DNA of 64,000 nt from Lautropia sp. (GTDB taxonomy: Bacteria; Pseudomonadota; Gammaproteobacteria; Burkholderiales; Burkholderiaceae_E): contig JAUNKF010000004.1 of the NCBI GenBank assembly GCA_030532895.1, positions 1-64,000 of the forward strand, given 5' to 3'. Positions 1 to 64,000 of this stretch are shown one piece after another. The translations under genes and the position numbers were made by a program. The notes below the pieces were generated by a model, which saw only the letters and a program-made list of their open reading frames with translations, searched no databases and was not told the DNA's origin. Position 1 is the stretch's first letter. Every line of letters starts with the position of its first letter.

Positions 1-1514
1 CCGGTTTGTACTGTGCGGGGCTGCTGGGCCAGGGCGGCAAGCGGGTGCTGCTGCTGGATCATGCGCGCCGCATTGGTGAAAAGATCCGCATCTCCGGGGG
101 CGGACGCTGCAACTTCACCAACGTCAACGCCGGGGATTTCCGCCGCTACGTCACCTCGGGCGATCCGCGTTTCGTCCAGCATGCGTTGCGGGCGCATCCG
201 CCGGCGCGTTTCATCGAGCAGGTTCGGGCGGCCAGGATCCGATACCACGAGAAGCATCTGGGCCAGCTCTTCTGTGATGATTCGAGCCAGCAGATCATCG
301 ACATGCTGCTGGCTGGCTGTGAGGCGGGCCGGGTGGATCTTCGCTTTCCGGTTTCGGTGCAGGACGTGCAGCCCGAGGCCAATGGGTTTCGGGTCTGTGT
401 TCAAGGATTGGCGGGGGCGGCGCCCGCCCCCGATCACCGGCTGGCCGCTGTTGCGTCAAGACACCCGAAGCCGGCGGCGAGCGGCCGGATGGGCGCGCAC
501 GAGATGGTGTTTTCTGCCCCGTCGCTTGTGGTGGCCACGGGTGGCCTGTCGATTCCGGCCATCGGGGCTACCGATTATGCGTGGCGGCTGGCCGATGCCT
601 GGGGGCTGGAGACGGTGCCGCATCGTCCTGGGCTGGTGCCACTCACGTTCACGGCCAGTGGCTGGGAGCCTTTTCGCGCTTTGTCCGGCGTGTCCTTACC
701 CGTTCAAATCTCCGTGGCCATGGCGGGGGGTTGTGGCGCGGGCGCCGGTGCTGGTTCAACCGGTGCTTCAGACGCCCGTGCAGACGGTGCGGTTTCGGTC
801 GGCCGAGGATCGGGCGTTGCCGCCGCGGTAGCCGGTGCGGACGGGCGGCCAGCCGGCAAGCGGCTCAAGACCGCGCTGCCACCTTCCTTCGAGGAAGATC
901 TGCTCTTCACGCATCGTGGCTTGTCCGGCCCGGCGGCCTTGCAGATATCGAGTTACTGGCAGCCTGGGCAGGTGATCGTGATCGATCTGTTACCCATGTT
1001 GAAGTCGCAGCCGGACGAGGTGCTGGTGGGTTTGAAAGCGGGTCGCTCGCCTGAGTCGTTGGGCTTGACGGAAGAGATGCTGCAGCGCCTGGGCGCTCAG
1101 CCGCAGCGGCAGCAGTTGGGCAATGTGCTCGCAGCCCTGTTGCCATCACGCCTGGGCCGAATCTGGCTGCCGGCCGCCATCCCGATGCTGCCCGCACGAT
1201 TCGCCGCCTTGAAAGGGCTTGAAAACGCCATGCGTCTGGCAGAGGTGTCCGACAGCCGCCTGCGGCTGCTGATGCAGGCGCTCAAAGCCTGGCCGGTGAT
1301 GCCGGCGGGCACCGAAGGCTACCGCAAGGCGGAGGTGAGTGTGGGCGGTGTGTCGACTGCCGCACTCGATCCGCGAACCCTGCAGGCCCGACGGCTGCCC
1401 GGTAGCTACTGGATCGGTGAAGCGGTGGACGTGACGGGCTGGCTCGGCGGCTACAACTTCCAGTGGGCCTGGTCATCGGCCCATGCAGCTGCCCGTGCCA
1501 TTTTGGCTGCTTAG
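1..1514 (+). CDS. NAD(P)/FAD-dependent oxidoreductase, BaiN/HI0933 (YhiN) family, 5'-partial
   Basis: The gene enters from the left edge, with codons in frame from base 3. The missing start would hold the first glycines of the FAD-binding Rossmann loop; the visible text begins in its second strand (GLYCAGLLGQGGKRVLLLDH). The family hallmark ISGGGRCNFTN follows, then a second FAD contact (VVATGGLSIPAIGATDYAW) and a C-terminal GGYNFQWAWSSAHAAARA segment that closes the FAD site. Members are flavin oxidoreductases whose cellular role is mostly unknown; BaiN is a bile-acid reductase in gut Clostridium, but that substrate should not be carried over here. Near residues 240–285 there is a Gly/Ala-rich insertion (roughly 730–850) not expected in the family. 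The stop codon lies inside the left arm of the 1512–1647 inverted repeat. Cytosolic; family assignment is firm, function is not. Confidence 0.88.
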   Translation, partial: GLYCAGLLGQGGKRVLLLDHARRIGEKIRISGGGRCNFTNVNAGDFRRYVTSGDPRFVQHALRAHPPARFIEQVRAARIRYHEKHLGQLFCDDSSQQIIDMLLAGCEAGRVDLRFPVSVQDVQPEANGFRVCVQGLAGAAPAPDHRLAAVASRHPKPAASGRMGAHEMVFSAPSLVVATGGLSIPAIGATDYAWRLADAWGLETVPHRPGLVPLTFTASGWEPFRALSGVSLPVQISVAMAGGCGAGAGAGSTGASDARADGAVSVGRGSGVAAAVAGADGRPAGKRLKTALPPSFEEDLLFTHRGLSGPAALQISSYWQPGQVIVIDLLPMLKSQPDEVLVGLKAGRSPESLGLTEEMLQRLGAQPQRQQLGNVLAALLPSRLGRIWLPAAIPMLPARFAALKGLENAMRLAEVSDSRLRLLMQALKAWPVMPAGTEGYRKAEVSVGGVSTAALDPRTLQARRLPGSYWIGEAVDVTGWLGGYNFQWAWSSAHAAARAILAA

Positions 1515-1647
1515 CAGGCTGTTGAAATACCGGCTGCTCAGCCAGCGATCGTGATGTTGGTCGGCTAGTCATGCCATGACATCGATGACTTGCCGCGTGC
1601 GTGCCATGATCGGGTGATGAGTGGCGAGGTAGGTCAACAGCCTGTTA
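1512..1647. repeat. Short inverted-repeat element (MITE-like) at the 3' end of the flavoprotein gene
   Basis: The left arm TAGCAGGCTGTTGA (1512–1525) and the reverse complement of the right arm, TAACAGGCTGTTGA (from 1634–1647), match at 13 of 14 bases. They enclose about 108 bp with no reading frame of note. The left arm supplies the TAG stop of the upstream gene. Size and terminal inverted repeats fit a miniature inverted-repeat element or IS remnant. No target-site duplication is obvious, and the loop is too long for an intrinsic terminator. Confidence 0.45.
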
Positions 1648-1792
1648 GCGTGTGTCGTGCACGGATGCCTGGGGGCGATCAGGGGCATGTGCACGTGCCA
1701 CCACGAACGCCGTGCCCGTGGCAGTCACGCGCCAGTCTGTGAAGCCCTGGCCGACGCGCGTCATGCCCCACAGGACGGACAGCAGAAGGTGC

Positions 1793-1822
1793 TTGGCAAG
1801 CAAATTCGCAACGCGCTATAAT
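1793..1822 (+). promoter_or_regulatory. Sigma-70 promoter of rpsU
   Basis: TTGGCA (1793–1798), an 18-bp spacer and a perfect TATAAT (1817–1822) stand about 55 bp before the rpsU ATG, which gives a short leader. This is the best consensus promoter in the window and probably drives the start of the rpsU–yqeY–dnaG–rpoD cluster. Confidence 0.65.
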
Positions 1823-1877
1823 CATGGGATTGCTATAGGCACATTTATTTTCACAACGTTTCAGGGAAGGTTTTTTC

Positions 1878-2090
1878 ATGCCATTGGTCCGAGTCAAGGA
1901 AAACGAGCCGTTTGATGTTGCCCTGCGGCGCTTCAAGCGAACCATCGAGAAGACCGGGCTGCTGACCGAGCTGCGCGCTCGGGAGTTTTATGAGAAACCC
2001 ACCGCTGAGCGCAAACGCAAGAAGTCGGCTGCCGTCAAGCGTCATCACAAGCGCCTGCGCAGCCAGATGCTGCCCAAGAAAAAGTACTGA
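1878..2090 (+). CDS. rpsU: 30S ribosomal protein S21
   Basis: This is a 70-residue, very basic protein of normal S21 length. It begins [20 protein letters not shown] and ends in the Lys/Arg-rich tail [18 protein letters not shown]21 sits on the 30S platform near the anti-Shine–Dalgarno end of 16S rRNA and supports initiation. The ATG is preceded by AGGGAAGG and by a consensus promoter at 1793–1822. It opens the classic macromolecular synthesis cluster (rpsU–dnaG–rpoD), here with yqeY between rpsU and dnaG as is usual in betaproteobacteria. Identification is secure. Confidence 0.97.
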
Positions 2091-2455
2091 TCCTTGCTGT
2101 TGGCCTGCCGGCGCCATCATGGCTTGCTGGTAGCGCTTCTGACAGGTTGTACTGGCCAGGTGGATTCCGGTTCGCCTGGCCGTCTTGTCTCTTGCATGGG
2201 CAAGTTGTTTGTTCTCAGCATGGGTTGTTCCACAAGCCGGGGCGCTGCTCGCGTCCCAGGGCTTGAGTGCCCATAAAAACAGCAGTTCCAGCAACACTTC
2301 AGTCAGCACGCGGCTGTGTCCGTCATCGGGTGTGGCGTTCATGGCCCATCTGTGATGGGTGCTTTCTGCCCGCCGGGGTTCTGTCGTTCAGGCATCGGGC
2401 TGGCTGATGGTGTCTGCACGCCTGTTGCCATCTCTCATCTTTGGAATCCCGTTTC
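2091..2455. other. Intergenic region rpsU–yqeY
   Basis: About 365 bp with no convincing gene. A small hairpin (CCCATC–TGT–GATGGG, near 2345–2360) is followed by a pyrimidine-rich stretch and could weaken transcription between rpsU and the downstream genes, which would suit the much higher demand for S21. There is no strong T-tract. Confidence 0.35.
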
Positions 2456-2950
2456 ATGGAGCAGACGAACAGCACGGCGGCTTCAAACGCGCCAGCCGAA
2501 CCCACCTCGCTCAAGGCACGTATCGACGCGGACATGAAAACCGCGATGCGCGCGCGAGAACGGGAGCGCCTGGGCGCGCTGCGTCTGTTGATGGCCGCCA
2601 TCAAGCAAAAGGAAGTCGATGAGCGGATCACGCTCGATGATGCCCAGGTGCTGGCCATCATCGAGAAGCTGGTCAAGCAACGTCGGGATTCCATCGAGCA
2701 GTTCGAGAAGGCAGGCCGCCAGGAGCTGGCCGAGCAGGAGCGTCTCGAACTGGTCGTGTTGGACGCCTATCGTCCGGCCCAGGCCGATGAGGCGCAGATC
2801 GATGCCGTGGTGCAGGCTGCCATCCAGCAGACAGGCGCCAGTGGCATGGCCGACATGGGCAAGGTCATGGCCATCGTGAAGACCCAATTGGCCGGGCAAG
2901 CCGATCTGGCCGCCGTCTCTGCGAAGGTTCGGGCCAGGCTGGCTGGTTGA
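2456..2950 (+). CDS. yqeY: GatB/YqeY domain-containing protein
   Basis: The 164-residue product has the YqeY pattern: SLKARIDADMKTAMRA-like N-terminus, ERLGALRLLMAAIKQKEVDE, then VLAIIEKLVKQRRDSIEQF and a C-terminal GKVMAIVKTQLAGQAD helix bundle. YqeY resembles the tRNA-binding tail of the amidotransferase subunit GatB, but its own role is unsettled. I chose the ATG at 2456, with GGAA about ten bases upstream, over the in-frame TTG at 2441, because it leaves the usual short lead into the conserved region. Residues 2–17 are a low-complexity Ala/Pro/Thr lead. It lies between rpsU and dnaG. A 7-bp hairpin (CGGCAGC…GCTGCCG, 2955–2986) follows the stop. Confidence 0.9.
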   Translation: MEQTNSTAASNAPAEPTSLKARIDADMKTAMRARERERLGALRLLMAAIKQKEVDERITLDDAQVLAIIEKLVKQRRDSIEQFEKAGRQELAEQERLELVVLDAYRPAQADEAQIDAVVQAAIQQTGASGMADMGKVMAIVKTQLAGQADLAAVSAKVRARLAG

Positions 2951-3226
2951 GGCACGGCAGCCGGGCGTTTTCCCCGCTCGCTGCCGCGTATGCGCCAGAG
3001 CGCCCGCACAGGCGAGGGAGCGCCCCATGAGGCAGGGGCCGACGCAAGCGGCACGGCCGGGGCTTTTCGGCGAGATCGTTCGCCGCGCGCATCTCAGGCC
3101 GATCCGGTCCACACTGTCCTGCCGGTGACGGGGTGACGGGGTGATGGCGCTCGCGATCATGCCTGCCGATGCCAGGGGCACTTCCCTGGTGGGTGAAGCC
3201 GGTTTTACCGATCGAGGTGTTGGCGC

Positions 3227-5329
3227 TTGATTCCGCAATCGTTCATTCAGGAGCTGCTGGCCCGCATCGACATCGTCGATGTGGTGGGCCGTGCCGTCAA
3301 GCTGAAGAAGGCGGGGGCCAATCTGCAGGGGCTTTGCCCCTTCCACAACGAAAAAACGCCGTCATTTTCGGTCTCGCCCACCAAGCAGTTCTACCATTGC
3401 TTCGGCTGTGGGGCGCATGGTTCCGCCATCAGCTTTCTGATGGAGCATCATGGCCTGGGTTTCGTCGATGCGGTGCGCGAGCTGGCCGACGAGGCTGGTC
3501 TCGACGTGCCGCGCGAAGGGCGGCCGGAGGATGCGCAAAAGCATCGCAAGAACACCTCGCTCACGCAGTGGCTGGAGCAGGCTGCGGCTTATTATCGTCA
3601 ACGCCTGAAGGAAACACCGGCAGCCATCGAATACCTGAAACAGCGCGGGTTGACTGGTGAGACGGCCAAAACCTTTGGGCTGGGTTACGCGCCGGCCGGC
3701 TGGCGCAACCTCGATGGCATCCTGCCCGATTATTCAGCCGCCGAGGCAGAGGAAAGTGGTCTTGTCATTGCCAGTGACGAGGGCAAGCGCTATGACCGCT
3801 TCCGCGAGCGGGTGATGTTCCCGATCCGCAACCCGCGGGGGCAGGTCATCGGCTTTGGCGGCCGTGTCATGGGGCAAGGCGAACCGAAGTATCTGAACTC
3901 GCCCGAAGGGCCGCTCTTTTCCAAGCGGCGCGAGCTGTATGGCCTGTATGAGGGACGGGAAGCCATTCGAGCCGAGCAGAAAGTGCTGGTGGTCGAAGGC
4001 TACATGGATGTCGTGATGCTGCATCAGCATGGTTGCCGCTATGCCGTGGCCACGCTGGGCACGGCGATGACGTCCGAACACCTGACCAAGCTCAACCGTG
4101 TCACCGATGAAGTGATCTTCTGCTTCGATGGGGACGCGGCCGGGCGGCGGGCGGCCTGGCGTGCGCTGGAGAATGCGCTGCCGTTGCTGGCCGACACCAA
4201 ACGGCTGAAGTTCCTGTTCCTGCCGCCTGAGCATGACCCCGACAGCTACGTGCGTGAGCACGGGTTGTCCGCATTCGACCAATTGCTGCATGAGGCGTTG
4301 CCGCTGTCGTCCTTCATGATGCGCGAGCTGATGGGGCGGGTGGATACGAGCACGCCTGAAGGGCGGGCGCAGATGCAGGCGGCGCTGAAACCGCTGATCG
4401 TGCAGATGCCTGACATCGCCCTGCGCACGCAGATCGTGATGGAGATGGCTGCCCGGCTCGGCTTGCAGGCCGAAGACCTGTTTGCCTATTGCGGCTTGCG
4501 CGTGCGTCCGGTGGCAGCGCCGCTTGGACGTTCGCCAGACCGTCGGGGGGAGCGCCAGGTGCATCAACGGCATGCGCGGGGGCAGGACGATCGTCAAGGG
4601 GGCTTCGATGAAGAGGACGCCATGGCAGCCTACGCCTTTGCCGGTTATGGGGAGCCCGTGCATGGTGGCGCCGACAGGATGGGTGACCTCCTGGATGAGC
4701 CATCGCCGGCCTCGGGCCGTCGGGACGGCCCCTGGGAAGGACGCCGTCGTGAGCGGGGCTGGGACAAAGGCTGGGACAAGGGCCGCAATGAGCGTTGGCC
4801 CACGGGTAGGCGTCAGGGCCGGGATGGGGGCCGTGGTGCTCAACAGGGTGGCTGGTCTGGGGCGGGGGCATCCCGTGTTCAGGGTACCCGCATGCGGCCG
4901 GCCAGGCCAACCTTGTCACAGCAGCTTTGCCTGCTCCTGGCCTACCATCCGGCCTTGGCGAAAGAACCGGTGGCCGAGACGGAATTCATCCCGACCGATT
5001 TGTTGCGCTGGCAGGCGCAGCTGGCCGCCTTGCCCGACGGGGCAAGCTTTGCCGGGGCTTTGGCGGTAGCGATTGAACAGAATCCCGAGTTGTCCGTCTT
5101 TATCGAAACGCAGGACGAAAAGGATGCCGGCATTCTGGCTGCCATGACACTCGATGAGGCCCGTGACAGCCTTCGGAACGGTATCTGCCGGCTGCGACTG
5201 GACGGGGCCAGGCAGGAAAGCATGCGTCTCATTGCAGAAGGTCTTGATAAACCGGGGGTATCGACACGATATAGTGCCGTAGAGGCATTGAAGCAACGCT
5301 TGTCCGAAGAACTGGCCGGCTCGGGCTGA
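3227..5329 (+). CDS. dnaG: DNA primase
   Basis: The 700-residue product synthesises RNA primers for replication and works with DnaB helicase. The N-terminal CHC2 zinc finger is complete (CPFHNEKTPSFSV…FYHCFGCG, residues 37–65). The RNA-polymerase core and Toprim domain follow (VVEGYMDVVMLHQ near 260; FCFDGDAAGRRAA near 305, the acidic metal site). The C-terminal helicase-binding domain starts near residue 562. Between core and C-terminal domain lies an unusual linker of about 134 residues (428–561), rich in Arg, Gly, Asp and Trp, with a repeated WDKG. Most DnaG proteins are 580–650 aa, so this accounts for the extra length. The start is a TTG with GAGGTG eight bases upstream, since no ATG fits the conserved N-terminus. 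The 2951–3226 gap before it shows nothing else. Confidence 0.96.
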   Translation: MIPQSFIQELLARIDIVDVVGRAVKLKKAGANLQGLCPFHNEKTPSFSVSPTKQFYHCFGCGAHGSAISFLMEHHGLGFVDAVRELADEAGLDVPREGRPEDAQKHRKNTSLTQWLEQAAAYYRQRLKETPAAIEYLKQRGLTGETAKTFGLGYAPAGWRNLDGILPDYSAAEAEESGLVIASDEGKRYDRFRERVMFPIRNPRGQVIGFGGRVMGQGEPKYLNSPEGPLFSKRRELYGLYEGREAIRAEQKVLVVEGYMDVVMLHQHGCRYAVATLGTAMTSEHLTKLNRVTDEVIFCFDGDAAGRRAAWRALENALPLLADTKRLKFLFLPPEHDPDSYVREHGLSAFDQLLHEALPLSSFMMRELMGRVDTSTPEGRAQMQAALKPLIVQMPDIALRTQIVMEMAARLGLQAEDLFAYCGLRVRPVAAPLGRSPDRRGERQVHQRHARGQDDRQGGFDEEDAMAAYAFAGYGEPVHGGADRMGDLLDEPSPASGRRDGPWEGRRRERGWDKGWDKGRNERWPTGRRQGRDGGRGAQQGGWSGAGASRVQGTRMRPARPTLSQQLCLLLAYHPALAKEPVAETEFIPTDLLRWQAQLAALPDGASFAGALAVAIEQNPELSVFIETQDEKDAGILAAMTLDEARDSLRNGICRLRLDGARQESMRLIAEGLDKPGVSTRYSAVEALKQRLSEELAGSG

Positions 5330-5505
5330 ACGGGCATGACGCTGGCGTGCGTGATGCACGCATCGTCGAAGCGCAAGCCCCGGCCAGACGCGCATGACAT
5401 GCGCCGCATGGCTGGTGGCATCTTGCCCCGAGCTGCTTGTCGGGCTGGGGGTTGCAGGGGGCTGGGGTGCTCGGGCGCTTGTGCCTGTTCGAGGCCATGA
5501 GCGGC

Positions 5506-5514
5506 TGATATGAT
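5506..5514 (+). promoter_or_regulatory. Possible extended -10 promoter for rpoD
   Basis: In the 372-bp dnaG–rpoD gap, TGATATGAT gives a TG-n-TATGAT extended -10 element about 190 bp before the rpoD GTG. No good -35 is seen at the right distance, which extended -10 promoters tolerate. An rpoD-proximal promoter is common in this cluster, but I cannot tell whether this one is used. The rest of the gap shows no gene. Confidence 0.35.
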
Positions 5515-5701
5515 AGAAGGTTATTCGGGCGAATCAGGCAAATGATCCGGCCGTCGGTGCCCTGGCGTCTGCCAGGCGGGTGCCGGTTGGCATAACACAG
5601 CAGGAACAGCGTGGCAGGGCTGCAAGCGCCAGACCAGGGCAACCTTTGACGAGGCCGGGTTTGGGCGGTGGTTCGAGCTGTTCGGCGAGGCAGGAAAACA
5701 C

Positions 5702-7951
<2,250 letters not shown>

Positions 7952-8010
7952 GCGGCAAGCGCATCCGTGCCGCGTGCTCCTTTAGGCACGTAGGGCATCG
8001 CTCTCCCCAC

Positions 8011-8046
8011 AACCCCGGTACCGATTCGGTCGGCCGGGGTTTTTTG
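8011..8046 (+). terminator. Rho-independent terminator of rpoD
   Basis: The 8-bp stem AACCCCGG (8011–8018) / CCGGGGTT (8034–8041) has an inner CCGA/TCGG pairing in the loop and runs into a TTTTTT tract. It lies 60 bp after rpoD and separates the synthesis cluster from the pilus operon. Confidence 0.85.
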
Positions 8047-8191
8047 CGTCTGGCCATCAGCATTCGCCACCAGTAAACGGCCAACGGCCGCTCATCCAGA
8101 CGGCGTTGTCAGCGGCTTGGGGTTTGCCAGAGACTGCTGATCGATAGCCGGGCGTGTCTGCCCGGCCGGTTTTCGTTCCGGTTGGGGGATC

Positions 8192-8734
8192 ATGAAGTCA
8201 TCGCAACGCGCATCAGGTTTCAGCCTGGTGGAACTGCTGGTCGTCATGGCGATTTTTGGCATCATCGCGGCGATTTCCATGCCCAGCTTCCGGGATTTCA
8301 CCTTGCGCCGAACCATTTCTGCCCAAATCAGTGAGCTGGGGTCTGCGCTGCGACTGGCACGCTCCGAGGCGATCAAGCGTGGCCGGGAAGTGTCCCTGTG
8401 TCCGGTCAGAAACCCCAATGCGGCCACACCTGGCTGTGACCGGTGGGGCAATGACTGGGCTTATGGCTACGTGATTTTCATTGGCAGTGTCGAACATGGC
8501 AGCCAGTACATCCGCGTGCAGCAGGCCAGTGCGCAGGGTAGTGCCATCAAGGCCGATGCCGTCGATGCCATCCGATTTCGTCCCAATGGTGTGTTGAAGG
8601 GGGGGGGGGCCAGGCAATTCGTGTTTGCACCGGCTTTGCCCGAAACAGACCCTTCTTACAAGGCGCTGGAAAGAACCCTCTGTCTGAGCGACACCGGGGT
8701 GTTGAGCGATAAAGGAGCACGCACAAGATGCTGA
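8192..8734 (+). CDS. fimT: Type IV pilus minor pilin FimT/GspH family
   Basis: The 180-residue product has a short leader ending in Gly, then the class III prepilin helix (G|FSLVELLVVMAIFGIIAAIS), cut and N-methylated by PilD. The helix is followed by the GspH/FimT body (LRLARSEAIKRGREVSLCP) and Cys pairs. FimT-type minor pilins help prime pilus assembly and can bind DNA. It is the first gene of the fimT–pilV–pilW–pilX–pilE–pilY1 operon and overlaps pilV by 7 bp. Near residue 136 the codons AAG-GGG-GGG-GGG-GCC form an 11-G run (8599–8609). A ±1 slip would frameshift the last 40 or so residues. The frame is open in this sequence. Confidence 0.92.
   Translation: MKSSQRASGFSLVELLVVMAIFGIIAAISMPSFRDFTLRRTISAQISELGSALRLARSEAIKRGREVSLCPVRNPNAATPGCDRWGNDWAYGYVIFIGSVEHGSQYIRVQQASAQGSAIKADAVDAIRFRPNGVLKGGGARQFVFAPALPETDPSYKALERTLCLSDTGVLSDKGARTRC
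8599..8609 (+). repeat. G11 homopolymer inside fimT
   Basis: Eleven consecutive G lie in the coding strand and code for Lys(last base)-Gly-Gly-Gly-Ala(first base). Elsewhere in the window the longest G runs I noticed are seven. Long poly-G tracts are classical slipped-strand contingency sites, and gain or loss of one base here would truncate or scramble the FimT C-terminus. Confidence 0.9.
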
Positions 8735-9294
8735 GCAAACCCTATGCGGCCGCCGAACAGGGGTCATCCCTGGTCGAAGTGCTGGTATCGATCATCATCC
8801 TGTCGGTGGGCATGATGTCGATGCTTTGGGCGCTGACGAAATCCTTGGGCTTTCAGCAAAGTGCCGAGTTTCGGAATCTGGCCACTCAGTATGCCCTCGA
8901 TTATGCCGACCGTGCGCGTGCGAATGTGGGCGCTTATCAGGACTATGGCTACGCGCAACCTTATCGGCCATCCGATCAGATTCGTGCCGCGTCGACCGAC
9001 TGTGCGGCTGACAAGGTCGTCTGCACTCCCCCGCAGATGGCCGAGTATGACCGTGCGGATGTCCGTCGCCGTTTGCGGGCCACCTTGCCGGGGGGAGATC
9101 TGTTCGTGGAAGCCCGTGATGGAAGGCGCCTGAGTATCTGGATCATCTGGCAACAACCGCACCAGCTTGGCTCGGAAGGGCAGGGGGCTGGCAACAACGG
9201 CGGCCATGCGCTTTCGACGGCATCGCAGTGTCCGGCAGGAGCCGGACGCCTGGAGGCCACCACACAATGTCAGTTCCTGGGGGTCAGACTGTGA
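8728..9294 (+). CDS. pilV: Type IV pilus minor pilin PilV
   Basis: This 188-residue prepilin has the leader MLSKPYAAAEQG, then SSLVEVLVSIIILSVGMMSM, the hydrophobic N-methylated helix with Glu5. The start ATG overlaps the end of fimT, and its own TGA overlaps the GTG of pilW, so the genes are translationally coupled. PilV is a priming-complex pilin that helps bring PilY1 to the pilus tip (family knowledge). The body has several Cys residues (around TDCAADKVVCTPP) that could form disulfides in the periplasm. Length and position are normal for the operon. Confidence 0.92.
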   Translation: MLSKPYAAAEQGSSLVEVLVSIIILSVGMMSMLWALTKSLGFQQSAEFRNLATQYALDYADRARANVGAYQDYGYAQPYRPSDQIRAASTDCAADKVVCTPPQMAEYDRADVRRRLRATLPGGDLFVEARDGRRLSIWIIWQQPHQLGSEGQGAGNNGGHALSTASQCPAGAGRLEATTQCQFLGVRL

Positions 9295-10331
9295 GCCTGT
9301 TGAACAACAAAGCACTGCCTGCTCGACAAACCGGATGTCCGCAGGCCGGTTTTTCGATGATCGAGATGATGATCTCGGTGTCGGTGGGTCTTCTGGTGAT
9401 GGCTGCCGTCGTCTACACCGTGACGAACTCGGGCATCTCGGGTCGCAAGCAGGAGGTGAAGGTCGCGGGGCATGATGAGGGCAATCTGGCCATGGTTCAG
9501 CTGGCCGAGTACCTGAGGATATCGGGTTTCAACCGGCCAGATTCCGAAGTGGTGGCACCGGATGTGTTTGCCGATGGCAGTGCCTCGATCTTTGGCTGTC
9601 AAAGCGGCTTCGTCGATCCGTCACAGCCCTGGGATGATTTGCGGTGTGCACCGCGTAACCCACGCCTGAGCGAGGCCATCGCTTTGCGTTTTCACCCCGG
9701 TGGTGAAGGTGGGCGAAACTGGGACTGCATGGGGAACACCATCATCGATGAAGAGACGGCCGGCAACCAGCCCGCGGCCAACAACACGTCCAGCACGCAG
9801 AACAACAACAGCACAGTCATTGTGCCTGGTGCCTTGGTGTTCAACGAAGTGCAGGAAGTGTTTTACGTGAAAACCTCGGGCACGGCTTCCGGTAATCCGG
9901 GTTTGTACTGCCGAAGCAATACCGTGCCCGGCAAGGAGCAGCTGATCGCCGACAACGTGGATCAATTCCGCTTGACATATGGCCTGGCACCAATCGACCG
10001 GCAGGCTCAGGCTGAAAACAAGCCTTTTGATCCCCCTGTGCTTGAGGGTAGAACCGCCATGTATCGCAACGCGAGCCAGCTGGATCGCAATTGCACGCCT
10101 GGCGAGATGCCCGACAACTCCTGGTGTGCCGTCAACTCGGTGCAACTCTGTCTGGTGATGCGTAGCCAGGACAACGTGAACGAAGAAGCCAACACCCCTT
10201 ATGTGGATTGCAATGGCAGGGTGCAGCAGGTCAATGACCGCCGCTTGCGTCAGGCATTCACGATGACCGTCGCGGTGCGCAACAAGGTGACGGAAGGCGC
10301 AGCAGGGCAGACAGGAGCAGCAACACCGTGA
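9291..10331 (+). CDS. pilW: Type IV pilus minor pilin PilW
   Basis: The 346-residue product has a long positively charged leader ending QAG, then FSMIEMMISVSVGLLVMAAV, the prepilin helix. I place the start at GTG 9291, which overlaps the pilV stop in a GTGA arrangement with a GGGGG ribosome site 8–12 bases upstream. In-frame starts at 9267 (ATG) and 9228 (GTG) would lengthen the leader without reason. The C-terminal body includes a MRSQDNV-type strand and paired Cys typical of PilW. It works with FimT, PilV and PilX as the minor-pilin initiation complex. Confidence 0.9.
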   Translation: MSLLNNKALPARQTGCPQAGFSMIEMMISVSVGLLVMAAVVYTVTNSGISGRKQEVKVAGHDEGNLAMVQLAEYLRISGFNRPDSEVVAPDVFADGSASIFGCQSGFVDPSQPWDDLRCAPRNPRLSEAIALRFHPGGEGGRNWDCMGNTIIDEETAGNQPAANNTSSTQNNNSTVIVPGALVFNEVQEVFYVKTSGTASGNPGLYCRSNTVPGKEQLIADNVDQFRLTYGLAPIDRQAQAENKPFDPPVLEGRTAMYRNASQLDRNCTPGEMPDNSWCAVNSVQLCLVMRSQDNVNEEANTPYVDCNGRVQQVNDRRLRQAFTMTVAVRNKVTEGAAGQTGAATP

Positions 10332-10945
10332 ACGAGCAGACTTATCTGAACACGCGCGCAACGGGCCACGACGCGGCCCATGCGTCGAAGGGCTTCGTGA
10401 TGATCATGGCACTGGTGATGCTGGTGATCATGGGCATCGGGGCAGCCGTCGCCGTGAAGCTGTCGATGACGAGCGACATGATCGGCGCCAACATCCGCTC
10501 CAGATCGCTGGCTTTTCAGGCGGCAGAGGCGGCACTCAAGCACTGTGAGGCGCAGGTGATGCAAAGCCCGAATGGGGTGGCCAACATGCTGACGGGCGGG
10601 CATGGTCGTCAGGAATGGATGGATGAGGGCAAATGGGACAGCAATGCCATCACGCCACCCAAAGATGCGCTCAACCTGCCTGCCTCCATCAAGGAGGCGC
10701 CGCAGTGCCTGATCCGTTACTTCACCCTTGAAGAATGGCGTGAGTTGTCGCCGCCAAGGCAGGGCACGGTCACAGTGGAGTCGCGTGGTTACGATCCGAA
10801 GCGCTTCGTGCTGTATCGGATCACGGCACGGGGCTTCAGTCCTGAGTATCAGAAGCCGAAAAAAACCAGGTCAAATCAATATGACTTTCAGACGGCAGTC
10901 GGGGCGGAAGTGCGCCTGCAGTCGATGATCCGGGCGGTTCGGTGA
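10328..10945 (+). CDS. pilX: Type IV pilus assembly protein PilX
   Basis: The 205-residue product starts at GTG 10328, overlapping the pilW TGA (GTGA). The N-terminus carries the PilX-N helix (KGFVMIMALVMLVIMGIGA) and the conserved SLAFQAAEAALKHCE stretch that follows it. PilX-type pilins lack the canonical Gly-Phe-Thr-Leu-Ile-Glu site but insert in the inner membrane and join the minor-pilin tip complex. Its place directly after pilW is standard. The following 82 bp hold only the ribosome site of pilE. Confidence 0.9.
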   Translation: MNEQTYLNTRATGHDAAHASKGFVMIMALVMLVIMGIGAAVAVKLSMTSDMIGANIRSRSLAFQAAEAALKHCEAQVMQSPNGVANMLTGGHGRQEWMDEGKWDSNAITPPKDALNLPASIKEAPQCLIRYFTLEEWRELSPPRQGTVTVESRGYDPKRFVLYRITARGFSPEYQKPKKTRSNQYDFQTAVGAEVRLQSMIRAVR

Positions 10946-11027
10946 GTGATGAAAGCCAGGATCAGGCAGACGAGTCTGTATGGCTGTGTGGCAAACGGGT
11001 TGTTTTCTTCTCTTGAGGCATGACACG

Positions 11028-11510
11028 ATGTGTGAATCTTCCTTAATGACATCAGCGAAGTGGGCGACGCGTTCGCGGTCGGCGATGCGCGGATTCACGC
11101 TGATCGAAATCATGATTGCCGTGGCCATCGTCGGCATTCTGGCCTCGATTGCCGTACCTTCCTATTTTGAATATGTTCGTCGAGCGAATCGTGCAGAGGC
11201 GAAAGCGCAGTTGATGGAAGCGGCCCAATACATGCAGCGCTTCTACTCGCTGCATAACGGCTATGACCTGCAGCGCGATGGCAGAACCAGGGTGGCGTTG
11301 CCTGCTTCCTTGACCAAATCACCGAGAAATGGTGCCGCACGCTACAACATCGCCATCGTCAGATCGTCGCCGGTCGAGTTTCAGTTGAGTGCAACGCCTG
11401 TGGCCAACGATGCGTGTGGCGTGTTCCTGCTTGACAACGTCGGGCGTCGAACCACCGACACCAGCAGGGTACAGGGGCAGAAGTTGAGTGCCGAGAGTTG
11501 TTGGCGTTGA
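11028..11510 (+). CDS. pilE: Type IV pilin PilE-like minor pilin
   Basis: The 160-residue product has the leader ending RSRSAMRG and the canonical prepilin helix FTLIEIMIAVAIVGILASIA with Glu5, then the PilE pattern (SYFEYVRRANRAEAKAQLME, MQRFYSLHNGY). A Cys pair near the end (NDACGVFLL…SAESCWR) forms the D-region loop. I chose the ATG at 11028 because GAGG lies nine bases upstream; ATG 11046 is the alternative. In Pseudomonas the order is pilY1 then pilE, while here pilE precedes the pilY1 pair. The small size and operon context suggest a minor pilin, not the major subunit. Confidence 0.88.
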   Translation: MCESSLMTSAKWATRSRSAMRGFTLIEIMIAVAIVGILASIAVPSYFEYVRRANRAEAKAQLMEAAQYMQRFYSLHNGYDLQRDGRTRVALPASLTKSPRNGAARYNIAIVRSSPVEFQLSATPVANDACGVFLLDNVGRRTTDTSRVQGQKLSAESCWR

Positions 11511-11539
11511 TCGCAGGAAAGAAGTGTTCTTGTCGCGTC

Positions 11540-11647
11540 AGGCAGCGTGTTCCGGCCGGCGGCGTGAAGATCCCGGCGGCGAGCATTGGCTCGCTGATCC
11601 GGGGTGTGGCTTTTCATTGGCAGGATGATCTGGGCGGGAGAACCGGC
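11540..11647 (+). repeat. Leader repeat, copy 1 (upstream of the first pilY1)
   Basis: The ~108 bp before the first pilY1 ATG resembles 15795–15902 before the second. Shared blocks include TGGCTCGCTGA, TGGCAGGATG and GAGAACCGGCATGAAG, the last containing the ribosome site and start. The gene duplication therefore carried its 5' leader along. This copy overlaps no other gene and contains no visible promoter of its own. Confidence 0.7.
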
Positions 11648-14600
11648 ATGAAGCGTATGAAACAACAGGGCGATCGATGGGAAGATCTGGCTGGTCTCAA
11701 GCGGCGCCGTACCGGGCAGGCGGTGAGCAGTGCCTTGCTCATGATGTCGCTCGGTCTGGTGCTGGGGGCTGCCGAAGCAAAAATCGCGCAAGAGTCCCTG
11801 ATCGTGAAGGACAAGCCGCTGGTCGAGCCGAACCTGATGTTCACGCTCGATGACTCAGGCTCGATGTCATACAACTTCGTCCCTGACAATGAGCTGGCGG
11901 GTCATGTGTTTGCCTACCATCCTGGCGAGCCGAAGCGATACGTCTATCCGGTGCAGGGCGTCCTGCCCACGGATGACAGTACGGTGATCGGCAAGCGCCG
12001 TCGTTCGTCTGCCATCAACAAGATCTACTACAACCCGGAGGTGCGCTACCGGCCGTGGATCGATCCTGCTTCGATCGGGGCCGTCGATCAGCACGGCAAG
12101 CAGGTGTATCGCCACCTGCCGGATGCCAATCCCAAGGCTGCTTATGTGCATTGGGATTACCAGGCTGGTGGCGAGGAAGAAGCCACGAAGGACATTACCG
12201 TTGACTTGACGGGTGATCAGCCCAAAGGGCATTTCCGGATCTGTTCAGACAAACGGCCAGACAAGCAATACAACGACCCTTGCCCCGAGTTGGTTGGGGC
12301 CAAGACGGTGGCGCCAGCGACCTATTACACCTTCGAGCTGCCTGAGAATCATCCCACCGGGGAGCCAACCGAGGCGGACAAGAACAACGGGAAGTTATAC
12401 ACGCGGGTCTCGATCAAGGATCATCAAAGCTTCGAGCGGGGCCCGGATCGCGATGAGTGCACGCCAAAGGGTGATGGCAATTACGTCTGCTCGCAGACGC
12501 AGGAATACCAGAACTTCGCGAACTGGTATCAGTACCATCGCACGCGGATGCATGTGGCCATTGCCGCGGTCGGGCAGGCCTTTGCCGAATTGCCCGCCAC
12601 GGTTCGGGTGGGCTATGGCCGCATCAACAAGAACGACGTGGAGCCGGTCGATGGCGTCGGATCCGCGGTGATCGAGCGCGGGGTTCGACTGTTTCAGGGC
12701 AATGATCGAAAGGCTTTCTTTACGTGGTTGAACACCCGAATTTCCAGTGGAGCCACCCCCTTGCTGGAAGCCACGCGTGTGGTTGGCAAGTATTTTGAGC
12801 GCCGGGATGACAATGGCCCATGGTCGAAAAGTCCTGGCACGGGTGACCGAACGAAGCATCTCAGCTGCCGTCGCTCCTATCATCTGTTGATGACGGACGG
12901 GCTTTACAATGAAACGGAAAAGACCCTGAAGGACAAATCCTTCATGACCCTGGAAACGGACAACGTCGCTGGCCCGGTGATCAGCAAGCCCAATCGCAAG
13001 ACCACGGCAGATGGCAGGACGACGTGGCAGTACCTGCCGGAAGCGCCGTATCGCAGCGCCAAAAGCGGGACGTTGGCTGACTTCAGCATGTATTTCTGGA
13101 ACCGGGATCTGCGTCCTGATCTGGATAATGACATCGAGGAGGATGCCGAGAACCCCGCGTTCTGGCAGCATTTGTCGATGTACACGATGAGTTTCGGTAT
13201 CGGTGGCAAGTTGAAACCGCCACGTCGAGACCGGGATCTGGATGAGGACGATCCGCGTCGTCTGGGGGATTGGCCTGCGCTTCTGGATGGGACGAAGAAA
13301 TGGCCGGAGAATTTCTCGGAGAATGATATCGAAACCGTGGATGATCTCTGGCACGCGGCTGTCAACGCGCGAGGCGATTATTTGAGCGTGGAGGATGGCA
13401 CGGGCTTCAGGGATGCGATGAGCCGTGTGCTCGACAACATCCAGTCACGCGAGGGTAATACGGCGGGTTTGGCCGTCAGCTCACAGACGCTGGAGACGAA
13501 CAACCAGATGTTCGTGCCTTCCTTCAGAACGGGTAAGGCCATGGGCGATCTGAAAGCTTTTGCGCTGGCAAAAGATGGTAACCAAGGGGCGCTGCAATGG
13601 TCAGCCGAGGACAAGATGCCTTCGCCTGACAATCGGCGGATCTTTGTGGGCAGGGGCGGTTCACAAGGCGGCAGTGTGCCGTTCGAGTGGCGTGCGTTGC
13701 CGTCGAATCTTCAGCTGGCGCTCTTGAAGGCTGCCGGCCTTGATGAGAGCAGCCGTCTGGGTACCAGCCTGGTGGATTATCTGCGTGGCGAGAGCATCAT
13801 CGAGGAAAATGGGTCGCAGCTGGCAGAGAAGAAGGAGAAGAAGGAAAAGGAGAAGAAAAAGGGCCAGAAGGACAAGAAAAAAGACAAGGACAAGAACAAA
13901 GGCAAGAAAAGGGATGACGACGATGATGATGACGATGACGACAAGGGGAACGGCAAGGGCAAAGTGAATGCCAAGCCGCAGACCCAGGACATCGAGAAGG
14001 TTTTCGTCAACCAGGGCAAAGGCTTTCGCAAGCGCAACAGCATGCTCGGCCATATCGTGCATTCCACGCCGGTTTACGTTGGTGCCGCGATCGATCGCGG
14101 CTACCAGCATCTGCCGGCCGAGTTGCCGGCTGGCACCGCCTCTGGCGCCAAGGCATATCGCAACTATGTTCGCAGCAAGCGGGCACACGGCGGGCGCCCG
14201 GCCCAGGTGTTCGTTGGCAGCAATGACGGTATCCTGCATGCCTTCGATGCAAGCACCGGGGTGGAAACCTATGGTTATGTGCCGCGTGCCGTCGCACTCG
14301 AGATGGCGGCACTGTCCAAGCCCGGTACGAAGCCTCGCTTCATGATGGACGGGCCGCTGGTGGAAAGCGATGCCTGGTGGGATGACAGCTGGCACAACGT
14401 GCTGGTGGGCACCACCGGTGCAGGTCCTCGCGCCGTGTTCGCCCTGGATGTGACGGACACACGTGCCGCCACGGGCTTGAACGCCCATGCGGTGATGTGG
14501 GAGATCGATGCACAGTCCCACCCCGAGCTGGGCCATGTGCTGGCTGCGCCGGAGATCGGCGTGATGCGCGACGGTACCTGGGTGGCCATCTTCGGTAATG

Positions 14601-15739
14601 GCTACGAAAGCCAATCCCGCCGTGCCCAACTTTTCGTGGTGAACCTGAAGACAGGCAGAGTCATCACCACAATCGATACCCGTGAAGGCAGCGCCCAGAA
14701 GCCGAATGGCCTGGGGGGCGTGCGCCTGATCCGTGACGGCAACCATGTGATCACGGGCGCTTATGCCGGTGATTTGTTGGGTAATCTCTGGAAGTTCGAC
14801 CTGGCTTCCGAGAAGCATGGCCAATGGAAGGTGGCTTTTTCAGGCAAACCCTTGTTCACGACGGAGGGCAAGCGTCCGATCACGGCCGCACCGGCCACGG
14901 TTAGCCATCCTGCTGGTGGCACGATGGTGCTGGTGGGCACGGGCAAGCTCTTTGAAGAGGGGGACAACACCTCCACTGCGCTGGATTCGGTCTATGGTTT
15001 GTGGGACAAGGAACGCATGGGCAGGGATACGACGGACAGGCCGGTCTGGTTGGCGGGTGGTACGACGATCGGGGCCAGAGCCGTTCGCAAACGCAGGGTC
15101 AAGCACGTGATTCATGATGGCAAAGACTTTGCCACCATCGATGAAAAGGATAAAGCCAATGCTACGTTGAACTGGCGCACGGATCGTGGCTGGCAGATCG
15201 ATCTGGACATGATCCGCCAGAGAGGTCAGCGCAATATCGTCTCGCCGTCGCTCGTCTCCGGGTTGGTGCTGTTTGAAACGATGAGCCCGGTGGTCGATCA
15301 GCACAAGCAGGTCGAGCTTTGTGGCGCGAGCGTCAATGCCCCTGCTTTCAATTTGCTGGTGGATCCGCTCTCGGGCCGGATGACGAAGAAATCACTGATC
15401 GATACGAACCGGGACGGTGTGGCCGATGCCAAGGACAAGGCGGTGGCCGGCTGGGCAGAAGATACCTGGACAGGGCGTTCTGTCGTGTTGGGTGAGGAGC
15501 CGGATCCGCCTTGTGTCAAGGGCAATTGCCAGCAATTGGTACCGCCCAGGAAGGCTTGCCCACCAGGGCATCTGGCCAACAGCGTGCTGAGCGTGAAGCA
15601 GAAAACGCCGGTCTGCGTCGAGATGCCTGGCCCCACCCGCTGGTGGTGGCGTGAGCTGACGATTCAGGACAAGAACTATGGCACCGGCAAGGCTGCCACT
15701 CAGGTTCAGCAACCGACGACGGTGCAGGGGGCGCCGTGA
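11648..15739 (+). CDS. pilY1: Type IV pilus tip adhesin/assembly factor PilY1, first copy
   Basis: This 1363-residue secreted protein has a signal peptide (AVSSALLMMSLGLVLGAAEA), then a von Willebrand A-like domain with an intact MIDAS (D68-x-S70-x-S72 in LDDSGSM) and a C-terminal PilY1 beta-propeller (QVFVGSNDGILHAFD; ITGAYAGDLLGNLWKFDL). A calcium loop of DxNxDxxxD form lies at residues 1252–1260 (DTNRDGVAD), matching the site that tunes extension/retraction in Pseudomonas PilY1. Residues about 717–793 are a very polar insert, Lys/Glu-rich and then ten Asp in a row, absent from the second copy. I start at ATG 11648 with GGGAG upstream and not at the in-frame TTG 11498, because it gives a proper signal peptide and matches copy 2. 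Role: pilus-tip adhesion and assembly priming. Confidence 0.93.
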   Translation: MKRMKQQGDRWEDLAGLKRRRTGQAVSSALLMMSLGLVLGAAEAKIAQESLIVKDKPLVEPNLMFTLDDSGSMSYNFVPDNELAGHVFAYHPGEPKRYVYPVQGVLPTDDSTVIGKRRRSSAINKIYYNPEVRYRPWIDPASIGAVDQHGKQVYRHLPDANPKAAYVHWDYQAGGEEEATKDITVDLTGDQPKGHFRICSDKRPDKQYNDPCPELVGAKTVAPATYYTFELPENHPTGEPTEADKNNGKLYTRVSIKDHQSFERGPDRDECTPKGDGNYVCSQTQEYQNFANWYQYHRTRMHVAIAAVGQAFAELPATVRVGYGRINKNDVEPVDGVGSAVIERGVRLFQGNDRKAFFTWLNTRISSGATPLLEATRVVGKYFERRDDNGPWSKSPGTGDRTKHLSCRRSYHLLMTDGLYNETEKTLKDKSFMTLETDNVAGPVISKPNRKTTADGRTTWQYLPEAPYRSAKSGTLADFSMYFWNRDLRPDLDNDIEEDAENPAFWQHLSMYTMSFGIGGKLKPPRRDRDLDEDDPRRLGDWPALLDGTKKWPENFSENDIETVDDLWHAAVNARGDYLSVEDGTGFRDAMSRVLDNIQSREGNTAGLAVSSQTLETNNQMFVPSFRTGKAMGDLKAFALAKDGNQGALQWSAEDKMPSPDNRRIFVGRGGSQGGSVPFEWRALPSNLQLALLKAAGLDESSRLGTSLVDYLRGESIIEENGSQLAEKKEKKEKEKKKGQKDKKKDKDKNKGKKRDDDDDDDDDDKGNGKGKVNAKPQTQDIEKVFVNQGKGFRKRNSMLGHIVHSTPVYVGAAIDRGYQHLPAELPAGTASGAKAYRNYVRSKRAHGGRPAQVFVGSNDGILHAFDASTGVETYGYVPRAVALEMAALSKPGTKPRFMMDGPLVESDAWWDDSWHNVLVGTTGAGPRAVFALDVTDTRAATGLNAHAVMWEIDAQSHPELGHVLAAPEIGVMRDGTWVAIFGNGYESQSRRAQLFVVNLKTGRVITTIDTREGSAQKPNGLGGVRLIRDGNHVITGAYAGDLLGNLWKFDLASEKHGQWKVAFSGKPLFTTEGKRPITAAPATVSHPAGGTMVLVGTGKLFEEGDNTSTALDSVYGLWDKERMGRDTTDRPVWLAGGTTIGARAVRKRRVKHVIHDGKDFATIDEKDKANATLNWRTDRGWQIDLDMIRQRGQRNIVSPSLVSGLVLFETMSPVVDQHKQVELCGASVNAPAFNLLVDPLSGRMTKKSLIDTNRDGVADAKDKAVAGWAEDTWTGRSVVLGEEPDPPCVKGNCQQLVPPRKACPPGHLANSVLSVKQKTPVCVEMPGPTRWWWRELTIQDKNYGTGKAATQVQQPTTVQGAP

Positions 15740-15794
15740 TGTTTGTCTGAGCGTACTGGTGCCACATGTGGGTGGTAGATGGGGGCCTTGGTCG

Positions 15795-15902
15795 GACCGT
15801 CGGGTCTGCCGGGCAGTATGCAGGTTCCGGCAGCGGGCAGTGGCTCGCTGAACCGGAGCCTGTCTTTTCGATGGCAGGATGGATCTGGGCTGGAGAACCG
15901 GC
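15795..15902 (+). repeat. Leader repeat, copy 2 (upstream of the second pilY1)
   Basis: This is the partner of 11540–11647, diverged but sharing several 10–16-bp blocks directly before the start codon. The remaining ~50 bp after the first pilY1 stop shows no other feature and no terminator, so the two genes are probably co-transcribed. Confidence 0.7.
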
Positions 15903-18900
15903 ATGAAGTGCACGAAACAACATGGCGATCAACGAGAAGGTCAGGCAGACTTTCGACGCAGGCGAACCAGCAAGGCGGTGAGCAGTGCCTTGCTGATGAT
16001 GTCGCTGGGCCTGGCCCTGGGGGTTGCCGAGGCAAAAATCGCTCAAGAGTCCCTGATCGTGAAGGACAAGCCGGTGGTCGAGCCGAACCTGATGTTCACC
16101 CTCGATGATTCCGGGTCGATGTCGTTCAACTTCGTGCCGGACAACGAGTTGGCCGGTCATGTGTTTGCCGTGCATCCGGGGGAGCCCAAGAAATACGTCT
16201 ACACGATCCAGGGCGTTCTGCCCACGGATGACAGCACCGTGATCGGGATGCGGCGCCGATCGGCTGCCATCAACACGATCTATTACAACCCGGAGGTGCG
16301 TTATCGTCCGTGGATTGATCCGACTTCGGTCGGTGTGGGTCATGACGGCAAACCGGTGTTCAAGTACTTGCCAGAAGCCAACCCCGAGAAAGCTTATGTG
16401 CATTGGGGCTATGAGGCAGGCGGTGATGAAGCAGGCACGAGAAACATCACGGTCAACCTGAAGGGGGATCAGGCCAAAGGACATTTCGCCATCTGCGCGG
16501 ACAAGAAAAAAGATGGGCCAACCCCGTCTCATACCCTGGGTGACAGGACACCCTGTCCCGAGCTGGCCGGTGCCACGTCGATAGCGCCTGCAACCTATTA
16601 CGAGTTCAGTGGCCCTCAAGAGCCGACCGAGGCGGACAAGAACAACCGACGCTTTTACAAGCGGGTGTCGATCAAGGATCATGCCAGCTTCGAGCGGGGG
16701 GCCGAGCGAGCGGATTGCAAGACCCCGCTGCCCAACAACAAGTTCCGGTGCACGCAGGCGGAGGAGTACCAGAATTTTGCCAACTGGTATCAATACCATC
16801 GCACGCGGATGCATGTCGCCATTGCCGCCGTGGGGCAGGCTTTCGTCAACCTGCCGCCCACGGTGCGGGTAGGTTATGGCCGCATCAACAAGGACGATGT
16901 GGAGAAAATCGACGGTGTCGACACCAAGGTGATCGAACGCGGCGTTCGCCTGTTCAAGGGCAATGACCGGAAGGCTTTCTTTGAATGGCTCAATACCCGA
17001 ATTTCCAGTGGTGGTACGCCGCTTCTGGAGGCTACCCGCGTGGTGGGGAAGTACTTTGAGCGTGATGACCACAATGGCCCATGGTCGTCGACCCCTGGTG
17101 CCAACGACAAGAAAAAAGGTGGCAGGAAAAAACATCTGAGCTGTCGTCGTGCCTACCATCTGTTGATGACGGATGGTCTTTACAATCAAACCGATCAGAC
17201 GTTGCAAGGCTTCGAGTGGGACAACGTGCCTGGCCCGGAAATCAGTCGTCCCAATGGGACGAAAGAACGCTATCAACCCCAGGCGCCTTACAAGAGCGCC
17301 AGAAGCGGTACGCTTGCCGATTTCAGCATGTACTTCTGGAACCGGGATTTACGACCAGACCTGCCCAATGATGTCGATGCGGATGCTGAAGACCCCGCCT
17401 TCTGGCAGCACCTGTCGATGTACACGATGAGTTTTGGTGTGGGCGGCAAGTTGCAACCGCCACGGCCGGATTTGCCCAAGGATGACCCTCGTCATCTGGG
17501 GGATTGGCCTGCCTTGCAGAATGGCACGAAGCAGTGGCCTGAGCAGTTCGCTGATGGCGACATCGAAACGGTGGATGACCTCTGGCATGCCGCCGTCAAC
17601 GGGCGGGGCGAGTACCTGAGCGTTCAGGATGGCAGTGGCTTTTTCAATTCGGTCAACCGGGTGCTTGGCAAGATCGTGGCCCGTCAGGGCAGCACCGGCG
17701 GTGTGGCCGTCAGCTCACAGGCGTTGCAGACGGGGAGTCAGAAATTCGTGCCCTCTTTTCTGACAGGCTTGGGCACGGGAGACCTGAAGTCTTTCAGCTT
17801 GAACAAGGATGGCAGTCAGGGGCCGTTGCAGTGGTCGGCTGCCGACAAGATGCCGACGCCTGCGGTGCGACAGCTTTTCGTGGGCAATGGTTCAACCCAG
17901 GGGGTGAGAAGCGCATCCTTCGAGTGGGGGGCGCTGCCATCCGTGTTGCAGCAGGATCTGCTGAAGTCGGCCGGGTTGAACTCGGCCGCGCTCGGCGCCA
18001 AGCTGGTGGCCTATTTCCGCGGTGACAAGGCTGATGAGGAAACGGGTACCTTCCGCAAGCGCAACAGCCCGTTGGGCCATATCGTGCATTCTTCGCCGGT
18101 GTACATCGGTGCTGCCATCGATCGTGGTTATCAGTATCTGCCGGCGGAATTGCCTGCCGGTGTGAATTCGGGGGCCAGCCAGTATCGGGATCATGTGCGT
18201 CGCAAGAAGGCCGGTGCCGCCCGTCCTGCTCAGGTCTTCGTGGGGAGTAACGACGGCATCCTGCATGCCTTCGATGCCGGCACCGGGGTGGAAAGTTATG
18301 GTTATGTGCCTCGTGCCGTCGCGCTGGAAATGGCAGCACGCTCCAAGCCGAAGGCGCAACATCGACTGATGATGGACGGCCCGCTGGTGGAAGGCGATGC
18401 CTGGTGGGATGGCAGCTGGCGCAACGTGCTGTTGGGCACCACGGGCGCCGGGCCGCGCGCCGTGTTCGCGCTGAACGTGACGGAGACGCGCAAGGGCACG
18501 GGTCTGAATGCCAGCACGCTGCTGTGGGAAATCGATGCACAAAGCCAGCCCGAGCTGGGGCATGTGCTGGCGGCGCCGGAGATCGGCGTGATGCGTGATG
18601 GCACCTGGGTGGCCGTGCTCGGTAATGGTTATGAAAGCCGCGCCCGCCGTGCGCAACTCTTTGTGCTGGAGCTGAAGTCGGGGCGCGTGCTGGCCAGAAT
18701 CGATACGGGCAAGGGCAGTGCCCAACGAGCCAACGGTCTCGGGGGGGTGCGCCTGATCCGTGACGGGAATCATGTGATCACGGGGGCCTATGCGGGCGAC
18801 TTGATGGGCAATGTCTGGAAGTTCGATCTGGCCTCGGACAAGGCCACGGACTGGAAAGTGGCTTTCGGGGGCAAGCCCTTGTTCACGGTGGCCGATGAGC

Positions 18901-19760
18901 GCCCGATCACGGCCGCACCAGCCACCGTGAGCCATCCGGCAGGTGGTTCGATGGTGCTGGTGGGCACTGGCAAGCTCTTCGATGAGGGGGATAACGACAC
19001 CCGTGATCTGGAGTCGATCTATGGCTTGTGGGACAGGGAACGTCTGGGTCATGACCAGGATGGCAAGCTGGTCTGGTTGCCGGGCAGCACGGTCATCGAT
19101 GCCAAGGCGGTTCGCAAACGCGAGGTCAAGCTCGTGAAGGACAAGGGCGGGGAATACGCCAGTATCGACCGTGCTGCCAAGGCCAACCAGCCGCTCGATT
19201 GGCGCAAGGATCGTGGCTGGCAGATCGGTCTGGACATGATCAAGGAGCAGGGGCAGCGCAACATCGTCACGCCTCAGCTGCTGTCGGGTCTGGTGCTGTT
19301 CGAGACGATGAGTCCTGTCATCGAAGACGAGCAGGCGTTGGCCTGTCAGCCCAGCGTCAACACGCCAGCTTTCAACCTGCTGGTGGACCCACTCTCGGGC
19401 CGGATGACGAAGAGCGCGCTGATCGACACGAACAAGGACGGTGTGGTCGATGGCAGGGACAAGGTCGTGGCCGGCTGGGCGCAGGATGACTGGACGGGAC
19501 GTTCGGTCGTGCTGACCGACGAACCGGAGGCACCTTGTGTCAGCGCCAATTGCCAGCAGTTGGCCCGTCCGATGAAATCTTGTCCTGAGGGCCGTTTGGC
19601 AAACCATCTGCTGAATGTCAACGACACGAGCACGGTGTGTGTCGAGATGCCTGGCCCCACCCGTTGGTGGTGGCGTGAGCTGACGATTCAGGACAAGAAC
19701 TACGGCACCGGCAAGGCGGCCGATCAGGTTCAGCCGCAGGCAGGGGGCGGTTCGAACTGA
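15903..19760 (+). CDS. pilY1: Type IV pilus tip adhesin/assembly factor PilY1, second copy
   Basis: This 1285-residue paralogue of the preceding gene has the same architecture: signal peptide (AVSSALLMMSLGLALGVAEA), MIDAS (LDDSGSM), C-terminal propeller (QVFVGSNDGILHAFD) and calcium loop (DTNKDGVVD). Long blocks are nearly identical to copy 1, including the shared C-terminal MPGPTRWWWRELTIQDKNYG. It lacks the Lys-rich/Asp10 insert, and the junction is replaced by a short stretch before FRKRNSPLGHIVHSSPVY. Start ATG 15903 follows GGAG and aligns with copy 1. It is the last gene of the pilus operon, followed by a strong hairpin at 19775. Two PilY1 proteins may give alternative tip adhesins. Confidence 0.93.
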   Translation: MKCTKQHGDQREGQADFRRRRTSKAVSSALLMMSLGLALGVAEAKIAQESLIVKDKPVVEPNLMFTLDDSGSMSFNFVPDNELAGHVFAVHPGEPKKYVYTIQGVLPTDDSTVIGMRRRSAAINTIYYNPEVRYRPWIDPTSVGVGHDGKPVFKYLPEANPEKAYVHWGYEAGGDEAGTRNITVNLKGDQAKGHFAICADKKKDGPTPSHTLGDRTPCPELAGATSIAPATYYEFSGPQEPTEADKNNRRFYKRVSIKDHASFERGAERADCKTPLPNNKFRCTQAEEYQNFANWYQYHRTRMHVAIAAVGQAFVNLPPTVRVGYGRINKDDVEKIDGVDTKVIERGVRLFKGNDRKAFFEWLNTRISSGGTPLLEATRVVGKYFERDDHNGPWSSTPGANDKKKGGRKKHLSCRRAYHLLMTDGLYNQTDQTLQGFEWDNVPGPEISRPNGTKERYQPQAPYKSARSGTLADFSMYFWNRDLRPDLPNDVDADAEDPAFWQHLSMYTMSFGVGGKLQPPRPDLPKDDPRHLGDWPALQNGTKQWPEQFADGDIETVDDLWHAAVNGRGEYLSVQDGSGFFNSVNRVLGKIVARQGSTGGVAVSSQALQTGSQKFVPSFLTGLGTGDLKSFSLNKDGSQGPLQWSAADKMPTPAVRQLFVGNGSTQGVRSASFEWGALPSVLQQDLLKSAGLNSAALGAKLVAYFRGDKADEETGTFRKRNSPLGHIVHSSPVYIGAAIDRGYQYLPAELPAGVNSGASQYRDHVRRKKAGAARPAQVFVGSNDGILHAFDAGTGVESYGYVPRAVALEMAARSKPKAQHRLMMDGPLVEGDAWWDGSWRNVLLGTTGAGPRAVFALNVTETRKGTGLNASTLLWEIDAQSQPELGHVLAAPEIGVMRDGTWVAVLGNGYESRARRAQLFVLELKSGRVLARIDTGKGSAQRANGLGGVRLIRDGNHVITGAYAGDLMGNVWKFDLASDKATDWKVAFGGKPLFTVADERPITAAPATVSHPAGGSMVLVGTGKLFDEGDNDTRDLESIYGLWDRERLGHDQDGKLVWLPGSTVIDAKAVRKREVKLVKDKGGEYASIDRAAKANQPLDWRKDRGWQIGLDMIKEQGQRNIVTPQLLSGLVLFETMSPVIEDEQALACQPSVNTPAFNLLVDPLSGRMTKSALIDTNKDGVVDGRDKVVAGWAQDDWTGRSVVLTDEPEAPCVSANCQQLARPMKSCPEGRLANHLLNVNDTSTVCVEMPGPTRWWWRELTIQDKNYGTGKAADQVQPQAGGGSN

Positions 19761-19774
19761 TCCTGATGGTCTGT

Positions 19775-19809
19775 CAGCCCCGCGAAAGTGCGCTGCAAGC
19801 GCGGGGCTG
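19775..19809. terminator. Terminator-like hairpin between convergent pilY1 and zinc peptidase genes
   Basis: A perfect 9-bp GC-rich stem CAGCCCCGC (19775–19783) / GCGGGGCTG (19801–19809) sits in the 73-bp gap between two converging genes. There is no T-tract on either strand, so it may act as a barrier or RNA 3' stabiliser and not as a classical terminator. Confidence 0.5.
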
Positions 19810-19833
19810 CTGGCCGGCGGAAAGTGCTGGCGT

Positions 19834-20742
19834 TCAGGGCTGCGTCTGCTTGAACGTATCGCACCGAGCCACCGAGCCGCTCTCGAAGCCGATCTTGAAC
19901 CAGGCGAGCCGCTGCTGCGAGCTGCCGTGCGTGAAACTCTCCTGGTGGACATGGCCCTGGGTGCGGCGCTGGATGTTGTCGTCGCCCACGGCCGCGGCCG
20001 CATTCATCGCTTCCTGGATGTCGGCAGGGTCGAACCACTGGCGTGCCTGTTGCGAGTGGTGTGCCCAGATGCCGGCGTAGCAGTCGGCCTGCAGCTCCAG
20101 CCGCACCGACAGTGCGTTGTACTGGCGCTCGCTCATCTGCCGGCGGGCCTGCTCCACCTTTTGCAGCGTGCCTGTCAGGTTCTGGATGTGGTGGCCCACC
20201 TCATGCGCGATGACGTAGGCTTCGGCCGTGTCGCCGGTGGCGCCCAACTGCTTCTGCAGCACCCGAAAGAACGAAAGGTCGATGTAGATCTTGCGATCGG
20301 CCGGGCAGTAGAAGGGGCCGGCACCGGCTTGCCCCGTGCCACAGGCGGTGGGGGTTTGCTGGGTGAAGAGCGTGAGGGTGGGCGGCGAATAGCGGGCGCC
20401 TGATTGCTGAAAGATCCGCTGCCACACGTCTTCGGTGCTGGCGAGCACCACCGAGACGAAGCGTTTGGCCTCATCCTGGGCGCCGCCAGCCGTGCTGCCG
20501 GGCCGGTTGGCCGGGCTGGCAGACTGGGTGGGCGCACTGGGCGACATCACCATGTCGGCACCGCCCAGAAAACCGAGCAGTGTGAGCGGGTTGATGCCGA
20601 GCAGCCAGCCGCCCACCAGAACCACGGCCAGTGTGCCGAGGCTAAGGCGTCCGCCGCCCAGCGGCAGGCCGCCGCCACGCCGACCACCTTGGCCGCGCCG
20701 ATCTTCGATGTTGCTGCTTTGTCGTCCGTCTTGCCAACGCAT
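19834..20742 (-). CDS. Neutral zinc metallopeptidase, YpfJ/KPN_02809 family
   Basis: The 302-residue product has one N-terminal membrane segment (GTLAVVLVGGWLLGINPLTL, about 36–55), a low-complexity linker, then the peptidase domain. The zinc site is H180-E-V-G-H184 followed by Glu217 in RLELQADCYAG, the family's third ligand. Cys134 and Cys146 probably pair outside the membrane. The N-terminus has the usual MRWQDGRQSSNIEDRRG signature. I chose ATG 20742, with AGGAA upstream, over longer in-frame starts because of that signature. Function in the cell is not known; a periplasmic protease is likely. It converges on pilY1 and stands alone. Confidence 0.9.
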   Translation of the reverse strand: MRWQDGRQSSNIEDRRGQGGRRGGGLPLGGGRLSLGTLAVVLVGGWLLGINPLTLLGFLGGADMVMSPSAPTQSASPANRPGSTAGGAQDEAKRFVSVVLASTEDVWQRIFQQSGARYSPPTLTLFTQQTPTACGTGQAGAGPFYCPADRKIYIDLSFFRVLQKQLGATGDTAEAYVIAHEVGHHIQNLTGTLQKVEQARRQMSERQYNALSVRLELQADCYAGIWAHHSQQARQWFDPADIQEAMNAAAAVGDDNIQRRTQGHVHQESFTHGSSQQRLAWFKIGFESGSVARCDTFKQTQP

Positions 20743-21089
20743 GATCTGTGTTCCTGTGAGCTTGGGGGGCGTGCGTGAATGCTTCGGGCGGTTTTCCACA
20801 GATGATAGCGAGGCTGTGCCAAGTGGATGAGGGAAAGCCGGCCGCGGGAGGGGAATCAGGATCGCGGGATGATACTCGCAGGCATGATGGCCTTGAAGCT
20901 CATGGTGCGGCTTGACCGTCTGGCAGGGGTGAGAAGCTGTTTCTAAAGTTGCCAAACATCACGTTTTGTTCTGTAATGTGATCAAATGACTGTATCTGTT
21001 TAATCAACCGACGTTATCACCGTGTATCTGACGCGCTTCGTTCACTGGTTCTCGATGGGTCATCATGCCGGCCCTGACCGAGCGGCATC
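20743..21089. other. Divergent intergenic region (zinc peptidase / ABC transporter)
   Basis: This 347-bp stretch must contain promoters for both directions. The part at 20940–21010 is clearly AT-richer than its surroundings and holds an imperfect dyad, ATCAC (20959–20963) with GTGAT (20978–20982), which could be an operator. I could not find a convincing -35/-10 pair. Confidence 0.4.
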
Positions 21090-22256
21090 ATGAGCATTCG
21101 CTGTGATCGGGTGTGTTTGCGGGATGGCGCGCGCGATGTGTTGCGGGCGCTGTCGCTGGATGTGCCGCTTGGCTCGCCGCTCGTGATCGTCGGGCCTTCA
21201 GGGGCTGGCAAGTCGGTGCTGTTCCGGGTGCTGGCGGGCCAGCTTCGGCCGCATGCCGGGCGTCTGCAGATTCATGGCCGGGAGGTGGTGCTCAATGGCT
21301 TGCGCACGTCTCAGGTCGCCCTGATCCATGCGTGCAGCACCAATTACCCCGATTTTTCGGTGTGGGGCAATATTGCCGTCCCCTTTCGGCTGGCACAGGC
21401 CCGGTTGGTGGAGGAGCAGGTGATCTTGCTGGCTCATGAAGTGGGTTTGGGTACCTGTCTGGATCTGATGCCGGCCGAACTCTCACCGCTGGGGCAGCGT
21501 CGTCTGGCGCTTGCCAGGGCCATGGCCACTCGACCGGCGCTCCTGTTGATCGATGACCCGCTGGCGGGCTTGTCGGAGACCGAGGCCGCGCTGTTTCTGG
21601 ATGATCTGCCCGGTATTTGTGCCGCTGCCTGGCAACATGGGATTGCCACCGTGGTGGGCTGCCGCAGCAGTCAGGTGGCCTTGGCTTTTGGTGGCCCCAC
21701 CGCCGTGATGGCGCAGGGGCGTTTGCAGCAGCAGGAGGCGCAGGCGATCGATGTGTTGTTGCGGCCGGTGTCCTTGAACGTGGCACGGGTATTCGGCGAT
21801 CCGCCCATCAACCTGTTGCGTGGCGTGTTGCATCAGCACACGGTGATGATCGAGCATGGGCCGGCCGTGCCGTTGATCGAGCCGCTCAAGGTGGAGGATC
21901 CGAACGTGCTGGTGGGCATTCGGCCCGAAGACATGCGTCTGCAGGGTGGGTTGGGCGATTTGTCGTTGCAGGTGCGGGTGGAGCAGGTGCTGTGCAGTGT
22001 GAACGGTACACGGCTGGCCTGCCGCGGCCGTGCCGGGCCGGTCACGGTCTCGCTGCCTTCCGTGTTTCGGCCTTCTCCGGGTGAGACGGTGACGCTGTAT
22101 GTGGATCCTGGTGCCTTGTACCTGTTCGATGGGGCGGGCGCGTTGGTGCAGCAGCCCGAGCGCTCGGTGGAGCGGGCCAACCGGGCGATGCATGAGGCCG
22201 AGTCGAGCGATGAGATGCCGGTAGACCAGGCCACGACCATTTTTGCCTGGCGCTGA
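21090..22256 (+). CDS. ABC transporter ATP-binding protein (MalK/UgpC-like) with degenerate catalytic motifs
   Basis: The 388-residue protein has the MalK layout: an N-terminal ATPase domain (1–~235) and a C-terminal TOBE/OB regulatory part (GIRPEDMRL near 270). Walker A is intact (GPSGAGKS, 35–42). Other motifs are altered: the signature reads LSPLG (131–135) where LSGGQ is expected, the Walker B Asp155 is followed by Asp156 in place of the catalytic Glu, and the switch His region reads VVGCRSSQ without His. It is coupled to a second ATPase (18 bp downstream) and a fused permease, so the importer looks complete apart from a binding protein. Substrate unknown; carbohydrate or glycerol-type compounds fit the family. 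Whether it hydrolyses ATP is in doubt. Confidence 0.82.
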   Translation: MSIRCDRVCLRDGARDVLRALSLDVPLGSPLVIVGPSGAGKSVLFRVLAGQLRPHAGRLQIHGREVVLNGLRTSQVALIHACSTNYPDFSVWGNIAVPFRLAQARLVEEQVILLAHEVGLGTCLDLMPAELSPLGQRRLALARAMATRPALLLIDDPLAGLSETEAALFLDDLPGICAAAWQHGIATVVGCRSSQVALAFGGPTAVMAQGRLQQQEAQAIDVLLRPVSLNVARVFGDPPINLLRGVLHQHTVMIEHGPAVPLIEPLKVEDPNVLVGIRPEDMRLQGGLGDLSLQVRVEQVLCSVNGTRLACRGRAGPVTVSLPSVFRPSPGETVTLYVDPGALYLFDGAGALVQQPERSVERANRAMHEAESSDEMPVDQATTIFAWR

Positions 22257-22274
22257 GGGAGCAGGGGACGGCCT

Positions 22275-23435
22275 ATGGCGTTTTTACGGGTTTCCTCACT
22301 GGATGTGGGCGGCCGCTCGACGTTGACCCGCTGGTTACCGGGCGGCAAGCGGCCGGCGCTGCACGATATCGAGTTGATGCTGGAAGAAGGCAGCATGTGT
22401 ACCGTGTTCGGTGCGCCAGGGTCGGGCAAATCGATCCTGTTGCAGGCATTGGCCGGATTGCGCCGCCCTCGTCGGGGGCAGATCGTGCTCGATGGGGTCG
22501 ATGTGACACGTCTGCGTGCCCGAGACCGTCGGGCGGCATTGGTGCCGGCCACACCGGTGGTCTATGAGCGGCTCACGGTTGAAGAAAACCTGGCCTTTCC
22601 GCTGCAGCGCCAGGGCCTGCATGCTGACCGGATCAAGGGACAGGTGACGGAAACGGCGTCGCTGCTGGGCTTGCTCGACTGCCTGAACCGGCCGGCAGGT
22701 GGTTTGCCGGCTTCCACGGCACAGCGTGTGGCGCTGGGCCGGGCACTGGTGCGGGACGATCTGGCGCTGCTGCTGCTGGACAACGCGCTGCATGTGCTCG
22801 ATGAAGAGGCGCGCCGGCGGGTGGTGGGGGCGTTGCGTCAGGTGCAGCGCAGTCGCCGTCTGTGCATCGTGCTGAGCACGTCGGGCCGTGCGGATGTGAT
22901 GGGGATGGGTGATGAATGGCTGATGCTGGCTGAGGGGCGCATCCTGCAGCAAGGTCGGCCAGCCGAGTTCGTTCAGTATCCCCGCACGCTGGCCGTGGCC
23001 CGTTGGTTGGGGGGGCGTCAGCTGAATGTGGTGCCGTGCCGCTCGGATCAGGGCGTTTCGCGTTTTGCCGGGCTGCCTTTGCAGATGCCGGTGCCACCGC
23101 AGCTGGATCTTTGGTTGTCGGAGCTTCAGGGGCAATTTCCAACGGGCCGGATCGAGTTGGCGGTTCGGGCTGAGCATGTCGGCTTGGGGCGTCCCGGGCA
23201 GGAGGGCTGCATGGAGGTGGTGGTGCAGCGGATCGAGGATCACGGCACCTGGATGAAGATACATGCGGTGCTGCCCGAGACCGAGGTGGGCATCACGGCG
23301 CAGGTGCCGGTGGATGATCCCCACGCTTACGATTTGGCGGTCATGTCGGGCGGGGGAGTGGCAGGGCGGCGCTTGTCGCTGCAATTGATCAACCGTCACA
23401 GCCTTTTCTACGTGGATGGGAGACTGATTCAGTAA
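22275..23435 (+). CDS. Second ABC transporter ATP-binding protein with degenerate catalytic motifs
   Basis: The 386-residue MalK-like protein is distinct from its neighbour. Walker A is intact (GAPGSGKS, 46–53), and YERLTVEENLAFPLQ forms the Q-loop/helical region. The signature position reads LPAST (144–148), followed by a normal QRVALGRAL. Walker B ends LLLLDN, with Asn170 replacing the catalytic Glu, and the switch region reads VLSTSGRAD without His. The C-terminal TOBE-like domain includes LAVRAEHVGLG. Its TAA stop overlaps the permease ATG (TAATG). A heterodimer of two MalK-like subunits is known for glycerol-type importers (GlpS/GlpT), but here both partners are degraded in the same motifs, so activity needs testing. 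A substrate cannot be named. Confidence 0.82.
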   Translation: MAFLRVSSLDVGGRSTLTRWLPGGKRPALHDIELMLEEGSMCTVFGAPGSGKSILLQALAGLRRPRRGQIVLDGVDVTRLRARDRRAALVPATPVVYERLTVEENLAFPLQRQGLHADRIKGQVTETASLLGLLDCLNRPAGGLPASTAQRVALGRALVRDDLALLLLDNALHVLDEEARRRVVGALRQVQRSRRLCIVLSTSGRADVMGMGDEWLMLAEGRILQQGRPAEFVQYPRTLAVARWLGGRQLNVVPCRSDQGVSRFAGLPLQMPVPPQLDLWLSELQGQFPTGRIELAVRAEHVGLGRPGQEGCMEVVVQRIEDHGTWMKIHAVLPETEVGITAQVPVDDPHAYDLAVMSGGGVAGRRLSLQLINRHSLFYVDGRLIQ

Positions 23436-25297
23436 TGAGTGCCTTGCATCGGGAGCGTTGGTTTCCCGTCTGGCTGGTGGTGCCTGGTTCCGTGAGTTTG
23501 ATGGTGCTGTGGCTGTTGCCGCTGGCGATGCTGTTGCAGTTGCTGCTCACCCTGTCGCCGGAGGCATTTCAGGGGGTGTTTCAGCTGGGCAGTCTGTTGT
23601 GGCAGGACGAGATCGTCCAGCATCAGCTTGGTGCGCAAGCGCTGAGGCTGGCAATCGCTTTGGTGCTCGAAGTGGGGCTGGGGCTGATGCTGGCCCGCTG
23701 GTTGCCGGTGCAGGGGACGATGGCCAGTCTCTGGTGTGCGCTCCTGATGCTGGTGCTGCTCACGCCGTTGGTCGTGTCGGTGATGAGCTGGCAATTGATC
23801 CTGAATGCCGAGGTGGGGCTGACCGTGCTGGATGCCTGGCTGGGGTCGGAGGCCATCGGCCGTGTGCTGGCGGCCTTGGGCCTGCACGATCCGGACAGTC
23901 TGTGGCTTTATCTGCTGAAGGACTTGTGGCAGTGGGTGCCGCTCTTTGCACTGATCGCCTACGCCCGTTTGAGGGCCATCGAGCGTATCCGCTATGAGGC
24001 GATTGAATTCGATGGCGGGACGGCCTGGCACATGTTCCGGTTGCTCGAATGGCCTGCGTTGCGCCGGATGCTGTTGCTGGGGGTACTGTTCCGGTTGCTG
24101 GTCGGCGTCATCATCGATGTCGATCTGTTCAATCTGCTGGCTGCGGTCAAAGATGGGGTGCTGGCGTCGATGATGAGCGATGTCGAGGGGCTGGAAGCGC
24201 TGGCGATGGTGTTGCCGGGGCAGGCGCCGCTCGCATGGCTGTTGCCTTCGTTGCTCTCGTCGGCCGAGCACATCGGGCCGGCGGCGGTACCTGTGCTGGG
24301 TACCTACATGGCACTCTGGCAGGCCATTCTGGTGCTGCCACTGATGGTGGCACTGCTCGTGCTGATCGGACGTGGCGCCAAACAGCTGTCGCGACCTGCA
24401 GGGGGCGAGGCGCAGCAAGGCGATGTGGCGCGGGTGTTTGGGCGCCACAGACGGGGCCCGTGGGCCTGGCTGCGCTGGTTGGTCTTGAGTCTGTGCTTCA
24501 TCTTTCTGGCATTGCCACTTGCCTGGCTGGCGGGGGTTGCGCTCGTGACCGATGTGCCGGATGGGGGGCATTTCGTGGGGCTGGGGCATTTCATGGCGCT
24601 CCTGGATGACCCGGTCTGGCGCTTCAGCCTGGGGCGCACGGCCGTCCGGGCGGCCGTGACGGCGGCCATCGCGGTCACGCTGGCTCTGCCGATGGCGTAT
24701 TCCTGGTCTCGCCGCATGCTGGCAGGTGACCGGCTGATGGCCACGCTGATGATGATCGGCCTGATGATGCCTGCCGTGGTGCTCGCGTTGCCGATGGTTC
24801 AGATCAATGAGGTGTTGGGCTGGCAGGGCTTGCCGGCGGCGGTGGGGGTGGCCCATCTGGTGTATGCGGTGCCGGTGGCCGTCTGGGTGCTGGTGAGCAG
24901 CCTCTCTCGCGTTTCGCCCAGCCTGGACGAGATGGCGATGCGTGACGGCTTCGGTTTCATGCGTTTTCTGTGGCAGGTGCTGCTGCCAGCCATCCGGCAA
25001 GGGGTGTGGGTCGCGTTTCTGGCCTGCTTTCTGATGAGCTGGATGGAGTTCCTGTTTGCCCGTGTGCTCGGATCGGCGGTGTGGCCGCCCGCTGTCGTGC
25101 TGTTGTCGGAATCGGTGGCTGCGGTCTCATTGGGTGAGCAGGGCGGCTATTCGAGCGAATGGCATGTGCTGGCTGCTGCGGCCTGGATGGTGCTGCTGCC
25201 CGTGCTGCTGGTGCTGTTGCTGTTACGCCGGCAGCTGCCCGGCTTGCTTTCGTTGCTTCGGATTCCGGGCCATGCCCGCCCGGCCATCGAGGGATGA
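23435..25297 (+). CDS. ABC transporter permease, fused MalF/MalG-type double protein
   Basis: This 620-residue, very hydrophobic protein has two binding-protein-dependent permease halves. The first half carries an EAA-loop (YEAIEFDGGTAWHMFRLLE, about 190–210) and the second another (DEMAMRDGFGFMRFLWQVLL, about 497–516), with a charged linker around 310–335 (GGEAQQGDVARVFGRHRRG). About twelve membrane helices are expected. The EAA loops dock onto the ATPases encoded just upstream. Such permeases are usually two genes, so this fusion is uncommon for the MalFG class. Start ATG 23435 overlaps the preceding stop. No periplasmic binding protein is encoded nearby. Confidence 0.85.
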   Translation: MSALHRERWFPVWLVVPGSVSLMVLWLLPLAMLLQLLLTLSPEAFQGVFQLGSLLWQDEIVQHQLGAQALRLAIALVLEVGLGLMLARWLPVQGTMASLWCALLMLVLLTPLVVSVMSWQLILNAEVGLTVLDAWLGSEAIGRVLAALGLHDPDSLWLYLLKDLWQWVPLFALIAYARLRAIERIRYEAIEFDGGTAWHMFRLLEWPALRRMLLLGVLFRLLVGVIIDVDLFNLLAAVKDGVLASMMSDVEGLEALAMVLPGQAPLAWLLPSLLSSAEHIGPAAVPVLGTYMALWQAILVLPLMVALLVLIGRGAKQLSRPAGGEAQQGDVARVFGRHRRGPWAWLRWLVLSLCFIFLALPLAWLAGVALVTDVPDGGHFVGLGHFMALLDDPVWRFSLGRTAVRAAVTAAIAVTLALPMAYSWSRRMLAGDRLMATLMMIGLMMPAVVLALPMVQINEVLGWQGLPAAVGVAHLVYAVPVAVWVLVSSLSRVSPSLDEMAMRDGFGFMRFLWQVLLPAIRQGVWVAFLACFLMSWMEFLFARVLGSAVWPPAVVLLSESVAAVSLGEQGGYSSEWHVLAAAAWMVLLPVLLVLLLLRRQLPGLLSLLRIPGHARPAIEG

Positions 25298-25469
25298 GTA
25301 CCTGAGATTCGCCAAGTAGCCGGGCATGAGGCGGCTTGCCTGTTTCGTTGCCCTGTTGGCCCGGATGATGACGGGCCATGGGCGGCCCATCTTTGGGGAG
25401 ATGGGGATCAGCGGGTAGGCAAGCGGAATGGGCTGGCTTGCCCTGCCCATTCGATGCTGCTGTGTCGTG
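25298..25469. other. Convergent intergenic region (permease / tex)
   Basis: Two small hairpins occur here: GGGCC…GGCCC near 25373–25388 and CCCATC…GATGGG near 25386–25405. They may end transcription from both sides. No gene is seen. Confidence 0.35.
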
Positions 25470-27839
25470 TCAGCGGGTCTTGTTGCGGGCCGAGGCAAAG
25501 GCCATCGCCAGTGCGCTTTGGGCCGGTTCTGGTTGACGTGCACCGCCCCGGTGGCTACCACCACCATCCCGACGACCCTGACGTGGCCCCTGACTGCCGC
25601 GTGGGCCGTTGCTGCTCCCGCTGTCGCTCCGCGCGCCGGGTGTGTCGGACATCCGCATCGTGAGGGCGATCCGTTGGCGCTTGATGTCCACGTCCAGCAC
25701 CTTCACGCGCACCAGATCACCGGTTTTCACGACCTGATGCGGATCTTTCACGAAGTTCTCCGACAGCGCCGAGATGTGGACGAGACCATCCTGGTGTACG
25801 CCGATGTCGACGAAGGCACCGAAGTTGGCCACGTTCGTCACCACGCCTTCGAGCGTCATGCCCGGTTGCAGGTCAGCCAGTGTTTCGACCCCTTCCTTGA
25901 AGGTGGCGGTCTTGAACTCGGGGCGAGGGTCGCGGCCGGGCTTTTCCAGCTCCTTCAGGATGTCGCGGATGGTGGGCAGGCCGAATTGCTCGTCGGTGTA
26001 ACGCTCGGGGTTGAGCCTGGCGATCACGTCTCGCTGACCCACCACGTCACGGATGCCGAGCTTGAGGTCGTTCAGCATCTTTTCCACGACCGGGTAGGCT
26101 TCCGGGTGAACGGCTGAGGCATCCAGCGGATTGTCGCCGCCCTGAATCCGCAAAAAGCCTGCCGATTGCTGGAAGGCTTTGGCACCCAGCCGGCTCACGT
26201 CAAGGAGCGCTTTGCGGTTGGGGAAGGGGCCGTTCTGGTCGCGGTGGCGCACGATGTTTTCGGCGAGCGACCGTCCGAGGCCCGCGATGCGGGTGAGCAG
26301 CGGCACGCTCGCGGTGTTCAGATCCACGCCCACGCCGTTCACGCAGTCTTCCACGACGGCATCGAGTGCCTTGGCAAGCCGCGTCTGGCTCACATCGTGC
26401 TGATATTGGCCCACGCCGATGGCTTTGGGTTCGATCTTGACGAGTTCGGCCAGCGGATCCTGCAGGCGGCGCGCGATGGAGACGGCGCCGCGCAGGCTCA
26501 CGTCCAGCTCTGGAAACTCCTGTGCGGCCAGCTCGGAGGCTGAATAGACCGAGGCGCCGGCTTCGGAGACGACGGCTTTGGTAAGCTTCAACTCGGGGCG
26601 TGCGCGGATCAGGTCGGCAACGAGCTTGTCGGTCTCGCGTGAGGCCGTGCCGTTGCCGATGGCCACGAGCGCCACGCCGTGGGTGGCGCAGAGTTTGGTC
26701 AGCGTGGCGAGCGAGCCGTCCCAGTCGTTGCGGGGCGCATGGGGGTAGATGGTGGTGGTGGCCACGAGCTTGCCCGTGTCATCCACCACGGCCACCTTCA
26801 CCCCGGTGCGCAGGCCGGGGTCGAGGCCCATCGTCACCTTGCGGCCGGCCGGGGCGGCCAGCAGCAGATCCTTCACGTTCAGGCCGAAAACGCGGATGGC
26901 CTCTTCTTCGGCCTTTTCGCGCAGGGCAGTGATCAGTTCGGTTTCGATCTGCCATGCGAGCTTGATCTGCCACGTCCAGCGCACGGTCTGCATCAGCCAG
27001 GCATCGGCCGGGCGGCCCTGGTTGCTGATGCCGGCGCGGCTGGCGATCTGCTGTTCGCACCAGCCGGGGCCATCGGTGGCCTCGATCTCTTCGGGCAGCT
27101 TCAGCGACAGTTGCAGCACTTCCTCGCGGCGACCTCGCAGCAAGGCCAGCGCCCGGTGCGAAGGCACTTCGGCCAGTGGCTCCTGATAATCGAAGTAATC
27201 GGCAAACTTGGCACCCTGATCGGCCTTGCCATCGGCCACCTTTGAGATCAGCACGCCCTGGGTCTGGATACGTTCACGCAGTCGCCCGACCAGATCGGCA
27301 TCTTCGGCAAAGCGCTCCATCAGGATCTGACGAGCACCGTCGAGTGCCGCCTTGGCATCGGCCACGCCGGGGTTGTCGCCATCCGGGGTGCTGAAGGCCG
27401 GCTTCAGGAAGTTGGCGGCTTCGTCTTCGGGTTTGAGCTGCGGGTTGGCCAGCAGCAGGTCGGCCAGCGGCTCCAGGCCGGCTTCACGGGCAATCTGCGC
27501 TTTGGTACGGCGCTTCGGCTTGTAGGGGGCGTAGAGGTCTTCCAGACGCTGTTTGCTCTCGGCCTCGTCGATGCGTTGGGCCAGTTCGGGCGTCATCTTG
27601 CCCTGTTCGTTGATTGAATCGATGATGGCCTGACGGCGCTGATCCAGTTCGCGCAGATAGGTCAGCCGCTCGGCCAGCACCCGAAGCTGGGTGTCATCGA
27701 GGTTGCCCGTGACTTCCTTTCGGTAACGGGCGATGAAGGGCACGGTGGCGCCTTCGTCAAGCAATCCGATGGTGGCCAGCACCTGTTGAGGACGAATGGC
27801 GAGTTCGGCGGCAAGACGTTGTTCCAGCGGTAATGGCAT
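25470..27839 (-). CDS. tex: Transcription accessory protein Tex (RNA-binding, S1 domain)
   Basis: The 789-residue product begins [20 protein letters not shown] with the Tex-N helical domain ([17 protein letters not shown]). A YqgF/RNase H-like core follows ([16 protein letters not shown]), then a helix-hairpin-helix part ([30 protein letters not shown]) and a C-terminal S1 RNA-binding domain ([20 protein letters not shown]). The tail is Gly/Arg/Ser-rich. Tex associates with transcribing RNA polymerase and affects toxin and stress gene expression in Bordetella and Pseudomonas. I start at ATG 27839, which matches the conserved N-terminus; the longer in-frame extension has no support. No clear ribosome site is visible. 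It is divergent from the tRNA at 28044. Confidence 0.95.
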
Positions 27840-28043
27840 AAGACAGCGATGAAAGTGAAGCAATGAAGCAGAAGGGCGATTTCGGGCGGGCAGCAGGTGG
27901 GCCGATGCACGCCGCAGGGGCGGCAGCATAGCAGGGATGCCGGCCGTTGGCAGAATGATGCAGGCTTTTGAAAGCGGTGGATTCAAAACCCCTGGTGGCG
28001 GGCAAGGGTGTGTAATAATGCCAATCGCCATCCTCACACATGT

Positions 28044-28120
28044 GGGCCGTTAGCTCAGTCGGTTAGAGCAGAGGACTCATAATCCTTTGGTCGTTGGTTC
28101 GAGTCCAACACGGCCCACCA
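28044..28120 (+). tRNA. tRNA with CAT anticodon (elongator Met or Ile2)
   Basis: This is a 77-nt cloverleaf with encoded CCA. The acceptor stem GGGCCGT pairs fully with ACGGCCC, the D-arm has AGCTCAGTCGGTTAGAGC, the anticodon loop CTCATAA has CAT at 28078–28080, and the T-arm has GGTTCGAGTCC. The discriminator is A73. C4-G69 and C5-G68 in the acceptor stem are the pairs that TilS recognises in E. coli tRNA-Ile2, which argues for Ile2 (lysidine-modified) over elongator Met. The base pattern alone does not settle it. Confidence 0.93.
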
Positions 28121-28783
28121 TCCTCATACGTCAGGTCGGGATAATCGTCTGCCCGTCTGCCCGTGCCCTGCCGCACCGCGCACACGGCAAGGTGCTTGCC
28201 AAGGCGCCCATCCATGGCGTGGCCTCATTCCTCTCTTCCCCTCGATACCAGACAAGCTGGGCGTGCATGGCATGCGCTTGACAAGCGCTGTGCCTTGTCT
28301 GCGCACGGCGCCGGGGTCTGTGTGAGGCAGGGACGGTGCATGCCATGTTCTGGCTATGAAATTTTTAGGCTTGATTTATTTTTTACATTGACAGGCCGTG
28401 TCCATGTATCTGTCATGTGTCAGCGGTGTTTCATGGATGGCATGCAGACGGTTTGCCTGATAAGTGGTATTCCGTTTGCCAATAGTGGCCGGCATATTCG
28501 ATCGCATCTCAGGTGCGGATTCTGCCCCGAGAAAGTGTGGCGGCATGTTCAGGATACGAGTCAGGCTGATGTCACTTTCGTTAATGAAATCATCGGCGCA
28601 TAACACGTCGTCATGCTCGGGTTAGTGGGGCATGCTGCCGTCTGGTGGGGCAGAATATCTGCAAGCCCATGCCATCGGCTGGGCGATTAGGGAATTACCC
28701 GGTATATCTGTAGAAGCCTGCTCAATACGGCAGAATTGGCGTATTCTTTCAGGCAGGCTCTTCATTAAAGGATATTTACTTCG
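28121..28783. other. AT-richer intergenic region upstream of hns
   Basis: These 660 bp hold no gene I can support; the open frames on both strands look random. Base composition drops from about 28350 onward, as is common in front of hns genes, and the last 100 bp include TATATC and TATTCT boxes that could be -10 elements without clear -35 partners. No repeat of the tRNA 3' end is visible, so there is no sign of an integrated element. Confidence 0.4.
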
Positions 28784-29182
28784 ATGGCTTCGCTGATCGA
28801 TCTCAACCGTAAAATCGCCAAGCTGCAAAAGCAGGCTGACGCTATCAAGAATCGTGAAAAAAAGGGCGTCATCGAGCGTATTCGACAGGCGATCATTCAA
28901 TATGACCTGACACCGGCCGAGCTGTTTTCCGAGGTGCCGGCGCGTCGGGGGCGTCGCCCGTCGGTCGCCAGCACGGATGCCTTGTCCGCGCAGGCTGCGG
29001 CCCGGCCACGTCGTGGCCGCCCGATGGGAGCCGTCTCGCGCAAACCAGTCCCCATCCGCTACCGGGATGAGGCCGGCAATACTTGGACGGGGCGCGGCAA
29101 GACGCCAAACTGGTTGAAGGAGCACCTGGAAAATGGCCGCCGTTCGGAAGAATTCATGGTTCATGAGGATGATGAAAGCTGA
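28784..29182 (+). CDS. hns: H-NS family nucleoid-associated protein (Bv3F type)
   Basis: The 132-residue product has an N-terminal coiled-coil oligomerisation segment (LIDLNRKIAKLQKQADAIKN) and the C-terminal DNA-binding motif YRDEAGNTWTGRGKTPNWL, which is diagnostic for H-NS. Between them lie two AT-hook-like basic stretches (RRGRRP near 55 and RRGRPMG near 76), as in the Bordetella/Burkholderia Bv3F group. The protein silences AT-rich DNA, and the low-GC insertions at 50.1–51.0, 53.6–54.9 and 57.0–57.8 kb are natural targets. AAGGA lies nine bases before the ATG. The downstream lipoprotein gene overlaps its end. Confidence 0.95.
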   Translation: MASLIDLNRKIAKLQKQADAIKNREKKGVIERIRQAIIQYDLTPAELFSEVPARRGRRPSVASTDALSAQAAARPRRGRPMGAVSRKPVPIRYRDEAGNTWTGRGKTPNWLKEHLENGRRSEEFMVHEDDES

Positions 29183-29837
29183 GTGTCTGAGCAAGCAGCG
29201 CTGGCCGCTGGCACGTTTGGCGGCGGCCTGTCTGCTGGGGGTGGGGGTGTTGAGTGGGTGTGCCACGCCGCAGCAGGCACAGATCACCACCTTCCAGCGC
29301 CCCGACATGGCTGGGCAGGGGTGGGCTGGCAAACGCTTCGTGATTGAGCCAGTGGCCGATCAGCGTGACAGTCTGGCCTTTGCCCGTTATGCCGAGACGG
29401 TTCGGGCCGGTTTGCAGAAACACGGGCTGGTGCCGGTTGGCGGTCTGGCAGATGCCGACTTGGCCGTGCGTTTCCAGTACGATTCGGCCAGCACCGCCAC
29501 CACCGAAAGCCGTGACACCAGCAGCCGGGTCTCCTTCGGATTGGGGGGCGGTTACCGTACGGGGTGGGGCATTGGCATTGGTGTGCCCATCGGCGGCTCG
29601 TCGGCGGCAGTCACGTACTACCGGCATCAGCTTCAGCTTTTCATCCATCAGGTTGAAGCAGCCGGAGGGAGCATGCCCGCCGTGGGTGAGCGCCTCTATG
29701 AGTCTTCTCTCGTCACGCAAGCCGAGTCGGCTGCCATCGGGCCACAGATGCCGGGCATGATCGAGGCATTGCTGGCCGACTTTCCCGGACAGAACGGCAA
29801 GACCCGAACGGTGGAAATACCTGCGGCTGCCGAGTGA
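29163..29837 (+). CDS. DUF4136-type lipoprotein
   Basis: This ~224-residue secreted lipoprotein has an N-terminal signal helix (RLAAACLLGVGVLSG) ending in the lipobox LSGC, so it is lipid-anchored after SPase II cleavage. The body has the DUF4136 style, with a YAETVRAGLQKHGLVPVGGL strand–helix followed by LADADLAVRFQY and a Gly-rich loop (GLGGGYRTGWGIGIGVPIGG). Function is unknown. The start is uncertain: ATG codons at 29163, 29169 and 29172 all lie inside the end of hns, and GAGG at 29165 is too close to favour one. The overlap suggests co-transcription with hns. Confidence 0.8.
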   Translation: MRMMKAECLSKQRWPLARLAAACLLGVGVLSGCATPQQAQITTFQRPDMAGQGWAGKRFVIEPVADQRDSLAFARYAETVRAGLQKHGLVPVGGLADADLAVRFQYDSASTATTESRDTSSRVSFGLGGGYRTGWGIGIGVPIGGSSAAVTYYRHQLQLFIHQVEAAGGSMPAVGERLYESSLVTQAESAAIGPQMPGMIEALLADFPGQNGKTRTVEIPAAAE

Positions 29838-30347
29838 GCTTCGAATACGCCCAGACTGGCCCGGTGAGGCGTGGCGTCTTGGTGCGGTCTGCTAACGGGA
29901 GGGGCTGTGCGCGTGCCGGGCAGGCCCCGATCTCGTGCACTGCTTCAGTGCGCTGTCTGCTGCCCGTGTCACCAAAAGCCGGTGTCACCAAAAAAAAGGC
30001 GGGTTGTCCATCGAGATGAAGCAACCCGCCAATCCAAGCTCAGGAGAGAAAGAAACCCCATGACAGCGCAGTGATATGCATCGCTGCCTGGTGAGATGAT
30101 TGTGCGCTTGTCCGGGGCAAAAGCGGCCTGTGGCAGGATCGGCGGTTGTTGTGTGCCGATGAAGGGGGCTGGACAGTGTTTCCGTTGTCTGATGGCCGAT
30201 GTGGTGTCTGGTGCACTGTTGTTCGGGCTTGCCGTCAGTCTGTTTGGGCTGACCGGTAGCGGTCTTTGATCTTCGGGCCAGCCGGGTGGGGCGGATAGGC
30301 TATACACCGTTCCAACTGCTGTGACGGGCAACCCGCCCGAAGCCACG
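29838..30347. other. Intergenic region with probable minus-strand small RNA
   Basis: These 510 bp have no convincing gene, but a textbook intrinsic terminator lies on the minus strand at 29990–30030, and no minus-strand gene is upstream of it for several kilobases. An RNA transcribed leftward from somewhere within about 30040–30320 is the simplest explanation. I could not match it to 6S RNA, RNase P, tmRNA or SRP RNA. Confidence 0.4.
29990..30030 (-). terminator. Rho-independent terminator on the minus strand
   Basis: Read on the minus strand, GGCGGGTTG (30030–30022) pairs perfectly with CAACCCGCC (30006–29998), a 9-bp stem with a 15-nt loop, and is followed by eight T. The plus strand has no T-tract after the stem, so the orientation is clear. 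Confidence 0.8.
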
Positions 30348-30647
30348 ATGCCCGACGCCACGCAACGCACTTCTCTTGCTGCCCAGTCAGATCCTGCCTC
30401 GCTTGCGGCGCTGCCCACATCGGCGTGCCCGTCGGATGTATCGAGTCAGACAGCGCGCGAGGACGGTTCGGAGATGCTGGGACTGGAACCCAGTGCCATC
30501 GTCGGCTCGCAGTTCACCTTCGAGCAGATCTGTGCCTTCGGCCTGGCCATGGGCTGGGGGGATCGCCCCTTGTCCTTCGTCGTCAAAAACTGGATGGACT
30601 CACGCCCTGCCTTCGAGCTGGAGGATTACATCCGCTTTCCGCGTTGA
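30348..30647 (+). CDS. Small protein of unknown function
   Basis: This is a 99-residue product from ATG 30348; GTG 30321 would add nine residues. The first half is Ala/Ser/Thr-rich and looks disordered. The second half has a compact, well-formed sequence (FTFEQICAFGLAMGWGDRPL, then VVKNWMDSRPAFELEDYI). I do not recognise the family. The composed C-terminus and codon use like its neighbours suggest a real gene. No ribosome site is clear. It lies 150 bp before fumC on the same strand, but fumC has its own promoter. Confidence 0.5.
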   Translation: MPDATQRTSLAAQSDPASLAALPTSACPSDVSSQTAREDGSEMLGLEPSAIVGSQFTFEQICAFGLAMGWGDRPLSFVVKNWMDSRPAFELEDYIRFPR

Positions 30648-30678
30648 GTCAGGTTCCCGAGCGCCTTGTCAGGCCGGT

Positions 30679-30707
30679 TTGCCCATCCTGCCGATGGCTT
30701 CTATAGT
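30679..30707 (+). promoter_or_regulatory. Sigma-70 promoter of fumC
   Basis: TTGCCC (30679–30684), a 17-bp spacer and TATAGT (30702–30707) lie about 90 bp before the fumC ATG. Spacing is ideal and each box departs from consensus by only two bases or fewer. Confidence 0.5.
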
Positions 30708-30797
30708 ACGGAATGTAATGAGTTTTCCCGCGGCTATCGGGGACATCTCCGGCGGCCGTGTTCCGTATTCATCAAGAACCAAGGAAGGAGCATCCTC

Positions 30798-32186
30798 ATG
30801 TCTGAAGCCGTCCGCATGGAACGCGACACCTTCGGCGAAATCGCCGTGCCCGCCGACCGCCTCTGGGGCGCCCAAACGCAGCGCTCGCTGCAGAACTTCA
30901 AGATTTCGACCGAGAAGCAGTCGCCGGAGCTGATCCGTGCGCTGGCCACCGTCAAACGTGCGGCGGCCACGGTGAATGCGGCGTTGGGGCAGTTGGCAGC
31001 CGACAAGGCGAAGGCGATCGAGGCGGCGGCCGACGAGGTGCTGGCCGGCAAGCATGATGGGGAGTTTCCGCTGGCCGTCTGGCAGACAGGCTCGGGTACG
31101 CAGACCAACATGAACCTCAACGAGGTGCTGGCCAACCGCGGTAGCGAGCTGATGGGTGGCGAGCGGGGCGAGTCGCGCAAGATTCACCCGAACGATGATG
31201 TGAACCGTGGCCAGTCGTCGAACGACGTGTTCCCGACCGCGATGAACGTGGCGGTGGCCGTGGCGATCCGCCAGAACCTGATTCCGTCGCTCACGCAGCT
31301 GCGCGACACGCTGAAAGCCAAGTCCGAGGCTTTCAAGGACATCGTGAAGATTGGTCGCACGCACCTCCAGGATGCCACGCCGCTCACGCTGGGCCAGGAG
31401 TTCTCGGGTTATGTGGCACAGCTCAACCATGGGTTGAAGCATCTGGATGATGCGTTGCCGCATCTGGAAGAGCTGGCCCAGGGCGGCACGGCCGTGGGCA
31501 CGGGGCTGAATGCACACCCCGAGTTTGCGGTGAAGGTGGCGGCCGAGATCGCCAAGCTGACTGGCGTGCCCTTCAAGACGGCACCCAACAAGTTCGAGGC
31601 GTTGGCTGCGGCCGATGCCCAGGTTCATATGCATGGCGTGCTGAAGACGATCGCGGCTTCGCTCTTCAAGCTGGCCAATGATGTGCGCTGGCTCGCCAGT
31701 GGCCCGCGCTCGGGTCTGGGCGAGCTGACGATCCCTGAGAACGAGCCGGGTAGCTCGATCATGCCGGGCAAGGTCAACCCGACCCAGTGTGAAGCCATGA
31801 CGATGGCTTGCGCCCAGGTCTTCGGTAATGATGTGGCCGTCAACGTGGGCGGCGCCTCGGGCAACTTCGAGCTGAACGTCTACCGCCCGATGATCGTGCA
31901 CAACCTGCTGCAATCGATCCGCCTGCTGGCCGATGGTGCCCGCAGTTTCAATGACAACTGCGCGGTCGGCATCGAGCCGAACCACCAGCGCATCGGTCAG
32001 CTGATGGAGCAGTCGCTGATGCTGGTGACGGCGTTGAACCCGCACATCGGCTATGACAAGGCCGCCCAGATCGCGAAAAAGGCCCACAAGGAAGGCACGA
32101 CGCTGAAGGCATCGGCACTGGCACTGGGCTACGTGACCGAGGCCCAGTTCGATGAGTGGGTGCGGCCGGAGAAGATGGTCGGTTGA
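30798..32186 (+). CDS. fumC: Fumarate hydratase, class II
   Basis: The 462-residue product converts fumarate to malate in the TCA cycle without an iron-sulfur cluster, so it is oxygen-stable. It contains the N-terminal [37 protein letters not shown], the active-site [14 protein letters not shown] and the superfamily signature [15 protein letters not shown] near residue 318. The ATG at 30798 is preceded by AAGGAAGGAG at seven bases; a longer in-frame extension from 30666 crosses the promoter and is rejected. It stands alone and is followed by a strong hairpin at 32194. Confidence 0.97.
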
Positions 32187-32193
32187 TGTGGAG

Positions 32194-32221
32194 CCGGGCG
32201 CCCGACGTATCGGGTGCCTGG
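32194..32221 (+). terminator. Strong hairpin after fumC
   Basis: A 12-bp stem (CCGGGCGCCCGA with TCGGGTGCCTGG, two G·U pairs) and a CGTA loop begin eight bases after the fumC stop. There is no T-tract, so it may act as an mRNA 3' stabiliser or a Rho-assisted end. Confidence 0.5.
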
Positions 32222-32414
32222 TGTCCGGCCGGAGGCGACGCGTCGATACGGCCGGGCGTGGCGCATCATCCGCTGAGCCGCCTGCATGCATCCCGCCTTC
32301 GTCCGTCCGTGGTGTCGTCCACCACAGGGGGAATGCCGGTCAAATCGGTCGGCGCTGATGCCCTCGTGCATCGACCGGACAGGGTTTCAGGCGGCGATCA
32401 GTTACAATCATTGA

Positions 32415-34238
32415 ATGACTTTGTCAACTGATCAAGCGCCATCGGGCGCCGGCGGCCAGGACGTGGCCCCCACCGACCCCATTGTCACCTGTGACCCGTC
32501 CGTGCCGCCTTTGGGCACGCCACTGCCAGCTACGCCTGAAGCGACTGAGGGGGCTGCCATGCCAGCCCCTGCCTCGTTGGATAAGCCGTTGCCTCGCAAG
32601 GTTGAAGAAGCGCCGGTAGCACCGTCGGGTGAAACCGTGGTTTCTTTTTCGGTGCCCGAAGCATCGATGTCTGCTGTTCCTGTGGCTGCCGTAGAGGCGC
32701 CAGAAGCCCAAGATACGCCAGAAGTCGAAGAAGCGCGGCTGCCGCTGTTCAGCGATTTCGGCCTGCATCCTGACATCCTGCGGGCCGTGACCGAAGCGGG
32801 ATATACCCGGCCCACACCGATCCAGGCGGCTGCCATTCCGGTGGTGATGTCGGGCAAGGACGTGATGGCTGCCGCCCAGACCGGTACCGGCAAGACCGCT
32901 GGCTTTTCGCTGCCGATCATCAACATGCTGATGCCGCTGGCCAACACCAGCGCATCGCCGGCGCGCCATCCGGTGCGGGCACTGATCATCGCGCCCACCC
33001 GTGAGCTGGCCGACCAGATCCATGACAACGTGAAGGTGTACACACGCTTCACGCCCTTGCGCTCGGCGGCCGTCTTTGGCGGGGTGGACATTCAGCCACA
33101 GACGATGGCCTTGCGTCAGGGCGTCGAGATCCTGATTGCCACGCCAGGGCGGCTCCTCGATCATGTGCAGCAGAAGTCCGTCAACCTGTCGCAGGTGCAG
33201 CTGCTGGTGCTGGATGAGGCCGACCGGATGCTCGACATGGGCTTTTTGCCCGACATCCAGCGCATCATCAACCTGCTCGCACCCAAGCGCCAGAACCTGA
33301 TGTTCTCGGCCACCTTTTCGGACGAGATCCGCAAGTTGGCCAAGCGCTTTCTGAACCAGCCACAGCTGATCGAGGTGGCACGGCCCAACACACTGGCCGA
33401 AAACGTCGAGCAGACCGTGTATCGGGTGGAGGCCGAGGAGCTGAAGCGCGAGGCGGTGGCGTGGCTCATTCGTGAGCGGCAGATCGAACAGGTCATCGTG
33501 TTCTCGAACACGAAGATCGGCGCAGGACGCCTGGCGCGTCAGTTGCAGAAAGAGGGCTTGCAGGCCGAGGCCATTCACGGGGACAAGTCCCAGCAGGAGC
33601 GTCTTCAGACGCTGGACGGCTTCAAGAGCGGTTCGATCAAGGTGTTGGTGGCCACCGACGTGGCCGCTCGTGGCCTCGACATCGCCGAACTGCCGGCCGT
33701 CATCAACTATGACCTGCCGCACTCGCCCGAAGACTATGTGCACCGTATCGGCCGTACCGGCCGGGCCGGAGCTTCGGGCATGGCGCTGTCCTTGATGAGT
33801 GCACGCGACCAGAAGGCGCTGGCCGAGATCGAGAAGCTCACGAAGCGTTCGCTGAAGGTGGAAGAGCTGGCTTCTTCGGTGATCTGCCCAGCATCGGCTC
33901 GCGGCCGCAGCCGTGATCGTGATGGTGAGGAACGCGCCTCGCGCCGTGGCCGGGGTGATCGTGCCGAAGGGGGCCATGGCCGTCATGCCGGCGGTCGTCA
34001 TGAAGACCGTTATCCGGCCCGCCGCGCGGCACCCAGACCGGTGGCGGATGATCCGCTCTTTCACGCGCCCTATGTGCCCGCGCCGGCACCGGCGGGTGAT
34101 GGTGCCGCTGTCGCTGGGGGGGCTTCGGCACAGGCCACAGCCCATACGTCAGCGGTTAGGCAACCGCAGCCCGGCGTCTCCCGCGCCACCCGCCGCCCGG
34201 CCCGCAAGCTGGCGGTGTTGCTGGGCGGAGCGGGTTGA
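32415..34238 (+). CDS. DEAD-box ATP-dependent RNA helicase, RhlE-like
   Basis: The 607-residue product unwinds RNA in ribosome assembly or mRNA turnover. A 110-residue Pro/Ala/Glu low-complexity lead precedes the Q-motif (FSDFGLHPDILRAV…PTPIQ). Then come motif I AQTGTGKT (154–161), PTRELADQ, motif II DEAD (near 266), SAT (MFSATF), VATDVAARGLDI and HRIGRTGRAG. The tail after about 490 is Arg/Gly/Asp-rich and probably binds RNA. No ribosome site is visible before ATG 32415. A TACAAT box at 32403–32408 would place transcription start at about the ATG itself, so the mRNA may be leaderless. RhlE fits better than SrmB or DbpA from the core order. Confidence 0.92.
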   Translation: MTLSTDQAPSGAGGQDVAPTDPIVTCDPSVPPLGTPLPATPEATEGAAMPAPASLDKPLPRKVEEAPVAPSGETVVSFSVPEASMSAVPVAAVEAPEAQDTPEVEEARLPLFSDFGLHPDILRAVTEAGYTRPTPIQAAAIPVVMSGKDVMAAAQTGTGKTAGFSLPIINMLMPLANTSASPARHPVRALIIAPTRELADQIHDNVKVYTRFTPLRSAAVFGGVDIQPQTMALRQGVEILIATPGRLLDHVQQKSVNLSQVQLLVLDEADRMLDMGFLPDIQRIINLLAPKRQNLMFSATFSDEIRKLAKRFLNQPQLIEVARPNTLAENVEQTVYRVEAEELKREAVAWLIRERQIEQVIVFSNTKIGAGRLARQLQKEGLQAEAIHGDKSQQERLQTLDGFKSGSIKVLVATDVAARGLDIAELPAVINYDLPHSPEDYVHRIGRTGRAGASGMALSLMSARDQKALAEIEKLTKRSLKVEELASSVICPASARGRSRDRDGEERASRRGRGDRAEGGHGRHAGGRHEDRYPARRAAPRPVADDPLFHAPYVPAPAPAGDGAAVAGGASAQATAHTSAVRQPQPGVSRATRRPARKLAVLLGGAG

Positions 34239-34542
34239 GTCGTTGCCGGGGCATCTTGCTCGAAGCGGGTGAGGAGGAGGCGATGGCCAGAGGCTTGCCG
34301 CAACAGGAGGCTGGCGCCTTGGCAGCGGGCTTGTCTGTGGCGGAGGTGATGTTGCCCAAAACGCGCCCGACCAATATTGGTCAGTTGGGGCTTAGGTGAT
34401 GCTGCCCCATTGCCTTGGCAACTGAGAATGAATTGAGACTTCAACCGGGCGGCTGAGCGTTCGCCCAGCCTTCGGCGGGCGCGTCTTGCGTTGGCCGGGT
34501 GTGCGTCCTGATCCGGACGTTGCCACAACAAGGAGCTGAGAG
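34239..34542. other. Intergenic region helicase–gntP
   Basis: About 300 bp without a gene. One GC-rich hairpin (CGCCC-A-GCC with GGC-GGGCG, near 34463–34482) could end the helicase mRNA. AAGGAG just before the gntP ATG is a good ribosome site. No promoter is evident. Confidence 0.35.
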
Positions 34543-36048
34543 ATGATGATGGTCGGGTTGGCGGTGGTGATCGCTTTTATCGTGATCAGTACCTCGAGGT
34601 TGAAGTGGCATCCCTTTCTAGTGCTGATTCTGGCGGCCTTTCTGACAGCTTTCTGGTACGGGCTGCCGCTCAACAGTATGGCCGATGTCATCGGCAAGGG
34701 CTTTGGGGGCATTCTGGGCAATATCGGTCTGGTGATCGTGCTGGGCACGATCATTGGGCTGGTGATGGAACGCACTGGTGCGGCCGTGGTCATGGCGGAG
34801 TCCGTCATCCGGGTGCTGGGCCAACGTTTTCCCACGCTCACGATGTCGATCATCGGCGCGATGGTGTCGGTGCCGGTGTTCTGTGATTCGGGCTATGTCA
34901 TCCTCAACTCGCTGAAAGAGTCGATGGCCCGCCAGATGAAGGTCTCTTCGGTGGCGATGAGCGTGGCGCTGGCCACCGGCCTGTATGCCACCCATACTTT
35001 CGTGCCGCCCACACCGGGGCCGATTGCGGCGGCCGGCAATCTGGGCCTGTCGAACAACCTGGGGCTGGTCATCGGCATGGGTGCGCTGGTGGCATCGGTG
35101 GCGATGCTGGCTGGCTGGTGGTGGGCCAACCGTTTCGTGAATGAGCCACCGGCACTGGATGCTGAAGCGCAGGGGCTTCAGTCCCCGCCTGCTCAAGCCG
35201 ATCAGGCACGCGCCGTGTCGTCATCTGGTGCCGCTTTGGCCTCTGGCGCTTCGTCCCATGCCTCGTCCGACACTTTGCTCCGTGGCGGTGAACGGCTTGA
35301 TGAGACGGCTCAAATCGGTCAGGCGATGGGGCCGGCCCTGGATCCGGCGTTGGCGAGGGCGCGTTATGGCGAGCTGCCGTCCACGGGCCTGGCCTTTCTG
35401 CCGATTGCCTTGCCGATCGCGCTGATCTGCCTGGGTTCGCTCGCAGCCTTCCCGTCACGTCCATTGGGTAGCGGCGTGTTGTTTACGCTCTTCAGTTTCC
35501 TGGGCAAACCCCTGTGTGCGCTGTTGTTGGGGCTGTTCGCATCGTTCCTGCTGATCAAGGGCGAGAAGCGTGGCGAGCGGATCAGCGCGATGGTGGGCGA
35601 TGGACTGGTGCTGGCTGCCCCCATTTTGCTGATCACGGGGGCGGGCGGCGCTTTTGGGGCCGTCATCAAGGAAACCCCGGTGGGGGCTTATCTGGGCAGC
35701 ACCTTGTCCGCGCTGGGCCTGGGCGTCTTCATGCCCTTCGTCGTGGCGGCCGCCTTGAAGACGGCACAGGGATCGACGACGGTGGCGTTGGTGACGACCT
35801 CCACGCTGGTGGCGCCGCTGCTGGCCTCGATCGGGCTGGACAGTGACATGGGCCGGGTGCTCTGCGTGATGGCGATTGGTGCGGGTGCCATGACGGTTTC
35901 ACACGCCAACGATTCCTTTTTCTGGGTGGTGGCCCAGTTCTCCCGGATGAGCGTGCCCCAGGCGCTGCGCGCTCAGACCCTGGCTACGGCCTGTCAGGGT
36001 GTGGCGAGCATCCTCTTCATCTGGTTGCTGGCGCAGGTGTTGTTGTGA
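34543..36048 (+). CDS. GntP-family proton symporter (gluconate/aldonate-type)
   Basis: This 501-residue inner-membrane transporter has GntP family signatures: VSVPVFCDSGYVIL near 108, THTFVPPTPGPIAAA near 150, a C-terminal GSTTVALVTTSTL and SHANDSFFWVVAQFS. About 12 helices are expected. Between helices, residues about 202–276 form a Ser/Ala-rich cytosolic or periplasmic loop much longer than usual for the family. GntP members carry gluconate, 2-keto-3-deoxygluconate, fructuronate or D-glycerate; no sugar-acid catabolic gene is adjacent, so the substrate is open. AAGGAG precedes the start. It converges with gluQ over a short hairpin. Confidence 0.9.
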   Translation: MMMVGLAVVIAFIVISTSRLKWHPFLVLILAAFLTAFWYGLPLNSMADVIGKGFGGILGNIGLVIVLGTIIGLVMERTGAAVVMAESVIRVLGQRFPTLTMSIIGAMVSVPVFCDSGYVILNSLKESMARQMKVSSVAMSVALATGLYATHTFVPPTPGPIAAAGNLGLSNNLGLVIGMGALVASVAMLAGWWWANRFVNEPPALDAEAQGLQSPPAQADQARAVSSSGAALASGASSHASSDTLLRGGERLDETAQIGQAMGPALDPALARARYGELPSTGLAFLPIALPIALICLGSLAAFPSRPLGSGVLFTLFSFLGKPLCALLLGLFASFLLIKGEKRGERISAMVGDGLVLAAPILLITGAGGAFGAVIKETPVGAYLGSTLSALGLGVFMPFVVAAALKTAQGSTTVALVTTSTLVAPLLASIGLDSDMGRVLCVMAIGAGAMTVSHANDSFFWVVAQFSRMSVPQALRAQTLATACQGVASILFIWLLAQVLL

Positions 36049-36064
36049 GTCGGGTGTGCCGACT
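36048..36064. terminator. Hairpin between convergent gntP and gluQ
   Basis: AGTCGG–GTGTG–CCGACT forms a 6-bp stem filling the 19-bp gap and starts within the gntP stop codon. With no T-tract it is at best a weak bidirectional barrier. Confidence 0.4.
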
Positions 36065-36067
36065 CCG

Positions 36068-37231
36068 TCATGGCTTATCGGGAATCTTTGGCTGGTGGTG
36101 CTGCCGGATGAGGATATCCCGCCACTGATCCGTTGCTGCGTCCAGCCATCTGGCGGGGTCGCTTGTACCCGGTGGGCGTAAGCCCAGCATGAGGGCTGCT
36201 GCATTCAGAATGACGGTGGCCTCGGTCTGGCCGCTGTCGTCGATGCCGGGGGCGCCGTTCTGCTTCGAGAGCTTCTGGCCGTTGTCGCCCATCACGAGTG
36301 GCAGGTGCAGATAGCGAGGCTCGGGGTAGCCGAGTGCCCGTTGCAACAGGATCTGCCGGCCGGTGGAGGAGAGCAGGTCTGCGCCCCGCACGATGTCGGT
36401 GATGCCGGCTTCGGCATCATCCACCACCACGGCCAACTGATAGGCCCAGACGCCATCGGCTCGTTGTAATACATAATCACCGCAATCGAGCCGTGGGTAC
36501 TGCAGCTGCATGCCCAGACCGCGATCATGGAAGCGAACCGGCTCATCCTTCACCCGAAAGCGCCAGGCACGGGCCGTGCGCCCCGGCGGCAGGCCGCCGC
36601 GACAGGTGCCCAGATACGTGGTTTCTTCGGTGCCGATGGCACCGGGCAGGCAGGCGTCTCTTTGACTGAATAAATAATTCTGAATATTGTTGCTGCGTTC
36701 TGCTGCCCTGTTGCTTGTTTCGGCAGGTGTTGCAGTGGCGAGATGGGGGTCGAGCGTGGCGATGGCCCTCGCAGCGCTGGCTGTCTCGTCATCGTTCAGG
36801 CTTGGGGCAGCAGGGTGGGCCGTCGGGGCAGTGGTGGCCGTGGGCTGTTGCCTGTCGGCCATCGTCGGTTGCCGGGCTGCTTTTGCCCGCTGCCAGGCTT
36901 CGCTGATTTCCCGCCGGGTGCAGCCACAACCGTAGAGCAACTGCTGTTCACGCAACTGCTCGAACACGGTCTGATAACGGTCGACGCGGGCTGATTGATA
37001 CCAGGGCGGTGCATCCCAGCAGAGGCCGAGAAATCGTAGCTGGTTTCGGATGCGTGCCTCGGCGCCCGGGGCCACGCGGGGCGGGTCGATGTCCTCGATC
37101 CGCAACAGCCACAGGCCATCATGTGCCCTGGCATCCAGGTAGCTGGCGAGCGCCGCCACCACCGAGCCGGCGTGCAGCGGGCCGCTGGGGGAGGGGGCGA
37201 AACGGCCGATGTAGGCGGGTTTTCGTATCAT
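36068..37231 (-). CDS. gluQ: Glutamyl-queuosine tRNA(Asp) synthetase
   Basis: The 387-residue product attaches glutamate to the queuosine of tRNA-Asp (anticodon position 34). It has the class I HIGH-type motif [11 protein letters not shown] (13–23), [10 protein letters not shown] and the KMSKS-type KLSKQ at 320–324, and it lacks the anticodon-binding domain of true GluRS, as expected. The zinc ligands of the E. coli enzyme can be placed at C102, C104, Y206 and C210 (GCGC…YLGTC). In E. coli the second Cys and the Tyr are about a dozen residues apart; here about 100 residues separate them, so a ~90-residue Ala/Thr/Pro-rich insert sits inside the zinc loop. Start ATG 37231. Confidence 0.93.
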
Positions 37232-37306
37232 GGTTGCCGATGGATGGGGTCAGGGTGGATGTGAGGCCACCCGGTGTCATTCATCATGGGGGCATTAGCC
37301 TGGTTG

Positions 37307-37369
37307 GCGCGTGTCATGCGCTTATTCGTTTCCGCGAAAGCCCCTCGCTGGGCGGGGCATGACACGCGC
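37307..37369. repeat. Perfect 13-bp inverted repeat in a divergent intergenic region
   Basis: GCGCGTGTCATGC (37307–37319) is the exact reverse complement of GCATGACACGCGC (37357–37369), with a 37-bp loop that contains a nested GCCCC…GGGGC pairing. It lies between the divergent gluQ and flavodoxin-like genes, so it is not a simple terminator. It could be a cruciform, an operator or a REP-like element. The rest of 37232–37525 shows nothing else apart from a ribosome site. Confidence 0.6.
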
Positions 37370-37525
37370 TAGGCGTTTGTGCTTTTGTTTCAATGGCATG
37401 CTGGGGTGGATGTCGAGAGGCCGCCAACACAGGGCCGGCCCGCTGGCTTGGCGCCACACGGGCCGGATCGACGAGTGTCCGGTGATGGGCGGTTCCTCAA
37501 GTGCCGATGGCAAGGATAGCGGAAG

Positions 37526-38089
37526 ATGACACAAGTGGTGGTGGCTTTTCATTCGGGGTATGGACACACGCGCAAGCTGGCCGAGGCGGTGGCCGAGGGT
37601 GTGGCGGCAGAGGTTGGCACGACGGCGATGCTGCTGGATGTGTCGCAGATCGATGCAGCTGGCTGGGGGGCGCTCGAGGGGGCAGATGCCATCGTGTTTG
37701 GGGCGCCCACCTACATGGGTGGTGTCTCGGCGCCCTTCAAGGCATTTGCCGATGCGAGTTCGGCCGTCTGGGGGGTGCAGGGCTGGAAGAACAAGGTGGC
37801 GGGCGGTTTCACCTGCTCGATCAACATGTGCGGCGACAAGCACGGCACGCTGCAATACCTGATGAACTTCGGCATGCAGCATGGCATGATCTGGGTGGGG
37901 CTGGGCATGATGCCGGGCCATCCGGCCGGCGCGCCGGATCAGCCCAACCGGCTGGGCGCCTCGATTGGCCTGGCGGCTCAGGCTGGCAACGTGCCGCCCG
38001 AGCTGGAGCCGCCGGCCGGCGACATCGAGACGGCCCGCGCTTATGGCGCGCGCGTGGCCAAGGTGGCCATCAGGCTTCAGGCACCCTGA
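37526..38089 (+). CDS. Flavodoxin/NAD(P)H:quinone oxidoreductase-like protein
   Basis: The 187-residue product has a flavodoxin fold. It opens with the FMN phosphate loop (HSGYGHTRKLAEAVAEGV, 9–26), followed by ADAIVFGAPTYMGGVSAPFK (second FMN loop) and GGFTCSINMCGDKHGTLQYL. It resembles the WrbA/flavodoxin-like NAD(P)H-dependent group, which makes two-electron reductions of quinones, but it is not a clear WrbA by sequence. Cytosolic. AAGGA is eight bases before the ATG. A single-gene transcript is likely, ending at the hairpin at 38101. Confidence 0.85.
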   Translation: MTQVVVAFHSGYGHTRKLAEAVAEGVAAEVGTTAMLLDVSQIDAAGWGALEGADAIVFGAPTYMGGVSAPFKAFADASSAVWGVQGWKNKVAGGFTCSINMCGDKHGTLQYLMNFGMQHGMIWVGLGMMPGHPAGAPDQPNRLGASIGLAAQAGNVPPELEPPAGDIETARAYGARVAKVAIRLQAP

Positions 38090-38100
38090 ACAAGGGGGGC

Positions 38101-38125
38101 GGCGTTCAGCACTGTCTGAAGCGCC
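38101..38125. terminator. Hairpin between convergent flavodoxin and DUF456 genes
   Basis: GGCG-TTCAG, loop CACTGT, CTGAA-(G)-CGCC makes a 9-bp stem with one bulged G. There is no T-tract. It lies twelve bases after the flavodoxin-like gene stop. Confidence 0.45.
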
Positions 38126-38191
38126 GATGCACGGTGTGCGCAAGGGGCGGGCACGCACCTCGTGGCTTCAGACATTGGCGGGCATGATGGA

Positions 38192-38689
38192 TCAGGGCGT
38201 GAACAACGCCACGATGAAGATGCCGATCATCAGGAAGCTGAGCGCGATCTTGACCAGCATGCCGATGACCATGCCAAGCCAGGTGGCCACGCCCACATGA
38301 CGAGCGCGCATCAGGTCGCGATCGACCATGTACTGGCCGATGGCAGCGCCCAGGAGCGGCATGAAGAGCAGCCCCCACAGGCCGGTGAAGATGCCGGCCA
38401 CGGTACCTACCAACGAGCCGATGATGGCCTCGCGGCTGGCGCCGACCTTCTTGGCGCCCAGCACCCCGGCCAGGTTTTCCAGTCCCCAGGCGAGCACGGC
38501 GATCACGCCGCAGGCAATGACGGTACCCGTGCTGATGACGGTGAAATCATCGATCCAGGCGCCCAGCAGGATGCCGGCAAAGATGAAGGCCACGCCGGGC
38601 AGGGCGGGCAGGATCGTGCCGGCCACGCCGATGATGATCAGCGTGGCGGACAGCAGCCAGAGAGTGACGGTGAGGGTGGTGGCGGCCAT
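38192..38689 (-). CDS. DUF456 family membrane protein
   Basis: The 165-residue inner-membrane protein has four to five helices. It opens TLTVTLWLLSATLIIIGVAG and continues TILPALPGVAFIFAGILLGA, the Gly/Pro-rich signature of DUF456. A glycine-zipper-like stretch follows (IIGSLVGTVAGIFTGLWGLL and GAAIGQYM). Function is unknown. I chose the ATG at 38689, which starts just before the first helix; the in-frame start at 38776 would add a basic, unconserved lead. No ribosome site is obvious. The 38690–38942 gap shows nothing else. Confidence 0.82.
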   Translation of the reverse strand: MAATTLTVTLWLLSATLIIIGVAGTILPALPGVAFIFAGILLGAWIDDFTVISTGTVIACGVIAVLAWGLENLAGVLGAKKVGASREAIIGSLVGTVAGIFTGLWGLLFMPLLGAAIGQYMVDRDLMRARHVGVATWLGMVIGMLVKIALSFLMIGIFIVALFTP

Positions 38690-38942
38690 GACAGGGAACA
38701 ATGGGAAAAAACGGCGTCGAGCGTAGATGAGGGCGTGCTGACCATTTGCAAGTGACCGACACTTGTCAGCCAACACTGACGCTGGTTGTGCCTACTGTTT
38801 GGTCGGATTGCGGCCCCCTTGCCTTGAATAGCGGTTACCGCTTTGGGCCGTGCTGTGACGGGTCTTGCTGAGGTGAGGGAGGTGGGAAGAGAGGCAGCAG
38901 CAAGGTGCAAGGGAGCGCCGTGGGCACCTGCGCGCCCGCTCA

Positions 38943-39722
38943 TCAAGCACTTTGACGCACTTCCCGGCTGTCGAAATCCTGCTCCCAGGTTCCCGGCTTC
39001 AGCTCGGTGGTGAGCGACACGCGACGGTCGAAGACGAAAAGCTCGCCTTCCCAGTGCTTGCCGCCCGTCAGCTCGAAGTAATCGAGGACGCCGCCATCGA
39101 GTTGCACCACGTTGTCATAACCGTTTTCGGCCATCCAGAGCGCCGCCTTCTCGCAGCGGATGCCGCCCGTGCAGTAGGTGACGACCCGCTTGCCGGCCAG
39201 TGCCGGGCGGTGTGGCTCCAGCGCTTCGGGCAGCTCGGTGAACTTGTGGATGTGCGGGTTGATGGCGCCCTTGAACTGGCCCACCTGCACCTCGAAATCA
39301 TTGCGGGTGTCGACGATGGCGATCTCGCGCCCCTCGTCATCGTGGCCCGCGTCGAGCCAGCGAGCCAACGTGGTGGGCGAGACGGTGGCGGCGCGGCCAT
39401 CGGCCGGACGGATCTGCGGCTGCCGGAAGGTGATCGTCTCCTTCTTGATCTTGACCAGATAACGGTTGAAGCTCTGCTCGCTGGAGAGGCTTTCCTTGAT
39501 GTGCATGCTGGCCAGCCCCGGCATGCCTCGCAGCACGTCCTTGAAGGCACGGGCTGATTCGAGCGGACCGCTCAGCATGATGTTGATGCCTTCAGGGGTG
39601 AGCAGGATCGTGCCGCGCATGTCGGCTTCCTTGCCTTTGGCCTGCAAATGGCGGCGCAGCGCGGGCAGCTCGCTCAGGTCGGCAAAGTGGTAGGCGGCGA
39701 GGTTCAGGTAAGTGGTCGGCAT
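38943..39722 (-). CDS. trhO: tRNA uridine(34) hydroxylase, rhodanese-like
   Basis: The 259-residue product (YceA/UPF0176) adds oxygen to U34 of several tRNAs to form 5-hydroxyuridine. It has an N-terminal acylphosphatase-like domain (EADMRGTILLTPEGINIMLS) and a rhodanese domain with the active-site loop YCTGGIRCEKA containing two Cys, the first catalytic. The conserved FNRYLVKIKKETITF lies between. Start ATG 39722 opens the typical YLNLAAYHF strand; upstream in-frame codons are discarded. No ribosome site is strong. It is divergent from dnaE. Confidence 0.93.
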   Translation of the reverse strand: MPTTYLNLAAYHFADLSELPALRRHLQAKGKEADMRGTILLTPEGINIMLSGPLESARAFKDVLRGMPGLASMHIKESLSSEQSFNRYLVKIKKETITFRQPQIRPADGRAATVSPTTLARWLDAGHDDEGREIAIVDTRNDFEVQVGQFKGAINPHIHKFTELPEALEPHRPALAGKRVVTYCTGGIRCEKAALWMAENGYDNVVQLDGGVLDYFELTGGKHWEGELFVFDRRVSLTTELKPGTWEQDFDSREVRQSA

Positions 39723-40052
39723 AGTGAGCCAGATTTTACTCTGGGGCAGCAGGCGCGGACAGGGGCCAGACAGGGTCCAGCCCGGGCGAATGTGGTGATC
39801 CATGCGCGCTGTCCCGTAATGGATGCGGGCAGGGCGCATGCGGTCGTGTGCAGGGGCTCTGCCTTCGCCAGGTGCCACGCCTCAACAGGCCGATGCCACC
39901 TGGAGATGCGTCAGCTCATCCGGTATGTGTGGGACTTCAGGTGATTGTCCCCGGCTGCCCCCCCGCCACGTACAATCGACGATTACGTCGGGCGCTTGTG
40001 GCCGTCGTCCTTTTCCTGTCCTTTCTGTCCTTCATCCGAGAAACCCTGATCC
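39723..40052. other. Divergent intergenic region trhO–dnaE
   Basis: This 330-bp stretch should hold promoters for both genes. TACAAT (39971–39976) is a plausible -10 for dnaE, about 75 bp from its GTG, with TTGTCC (39945–39950) upstream at a too-long 20-bp spacing. No other feature is seen. Confidence 0.4.
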
Positions 40053-43000
40053 GTGACTGCTCTGGTCGAAACCCCTGATACCGATGCTGCTGCCCGGACG
40101 GATGCCGTGGCCGCCGATGATGGCCCCGGCTTCGTGCACCTGCGCCTGCGCACCGAATACTCGGTCGTGGACTCGATCGTCCGCATCGATGATGCGGTGG
40201 CAGCCGCCGTGGCCGATGAACAGCCGGCGCTGGCGATCTCGGATGCCTCCAACCTCTTCGGTTGGGTCAAGTTCTACAAGAAGGCGTCGGGCAAGGGCGT
40301 GCAGCCCATTTGTGCGATGGATGTCTGGGTATCGAACCTGGAGAACCGCGAGCGGCCCTACCGGATGCTGTTGATTGCCCGTAACAATGCGGGTTACCGG
40401 CGTCTTTGCGAGCTGATCTCGCGCGGCTGGCTCGAAAACGAGTACAAGGGCCATGCCGAGCTGCACCCCGATTGGCTCACGGCCGCTGAAACCGAGGGGT
40501 TGATCGCGCTGTCCGGCGCCGCCCACGGTGAGGTGGGTCAGCACTTGCTGGCCGGTCAGCAGGCCAAGGCCGTGGCGGCGGCCCGGCGGTTGGCCGATGC
40601 CTTTCCGGATGCTTTCTACCTGGAAGTGCAGCGTGATGACTCGGCCGATGCCGAAAGCTGCACGCGGGCCACGGCGCAGCTGGCGGTCGATCTGGGGCTG
40701 CCACTCGTGGCCACGCATCCGATCCAGTTTCTGGCTGCCGACGAGTTCCGTGCCCACGAGGCCAGGGTCTGCATCGCCGAAGGTGAGGTACTGGCCGATC
40801 CGAAGCGGGTGCGGCGCTTCACGCCCGAGCAGTATTTCAAGACGCGCGCCGAGATGATGGCGCTCTTTGCCGACCTGCCCGAAGCGCTGGCCAACAGCGT
40901 GGAGATCGCCAAACGCTGCGCCGTCACGCTGACGCTCGGCAACCCGCAGCTGCCGGTCTATCCCACGCCCGACGGCATGAGCATCGAGGATTATCTGCGG
41001 CAGCTGGCGGCCGAGGGGCTTCAAAAGCGGATGGACAAGCTCTATCCGGATCCGGCCGTGCGGGCAGCCAAGCAGCCCGAATATGACGAGCGTCTGACGC
41101 GTGAGTGCGACACGATCATCGGCATGGGCTTTCCTGGCTACTTCCTGATCGTGGCGGACTTCATCCAGTGGGCCAAGCAGAATGGCGTGCCGGTGGGGCC
41201 GGGCCGGGGATCGGGCGCCGGCTCGCTCGTGGCCTTTGCGCTGGGCATCACCGATCTGGATCCGCTGCCCTATGCGCTGCTCTTCGAGCGCTTCCTGAAT
41301 CCCGAGCGGGTGTCGATGCCCGACTTCGACATCGACTTTTGTCAGGACAACCGCGGCAAGGTCATCGATTATGTGCGCCGAAAATACGGCTATGATGCTG
41401 TCTCGCAGATCGCCACCTTCGGCACCATGGCGAGCAAGGCCGTCATCCGCGATGCCGGCCGCGTGCTCGACATGCCCTACAACTTCTGCGATCAGCTCTC
41501 CAAACTGATCCCGATCGAGCAGGCCAAGCCCTTGTCGCTCGACAAGGCGCTGAAGGCCGAGCCGATTCTGGCCGAGCGGCTGGCCAACGAGGAAGAGGTG
41601 GCCGAGCTGTTCGATCTGGCCCGCCCGCTCGAAGACCTGACCCGCAACATCGGCATGCACGCCGGTGGCGTGCTGATCGCCCCAGGCAAGCTCACCGATT
41701 TCTGCCCGCTCTACCAGGCGCCCGGCACGACCTCGGTCGTGAGCCAGTATGACAAGGATGATGTCGAGGCGGTTGGCCTCGTCAAGTTCGACTTTCTGGG
41801 CCTGAGAAACCTCACCATCATCGATCTGGCGGTCGATTATGTGAACGCCCGCCGCAAGGCTGAGGGCATCGATCCGCTGGTGCTCGAACAGCTGGGCTTC
41901 GATGATGAGGGGGCTTACAAGATTCTGCAGGATGGCAACACGGTGGCCATCTTCCAGGTGGAATCGGACGGCATGAAGAAGCTGCTGAGAAAGCTCAGGC
42001 CAGACCGTTTCGAGGACATCATCGCCGTGCTGGCGCTTTACCGTCCCGGCCCGCTGGGGTCGGGCATGGTGGACGACTTCATTCTCAGAAAGCGTGGTGA
42101 GCAGGCCATCGACATCCCCCACCCGGATCTGAAAGACTGCCTGGAGCCAACCTATGGCGTCATCGTCTATCAGGAGCAGGTGATGCAGATCTCGCAGATC
42201 ATCGCCGGCTACACGCTGGGCGGCGCTGATCTGCTGCGTCGGGCGATGGGCAAGAAAAAGCCCGAAGAAATGGCCAAGCAGCGCCAGATCTTCATGGAAG
42301 GGGCCACGAAGCTTGGGCAGGATCTGGATCTGGCGAGCCAGCTCTTCGATCTGATGGAGAAGTTTGCCGAGTACGGCTTCAACAAGTCGCACACGGCAGC
42401 TTATGCGGTCGTCACCTATCACACGGCCTGGCTGAAGGCGCATTACCCGGCCGAGTTCATGGCGGCCACGCTGTCTTCCGACATGGACGACACCGACAAG
42501 GTGCAGATCTTCGTGCGCGATGCGCAGGAGAACAAAGTTGTCGTTCAGCCGCCCGATATCAACGAATCCAATTACCGCTTCGAGCCGGCCAGCCCCAAGG
42601 CCATCCGTTATGGGCTGGGCGGCATCAAGGGGCTGGGGCAGTCGGCCATCGAGAACATCATCGAGGCGCGCCGCCAAGGTGGGCCGTTCATCGATCTTTT
42701 CGATTTTTGTGAGCGCATCGACCGCAAGCTGATCAACCGGCGCTCGATCGAGGCACTGATCCGCGCCGGTGCTTTCGACAAGCTGGACAAGGATCGGGCC
42801 AAACTGCTCGCCAATGTATCGCAAGCCACGGAGGCCGCCGAGCAGCGCGCGCGTGAGCAGGAGGCCGGGCAGGGCGGTCTCTTCGGCGATGATTTTCTCG
42901 AAGAGACGGGCGCACCGGTGCGGGAATGGGTGGCGCACGAGCCGTGGGATGACCGTCAGCGCCTGCTTGAAGAAAAATCCGCGCTGGGGTATTTCCTCAC

Positions 43001-43610
43001 CGGGCACCTCTTCGATGCGCATCGCGACGAAGTTCGGTGTTTCGTCAAGACCCGACTGGGTGACCTCGAAAAGATGGTCGGCAAACAGTTTGGCGCCATC
43101 CCGGTGACGGTGGCCGGCATCGTCACGGCGCTGTCCACCGCCATGACACGGCGTGGCAAGATGGTGCGCGTGATGCTCGATGACGGCAGCGGCAGCGAGG
43201 AGCTGGCCGTGTTTGCCGAGGCGTGGGATCAGTACCGCCACCTGCTGCGCGAAGACCAGCTCATCGTCGTGCATGGCAAGTTGTCGAAGGATGATTACAG
43301 CGGCGGCCATCGGCTGTCGGTGGAACGGATTCTCGATCTGGGCACGGCACGGGCCGAGCATGCCCGTTCGTTGCGGCTGACGCTTTTTCAGGCGCCGGGA
43401 GCGGCCGAACGGCTTCGGCAGTTGCTCGAACCCTATCGGGTGGATGGCAGCCAGGGTGAGGGCTGCCCGGTCGAGATCCAGTACTGCAGCCAGGTGGCCA
43501 CCGCTGCCTTGCGTCTGGGACATGAATGGGCCGTGCGCCCGGATGATGCCTTGCTGGCCGGCTTGCGCAGCTGGCTGACCGAGGCACGGGTTGAAATGCG
43601 CTACCGATGA
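40053..43610 (+). CDS. dnaE: DNA polymerase III subunit alpha
   Basis: This 1185-residue replicative polymerase has an N-terminal PHP domain (FVHLRLRTEYSVVDSIVR), palm and fingers with the catalytic acidic motif PDFDIDF (about 420), GPGRGSGAGSLVAFALGIT just before it, the helix-hairpin-helix region (IKGLGQSAIENIIEARR near 866) and a C-terminal OB fold (VTVAGIVTALSTAMTRRGK). Length is normal for DnaE1. A 25-residue Ala/Asp lead precedes the PHP domain. The start is GTG 40053. Its TGA overlaps the ATG of msbA, so replication polymerase and lipid A export are translationally coupled, as in some other Burkholderiales. Confidence 0.97.
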   Translation: MTALVETPDTDAAARTDAVAADDGPGFVHLRLRTEYSVVDSIVRIDDAVAAAVADEQPALAISDASNLFGWVKFYKKASGKGVQPICAMDVWVSNLENRERPYRMLLIARNNAGYRRLCELISRGWLENEYKGHAELHPDWLTAAETEGLIALSGAAHGEVGQHLLAGQQAKAVAAARRLADAFPDAFYLEVQRDDSADAESCTRATAQLAVDLGLPLVATHPIQFLAADEFRAHEARVCIAEGEVLADPKRVRRFTPEQYFKTRAEMMALFADLPEALANSVEIAKRCAVTLTLGNPQLPVYPTPDGMSIEDYLRQLAAEGLQKRMDKLYPDPAVRAAKQPEYDERLTRECDTIIGMGFPGYFLIVADFIQWAKQNGVPVGPGRGSGAGSLVAFALGITDLDPLPYALLFERFLNPERVSMPDFDIDFCQDNRGKVIDYVRRKYGYDAVSQIATFGTMASKAVIRDAGRVLDMPYNFCDQLSKLIPIEQAKPLSLDKALKAEPILAERLANEEEVAELFDLARPLEDLTRNIGMHAGGVLIAPGKLTDFCPLYQAPGTTSVVSQYDKDDVEAVGLVKFDFLGLRNLTIIDLAVDYVNARRKAEGIDPLVLEQLGFDDEGAYKILQDGNTVAIFQVESDGMKKLLRKLRPDRFEDIIAVLALYRPGPLGSGMVDDFILRKRGEQAIDIPHPDLKDCLEPTYGVIVYQEQVMQISQIIAGYTLGGADLLRRAMGKKKPEEMAKQRQIFMEGATKLGQDLDLASQLFDLMEKFAEYGFNKSHTAAYAVVTYHTAWLKAHYPAEFMAATLSSDMDDTDKVQIFVRDAQENKVVVQPPDINESNYRFEPASPKAIRYGLGGIKGLGQSAIENIIEARRQGGPFIDLFDFCERIDRKLINRRSIEALIRAGAFDKLDKDRAKLLANVSQATEAAEQRAREQEAGQGGLFGDDFLEETGAPVREWVAHEPWDDRQRLLEEKSALGYFLTGHLFDAHRDEVRCFVKTRLGDLEKMVGKQFGAIPVTVAGIVTALSTAMTRRGKMVRVMLDDGSGSEELAVFAEAWDQYRHLLREDQLIVVHGKLSKDDYSGGHRLSVERILDLGTARAEHARSLRLTLFQAPGAAERLRQLLEPYRVDGSQGEGCPVEIQYCSQVATAALRLGHEWAVRPDDALLAGLRSWLTEARVEMRYR

Positions 43611-45718
43611 ACGCCAACACGCCGTTGACTGACAAGATGACCGAATCCGGGCGCGACCCGACACCCCCCTTGCCGCCGTCAGCCACGCCTGAGGTGGCCT
43701 TGGCTGGCCAGAGTCCGCCGGCCCAGGCGCCACTGGCCGACAGGCCCTCTGCACCCGAGCAGGGCGTGCAGCCGATGATGACGCCCGACAAGGCGGGCAC
43801 CGACGCCGCGGCGCAGGCGCCAGACGCGGACGTGCCTGCGTGCGCCGATGACGGTGATGTTGACGCACGGACGCGCCATCGGGAAGCAGCGGCTCGCGTC
43901 GAGTCGATTGCCCGCCCGCCCGAAGGGCTGGCCGCCGCCCAGCGCGAGATGGATACCCGCGCCCAGGATGAGAACACGGCCCGCAGTGATCGTGCACTGA
44001 TGCGCCGCCTCTTCCGCTATGTGAAGCCGCATTGGCGGCAATTCGGCATCGGCGTGATCGGCATGATCCTGACGGCCCTGACCGAGCCGGCGCTGCCTGC
44101 CATCATGCAGATCCTGCTCGACGACGGTTTTGGGGGGCAGGGTGATGCCAAGCTGATGTGGATGGCCCCCCTGATGATCATCGGCCTTTTCATGGCGCGT
44201 GGCGTGTTCACCTTCACGATGAATTACGCGATGAGCGAGGTCTCGAACCGGGTGCTCTACGACCTTCGGCAGCAGATGTTCGATCGGCTCGTGCGGATGC
44301 CGGTACGTTTCTTTTCGGTGAATGCAGCGGGCACCGTCATCGCCCGGCTCGTGAGCGATGTGCAGAACGTGACGCAATCGCTCTCGAGCGTGCTCGTCAT
44401 CATGGTGCGCGATACCGTCGTGATCATCGGCCTGTTGTGCTGGCTGTTATACCTGAATTGGCAGCTCACGATCATCGCGCTCGTGCTGATTCCGATGGTG
44501 GCGTTGGCCGTGGGCGCGTTTTCCCGGCGGATGCGCCGGCTCTCGGGCGAGCAGATCCGTTACACCGGCGAGCTGACCGGTGTGGTGGGCGAAGCCATCC
44601 ACGGCAACCCGGTCATCAAGGTTTATGAAGGGCAGGCGCACGAAAGTGCGCGCTTTGCCTCGGCCAGCAGCCAGCTTCGGGCCTTTGCGCGCCGGATGAC
44701 CGTGGCGCAGTCGCTGATCGTGCCGATCACGCAGATCATGGCAGCGGTGGCGGTGGCACTGGTGATCGCCATTGCGCTCTATCAGTCGCAGCAGGATCGC
44801 ACCACGGTGGGCGGTTTCGTCTCCTTCCTCACCGCCATGTTGATGATTCTCGCGCCGCTCAAGCACCTGGCCGATGTCAATGGCCAATTGCAGCGCGCGC
44901 TGGCGGCAGCCGATGCGGTGTTTCGTTTCATCGATGAGCCGGTGGAGGCCGATCAGGGCACGCAGACCATCGAACGGGCCAAGGGCGACCTGCGCTTCGA
45001 GGACGTGAGCTTTGGCTATGAGGGCAGCAGCACGATGGCGCTCAAGCACATCGACCTGCACATCAAGCCGGGCGAGACGGTGGCGCTCGTGGGCGGCTCG
45101 GGCGGTGGCAAGACGACGCTGGCGAACCTGCTGCCACGGTTCTATCCGGTGACGGAGGGGCGCATCCTGCTCGACGGCATCCCGATCGAGTCGCTCACGC
45201 TCGACAGCCTGCGCCAGCAGATTGCCTGGGTGAGCCAGCAGGTGATGCTCTTCAATGACACCATCGCCAACAACGTGGCTTATGGTGCCCGTCGTGGGGC
45301 GACCGAGGCCGAGGTGCGGGCCGCGCTGGAGGCGGCCTACCTGACCGAGTTCGTCGAAAGCCTGCCCGACGGGATCCATACCGTCATCGGGGACAACGGC
45401 ATCCGGCTCTCGGGCGGGCAGCGTCAGCGCCTCTCGATCGCGCGGGCACTGCTGAAGCAGGCACCGGTGCTCGTGCTGGATGAAGCTACGTCCGCGCTCG
45501 ACAATGAGTCCGAGCGCTATGTGCAGGCGGCACTCGACAAGCTCCTGCACAACCAGACCACGCTGATCATCGCGCACCGGCTCTCCACCATCGAGAAGGC
45601 CGATCGCATTCTGGTGCTGGATGCCGGGCGTATCGTCGAGTCGGGCACGCATGTCGAGCTGATCGCCCAAGGCGGCATCTATGCCCGGCTGCATGCCGGG
45701 GGAGCGTTGACCGAATGA
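43607..45718 (+). CDS. msbA: Lipid A export ABC transporter MsbA
   Basis: This 703-residue half-transporter flips lipid A-core across the inner membrane. Residues 1–~125 are a low-complexity Pro/Ala/Asp extension not found in E. coli MsbA (582 aa). Six transmembrane helices follow (IGVIGMILTALTEPALPAIM through SFLTAMLMILAPLKHL). The ATPase domain has Walker A GGSGGGKTT (about 496), signature LSGGQRQR (about 603), Walker B VLVLDEATS and H-loop IIAHRLST, all intact. ATGA overlaps join it to dnaE upstream and a glycosyltransferase downstream. Its neighbours are LPS assembly enzymes, which supports MsbA over other exporters. Confidence 0.94.
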   Translation: MNANTPLTDKMTESGRDPTPPLPPSATPEVALAGQSPPAQAPLADRPSAPEQGVQPMMTPDKAGTDAAAQAPDADVPACADDGDVDARTRHREAAARVESIARPPEGLAAAQREMDTRAQDENTARSDRALMRRLFRYVKPHWRQFGIGVIGMILTALTEPALPAIMQILLDDGFGGQGDAKLMWMAPLMIIGLFMARGVFTFTMNYAMSEVSNRVLYDLRQQMFDRLVRMPVRFFSVNAAGTVIARLVSDVQNVTQSLSSVLVIMVRDTVVIIGLLCWLLYLNWQLTIIALVLIPMVALAVGAFSRRMRRLSGEQIRYTGELTGVVGEAIHGNPVIKVYEGQAHESARFASASSQLRAFARRMTVAQSLIVPITQIMAAVAVALVIAIALYQSQQDRTTVGGFVSFLTAMLMILAPLKHLADVNGQLQRALAAADAVFRFIDEPVEADQGTQTIERAKGDLRFEDVSFGYEGSSTMALKHIDLHIKPGETVALVGGSGGGKTTLANLLPRFYPVTEGRILLDGIPIESLTLDSLRQQIAWVSQQVMLFNDTIANNVAYGARRGATEAEVRAALEAAYLTEFVESLPDGIHTVIGDNGIRLSGGQRQRLSIARALLKQAPVLVLDEATSALDNESERYVQAALDKLLHNQTTLIIAHRLSTIEKADRILVLDAGRIVESGTHVELIAQGGIYARLHAGGALTE

Positions 45719-46599
45719 GTGCGCCAGCCGTGTTTTCTGGCCGGAACGAGGCACTGCCCTCGGTCTCGCTGATCATCTCCACCTATCAACGTCCGTCGGC
45801 ACTCGATCAGGTGCTGGCGAGCGTGGCCGAGCAGACGGTGCAGCCGCTGCAGGTCATGGTGGCCGATGATGGGTCGGGGCTGGAAACGGCCAGGGTGGTG
45901 GCAAGCTGGCGTGAGCAGTTCGGTGATCGGCTCGTGCATTGCTGGCAGCCTGATGAAGGCTTTCGACTGAGCGCTGCCCGCAACCGGGCCATTCGCGATG
46001 CCCGAGGGGATCTGCTCATCTTCGTCGATGGCGATTGCCTGATGCGGCCGGATTTCGTGGCGGTTCATCAGTCATTGGCCGAGCCTGGCTATGCCGTGGC
46101 CGGCAACCGCGTGCTCCTCAGCCCGACGCTGACCGAAGCCGTGGAGGCCAAGCAGCGAAACCCGGTGCATTGGGGCTGGTTGGCCTGGTTGAAAGCCTGG
46201 GTTGCCCAGGAGGTGAACCGACCTTGGGGGCTGCTGCGTCTGCCGGGCCAGTGGTGGCGTCGCTGGCGTGGGCGCCCCTGGAAAAGCTTCAAGACCTGCA
46301 ATGTGGCCTTGTGGCGCGAGGACATGCTGACGCTCAATGGTTTCGAGGAGGAAATCGTCGGCTGGGGCTTCGAGGACACCGATCTGGTGTTGCGCTGGTT
46401 CAACCTCGGCGGGCGCTTGAAGAGTGGGCGTTTTGCCACCACGGTGCTGCATCTGTGGCACCACGAAGCGGCGAGGGACTCGGCCGAACGCAATGAGATT
46501 CGGGCCAAGGAAGCGGGCAAGGTGGGGGCCATCACGGCCGTGCAGGGGCTGGCACAGCGCTCGGCTGCCGACCGTTACGATCCGCCTCGGGGGAGGTGA
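45715..46599 (+). CDS. Family 2 glycosyltransferase (LPS/core type)
   Basis: The 294-residue product starts with the GT-A nucleotide-sugar fold (SLIISTYQRPSALDQVLASV, VMVADDGSG), the metal-binding DGD (LLIFVDGDCLMRPDF) and a C-terminal galactosyltransferase-like motif GFEEEIVGWGFEDTDLVLR, in which the Glu-Asp pair likely acts in catalysis. Its acceptor is probably a core oligosaccharide or O-antigen sugar; the sugar donor cannot be read from sequence. The ATG overlaps the msbA stop (ATGA), so it is in the msbA operon. Cytosolic or membrane-associated. Confidence 0.88.
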   Translation: MSAPAVFSGRNEALPSVSLIISTYQRPSALDQVLASVAEQTVQPLQVMVADDGSGLETARVVASWREQFGDRLVHCWQPDEGFRLSAARNRAIRDARGDLLIFVDGDCLMRPDFVAVHQSLAEPGYAVAGNRVLLSPTLTEAVEAKQRNPVHWGWLAWLKAWVAQEVNRPWGLLRLPGQWWRRWRGRPWKSFKTCNVALWREDMLTLNGFEEEIVGWGFEDTDLVLRWFNLGGRLKSGRFATTVLHLWHHEAARDSAERNEIRAKEAGKVGAITAVQGLAQRSAADRYDPPRGR

Positions 46600-46602
46600 A
46601 TC

Positions 46603-47958
46603 GTGAACGGGATGCTGAACGCAAGTCATGGTCTGATGGCCCTGTATCTGGTGTGCCTGCTGTCGGTGCCCAAGGTGCAATCTGTTCTGGCAGCCCTGGT
46701 CTGTCTGACGGCGATGGTCGCCAGCCGTTGGCAGACGCCACCGCCGGTGGGGGTACGGTTGCGACAGAGCCTGGCTTTGTTCGTGCCACTGGCTGCTTAT
46801 GGGGCCCTGGTGCTGGGGCAGATCCTGGCGGGCATGCTGAAGCCCAAGGATGCCGATCAGCTGCTGATGTGTCTGCTGACCGCGGGTGTGCTGCTGTCGT
46901 GGGTGCCAAGAGCGGCCCCATCGCCACGGAAATGGCTGTTTCCGGCGGCTGCCGTGGGCGCGATCGGCGCCTTTGGGCTAGCCGCCTGGCAGGTGTTCGG
47001 GCTGGATATCGAACGCCCCTACGGCCACCTGGGGGTTGGCAAGATCGGCAATGGCGCCATCAAGTTCGGGGACCTGGCAGGGTTGCTCGGCCTGTTTTCC
47101 CTGCTGATGCTGGTCGATGGTGCGCACGAGCCCCGTTGGCGCAAGGTGCTGGGCGTGCTGGGGTGTGCGGCCGGGCTGGCGGCACTTGGCATGTCTCAGG
47201 CACGTGGCGGGGTGCTGGGCGTGGCGCTGGCCTTGTGGGTGTTGATCCTGCTGCTGTATGTTCGGCGGCGTGCGCGGCGGCGCCAACTGTCGGCCCTGGC
47301 TGCAGATGGATCCGGGGTGCCGACTGGTGCTATTGGGGCTTCATCCTCACGGGTTTTGAGCCGACCGCCCCGGTTGCGCGGATGGATGGCCGCCGTGTTG
47401 GGGGCTGTCGTACTGGTCGGGGCCGTACAGTGGATGGCGCCCCGTTTTGCCGACATCGGACCGCAGATCGAGCGCTTTCAGGCGGGCGATCAGAATAGTG
47501 AGGTCGGCCAGCGGCTTGCGCTTTGGGGCGTGGCCTGGCGTGCCGGCCTGCACGCGCCGCTGACCGGCATCGGCATCGACGGTTTTGCCCAGGAACTCGA
47601 TCGTCAGCGTGCCACCGGTGAGGTGCCGGCTGACATGCTCGTGCTTTATGGGAGTGCACATAATGAGTATCTGGCAGCCTTCGCCGGTGCCGGGGTGCCT
47701 GGACTGGTGGTGATCCTGCTGTTATTCATCGGCCCGATGGTGGTGGGTATTCGGCGCTTTCTGGCAGGCCAACGGCCCGATGCGGCGCTGGCGCTGGTCA
47801 TGCTGAGCACGGCGTTCAGTGCGTATTCGCTCACCGATGCCATGTTCGAGCGTCAGATCTCGATGCTGGCGTATCTGTTGTTGGCTGCCTGGCTGATGGC
47901 GGCCAGTGGCACGCCGGCAAGTCAGCCCGTTGCAAACGGTGGGGGAAATCATGCCTGA
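46603..47958 (+). CDS. O-antigen ligase/polymerase family membrane protein
   Basis: This 451-residue, multi-helix protein has the Wzy/WaaL-type periplasmic loop and motif: PLTGIGIDGFAQELDRQRAT and YGSAHNEYLAAFAGAGVPGL, where the H-N-E-Y-L core is the family signature. An earlier AALGMSQARGGVLGVAL contains the SxxRGG-type strand. WaaL joins O-antigen or other glycan to lipid A-core in the periplasm; Wzy-type polymerase is the alternative. Start is GTG 46603, three bases after the previous stop with GGGAGG upstream. It lies in the msbA–glycosyltransferase operon, which favours a ligase role. Confidence 0.82.
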   Translation: MNGMLNASHGLMALYLVCLLSVPKVQSVLAALVCLTAMVASRWQTPPPVGVRLRQSLALFVPLAAYGALVLGQILAGMLKPKDADQLLMCLLTAGVLLSWVPRAAPSPRKWLFPAAAVGAIGAFGLAAWQVFGLDIERPYGHLGVGKIGNGAIKFGDLAGLLGLFSLLMLVDGAHEPRWRKVLGVLGCAAGLAALGMSQARGGVLGVALALWVLILLLYVRRRARRRQLSALAADGSGVPTGAIGASSSRVLSRPPRLRGWMAAVLGAVVLVGAVQWMAPRFADIGPQIERFQAGDQNSEVGQRLALWGVAWRAGLHAPLTGIGIDGFAQELDRQRATGEVPADMLVLYGSAHNEYLAAFAGAGVPGLVVILLLFIGPMVVGIRRFLAGQRPDAALALVMLSTAFSAYSLTDAMFERQISMLAYLLLAAWLMAASGTPASQPVANGGGNHA

Positions 47959-48997
47959 GCAACTGTCCGTGCCCGGCGGGTTGTCGGTTGCCATCATCGC
48001 CAAAAATGAGGCCCACCGGATCGAGGCGTGCCTGCAGAGCGTGGCGTTTGCAGATCAGATCGTGGTGCTGGATTCGGGCAGTACCGATGACACGGTGGCC
48101 ATCGCCCGCCGCCTGGGCGCCGAGGTCGAGGAAACGGATTGGCCCGGTTTTGGCCCGCAAAAAAACCGGGCGCTGGCCCGCTGCCGGCATCGCTGGGTGT
48201 TGTCGCTGGATGCCGATGAGCGGCTCTCGCCGGCGCTGGCCGAAGAAATCCTGCGTGTGCTGCATAGGCATGATGAATCGGCGTTTGATCCAACGACGTG
48301 CCGCGGGGGCTCAGATAGTGTCGACAACCCACCCTCGGGCATAGGTGAGCAAACTGATCATGTGGCGGCTTCCGATGGTGTGGCTGCATCTTCGGCTGCA
48401 TCAGCTGCGGCTGGTATTGGTACTGCTCATGCTGCCTCTGCAGGCTTGACGAATGCTGAAGCCAAGGTCTGCGCTGATGCGTGCGGCGGGGCTGGTGTGG
48501 TTCATAACGGTGTGGCCCATGAAAAGAGGGCCGTGGTTGGCTATTGGCTCCGGCGCAGCAGCACCTTCTGCGGCCAGGAGATCCGATACGGCCTGTGGGG
48601 CAACGACCGCGTGTTGCGGCTCTTCGAGCGTGAGCGTGGCCGCTTCTCCGATGACCGGGTGCATGAACGCCTGATCTGCGAAGGCAAAACGCGGCGCCTC
48701 GATGAGGTGCTGTTGCACGACAGTGTGGATTCGCTTGAAGACGCGCTCAACAAGTCGATCAGTTACTCATGGCTGGGCGCTGAAAAACTGCGTGCCAGAG
48801 GGCATGGTGGGGTGTTGAAGGCATGGCTGCACGGTAGCTGGTCTTTCGTGCGCGGCTATCTGCTGCGCGCAGGCTTTCTGGATGGCCGGCATGGGCTGAC
48901 GCTCGCTTGGCTGCACGCACGCGGCACCTTCTGGAAATATCGCTGGGCGGCCCTGCCCGAGGGCGAGTGGGAAGCGCGCCGGCGTTTTGTCCGATAG
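47951..48997 (+). CDS. Family 2 glycosyltransferase, WaaE/KdtX-like, with an insert
   Basis: The 348-residue product has the WaaE pattern: SVAIIAKNEAHRIEACLQSV, VVLDSGSTDDTV, ETDWPGFGPQKNRAL and SLDADERLSPALAEEI, then, after an interruption, WLRRSSTFCGQEIRYG, VLRLFERERGRF and VHERL. WaaE-type enzymes add glucose to the LPS inner core. Between SLDADER…RVL and the GYWLRR strand lies about 75–80 residues of Ala/Ser/Gly-rich sequence that standard WaaE proteins do not have. Start ATG 47951 overlaps the preceding stop and has GGGGGAA upstream. It is the last gene with a clear LPS role before the gap at 49 kb. Confidence 0.86.
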   Translation: MPEQLSVPGGLSVAIIAKNEAHRIEACLQSVAFADQIVVLDSGSTDDTVAIARRLGAEVEETDWPGFGPQKNRALARCRHRWVLSLDADERLSPALAEEILRVLHRHDESAFDPTTCRGGSDSVDNPPSGIGEQTDHVAASDGVAASSAASAAAGIGTAHAASAGLTNAEAKVCADACGGAGVVHNGVAHEKRAVVGYWLRRSSTFCGQEIRYGLWGNDRVLRLFERERGRFSDDRVHERLICEGKTRRLDEVLLHDSVDSLEDALNKSISYSWLGAEKLRARGHGGVLKAWLHGSWSFVRGYLLRAGFLDGRHGLTLAWLHARGTFWKYRWAALPEGEWEARRRFVR

Positions 48998-49173
48998 ATG
49001 GCTGTGGCTGTCTCTGATGGTGCCTTTCATGTCTCAGCCGCTGGCACGCCATGGCAGCATGGTGCATGTCATGTGATGGTTTGTCCTTGTGAAAGTCTGG
49101 CCGGGCCGGCATGACACGGCCTCATATGAACACGGTATGAGAATGACATCCTTTATTGGGTGGTGATTGCTTC

Positions 49174-50052
49174 ATGAACTTGCTGCTGTTGACCTTTGGT
49201 GACAAGGTCGAGAACCACTATCAGGCCGTTTTTGCCATCCTCAGTTTTCTGAAGAGCCCTGCCATCGAGCGGGCGATCGTCATCACGGATCGGCCGGACT
49301 TTTACCGCTTTCTGGCCGAGCGGGTCGATGTCGTCACCATCGATCAGCAGACGCTCTCAGAATGGAAGGCGCCTTATCAGTTTTTCTGGCGCATCAAGAT
49401 CAAGGCCGTGGCGCTGGCCGTGGCGCGTTACCCGGATCAGCACCTGATGTATGTCGATTCGGATACCTTTCTGGCGGGTGATCTGGGTCAGATGGTGTCG
49501 GCCCTGGATGCGGGGGGCGGTTACATGCACCTGTTTGAAGAAGGGCTGGGCAGCAACACGAACCGCACGCTCAAACGGATGTATCAGTCACTCGCCGGCA
49601 AAACTTTTGCCGGCGTGACGATGACGGCCAACACACCGATGTGGAACGCCGGCGTCATCGCCTTGCCTGCCAGTCGTGCGGCAGAGACGGTGCAATTGGC
49701 CCTGCAATTGTGCGACGAGATGTGCGCCACCGATTGCACGCGCCGCCTGATCGAGCAGTTTGCCTTTTCCGTGGCATTGCACGAGAAAACGCAGCTGGCC
49801 GGCTGTGAGAACATCATCGGCCATTACTGGGGCAACAAGCCTGAGTGGGATGCCTTCATCACGCAGTTTTTTGCCACCAACCTGCTGAAGGGGGCAACGC
49901 TTGCCGATTGCATCGAGCAGATGCGCACCATCAACTGGAAGCGGTTGCCGCTGGAAAAACGCAAACGAAGCAGCACCGAACGCATCAAGCGCTGGCTGGA
50001 TGGCACCTTCAAGCCCAGGCGCGTCCGGTATTTTCAAGGCGATTCGCCCTGA
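49174..50052 (+). CDS. Probable glycosyltransferase (GT8-like, GT-A fold)
   Basis: The 292-residue product reads LLLLTFGDKVENHYQAVFAI, AIVITDRPDFYRFLA and the metal-binding D-x-D in LMYVDSDTFLAGDLGQM, followed by NTPMWNAGVIALP, typical of nucleotide-sugar-dependent GT-A enzymes of the GT8 kind. C-terminal residues are Arg/Lys-rich (ERIKRWLDGTFKPRRVRYF), which may bind membrane lipid heads. Donor and acceptor are unknown. Start ATG 49174 is preferred to 49156. The 48998–49173 gap contains a small GGCCG…CGGCC hairpin (near 49103–49120) that may end the upstream operon. Confidence 0.72.
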   Translation: MNLLLLTFGDKVENHYQAVFAILSFLKSPAIERAIVITDRPDFYRFLAERVDVVTIDQQTLSEWKAPYQFFWRIKIKAVALAVARYPDQHLMYVDSDTFLAGDLGQMVSALDAGGGYMHLFEEGLGSNTNRTLKRMYQSLAGKTFAGVTMTANTPMWNAGVIALPASRAAETVQLALQLCDEMCATDCTRRLIEQFAFSVALHEKTQLAGCENIIGHYWGNKPEWDAFITQFFATNLLKGATLADCIEQMRTINWKRLPLEKRKRSSTERIKRWLDGTFKPRRVRYFQGDSP

Positions 50053-50204
50053 TGGATCTCCCCTCCTTAGACGACATCTCCCTTCGCTTCCTTTGCCTGT
50101 TGCATGAATCTCATCAGGGCTATCACGGATAGGTGTGTCGAAAAATCTTCCTATAAGATCAAGTTGAAACAAGTTTTGTCCTGTTTCATCAGCATCAGAA
50201 TTTG

Positions 50205-50465
50205 ATGGTGCCGATTTTATTGGAGGAGACGCGATCAGTTCGGAAGACGGTTGACGAGATTGCTACTTGTTCGGTAAGAAGTTCCTTCGTTCCCCAGTAT
50301 CAAATTCCTATTCCTTTGGGGTTTCTTGCGGTGCTTAGGGATTATGCGGAAAACGTTGTTTTGAACATGAAGGATATTGTTCAAGGGAGGCGTTATCGAT
50401 TTTGCGTGGTGAACTCGGCATCAGCTAGACGGAGGGAGCTTGACTTCGCAAATCTTGGAATCTAA
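50205..50465 (+). CDS. Small protein of unknown function in AT-richer DNA
   Basis: This is an 86-residue product from ATG 50205. Base composition from about 50110 to 51010 is visibly lower in GC than the flanks. I recognise no family. The sequence looks folded in the middle (PQYQIPIPLGFLAVLRDYAE), then basic (GRRYRFCVVNSASARRRELD). No ribosome site is clear. It ends 27 bp before the next start, so the two may be one unit. It could be a fragment of a larger acquired gene, such as a detached toxin tip, but nothing proves that. Confidence 0.35.
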   Translation: MVPILLEETRSVRKTVDEIATCSVRSSFVPQYQIPIPLGFLAVLRDYAENVVLNMKDIVQGRRYRFCVVNSASARRRELDFANLGI

Positions 50466-50492
50466 ACGTGCTCTTTTTTGGGAGGGTGGTTT

Positions 50493-51005
50493 GTGAGAAA
50501 GCTTTGTCTGGCTCGTTGGGTAACGGTAAGAGGCGTGCTTTTCGCATCACTTCTGCTGCTGTGCCTAGGAGTTGTGCGCGCCAATGATGATGTTAAGGTA
50601 GGACGAAGTGGCTCCATTGAAGATCCGATGATTGACTCCTTGAAGATCAAGCAGGGAAGGAGTCATTTGCTAAAGATTGGGGTGGAGCCTAGTCTGAAGG
50701 CGCTACTGGGTGCTCGATATGATGAGTTCCTGGAAAACTTTCAAGATATCACTGAGCCAACCCTTTTGAAGGACGGTGGCTATGTTCTGGACGGTTGGCG
50801 TCACATTGATTACGGGCGTGAGGATATTCATCCTTTTGATCACTCGGCGGTTTTTATTTATTACCCGGATGGGCGGGTCTACGCAGCCTGGTACAACAAG
50901 GATGAAGGGGTCATCCATTACGCTGGTGAGCGCTCAAGTCCGGTTCACGTCGGTGTAGACGCGTGGGCGCGACGTTTTTATCCGCCTATTCTCAGAGTGA
51001 AATAG
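50493..51005 (+). CDS. Secreted/periplasmic protein of unknown function
   Basis: The 170-residue product has a signal peptide (RGVLFASLLLLCLGVVRA, cleavage expected before NDD). The mature part reads ALLGARYDEFLENFQDITEP, GGYVLDGWRHIDYG and SAVFIYYPDGRVYAAWYNKD, ending in a compact beta-rich region with few Cys. The two-strand AVFIYYPDGRVYAAW pattern recalls Ivy-type lysozyme inhibitors and some periplasmic immunity proteins, but I cannot confirm either. I start at GTG 50493, with GGAGG seven bases upstream; TTG 50478 would place the ribosome site inside the gene. It is AT-richer than its surroundings and follows another small unknown gene, which suggests transfer. Confidence 0.6.
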   Translation: MRKLCLARWVTVRGVLFASLLLLCLGVVRANDDVKVGRSGSIEDPMIDSLKIKQGRSHLLKIGVEPSLKALLGARYDEFLENFQDITEPTLLKDGGYVLDGWRHIDYGREDIHPFDHSAVFIYYPDGRVYAAWYNKDEGVIHYAGERSSPVHVGVDAWARRFYPPILRVK

Positions 51006-51122
51006 TCTGTTCAAGGAGCGCCAGCAAACAATTCATCATGAAGGGCAAGGGTAATCATGACACGGGTCTTGTGGCATGGTTGCCCTTTCTTGCATGTGTT
51101 GACTGCGGGTGGGGTGACAATC

Positions 51123-51150
51123 AGCCATTAGCCATTAGCCATTAGCCGTC
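51123..51150. repeat. 7-bp tandem repeat (AGCCATT)n
   Basis: Three exact AGCCATT units (51123–51143) and a diverged fourth (AGCCGTC) lie 20 bp beyond the end of rng on the convergent side. No function is apparent. Confidence 0.7.
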
Positions 51151-51169
51151 AGCCTGCACCCAGCGCCCA

Positions 51170-52681
51170 TCACGCCAAAATGATGTCGTAATCCTGCTGT
51201 GTATAGCTGGGCTCCACATGCAGCGTGATCGGCTTGCCGATGCTTTCGCCCAGAATGGCCAGATGCGGGCTTTCTTCATCCAGCAGCAGGTCGATCACCT
51301 GTTGTGAGGCAAGAATCCGAAACTCCTTCGGATTGAATTGCCGCGCTTCGCGAGCGATTTCCCGCATGATTTCATAGCACATCGTGCGCGCCGTCTTGAT
51401 GGTGCCCTTGCCCTGGCAGGCATTGCATGGCTCACAGAGCATCCGTTCCAGCGAATCGCGCGTGCGCTTGCGGGTCATCTCCACCAGACCCAGCGAGGTG
51501 AAGCCGTTGACCGTGGTTTTGGTTCGGTCGTTGGCCAGCGCGTTGCGCAGGGCTTGCAGCACCGTGTCGCGGTGCTCCTGGCTGTGCATGTCGATGAAAT
51601 CGACGATGATGATGCCGCCCAGATTGCGCAATTGCAGTTGCCGTGCGAGCGTTTGTGCGGCTTCCAGGTTCGTCTTGAACACCGTGTCGTCGAAATTCCG
51701 GCCGCTGATGTAGCCACCCGTGTTCACGTCGATGGTGGTCAGCGCTTCGGTCTGGTCAAAGATCAGATAGCCACCGGATTTCAGCGGCACTCGCTTGGCG
51801 AGCGCGCGATCCACTTCCTCGTCCACCATGTAGAGGTCGAAGAGTGAGCGGCTGCCGGCGTGCAGTTGCAGCTTGGCCTCCAGGCTGGGCATGTAGGTGC
51901 GGCAGAACTGCTGCATCTGCACGAGCGTGTCCGGGTCATCCACCAGGATGCGCTGCGTGCTGTGAGTGGCCAGATCACGCAGGGCGCGCTGGCTGAGCGG
52001 CAGCTCGTGATAAAGCTGTTTGGGGCGGCGGTTGGCGGCGGGCTGGCCGCTGGTGTGGGCTTGTGCGGCCTCCAGAATCTGTGCCCAGCGCCGGCGCAGG
52101 TAAGCGATGTCGGCGAGTAGCAGATCATCGGTGCTGCCTTCGGCCACGGTGCGGATGATGAAGCCGCCCGCTTCGGGCTTGCCCGGCTCCAGCCCCAGCG
52201 CCATCAGCGTGCGCACCCGCTCCAGCAGCCGGGTGCGCTCGTTTTCATCGGTGATGCGCTGTGCAATGCCGATGTGCGGATCATGCGGCAGATAGACGAG
52301 CATCCGGCCCGCAATGCTGATCTGCGTGGTGAGCCGTGCGCCTTTGCTGCCGATCGGATCCTTGATCACCTGCACGAGCAGCGATTGACCGGGGTACAGG
52401 TAGCGCTCGATGGGTAACGGGTTGGCGGCATCGTTCACCCGGCACTGCCACAGATCACTCACATGCAGAAAGGCCGAGCGCTCCAGCCCGATGTCGATGA
52501 AGGCCGATTGCATGCCGGGCAGCACGCGGCTGACGATGCCGGCATAGACATTGCCGACCTGACCCCGGCTGGCCTGACGGTCGATGTAGAACTCCTTGAT
52601 GACCCCCTGCTGCACCAGCGCCACCCGCGTTTCGGGCGAGGAGGTGTTGACGAGGATTTCTTCGGTGGCAGTGTCTTTCAT
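51170..52681 (-). CDS. rng: Ribonuclease G
   Basis: This 503-residue endoribonuclease processes the 5' end of 16S rRNA and cuts single-stranded mRNA, preferring a 5' monophosphate. It contains an S1 domain (ASRGQVGNVYAGIVSRVLPG), the RNase E/G core with metal Asp residues in TTIDVNTGGY and IIIVDFIDMHSQEHR, and the Cys cluster CEPCNACQGKGT near 415–426. Length matches RNase G, without the RNase E scaffold tail. Start ATG 52681. It is the end of the conserved yebC-to-rng block on this strand, 244 bp after maf. Confidence 0.96.
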   Translation of the reverse strand: MKDTATEEILVNTSSPETRVALVQQGVIKEFYIDRQASRGQVGNVYAGIVSRVLPGMQSAFIDIGLERSAFLHVSDLWQCRVNDAANPLPIERYLYPGQSLLVQVIKDPIGSKGARLTTQISIAGRMLVYLPHDPHIGIAQRITDENERTRLLERVRTLMALGLEPGKPEAGGFIIRTVAEGSTDDLLLADIAYLRRRWAQILEAAQAHTSGQPAANRRPKQLYHELPLSQRALRDLATHSTQRILVDDPDTLVQMQQFCRTYMPSLEAKLQLHAGSRSLFDLYMVDEEVDRALAKRVPLKSGGYLIFDQTEALTTIDVNTGGYISGRNFDDTVFKTNLEAAQTLARQLQLRNLGGIIIVDFIDMHSQEHRDTVLQALRNALANDRTKTTVNGFTSLGLVEMTRKRTRDSLERMLCEPCNACQGKGTIKTARTMCYEIMREIAREARQFNPKEFRILASQQVIDLLLDEESPHLAILGESIGKPITLHVEPSYTQQDYDIILA

Positions 52682-52925
52682 GAGAGGGGGCCAGCACGGC
52701 AGCCTGGCCCGGTGGCCGTTGCATGATGGCGGGGCATGATCGGGCGGTGCTGTGCATCCTGTGGAAGCAGGGCGCGAATACCGCCCATCCGCTCGCCGCC
52801 TCGATGGGGCCGGGTGAGCTGTCGTTCTGGTTCTTGTTGGCTAAGGATCGGGCGGCTGTATTGCCGGTGTGCCTGGATGCCGTGTCTTCAAGCGTGCGGA
52901 CGACACGACAGGCATCTGCTGGCTA

Positions 52926-53609
52926 TCAATTGTGCCCGATTTGTGTCTGCTTGGACATGCAGCGGCATGACGGGCGCCAAGGCTGCTTCAGACCCGCCTT
53001 GGCGAGCAGCTCACCGGTCTCGAAGAGCGGCAACCCCATGATACCGGAGTAGGAGCCTTCGATCTTGCGCACGAAGCGTGCGGCGGCGCCCTGAATGCCA
53101 TAGGCCCCGGCTTTGCCCATCGGCTCGCCGGTGCCCACATACCAGGCGATGTCCTCGGGCTTGAGCCGGGCAAACTGCACCCGTGAGACCTGCGTGCGTT
53201 TGAGCGTCTTGCGCCCGTTGGCGCTGATCACCACCACGGTGGTCAGCACCCGATGCGTGCGCCCGGACAGCTCCCGCAGGATGCGGGCGGCGTCGGCCTC
53301 ATCGGCCGGCTTGCCCAGAATGGTGCCGCCGATGGCCACGGTGGTGTCGGCGGCCAGGAGCGGCAGGGGTGGGTAAATGACAGGGCTTGTCGCCGGGGCT
53401 TCCTGCATCAGCGCTTCCAGCCGCTCGCGTGCCGCCTGGGCCTTGGCGAGCGCCACCCGCTCCACATACTGGGTGGGCGATTCGCCCACGCGCACCGCTT
53501 CGAGTGCTTCGGCTCGCGCCTCGTCTTCGTCCAGCAGCAGCCGGGCGTCGATACCGATTTGTTGGAGCAGTTGCAGCCGGCGCGGGCTGCGGGAGGCGAG
53601 GTAGATCAT
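52926..53609 (-). CDS. maf: Maf family nucleoside triphosphate pyrophosphatase
   Basis: The 227-residue product hydrolyses dTTP/UTP or modified nucleotides to monophosphates and protects against misincorporation. The signatures ASRSPRRLQLL, ADTTVAIGGTILGKP and GEPMGKAGAYGIQG are complete. The C-terminus has an extra, slightly unusual Lys/Arg/Cys tail (WRPSCRCMSKQTQ). I chose ATG 53609, which places MIYLASRSPRR at the very start; TTG 53621 is possible. It belongs to the maf–rng pair, here separated from rlmH by the HDO–EamA insertion. No ribosome site is clear. Confidence 0.93.
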   Translation of the reverse strand: MIYLASRSPRRLQLLQQIGIDARLLLDEDEARAEALEAVRVGESPTQYVERVALAKAQAARERLEALMQEAPATSPVIYPPLPLLAADTTVAIGGTILGKPADEADAARILRELSGRTHRVLTTVVVISANGRKTLKRTQVSRVQFARLKPEDIAWYVGTGEPMGKAGAYGIQGAAARFVRKIEGSYSGIMGLPLFETGELLAKAGLKQPWRPSCRCMSKQTQIGHN

Positions 53610-53701
53610 CGAGTGAGTCAAATAGGTAGTTTCCTGTCTTCTGTACTAGCGGATGTGCTCAGCACAGTGATGATAGTAAATGATCGAGCTAAACCTGGGA
53701 T

Positions 53702-53707
53702 TATAAT
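53702..53707 (+). promoter_or_regulatory. Possible -10 box for the HDO gene
   Basis: A perfect TATAAT lies about 100 bp before the start of the diiron-enzyme gene, in AT-rich DNA. The region 17 bp upstream (AATGAT) is a poor -35, so activation or a different sigma factor may be needed. Confidence 0.35.
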
Positions 53708-53805
53708 GGATGTGAGCTGTTGCGTAATGAAGGGTTCTTACTAGTTACATTGTCCGTTCCGAAAGAACATCATATAGCCGACTTATGTGCATGGAGAGAA
53801 GTGTC

Positions 53806-54876
53806 ATGAAATCAGGTGTTAAGGCGGCCAGTGAGATGATGTCTTTTGAAGACAAGGTGTTTCATCTTTCTTTAGATGGCCTGATTGATTGGTGGTGTGC
53901 TCAGGGAAAGATGAGTGCAAATAGTGGTTTCGAGGTTATTGATACAAAGATCGACTCGCTTTCAGAGGGGGTGTTTTCTCGTAATGACTTGAGTAAAAGG
54001 GCTGAGTTTCATCGGTCTTTGCTTAAACTATACGATATGCATGTTTCTTTGCCCTCCTCGGGAGGGGGTGGTAATAACTTTCAGTTTGATGTGTTTTTGA
54101 TTCATGTAAAAAACAGACTAGAGGATGAGTGGTTGAGGTTTGAGAGGCGATGTTTTTTGGATTTTATGGAAAGGCTTGGGGGTGAGAAGGGGGAGGGGGT
54201 TGTTGATTTGATTGGGCGTATGTGGTTGACTCATCCCTCTTCAAGGCATCCGCTGTTTTCGTACTTGGAAAGAGAGGCGGATATCGAGAAGATGTGTGAG
54301 TTTTTTGTGAGCGATAGCCCCTTGAATGTTCGGTTTTATGACCTGATTGTTCTTTCTATGGTAGGAGCTCCGGAAGATGTCAGGGTGGAGCTTGCTGGGA
54401 ATTTTTGGGATGAGTCAGGTCGAGGGGATGCGGGTTCTAGCCATGTATCACTCTTTAAGGCATTGCTTGATAAACTTGGAATTGAGAGGGCAGCAGACGA
54501 GCATGCGTCTCTTTTGTCCTTGGAGGGAATGGAAGGGTATAACCTTTTCATGATGACCGCATTGAACCGACGCTTGTATTACATGCTGTTGGGGGTGATG
54601 GCAATAACTGAGTTGATGGATCCGTCCCAGTATGAGCGACTTGTCAATGGTTGTCGTCGTCTTGGATTGTCTGATGAAGATATTTTGTATTACTCTGAGC
54701 ACGTCACTATTGATGTAGTGCATGGTGAAGGGTGGCTGAAAAACGTCATTTTTCCGATTGTTTCTCGGTGTCCATCCGCAGCTGGGGATGTTCTTTTTGG
54801 TGCTTATCTGCGCTTGAAAACGTGCCAATCTTATTATGACGCACTGCTGTTTAGGTTGAAGGAGGGTGAAACTTGA
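53806..54876 (+). CDS. Heme-oxygenase-like diiron oxidase/oxygenase (HDO superfamily, iron-containing redox enzyme)
   Basis: This 356-residue product matches the HDO fold family (relatives include UndA, SznF central domain, CADD). Metal ligands can be read in order: Glu203 and His213 in NFWDESGRGDAGSSHVSLF, Glu269 in MAITEL, and His299, Asp303, His306 in SEHVTIDVVHGEGWL. The spacings E-x9-H and H-x3-D-x2-H equal those of the SznF diiron site. The N-terminal 140 residues are helical and family-specific. HDO enzymes use O2 for N-oxygenation, C–C cleavage or decarboxylation in small-molecule pathways. The gene is markedly AT-rich and Gly codons favour GGG/GGT, unlike its neighbours, which suggests transfer. 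I chose ATG 53806 with GGAGAG seven bases upstream. It sits on the plus strand between maf and rlmH, 41 bp before an exporter gene. Confidence 0.75.
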   Translation: MKSGVKAASEMMSFEDKVFHLSLDGLIDWWCAQGKMSANSGFEVIDTKIDSLSEGVFSRNDLSKRAEFHRSLLKLYDMHVSLPSSGGGGNNFQFDVFLIHVKNRLEDEWLRFERRCFLDFMERLGGEKGEGVVDLIGRMWLTHPSSRHPLFSYLEREADIEKMCEFFVSDSPLNVRFYDLIVLSMVGAPEDVRVELAGNFWDESGRGDAGSSHVSLFKALLDKLGIERAADEHASLLSLEGMEGYNLFMMTALNRRLYYMLLGVMAITELMDPSQYERLVNGCRRLGLSDEDILYYSEHVTIDVVHGEGWLKNVIFPIVSRCPSAAGDVLFGAYLRLKTCQSYYDALLFRLKEGET

Positions 54877-54917
54877 TGAGCTGACTGAAAGTGGGTGTTT
54901 GAGAGTAAAAATCGTAT

Positions 54918-55799
54918 ATGCCACATTATTTGTTCCTGTCGCTGGCGGCCCTGTTCTGGGGCGGTAATTACGTGGTTGGCCGCGTGCTGGTGGCCGGTAT
55001 CGACCCGTTTCTGCTGTCGGCCATACGCTGGACGCTGACGGCGTTGTTGCTCGGCGCCCTGTACAGGACGCGCATTCGGCGGGAGCGTCCTTGTGCGTGG
55101 GCGGATTGGGGGCGGTTGCTCGGTTTTGCGGCGTTAGGGCAGGTGGCTTTTCCGGTCACGCTGTACATGGCGCTTCAAACAGTCACTTCGGTGCGCACGG
55201 CGCTCTACATGGCGGCTTCGCCCTGCATCGTGATGTTGCTGAGCCGGCTGCTCTTTGGTGATGCGCTTCGCGTCCGGGCGGTGCTGGGCATCTTCATCAG
55301 CACACTAGGCGTGCTCGTGGTGCTCTCGGAGGGGCGGCTGGATCGTTTGGGCGATACGGGGCAGCTGGCCGTGGGTGATCTTTGGGCGATGGGGTCGGTG
55401 CTGAGCTGGGCACTGTATTGCACCTGTTTGCGGCTCAAGCCCAAAGGCTTGTCCAGCGAAAGTTTTGTGGCCTTGTCATCCATGATTGGCGCTGTCTTGT
55501 TGTTGCCTTTTGCCTGGCATGCCATTGAGGCCGTGCAGCAGGGGAGAATGGTGCTGGCGTGGGATGCCACCCAACTGTTGGGCGTGGCCTATCTGGTGAT
55601 CTTCCCGTCGTGGCTGTCGTACCTGTTCTGGAACCGCGGGATTGCCGTCGTCGGTGCGGCCAGAGGCGACATTTTTACCCACCTGATTCCGCTCAGCGGC
55701 GGCTTGTTGGGCATCCTGCTCCTGGGGGAACCTTTTGGCAGCTATCACCTGGTGGGGGCGTGCTGCATCCTGTTGGGCTTGGTGCTTTGCCGACGTTAG
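54918..55799 (+). CDS. EamA/DMT-family transporter
   Basis: This 293-residue inner-membrane protein has two EamA repeats, about ten helices. The first opens LFLSLAALFWGGNYVVGRVL and the second LWAMGSVLSWALYCTCLRLK; GDIFTHLIPLSGGLLGILLL and LLGEPFGSYHLVGACCILLG end the second repeat. Family members export amino acids, purines or other metabolites. It follows the HDO gene by 41 bp on the same strand, with no terminator seen between, so a make-and-export unit is plausible. Its own base composition is like the chromosome average, unlike the HDO gene. After it, a short GACAC…GTGTC hairpin (near 55808–55824) faces the converging rlmH. Confidence 0.88.
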   Translation: MPHYLFLSLAALFWGGNYVVGRVLVAGIDPFLLSAIRWTLTALLLGALYRTRIRRERPCAWADWGRLLGFAALGQVAFPVTLYMALQTVTSVRTALYMAASPCIVMLLSRLLFGDALRVRAVLGIFISTLGVLVVLSEGRLDRLGDTGQLAVGDLWAMGSVLSWALYCTCLRLKPKGLSSESFVALSSMIGAVLLLPFAWHAIEAVQQGRMVLAWDATQLLGVAYLVIFPSWLSYLFWNRGIAVVGAARGDIFTHLIPLSGGLLGILLLGEPFGSYHLVGACCILLGLVLCRR

Positions 55800-55970
55800 C
55801 GCGTGTATGACACGTTCCAGGTGTCGTGTCTCTACTCATTGTTCGCGCCAAAACGTGCGGGTTGTCGAAGGGCAACATCAATAGACGATAGGGCGGGTGT
55901 TAACCCATACCAGTAGTAAGGCGGCTGTGTATTTTGGAGCAGCCATTGAGGCGGTTGGCTGCCGCTACCA

Positions 55971-56459
55971 TCACTCCCGGTGATAAGGATGATTGGCATT
56001 GATCGACCAGGCCCGATAGAGCTGTTCAGCCAGCAGCACGCGCACGAGGGCGTGGGGCAGGGTGAGGCTCGATAGCCGGATGCTTTCGTGGGCCTCGGCG
56101 TGCAGGGCGGGGTCGAGGCCATCGGGGCCGCCGATCAGTAGCGCCACGGGCTGGGCCGTCTGCTGCCAGCCTTGCAGTCGCTGGGCCAGCGCCGTGGTGC
56201 GCAGATCCTGCCCGCGCTCGTCCAGCGCCACGATGCGGGCTTTGGGCGGAATCTTGGCGCGCAGCCGTTCGGCCTCACGCGCCATCAGTGTGGCGGTAGC
56301 GGCCTCGGTGCGGCGGGTTGGATCGCCGGTGCGGTTTTCGGTCTTGACGGCCACCAGCTCCACCGTCAGCTCTTTCGGAAAGCGCTTCAGGTAGTCGGCC
56401 ACGGCCTCTTCCACCCAGCGAGGGCTGCGCTGGCCAACGGCGATGATGCGGATCAGCAT
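55971..56459 (-). CDS. rlmH: 23S rRNA (pseudouridine-1915-N3) methyltransferase
   Basis: This 162-residue SPOUT-class methyltransferase acts on the assembled 70S ribosome at helix 69 of 23S rRNA. It starts LIRIIAVGQRSPRWV, has the S-adenosylmethionine knot loop LLIGGPDGLDPAL and ends with the family's AEQLYRAWSINANHPYHRE. Length is typical. Start is the ATG 56459. It follows rsfS by 27 bp on the same strand. Its normal partner maf lies 2.4 kb further down because of the HDO–EamA insertion. Confidence 0.95.
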   Translation of the reverse strand: MLIRIIAVGQRSPRWVEEAVADYLKRFPKELTVELVAVKTENRTGDPTRRTEAATATLMAREAERLRAKIPPKARIVALDERGQDLRTTALAQRLQGWQQTAQPVALLIGGPDGLDPALHAEAHESIRLSSLTLPHALVRVLLAEQLYRAWSINANHPYHRE

Positions 56460-56486
56460 GAAAGGGAGATCAGGGAGATCGGCGGA

Positions 56487-56870
56487 TCAGCCAGCCGGCT
56501 TCAGGCCCGACAGCGCTTTGGCCGGTGCTGCGCCAGACAGCGACACGGGCTTGGCGCCCCACAGCTCTTCGAGGTTGTAGTAGGCGCGGATGTTGGCCTG
56601 CATCACATGCACGATCAGGTCGCCCAGATCGACCAGCACCCATTCGCCGGTGTCTTCACCCTCGACCGAGACGACCGGGTAGCCGGCTTCACGGGCTTTT
56701 TCCGAGACGCGGGCGGCCAGGGCGCGGGTCTGGCGGTTGGAGGTGGCGGTGGCCAGCACCACGCGGTCGAAAAGGTCGGACAGATCCGAGGTGTCGAAGA
56801 CGCGGATGTCCTGGGCTTTGACATCTTCGAGGGCGTCGACCACGACGTTTTGCAGCTGAGTGATGCTCAT
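56487..56870 (-). CDS. rsfS: Ribosome silencing factor RsfS
   Basis: The 127-residue product binds ribosomal protein L14 and blocks subunit joining under starvation. It shows the RsfS pattern: VVDALEDVKAQDIRVFDTSD, VVLATATSNRQTRALA and EGEDTGEWVLVDLGDLIVHV. The C-terminal 20 residues (SGAAPAKALSGLKPAG) are a low-complexity tail. Start ATG 56870. It normally follows nadD directly; here the VapBC pair intervenes and about 155 bp of AT-richer sequence precede it. Confidence 0.95.
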   Translation of the reverse strand: MSITQLQNVVVDALEDVKAQDIRVFDTSDLSDLFDRVVLATATSNRQTRALAARVSEKAREAGYPVVSVEGEDTGEWVLVDLGDLIVHVMQANIRAYYNLEELWGAKPVSLSGAAPAKALSGLKPAG

Positions 56871-57026
56871 GGGCAGCGTTGGAATGCGTTGGATGAAAGC
56901 TGAAAATACCTGAAACGGCTTGGTGTCAGGACAGCATAACCGACTGGCCTGAAAGAGGAGGAATATAACCGCTGGCGGCTATGGGTGCGAGACGCGGCTC
57001 ATGACACGCTCCAAGAAAGGGTCTTG

Positions 57027-57455
57027 TCAGGTGCCACCCAGCCAAGGATTCAGCAGCTTGATGTCGATACCGTTGAAATCGGCGATGTTACGTGTCACCA
57101 GCGTCAAATCCTGAACTTGTGCGGTTGCTGCAATCAAAGCATCCATTTCTGGCCTGGGGTTCGGAACATGCAGATGGCTGCATTGAAAGGCAATTTGGGT
57201 CGTGACCGGTATGATCCGGCTGGAGAACAGGGGTATGACCTGTTCATCTAGCCATGTTCTCAATATCCGCCCTTGGGTGGGGTCTCGACGTTCCATCAGC
57301 AGTGTGCCCAGATTCAGCTCATGAATTGTGATGACAGAAAGGTATAGCTGATCACCTGATACCTGTCTGGCCCAGCGACCGACATGGGGGGCACAGTTTC
57401 CGCTTTTCAGCTTTCTCAATTCCGAGATGACATTGGTGTCCAGTAGGTACTTCAT
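57027..57455 (-). CDS. vapC: VapC-type PIN-domain toxin ribonuclease
   Basis: The 142-residue product has the PIN acidic residues in order: Asp6 (YLLDTNVIS), Glu46 (TIHELNLGT), Asp105 (EMDALIAATA) and Asp126 (NIADF), which bind Mg for RNA cleavage, often of tRNA or rRNA. The pattern is closest to the FitB/VapC subgroup. Its ATG overlaps the antitoxin stop (ATGA). Base composition is lower in GC than the surrounding operon. The cassette lies between nadD and rsfS, which are normally adjacent. Confidence 0.92.
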   Translation of the reverse strand: MKYLLDTNVISELRKLKSGNCAPHVGRWARQVSGDQLYLSVITIHELNLGTLLMERRDPTQGRILRTWLDEQVIPLFSSRIIPVTTQIAFQCSHLHVPNPRPEMDALIAATAQVQDLTLVTRNIADFNGIDIKLLNPWLGGT

Positions 57456-57709
57456 CTCATGTCGATGGAGCGGGGCAAGGCTTTGGATCTGGGGAAGTCA
57501 ATGTCGATGTCGGCCACTTCTGGTGGCGTGCCCAGCGCGTCCAGCCAGGCAGGCAGATGATCGGTGCTGGCCGGGTCGTTCACTTGTCTTTCTGCCTCGG
57601 CTACAGCGGTTTCGATCAGTTGAACCAAGGTTTCTGACTTGAGAATGCCACGGCGTCTGGCGCGTTCGGCCAAGGCGTCGGGCAGTGTGATGGGGACGGT
57701 GATACTCAT
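57452..57709 (-). CDS. vapB: VapB-type antitoxin
   Basis: The 85-residue product has an N-terminal ribbon-helix-helix-like segment (ITVPITLPDALAERARRRG) for operator binding and a C-terminal acidic tail (PEVADIDIDFPRSK) suited to covering the toxin site. Start ATG 57709 has GGAGG six bases upstream; the longer in-frame form from 57787 would include that ribosome site. It overlaps vapC by four bases. Autorepression by the VapBC complex is expected from family knowledge. Upstream (57710–57871) no clear promoter is seen. Confidence 0.88.
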   Translation of the reverse strand: MSITVPITLPDALAERARRRGILKSETLVQLIETAVAEAERQVNDPASTDHLPAWLDALGTPPEVADIDIDFPRSKALPRSIDMR

Positions 57710-57871
57710 GGCATCCTCCCGGAGGCGGTCGGGGGTGGGCAAGCAGAATAAGATATACCCGAGCGATTGCCAAGGGGAAGGGGACATTTGTACTTTGGGT
57801 TGGCAGCTACGACAGTAGCCTCGGGCAAAAGTCCATGACTTCTTCAGAGTATCCCTGGTTCTTGACGCCGG

Positions 57872-58573
57872 CTAATCGGCTGCCAGGTTGCCGGATGGCG
57901 AGTGTGGCGGCGCATACAACCCATGCCGGTGAATGTAGGCTTCCACTCCCATCGGTAGCAGGCTGTTGACGGGTTGGCCTTCTTGCAGGTGCTGGCGCAG
58001 CATGGTCGAGGAGACGGGCACGGCCGGCATTCTGAAGAAGATGATCTGCCCCGAGGGGGTGTTGGGCAGCGCGCCGGTGCCGCGTTCGTTCAGTATGGCC
58101 TCGATGGGCGGGGGCAGATCGGTGAGTGGCACGCGCTCACGCTGGGTGACGGCGATGTGGGCGTAGTCGAAGAGCATCTCCCACTGATACCAGCTGTCGA
58201 GTCGGCGGAACTGGTCGCTGCCGATGATCAGCATCAGCGGCACCTGCGGGCCGTAGCGCTTGCGTAGCGTGATCAGCGTGTCGAGCGTGTAGCTTGGCCC
58301 CTGGCGGCGGATTTCCTCATCGTCCACGACCCAGCTGGCCGTTTGGGTGTTGGCAGGCAGGGCCGCCACGGCCAGCCGCAGCATGGCCAGCCGGTGGGCG
58401 CCGTCGGCCTGCTGGCCGGCTTTCTGCCAGGGGTTGCCAGCTGGGATCAGCACGAGTTCGTCGAGTTTCAGCGCACTGATGGCGGCCTGACCCAGGGCCA
58501 GATGGCCGACGTGCACGGGGTCGAAGCTGCCGCCCAGGATGCCGATGCGACGAACGGTGCCGATCGTGTTCAT
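57872..58573 (-). CDS. nadD: Nicotinate-nucleotide adenylyltransferase
   Basis: The 233-residue product adenylates nicotinate mononucleotide in NAD synthesis. It has the nucleotidyltransferase motif [16 protein letters not shown] (HxGH) and the C-terminal SSTMLRQHL, in line with the ISSTxxR loop. The tail ends [16 protein letters not shown]. Start ATG 58573 overlaps the hemF stop (ATGA). TTG 58579 is an unlikely alternative. It belongs to the conserved hemF–nadD–rsfS–rlmH order. Confidence 0.95.
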
Positions 58574-59535
58574 AGCCAATCTCGAGCGGGCAGGAAGTCG
58601 GTGTAGAGCCGTGCTTCAGCCGTGCCCGGTTCGGGCTGATACTGGTAGCGCCATTGCACCACCGGCGGCATCGAGCAGAGGATCGATTCGGTGCGCCCGC
58701 CCGAGGCCAGGCCAAAGAGCGTGCCCCGATCCAGCACCAGATTGAATTCCACGTAGCGCCCACGGCGAAGTGCTTGAAACTCGCGCTCGCGCTCACCATA
58801 AGGCATGTCCTTGCGGCGCTCGACGATGGGCAGATAGGCCGAGAGGAAATGATCGCCCACGCTTTGGGTGAGTGCCCAGGCCGTGTCGAAGTCCGGCTCG
58901 TTCAGATCATCGAAAAAGATGCCGCCGATGCCGCGTGCCTCGTTGCGGTGCTTGAGGAAGAAATAGCGGTCGCACCAGGCTTTCATGGCCGGGTAATGTT
59001 CGGCGCCAAAGGGTTTCAGCGCGTCGAAGCACACCTGATGAAAATGCCGGGCGTCTTCTTCCTGCCCGTAGTAGGGCGTCAGATCCATGCCGCCGCCAAA
59101 CCACCAGATGTCGCGCTCGTCCGGCGTGCGGGCCGGCGCGATGAAAAAGCGCACGTTCATGTGCACGGTGGGCACATGGGGGTTGCGCGGGTGCAGCACG
59201 AGCGAGACCCCGGTGGCGCGGGCGCTGCGGCCCGCTATCTGCGGCCGGTTGGCTGAAGCCGTGGGAGGCAGCTCGGGCACGCGCACATTGGAAAACAGCA
59301 CGCCCGCCCGCTCGAACACGGTGCTGTCTTCCAGCACGCAACTGATGCCACCGCCGCCCAGACCCGGCACCGCACCCGGTTGCGGGGCTTCACGTTCCCA
59401 GACATCCCGCAGGAAGCGGCCCCCGTCGATGCCTTCGAGGCCCGCCACGATGCGGCTTTGCAGCCCGGCAAACCAGTCGGCGATGTGGTCGGTGGAAACG
59501 GTGGGGGCAGTGCCAGGGGCGGTGTGCTCGGTCAT
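58570..59535 (-). CDS. hemF: Oxygen-dependent coproporphyrinogen III oxidase
   Basis: The 321-residue product makes protoporphyrinogen IX from coproporphyrinogen III with O2, in heme synthesis. The signature [20 protein letters not shown] followed by HFHQ is complete, as are NVRVPELPP and [18 protein letters not shown]. Start ATG 59535 has GAGAGG about six bases before it; GTG 59541 is an option. It lies ten bases after purD and overlaps nadD, so it is inside a single operon. Use of the aerobic enzyme fits an organism able to grow with oxygen. Confidence 0.96.
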
Positions 59536-59544
59536 GTCCACCTC

Positions 59545-60831
59545 TCAGCCCTTGAGCGCACGATGGCCGATGTCGGTACGATATTGCATCCCGTCAAAGC
59601 GGATGCTGCGTACCCCTTCATAGGCACGGGCATGGGCGGCTTGCAGCGTGCTGCCCAGGGCCGTGACGCCCAGTACCCGGCCTCCGCTCGTGACGATCTG
59701 CCCGTCTTTCTCGGCGGTGCCGGCGTGGTAGATGAACAGATCATCGGCCTCCCGGTTGCCGCCGGTCGGGCAGCCGCTGATCGCATCGCCCTTGGTGGGC
59801 GTGGCCGGATAGCCCTGGGCGGCCAGCACCACGCACAGCGCCGGGCGCGCATCCCACTCGGCTTTCACCTGATCCAGCCGGCCCGCGATGCCGGCCTCGA
59901 TCAGCTCACCCAGCGGGGTCTTGAGGCGGGAGAGGATGGCCTGGGTTTCCGGGTCGCCCAGTCGACAGTTGAACTCCAGCGTGTTGAGGCTGCCGTCCTC
60001 GCCGATCATCAGCCCGGCATAGAGAAAGCCGGTGAAGGGGGTGCCTTCGGCCGCCATGCCACGGATGACGGGCAGGATGATCTCGTTCAGCGCGCGTTGG
60101 TGAATGTCGGGCGTGATGACCGGGGCCGGGGAATAGGCGCCCATGCCGCCCGTGTTCGGGCCTTCATCGCCATCCTTCAGCCGCTTGTGATCCTGGCTGG
60201 TGGCCAGCACCAGCACATGCTCGCCATCGGCCATCACGATGAAGCTCGCTTCTTCGCCAGTGAGGAAGGCTTCGATCACGACGCGCGAGCCTTCGCTGCC
60301 GTGGCTGCCGAGGAATTGATCGACGGCAGCCAGCGCTTCGCCTTCCGTCTGCGCCACGATCACGCCCTTGCCGGCAGCCAGCCCGTCGGCTTTCACGACG
60401 ATGGGCGCGCCCTGCTGGCGGATGTAGGCTTTGGCCTCTGCCGGGTCGGTGAAGGTCTGATAGGCTGCCGTGGGGATGCCGTGGCGCTGCATGAAAGCCT
60501 TGGCAAAATCCTTCGAGGCTTCAAGCCGGGCAGCGGCCTGGGTCGGGCCGAATACCGCCAGACTGCGTGCGCGGAAGCGATCCACCAGCCCGTCGGCGAG
60601 CGGGGCTTCGGGGCCGACCACGGTGAAGGCGAGTTGCTCCTGCGCGGCAAAGTCGGCCAGTGCATCGATGTCGGTGATGGGCAGGTTCTTCATGCCCGGC
60701 TCCCGCGCCGTGCCGGCATTACCGGGGGCCACGAACACGGTTTCAAAGGCGCGCGAGCGGCTCAGGGCCAGGGCGATGGCGTGTTCCCGTCCGCCACTGC
60801 CGACGACCAGGCATCGTTTCTGATCTGCCAT
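59545..60831 (-). CDS. purD: Phosphoribosylamine–glycine ligase
   Basis: This 428-residue ATP-grasp enzyme performs the second step of purine synthesis, joining glycine to phosphoribosylamine. It starts CLVVGSGGREHAIALALSRS, contains APIVVKADGLAAGKGVIVA (ATP-grasp lysine loop), PNTGGMGAYSPAPVI and LEFNCRLGDPETQ (metal-binding). Length is standard. Start ATG 60831 follows GGAAG; the longer reading from 60972 overlaps yebC and is rejected. It is 40 bp after yebC in the same direction. Confidence 0.97.
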   Translation of the reverse strand: MADQKRCLVVGSGGREHAIALALSRSRAFETVFVAPGNAGTAREPGMKNLPITDIDALADFAAQEQLAFTVVGPEAPLADGLVDRFRARSLAVFGPTQAAARLEASKDFAKAFMQRHGIPTAAYQTFTDPAEAKAYIRQQGAPIVVKADGLAAGKGVIVAQTEGEALAAVDQFLGSHGSEGSRVVIEAFLTGEEASFIVMADGEHVLVLATSQDHKRLKDGDEGPNTGGMGAYSPAPVITPDIHQRALNEIILPVIRGMAAEGTPFTGFLYAGLMIGEDGSLNTLEFNCRLGDPETQAILSRLKTPLGELIEAGIAGRLDQVKAEWDARPALCVVLAAQGYPATPTKGDAISGCPTGGNREADDLFIYHAGTAEKDGQIVTSGGRVLGVTALGSTLQAAHARAYEGVRSIRFDGMQYRTDIGHRALKG

Positions 60832-60871
60832 GAATCTTCCTTCAGACGTTGTTGTCGTGTGCCGTGACGCC

Positions 60872-61606
60872 TCAGGCGTCAGCCTCGGCGAAGACGGCGT
60901 TCGTGTAGACCTGTTGCACGTCGTCCACGTTGTCGAGCGCGTCGAGAATCTTCTGCATCTTGACCGCGTCATCGCCCGAGAGCTCCAGCTCGTTCTGGGC
61001 CTTCATCGTGACTTCGGCCACTTCGGCCTTCAGCCCGGCTTCTTCCAGCGCGGTCTTGACGGCGATGAAGTCGCCCGGCTCGGTGATCACTTCGATCGAG
61101 CCATCCTCGTTGGTGAGGATGTCTTGCGCACCGGCTTCCAGACCGATTTCCATCAGCTTTTCCTCGTCGGTGCCGGGGGCAAAGATCAGCTGGCCGCAGT
61201 GGGTGAACTGGAAGGCCACCGAGCCGTCGGTGCCGAGGTTGCCGCCGTGCTTGGTGAGCGCATGGCGCACATCGGCCACGGTGCGGGTGCGGTTGTCGGT
61301 CATGCAGTCGACGATGACGGCCGCGCCACCGACGCCATAGCCCTCATAGCGGATTTCTTCGTAGTTGACGCCTTCCAGCCCGCCAACGCCGCGCTGGATG
61401 GCGCGTTGCACGGTGTCTTTGGGCATGTTGCCGTCGGCCGCCTTCTCGATGGCAAGCCGCAGGCGCGGATTCATGGAAGGGTCTGCACCGCCCATCTTGG
61501 CGGCCACGGTGATTTCCTTGATCAGACGGGTGAACAGCGCGCCGCGCTTGGCGTCCTGGCGCCCCTTGCGGTGCTGGATATTGGCCCATTTGGAATGGCC
61601 GGCCAT
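60872..61606 (-). CDS. yebC: YebC/PmpR-type regulatory protein
   Basis: The 244-residue product of the YebC/TACO1 family opens [20 protein letters not shown] and has [19 protein letters not shown] and [20 protein letters not shown]. Members act as transcription regulators or, as recent work shows, as translation helpers at proline stretches. The gene leads the yebC–purD–hemF–nadD block. Its start at 61606 is clear. A 340-bp divergent region separates it from the DUF853 gene. Confidence 0.95.
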
Positions 61607-61945
61607 GATCGTGTCCTATTAGCTGAATGGATTGAAACGGTGCGCGTGATGAACGGCTCACGCAAGCGACGGGCGCTGATGCCAGGGATGTTCGGAACAA
61701 GTCCACAGGGATGGTGCCTCCCGTTCCGAGGCGGGTTACCTTGAAGGGTCTGTTCCGCTCATCCCGAGGCGCAGGCCACGTCGGGCTGCCGGCTGGTGGA
61801 CCGCTCGTTGCGAACCCCATGACGAACCTGCCAGACAGGCTCAAGGATTCGTGACACGCAGCCTGGATGATCCGGGCTAAGATAGCCGGCAAGGGAATGC
61901 GAGATTTTAGCATTCCGAACCTGTCCTTCCCCGGAGCCTTGTCTG
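61607..61945. other. Divergent intergenic region yebC–DUF853 ATPase
   Basis: This stretch must contain the promoter for the long minus-strand operon and one for the plus-strand ATPase. TAAGAT near 61880 is a candidate -10 for the latter without a clear -35. No gene, repeat or strong hairpin is visible. Confidence 0.35.
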
Positions 61946-63532
61946 ATGTCTGAAGTCGTGTCGCCCCTGCTGGTGGGCAAGAACGAAACCGCCGAAGTTG
62001 CCTTGCTGCCCGCCATGGGCAACCGTCATGGCCTGATCACCGGGGCCACCGGCACCGGCAAGACCGTCACCCTGCAACAGCTGGCCGAGCGCTTCTCGGC
62101 AGCGGGCGTGCCGGTGTTCATGGCCGATGTGAAGGGCGACCTGACCGGCATCTCGCAGCCGGGCCAGATGTCGCCCAAGCTTCAGGAGCGGCTTGACAAG
62201 TACGGTCTGCCGACGCCCGCCTTTCGTGGCTTTCCGGTCACGCTCTGGGATGTGTACGGCAAGGCGGGCCACCCGGTTCGCGCCACCGTCTCCGACATGG
62301 GGCCGCTGTTGCTCTCGCGGATGATGGGGCTGAACGACACGCAGGAAGGCGTGTTGAACCTCGTCTTCAAGGTGGCTGATGACAACGGCCTGTTGCTGCT
62401 CGACAGCAAGGATCTGCGCGCGATGCTGCAATTCGTGGGCGAGAACGCCAAGCAGTTCACCACGCAGTACGGCAACGTCTCGTCGGCCTCGATCGGGGCC
62501 ATTCAGCGCAACCTGCTCGCCTTGGAGCAGCAGGGCGCCGAGCAGTTCTTCGGCGAGCCGATGCTGAAGCTCTCGGACATGATGCGCACCGCGCCCGATG
62601 GTCGGGGCGTCATCAACGTGCTGATGGCCGATCAGCTGATGAATGCGCCCAAGCTCTATGGCACCTTCCTGCTGTGGTTGCTGGCCGAGCTGTTCGAGCA
62701 ACTGCCTGAAGTGGGCGATGCGGCCAAGCCGAAGATGGTGTTCTTCTTCGACGAGGCTCACCTGCTCTTTGATGATGCGCCCAAGGCGCTGCTCGACAAG
62801 ATCGAGCAGGTGGTGCGGCTGATCCGCTCGAAGGGGGTTGGCGTCTATTTCATCACCCAGAACCCACTGGACGTGCCCGAGACGGTGCTGGGCCAGCTGG
62901 GCAACCGCGTGCAGCATGCGCTGCGCGCCTTCACGCCGCGTGACCAGCGGGCCGTGCGCGCAGCGGCCGAAACGATGCGCGCGAACCCGGCCTTCAATAC
63001 TGAACAAGCCATCAGCGAGCTGGGCGTGGGCGAGGCGCTGGTGTCTTTCCTCGATGCGAAGGGTAGCCCCACCATCGTCGAGCGGGTCTGGATCGTGCCG
63101 CCGGCCTCACGCATCGGGCCGGCCACGGCCGAAGAGCGCCAGGCGCTGATCGCTCAATCGCCGGTGGCGGGTGTCTACGAGCAGCTGGTGGATCGGGAAT
63201 CGGCCTATGAAGTGCTGCGCAACCGTGCGGCCGAAGCAGCCGAAGGCGCTGCCAAGCCGGGGGCTACCAACAACGGCGCCGCCGGTGCCAGTGGTGCCCA
63301 GGGCAGTGCAGCCCAGGAGGGCGGCGGCAGCTTCCTCGATGAGGCACTGGGCGGCCTCTTTGGCGGCGACTCGGGCAGCAAGCGCAGCAGCGGCACCCGG
63401 CGCACCAGCAGCAGTCGTAATGATTCGGTGCTGGAGACGGCCGCCAAGAGCATGATGCGCACGATGGGTTCGCAAGTGGGCCGGGCGCTCGTGCGTGGCA
63501 TCCTCGGCTCGTTGACGGGGCGCAAGCGTTGA
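61946..63532 (+). CDS. DUF853 family ATPase, HerA/YjgR-like
   Basis: This 528-residue P-loop protein carries Walker [14 protein letters not shown] (about 33–45), [15 protein letters not shown], Walker [21 protein letters not shown] (about 265–284) and an arginine-finger-type [16 protein letters not shown], as in HerA/FtsK-type hexameric ATPases. The YjgR family is widespread but has no firm role; nucleic acid translocation is likely. Residues about 430–500 form a Gly/Ala/Ser-rich linker before a short C-terminal amphipathic end ([20 protein letters not shown]). The ATG lies nine bases after GGAG. It seems monocistronic. Confidence 0.92.
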
Positions 63533-63631
63533 GTTGAAAGGCGATCGCTGGCCAGGATCTACAAGGGCAGGGGCGAGGGGATGAGTAAATCCATACCGCG
63601 CTCCGGCCCAAGTGGATATGGGTGGGTATTG

Positions 63632-63955
63632 TCAGTTGTATCGAGGCGGGAAACCATCGGGAGTTTCGCTGTTTGGGAACTTCCGCTTGGTGTGAAGAAC
63701 TCGCAGGATGCGAATCCGGCGAGAGGTTGGTTTGTAGACGACCAGATAGTTGGGGTGAGCGACAAATTCTCGAGTACCCTTGATGCGCCCTTTCCGAAAG
63801 AGATGGGGCATTCTGGTTAACAGCGAAGCAACTCCCTGCGTGATGGTGTCACGCAATTCTTGGGCTGCTGTCGGATTGAAGTGCTCGATGTAATCGTAAA
63901 TATCCGCTAGATCATCGATCGCAGCTTCAGTCCATTCAACAACGGGCAGTGACAC
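63632..63955 (-). CDS. ParE/RelE-family toxin
   Basis: The 107-residue product has the ParE/RelE pattern: WTEAAIDDLADIYDYIEHFN, LRDTITQGVASLLTRMPHLF, GTREFVAHPNYLVVYK and ILRVLHTKRKFP. ParE members poison gyrase and RelE members cut mRNA at the ribosome; sequence features lean to ParE. Start GTG 63955 has AAGG six or seven bases upstream and overlaps the antitoxin end by 20 bases; an in-frame TTG at 63988 is less likely. The 63533–63631 gap shows nothing. Confidence 0.85.
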   Translation of the reverse strand: MSLPVVEWTEAAIDDLADIYDYIEHFNPTAAQELRDTITQGVASLLTRMPHLFRKGRIKGTREFVAHPNYLVVYKPTSRRIRILRVLHTKRKFPNSETPDGFPPRYN

Positions 63956-64000
63956 GTTTGGCCTTGCGTTCAGCAATGCGTTGATCAAGGAGTTTCATCG
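63936..64000 (-). CDS. Antitoxin of the ParE/RelE pair, 5'-partial (runs off the window)
   Basis: The last 20 or so codons (reading …LLDQRIAERKAKRVTARC, stop at 63936) run into the toxin start with 20 bases of overlap, the usual antitoxin-first layout. The basic/charged C-terminus suits an antitoxin, but too little is present to assign a family. Confidence 0.45.
   Translation of the reverse strand, partial: MKLLDQRIAERKAKRVTARC

Follow-up and report, generated by a model that had tools for sequence, protein, structure and literature searches.

A HrmI-type diiron oxygenase gene beside an EamA-family exporter in Lautropia sp., a probable make-and-export unit for a modified amino acid

Among heme-oxygenase-like diiron oxygenases (HDOs), HrmI is the lysine N6-oxygenase of hormaomycin biosynthesis, converting lysine to 6-nitronorleucine, and BelK of belactosin is its ortholog. 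About a dozen of an estimated more than 10,000 HDOs have a validated function according to PMC13108848, which also gives SznF, the streptozotocin enzyme, as 3H/4C. Here, we analyzed a 64,000-nt stretch of Lautropia sp. (contig JAUNKF010000004.1, positions 1–64,000; hereafter the window) in which an HDO gene (53806–54876, plus strand, 356 aa) is followed by a gene for an EamA/DMT-family exporter (54918–55799, plus strand, 293 aa). Our best reading, to which we assign a probability of roughly 0.6, is that the pair is a minimal two-gene unit that oxidizes a free amino acid, or a close relative of one, and exports the product. We know of no characterized member of the clade to which this HDO belongs. 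A HrmI-type HDO clade in a recurrent, minimal HDO-exporter arrangement is not ordinary, nor is it categorically new.

The HDO reading frame is intact, and its translation places the six ligand residues at exactly E203, H213, E269, H299, D303 and H306, bearing out the preliminary description of a low-GC (45.1%) plus-strand gene with a full ligand set. An alternative in-frame ATG lies at 53785; we read 53806 as the probable start, as a GGAGAG ribosome site appears better placed there. The protein matches Pfam PF14518 (Haem_oxygenas_2; E = 4.6e-40, 137.7 bits, cut-off 28.9), its sole Pfam match at a threshold of 0.1. This family assignment, together with a set of three histidines and three carboxylates in register with HrmI, identifies it as a member of the HDO superfamily. 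AlphaFold was run on five sequences; the model of the window HDO is of low confidence (mean pLDDT of 54.9, and below 50 over residues 127–235 and 291–305), which we count against the best reading, and low-confidence models were kept out of reasoning on ligand geometry.

SznF had been taken as the model for this enzyme, and its HDO domain does have the same ligand spacing (E-x9-H and H-x3-D-x2-H), but the C-terminal cupin domain of SznF is missing from the window HDO and its match is far weaker than that of HrmI. HrmI is the nearest solved enzyme in a sequence search (E = 8.5e-37 versus 3.3e-4 for SznF) and in a profile search (2.3e-57 versus 1.8e-9). The profile alignment pairs residues 47–353 with residues 34–342 of HrmI, showing near-full-length homology, and the N-terminal part of the window HDO is thus HrmI-type; the roughly 140 N-terminal residues, initially described as a separate unknown, align with HrmI from residue 47 on. 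HrmI (362 aa) is similar in length, has homologous N-terminal helices, and has in common with the window HDO not only the six ligands but also R255, N246, W310, R336, Y343 and D345. The two proteins differ in that they are only 28% identical (Foldseek alignment), that the aligned clade rows share 26 invariant positions beyond residue 140 at which HrmI differs, and that the window HDO, in its two-gene context, has no adjoining 2OG partner gene. In a 35-row HDO tree, the window HDO and eight records form an inner clade (96/85), to which a wider clade adds Paraburkholderia and a record from our genome searches, G418 (88/89). HrmI, represented by a 223-residue fragment, clusters with G093, G090 and the Agrobacterium sequence L087 (98/93), apart from the window clade, so that this tree, with HrmI as a fragment, does not place the window HDO as an ortholog of HrmI and BelK. 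That HrmI has closer kin than the window HDO also counts against the best reading.

The exporter gene begins 41 bp after the HDO gene, as previously noted, and this gap (54877–54917, plus strand, 39.0% GC) is compatible with a single transcript. The exporter contains two EamA stretches and matches PF00892 (E = 1e-44, 152.5 bits, cut-off 28.2), placing it in the EamA/DMT transporter superfamily. When a profile of the DMT subfamily was compared with three E. coli DMTs, EamA matched best (7.6e-15), ahead of BioP (1.5e-4) and RhtA (9.5e-4). E. coli EamA (YdeD) is a cysteine/O-acetylserine exporter and likewise a DMT with two EamA stretches, and the window exporter probably resembles EamA and the LysE/RhtB amino-acid exporters in its broad role. 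However, it shares only 23% identity with E. coli EamA and falls below the curated cut-off of TIGR00950, the carboxylate/amino acid/amine transporter equivalog (98.4 versus 230.2 bits).

The preliminary description pointed to other genomes as the place to look for the pair, and there it recurs, in Enterobacterales and mostly in plasmid records. A plasmid collection yielded 55 records with an HDO match; nine of the 16 examined fall in the window's HDO clade (35–41% identity over at least 80% of the length) and, with G418, make up a clade sample of ten. A DMT gene directly adjoins the HDO gene in six of the ten records, representing three of six lineages: it lies 95 bp downstream in three Salmonella records, 52 bp downstream in a Rahnella record, and divergent from the HDO gene in two K. 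pneumoniae records, one of which, at 5.4 Mb, looks like a mislabelled chromosome. Outside the clade, one of 23 HDOs (G093) has an adjacent DMT (Fisher's exact test, p = 0.001 by record). By lineage (3/6 versus 1/23) p is 0.02, the fairer figure; that few independent lineages stand behind the recurrence also counts against the best reading, two of the three Salmonella HDOs being identical and the two K. pneumoniae HDOs nearly so. The 23 comparison HDOs are L001–L004, L055, L068–L070, L073–L077, L084–L089 and L096–L099, with merely ~1.5 kb of flank on either side for L073–L077; two weak matches, L006 and L007, were excluded. The DMT partners in the clade are ~41–51% identical to the window exporter, and Salmonella and Rahnella are united in both the HDO and the DMT trees. 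The DMT profile included, among its 14 rows, a meaningless wrong-strand translation (L040_G046), which the DMT tree omits along with two long branches; the adjacent DMT genes were seen independently of this profile by annotation and Pfam and, in L066, by tblastn. Given this recurrence, the pair is probably a make-and-export unit for a modified amino acid. Our literature searches, from which most subscription papers were beyond reach, showed no paper on an HDO-DMT pair among the matches listed; E. coli genomes gave no DNA-level match to the Salmonella pair, and none of the 28 stretches of viral contigs that fit a pattern encodes a relative.

Other clade members stand in different surroundings. 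In K. variicola and K. aerogenes (L054 7074–10609 and L083 2574–6108), genes for a TetR regulator, the HDO, a 303-aa protein and a LysE exporter lie in a row. The K. variicola 303-aa protein resembles 2OG halogenases (BtnX, 2.7e-77) and carries a WHIG motif, HxG being a mark of halogenases; the LysE protein there is RhtB-like. The row perhaps encodes a pathway to a halogenated amino acid or vitamin analogue, and the 10 of 103 matches listed in a literature search on BtnX included nothing relevant. The Paraburkholderia HDO adjoins a TetR gene but no exporter, genes for a 2OG oxygenase and a peptide ligase lie close by, and in G418 a DMT gene lies ~3.4 kb downstream of the HDO gene, past an ATP-grasp gene. 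In K. pneumoniae, K. variicola, K. aerogenes and Paraburkholderia a TetR gene lies next to the HDO gene; the window pair has no such neighbor, which we also count against the best reading. More distant HDOs also have distinct neighbors. On cyanobacterial plasmids of Nostoc C052 and Leptolyngbya boryana (L085 and L088), a NACHT-domain NTPase gene immediately precedes the HDO relative; Nostoc HK-01 (L086) has an 800-aa unnamed gene in that position. On an Agrobacterium vitis plasmid (L087 2047–5978), the HDO gene stands in a row between a fatty-acid desaturase gene and a PF10014 2OG oxygenase gene, with a gene annotated dapF next to the latter. The actinomycete HDO genes L001, L003 and L004 have a homocitrate-synthase-like gene on one side and a flavoprotein gene on the other (names read from the ORFs), with ATP-grasp and MFS genes near L001 and an ATP-grasp gene near L004.

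The window pair is flanked by maf (52926–53621, minus strand) and rlmH (55971–56459, minus strand), and the view that these two are normally neighbors holds. Their matches are adjacent (at most ~155 bp apart) in five of eight same-genus relatives (G001, G002, G004, G005, in which rlmH is truncated by the contig end, and G007) and in 20 of the 21 same-family loci compared, drawn from 27 same-family genomes with an rlmH match; the 21st locus stops at a contig edge. In the remaining genus members, G003 stops at a contig edge, in G008 the ~4.4 kb past rlmH gave no match to maf, and G006 has an exporter between maf and rlmH. The exporter has a GC content of 61.7%, close to the 62.1% of the whole window, and the spacer between maf and the HDO gene (53622–53805) one of 42.4%. 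Low GC is therefore confined to the HDO gene and the spacers on its two sides, and the AT-rich block stops at the exporter start. The GC3 values diverge likewise (0.46 for the HDO versus 0.77 for the exporter), unlike the Salmonella, Rahnella and K. pneumoniae pairs, in which HDO and DMT have similar GC3, a difference that we count against the best reading. No repeats at the interval ends stood out within 53550–55000. A promoter scan gave a single promoter-like site, which is on the minus strand (1.8 in shuffles); the AT-rich spacer has no plus-strand match, and an Rfam scan that covered this spacer matched no family. The H-NS silencing suggested in the preliminary description gains no support from the present results.

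The preliminary description regarded the two genes as a transferred cassette. The HDO does appear foreign, given how rarely it is matched (own genome counted throughout): in 3 of 61 relatives at 1e-5, strongly in its own genome only; in 5 of 369 genomes of the class at 1e-20; in 6 of 398 of the phylum at 1e-30; and in 5 of 399 of the order at 1e-25, where its own match is 3.7e-154 and the next best 5.6e-34. Arrival of both genes in a single event is doubtful. The exporter is likewise rare (3 of 61 relatives at 1e-40, own included), but the closest relative, G006 (rlmH 93%, maf 84%), has it at the same place and in the same orientation with 83% identity, and no HDO match was found in the ~360-bp interval between maf and the exporter there. 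The exporter thus probably predates the split of the two species, and the HDO, the only AT-rich gene of the two and the one that G006 lacks, is probably the later arrival. The simplest history from the sequences is probably that an HDO from a distant donor came to lie beside an exporter already in place. Loss of the HDO from G006 could instead explain the difference. A candidate HDO remnant in the G006 interval, matched in a raw protein search around an eight-residue HVTVNIVH-like motif (5 of 1,000 shuffles as good), was rejected with the family profile (145 of 1,000 as good) and a wider profile (78 of 1,000). Remnants therefore do not separate loss in G006 from gain here, and later gain is favored by composition and the G006 arrangement only.

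Relatives in which the exporter stands alone and the HDO is a pseudogene had been named as a finding that would speak against the unit; each state was found, but in different relatives, and the window's own HDO gene is intact. G006 carries just the exporter. On plasmid Rts1, a DMT gene lies behind an HDO gene broken into two frames and ending at family position 217, which leaves it without the portion that carries four of the six ligands. DMT kin lacking any neighboring HDO also occur in a second Salmonella copy, in Citrobacter, in Pasteurella and on a K. aerogenes plasmid. Together, these cases indicate that an exporter can be kept where the enzyme is missing, as expected if it also protects, although this fits an exporter with another use equally well.

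The lone exporter of G006, the differing composition of the two window genes and the DMT kin lacking an HDO, all of which we count against the best reading, would be accommodated if the exporter were an ordinary resident DMT that the HDO came to adjoin by chance, with no joint function. We regard such a coincidence as unlikely, since HDOs of this one clade are found next to DMTs of this one subfamily in K. pneumoniae, Salmonella and Rahnella alike, and the DMT of Rts1 follows what is left of an HDO gene. Less easily set aside, though less probable than the best reading, is a unit whose exporter serves the product of some other HDO chemistry, such as BesC-like C-C cleavage or PolF-like desaturation or azetidine formation, or whose substrate is not an amino acid but, for example, a vitamin. 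HDOs with near-identical ligands and substrates catalyze different reactions, as described in PMC13108848. BesC, the 4-chloro-allylglycine synthase, is itself an HDO acting on a free amino acid; five of six clade members scanned match its model weakly (best 5.7e-9), and the neighbor of the K. variicola clade member (though not of the window HDO) is a 2OG-halogenase-like gene resembling a biotin halogenase. Nevertheless, the window HDO scores 19 bits against a cut-off of 500 for the BesC equivalog NF042919, no halogenase lies next door, and HrmI is by far the closest solved structure.

An HDO acting as a self-sacrificing p-aminobenzoate synthase of the CADD/NePabS type, with the exporter incidental, is very improbable. 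The HDO fold is common to both, and a synthase of this type has been reported in Nitrosomonas europaea (PMC11965152), but no CADD chain is named among nine sequence matches at E ≤ 1, and in a Foldseek search with the low-confidence HDO model CADD ranks 21st with a probability of 0.33.

Under the best reading, by analogy with HrmI, the reduced diiron site would bind O2 and oxygenate an amino acid in free form, with a side-chain amine nitrogen as the likely site, and the DMT would expel the product, a direction of transport that we infer from its family and from the recurrence of the pair. The exporter may additionally confer immunity, and the product might, speculatively, act on neighboring cells as an amino-acid antimetabolite. 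Export that protects from such a compound has a precedent in LysO and thialysine (PMC8498466). In this more daring and rather doubtful extension, the pair would work like a toxin-immunity module built on a small molecule, in which the HDO makes a diffusible antimetabolite from one common amino acid in a single step and the exporter provides both release and immunity. The exporter-only forms in G006, on Rts1 and among the orphan DMTs of Enterobacterales plasmids would then be immunity-only survivors, and the present genome would have gained the enzyme beside a resident exporter. With only two genes in the unit, the search for what it consumes and makes comes down to a single enzyme, O2 and the common amino acids, and the exporter should release the product into the medium. 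A pair that recurs in Klebsiella, Salmonella and Rahnella and decays to exporter-only forms would suggest an unrecognized class of one-step amino-acid antimetabolites.

Several smaller features were seen around the locus. Across rng from the pair, a lower-GC stretch (47–51%) holds a 175-aa ORF (50478–51005) with no Pfam match. At 57027–57787, a PIN-domain (VapC-like) gene and a small upstream partner lie between rsfS and nadD; neither protein had a match in the relatives' loci searched, and in G006 rsfS and nadD are only ~120 bp apart. The maf-exporter interval of G006 (L041 6022–6378) contains a 22-bp inverted repeat, and a 34-bp stretch of it recurs at 37321–37354 of the window with 88% identity, perhaps as part of a dispersed palindromic element.
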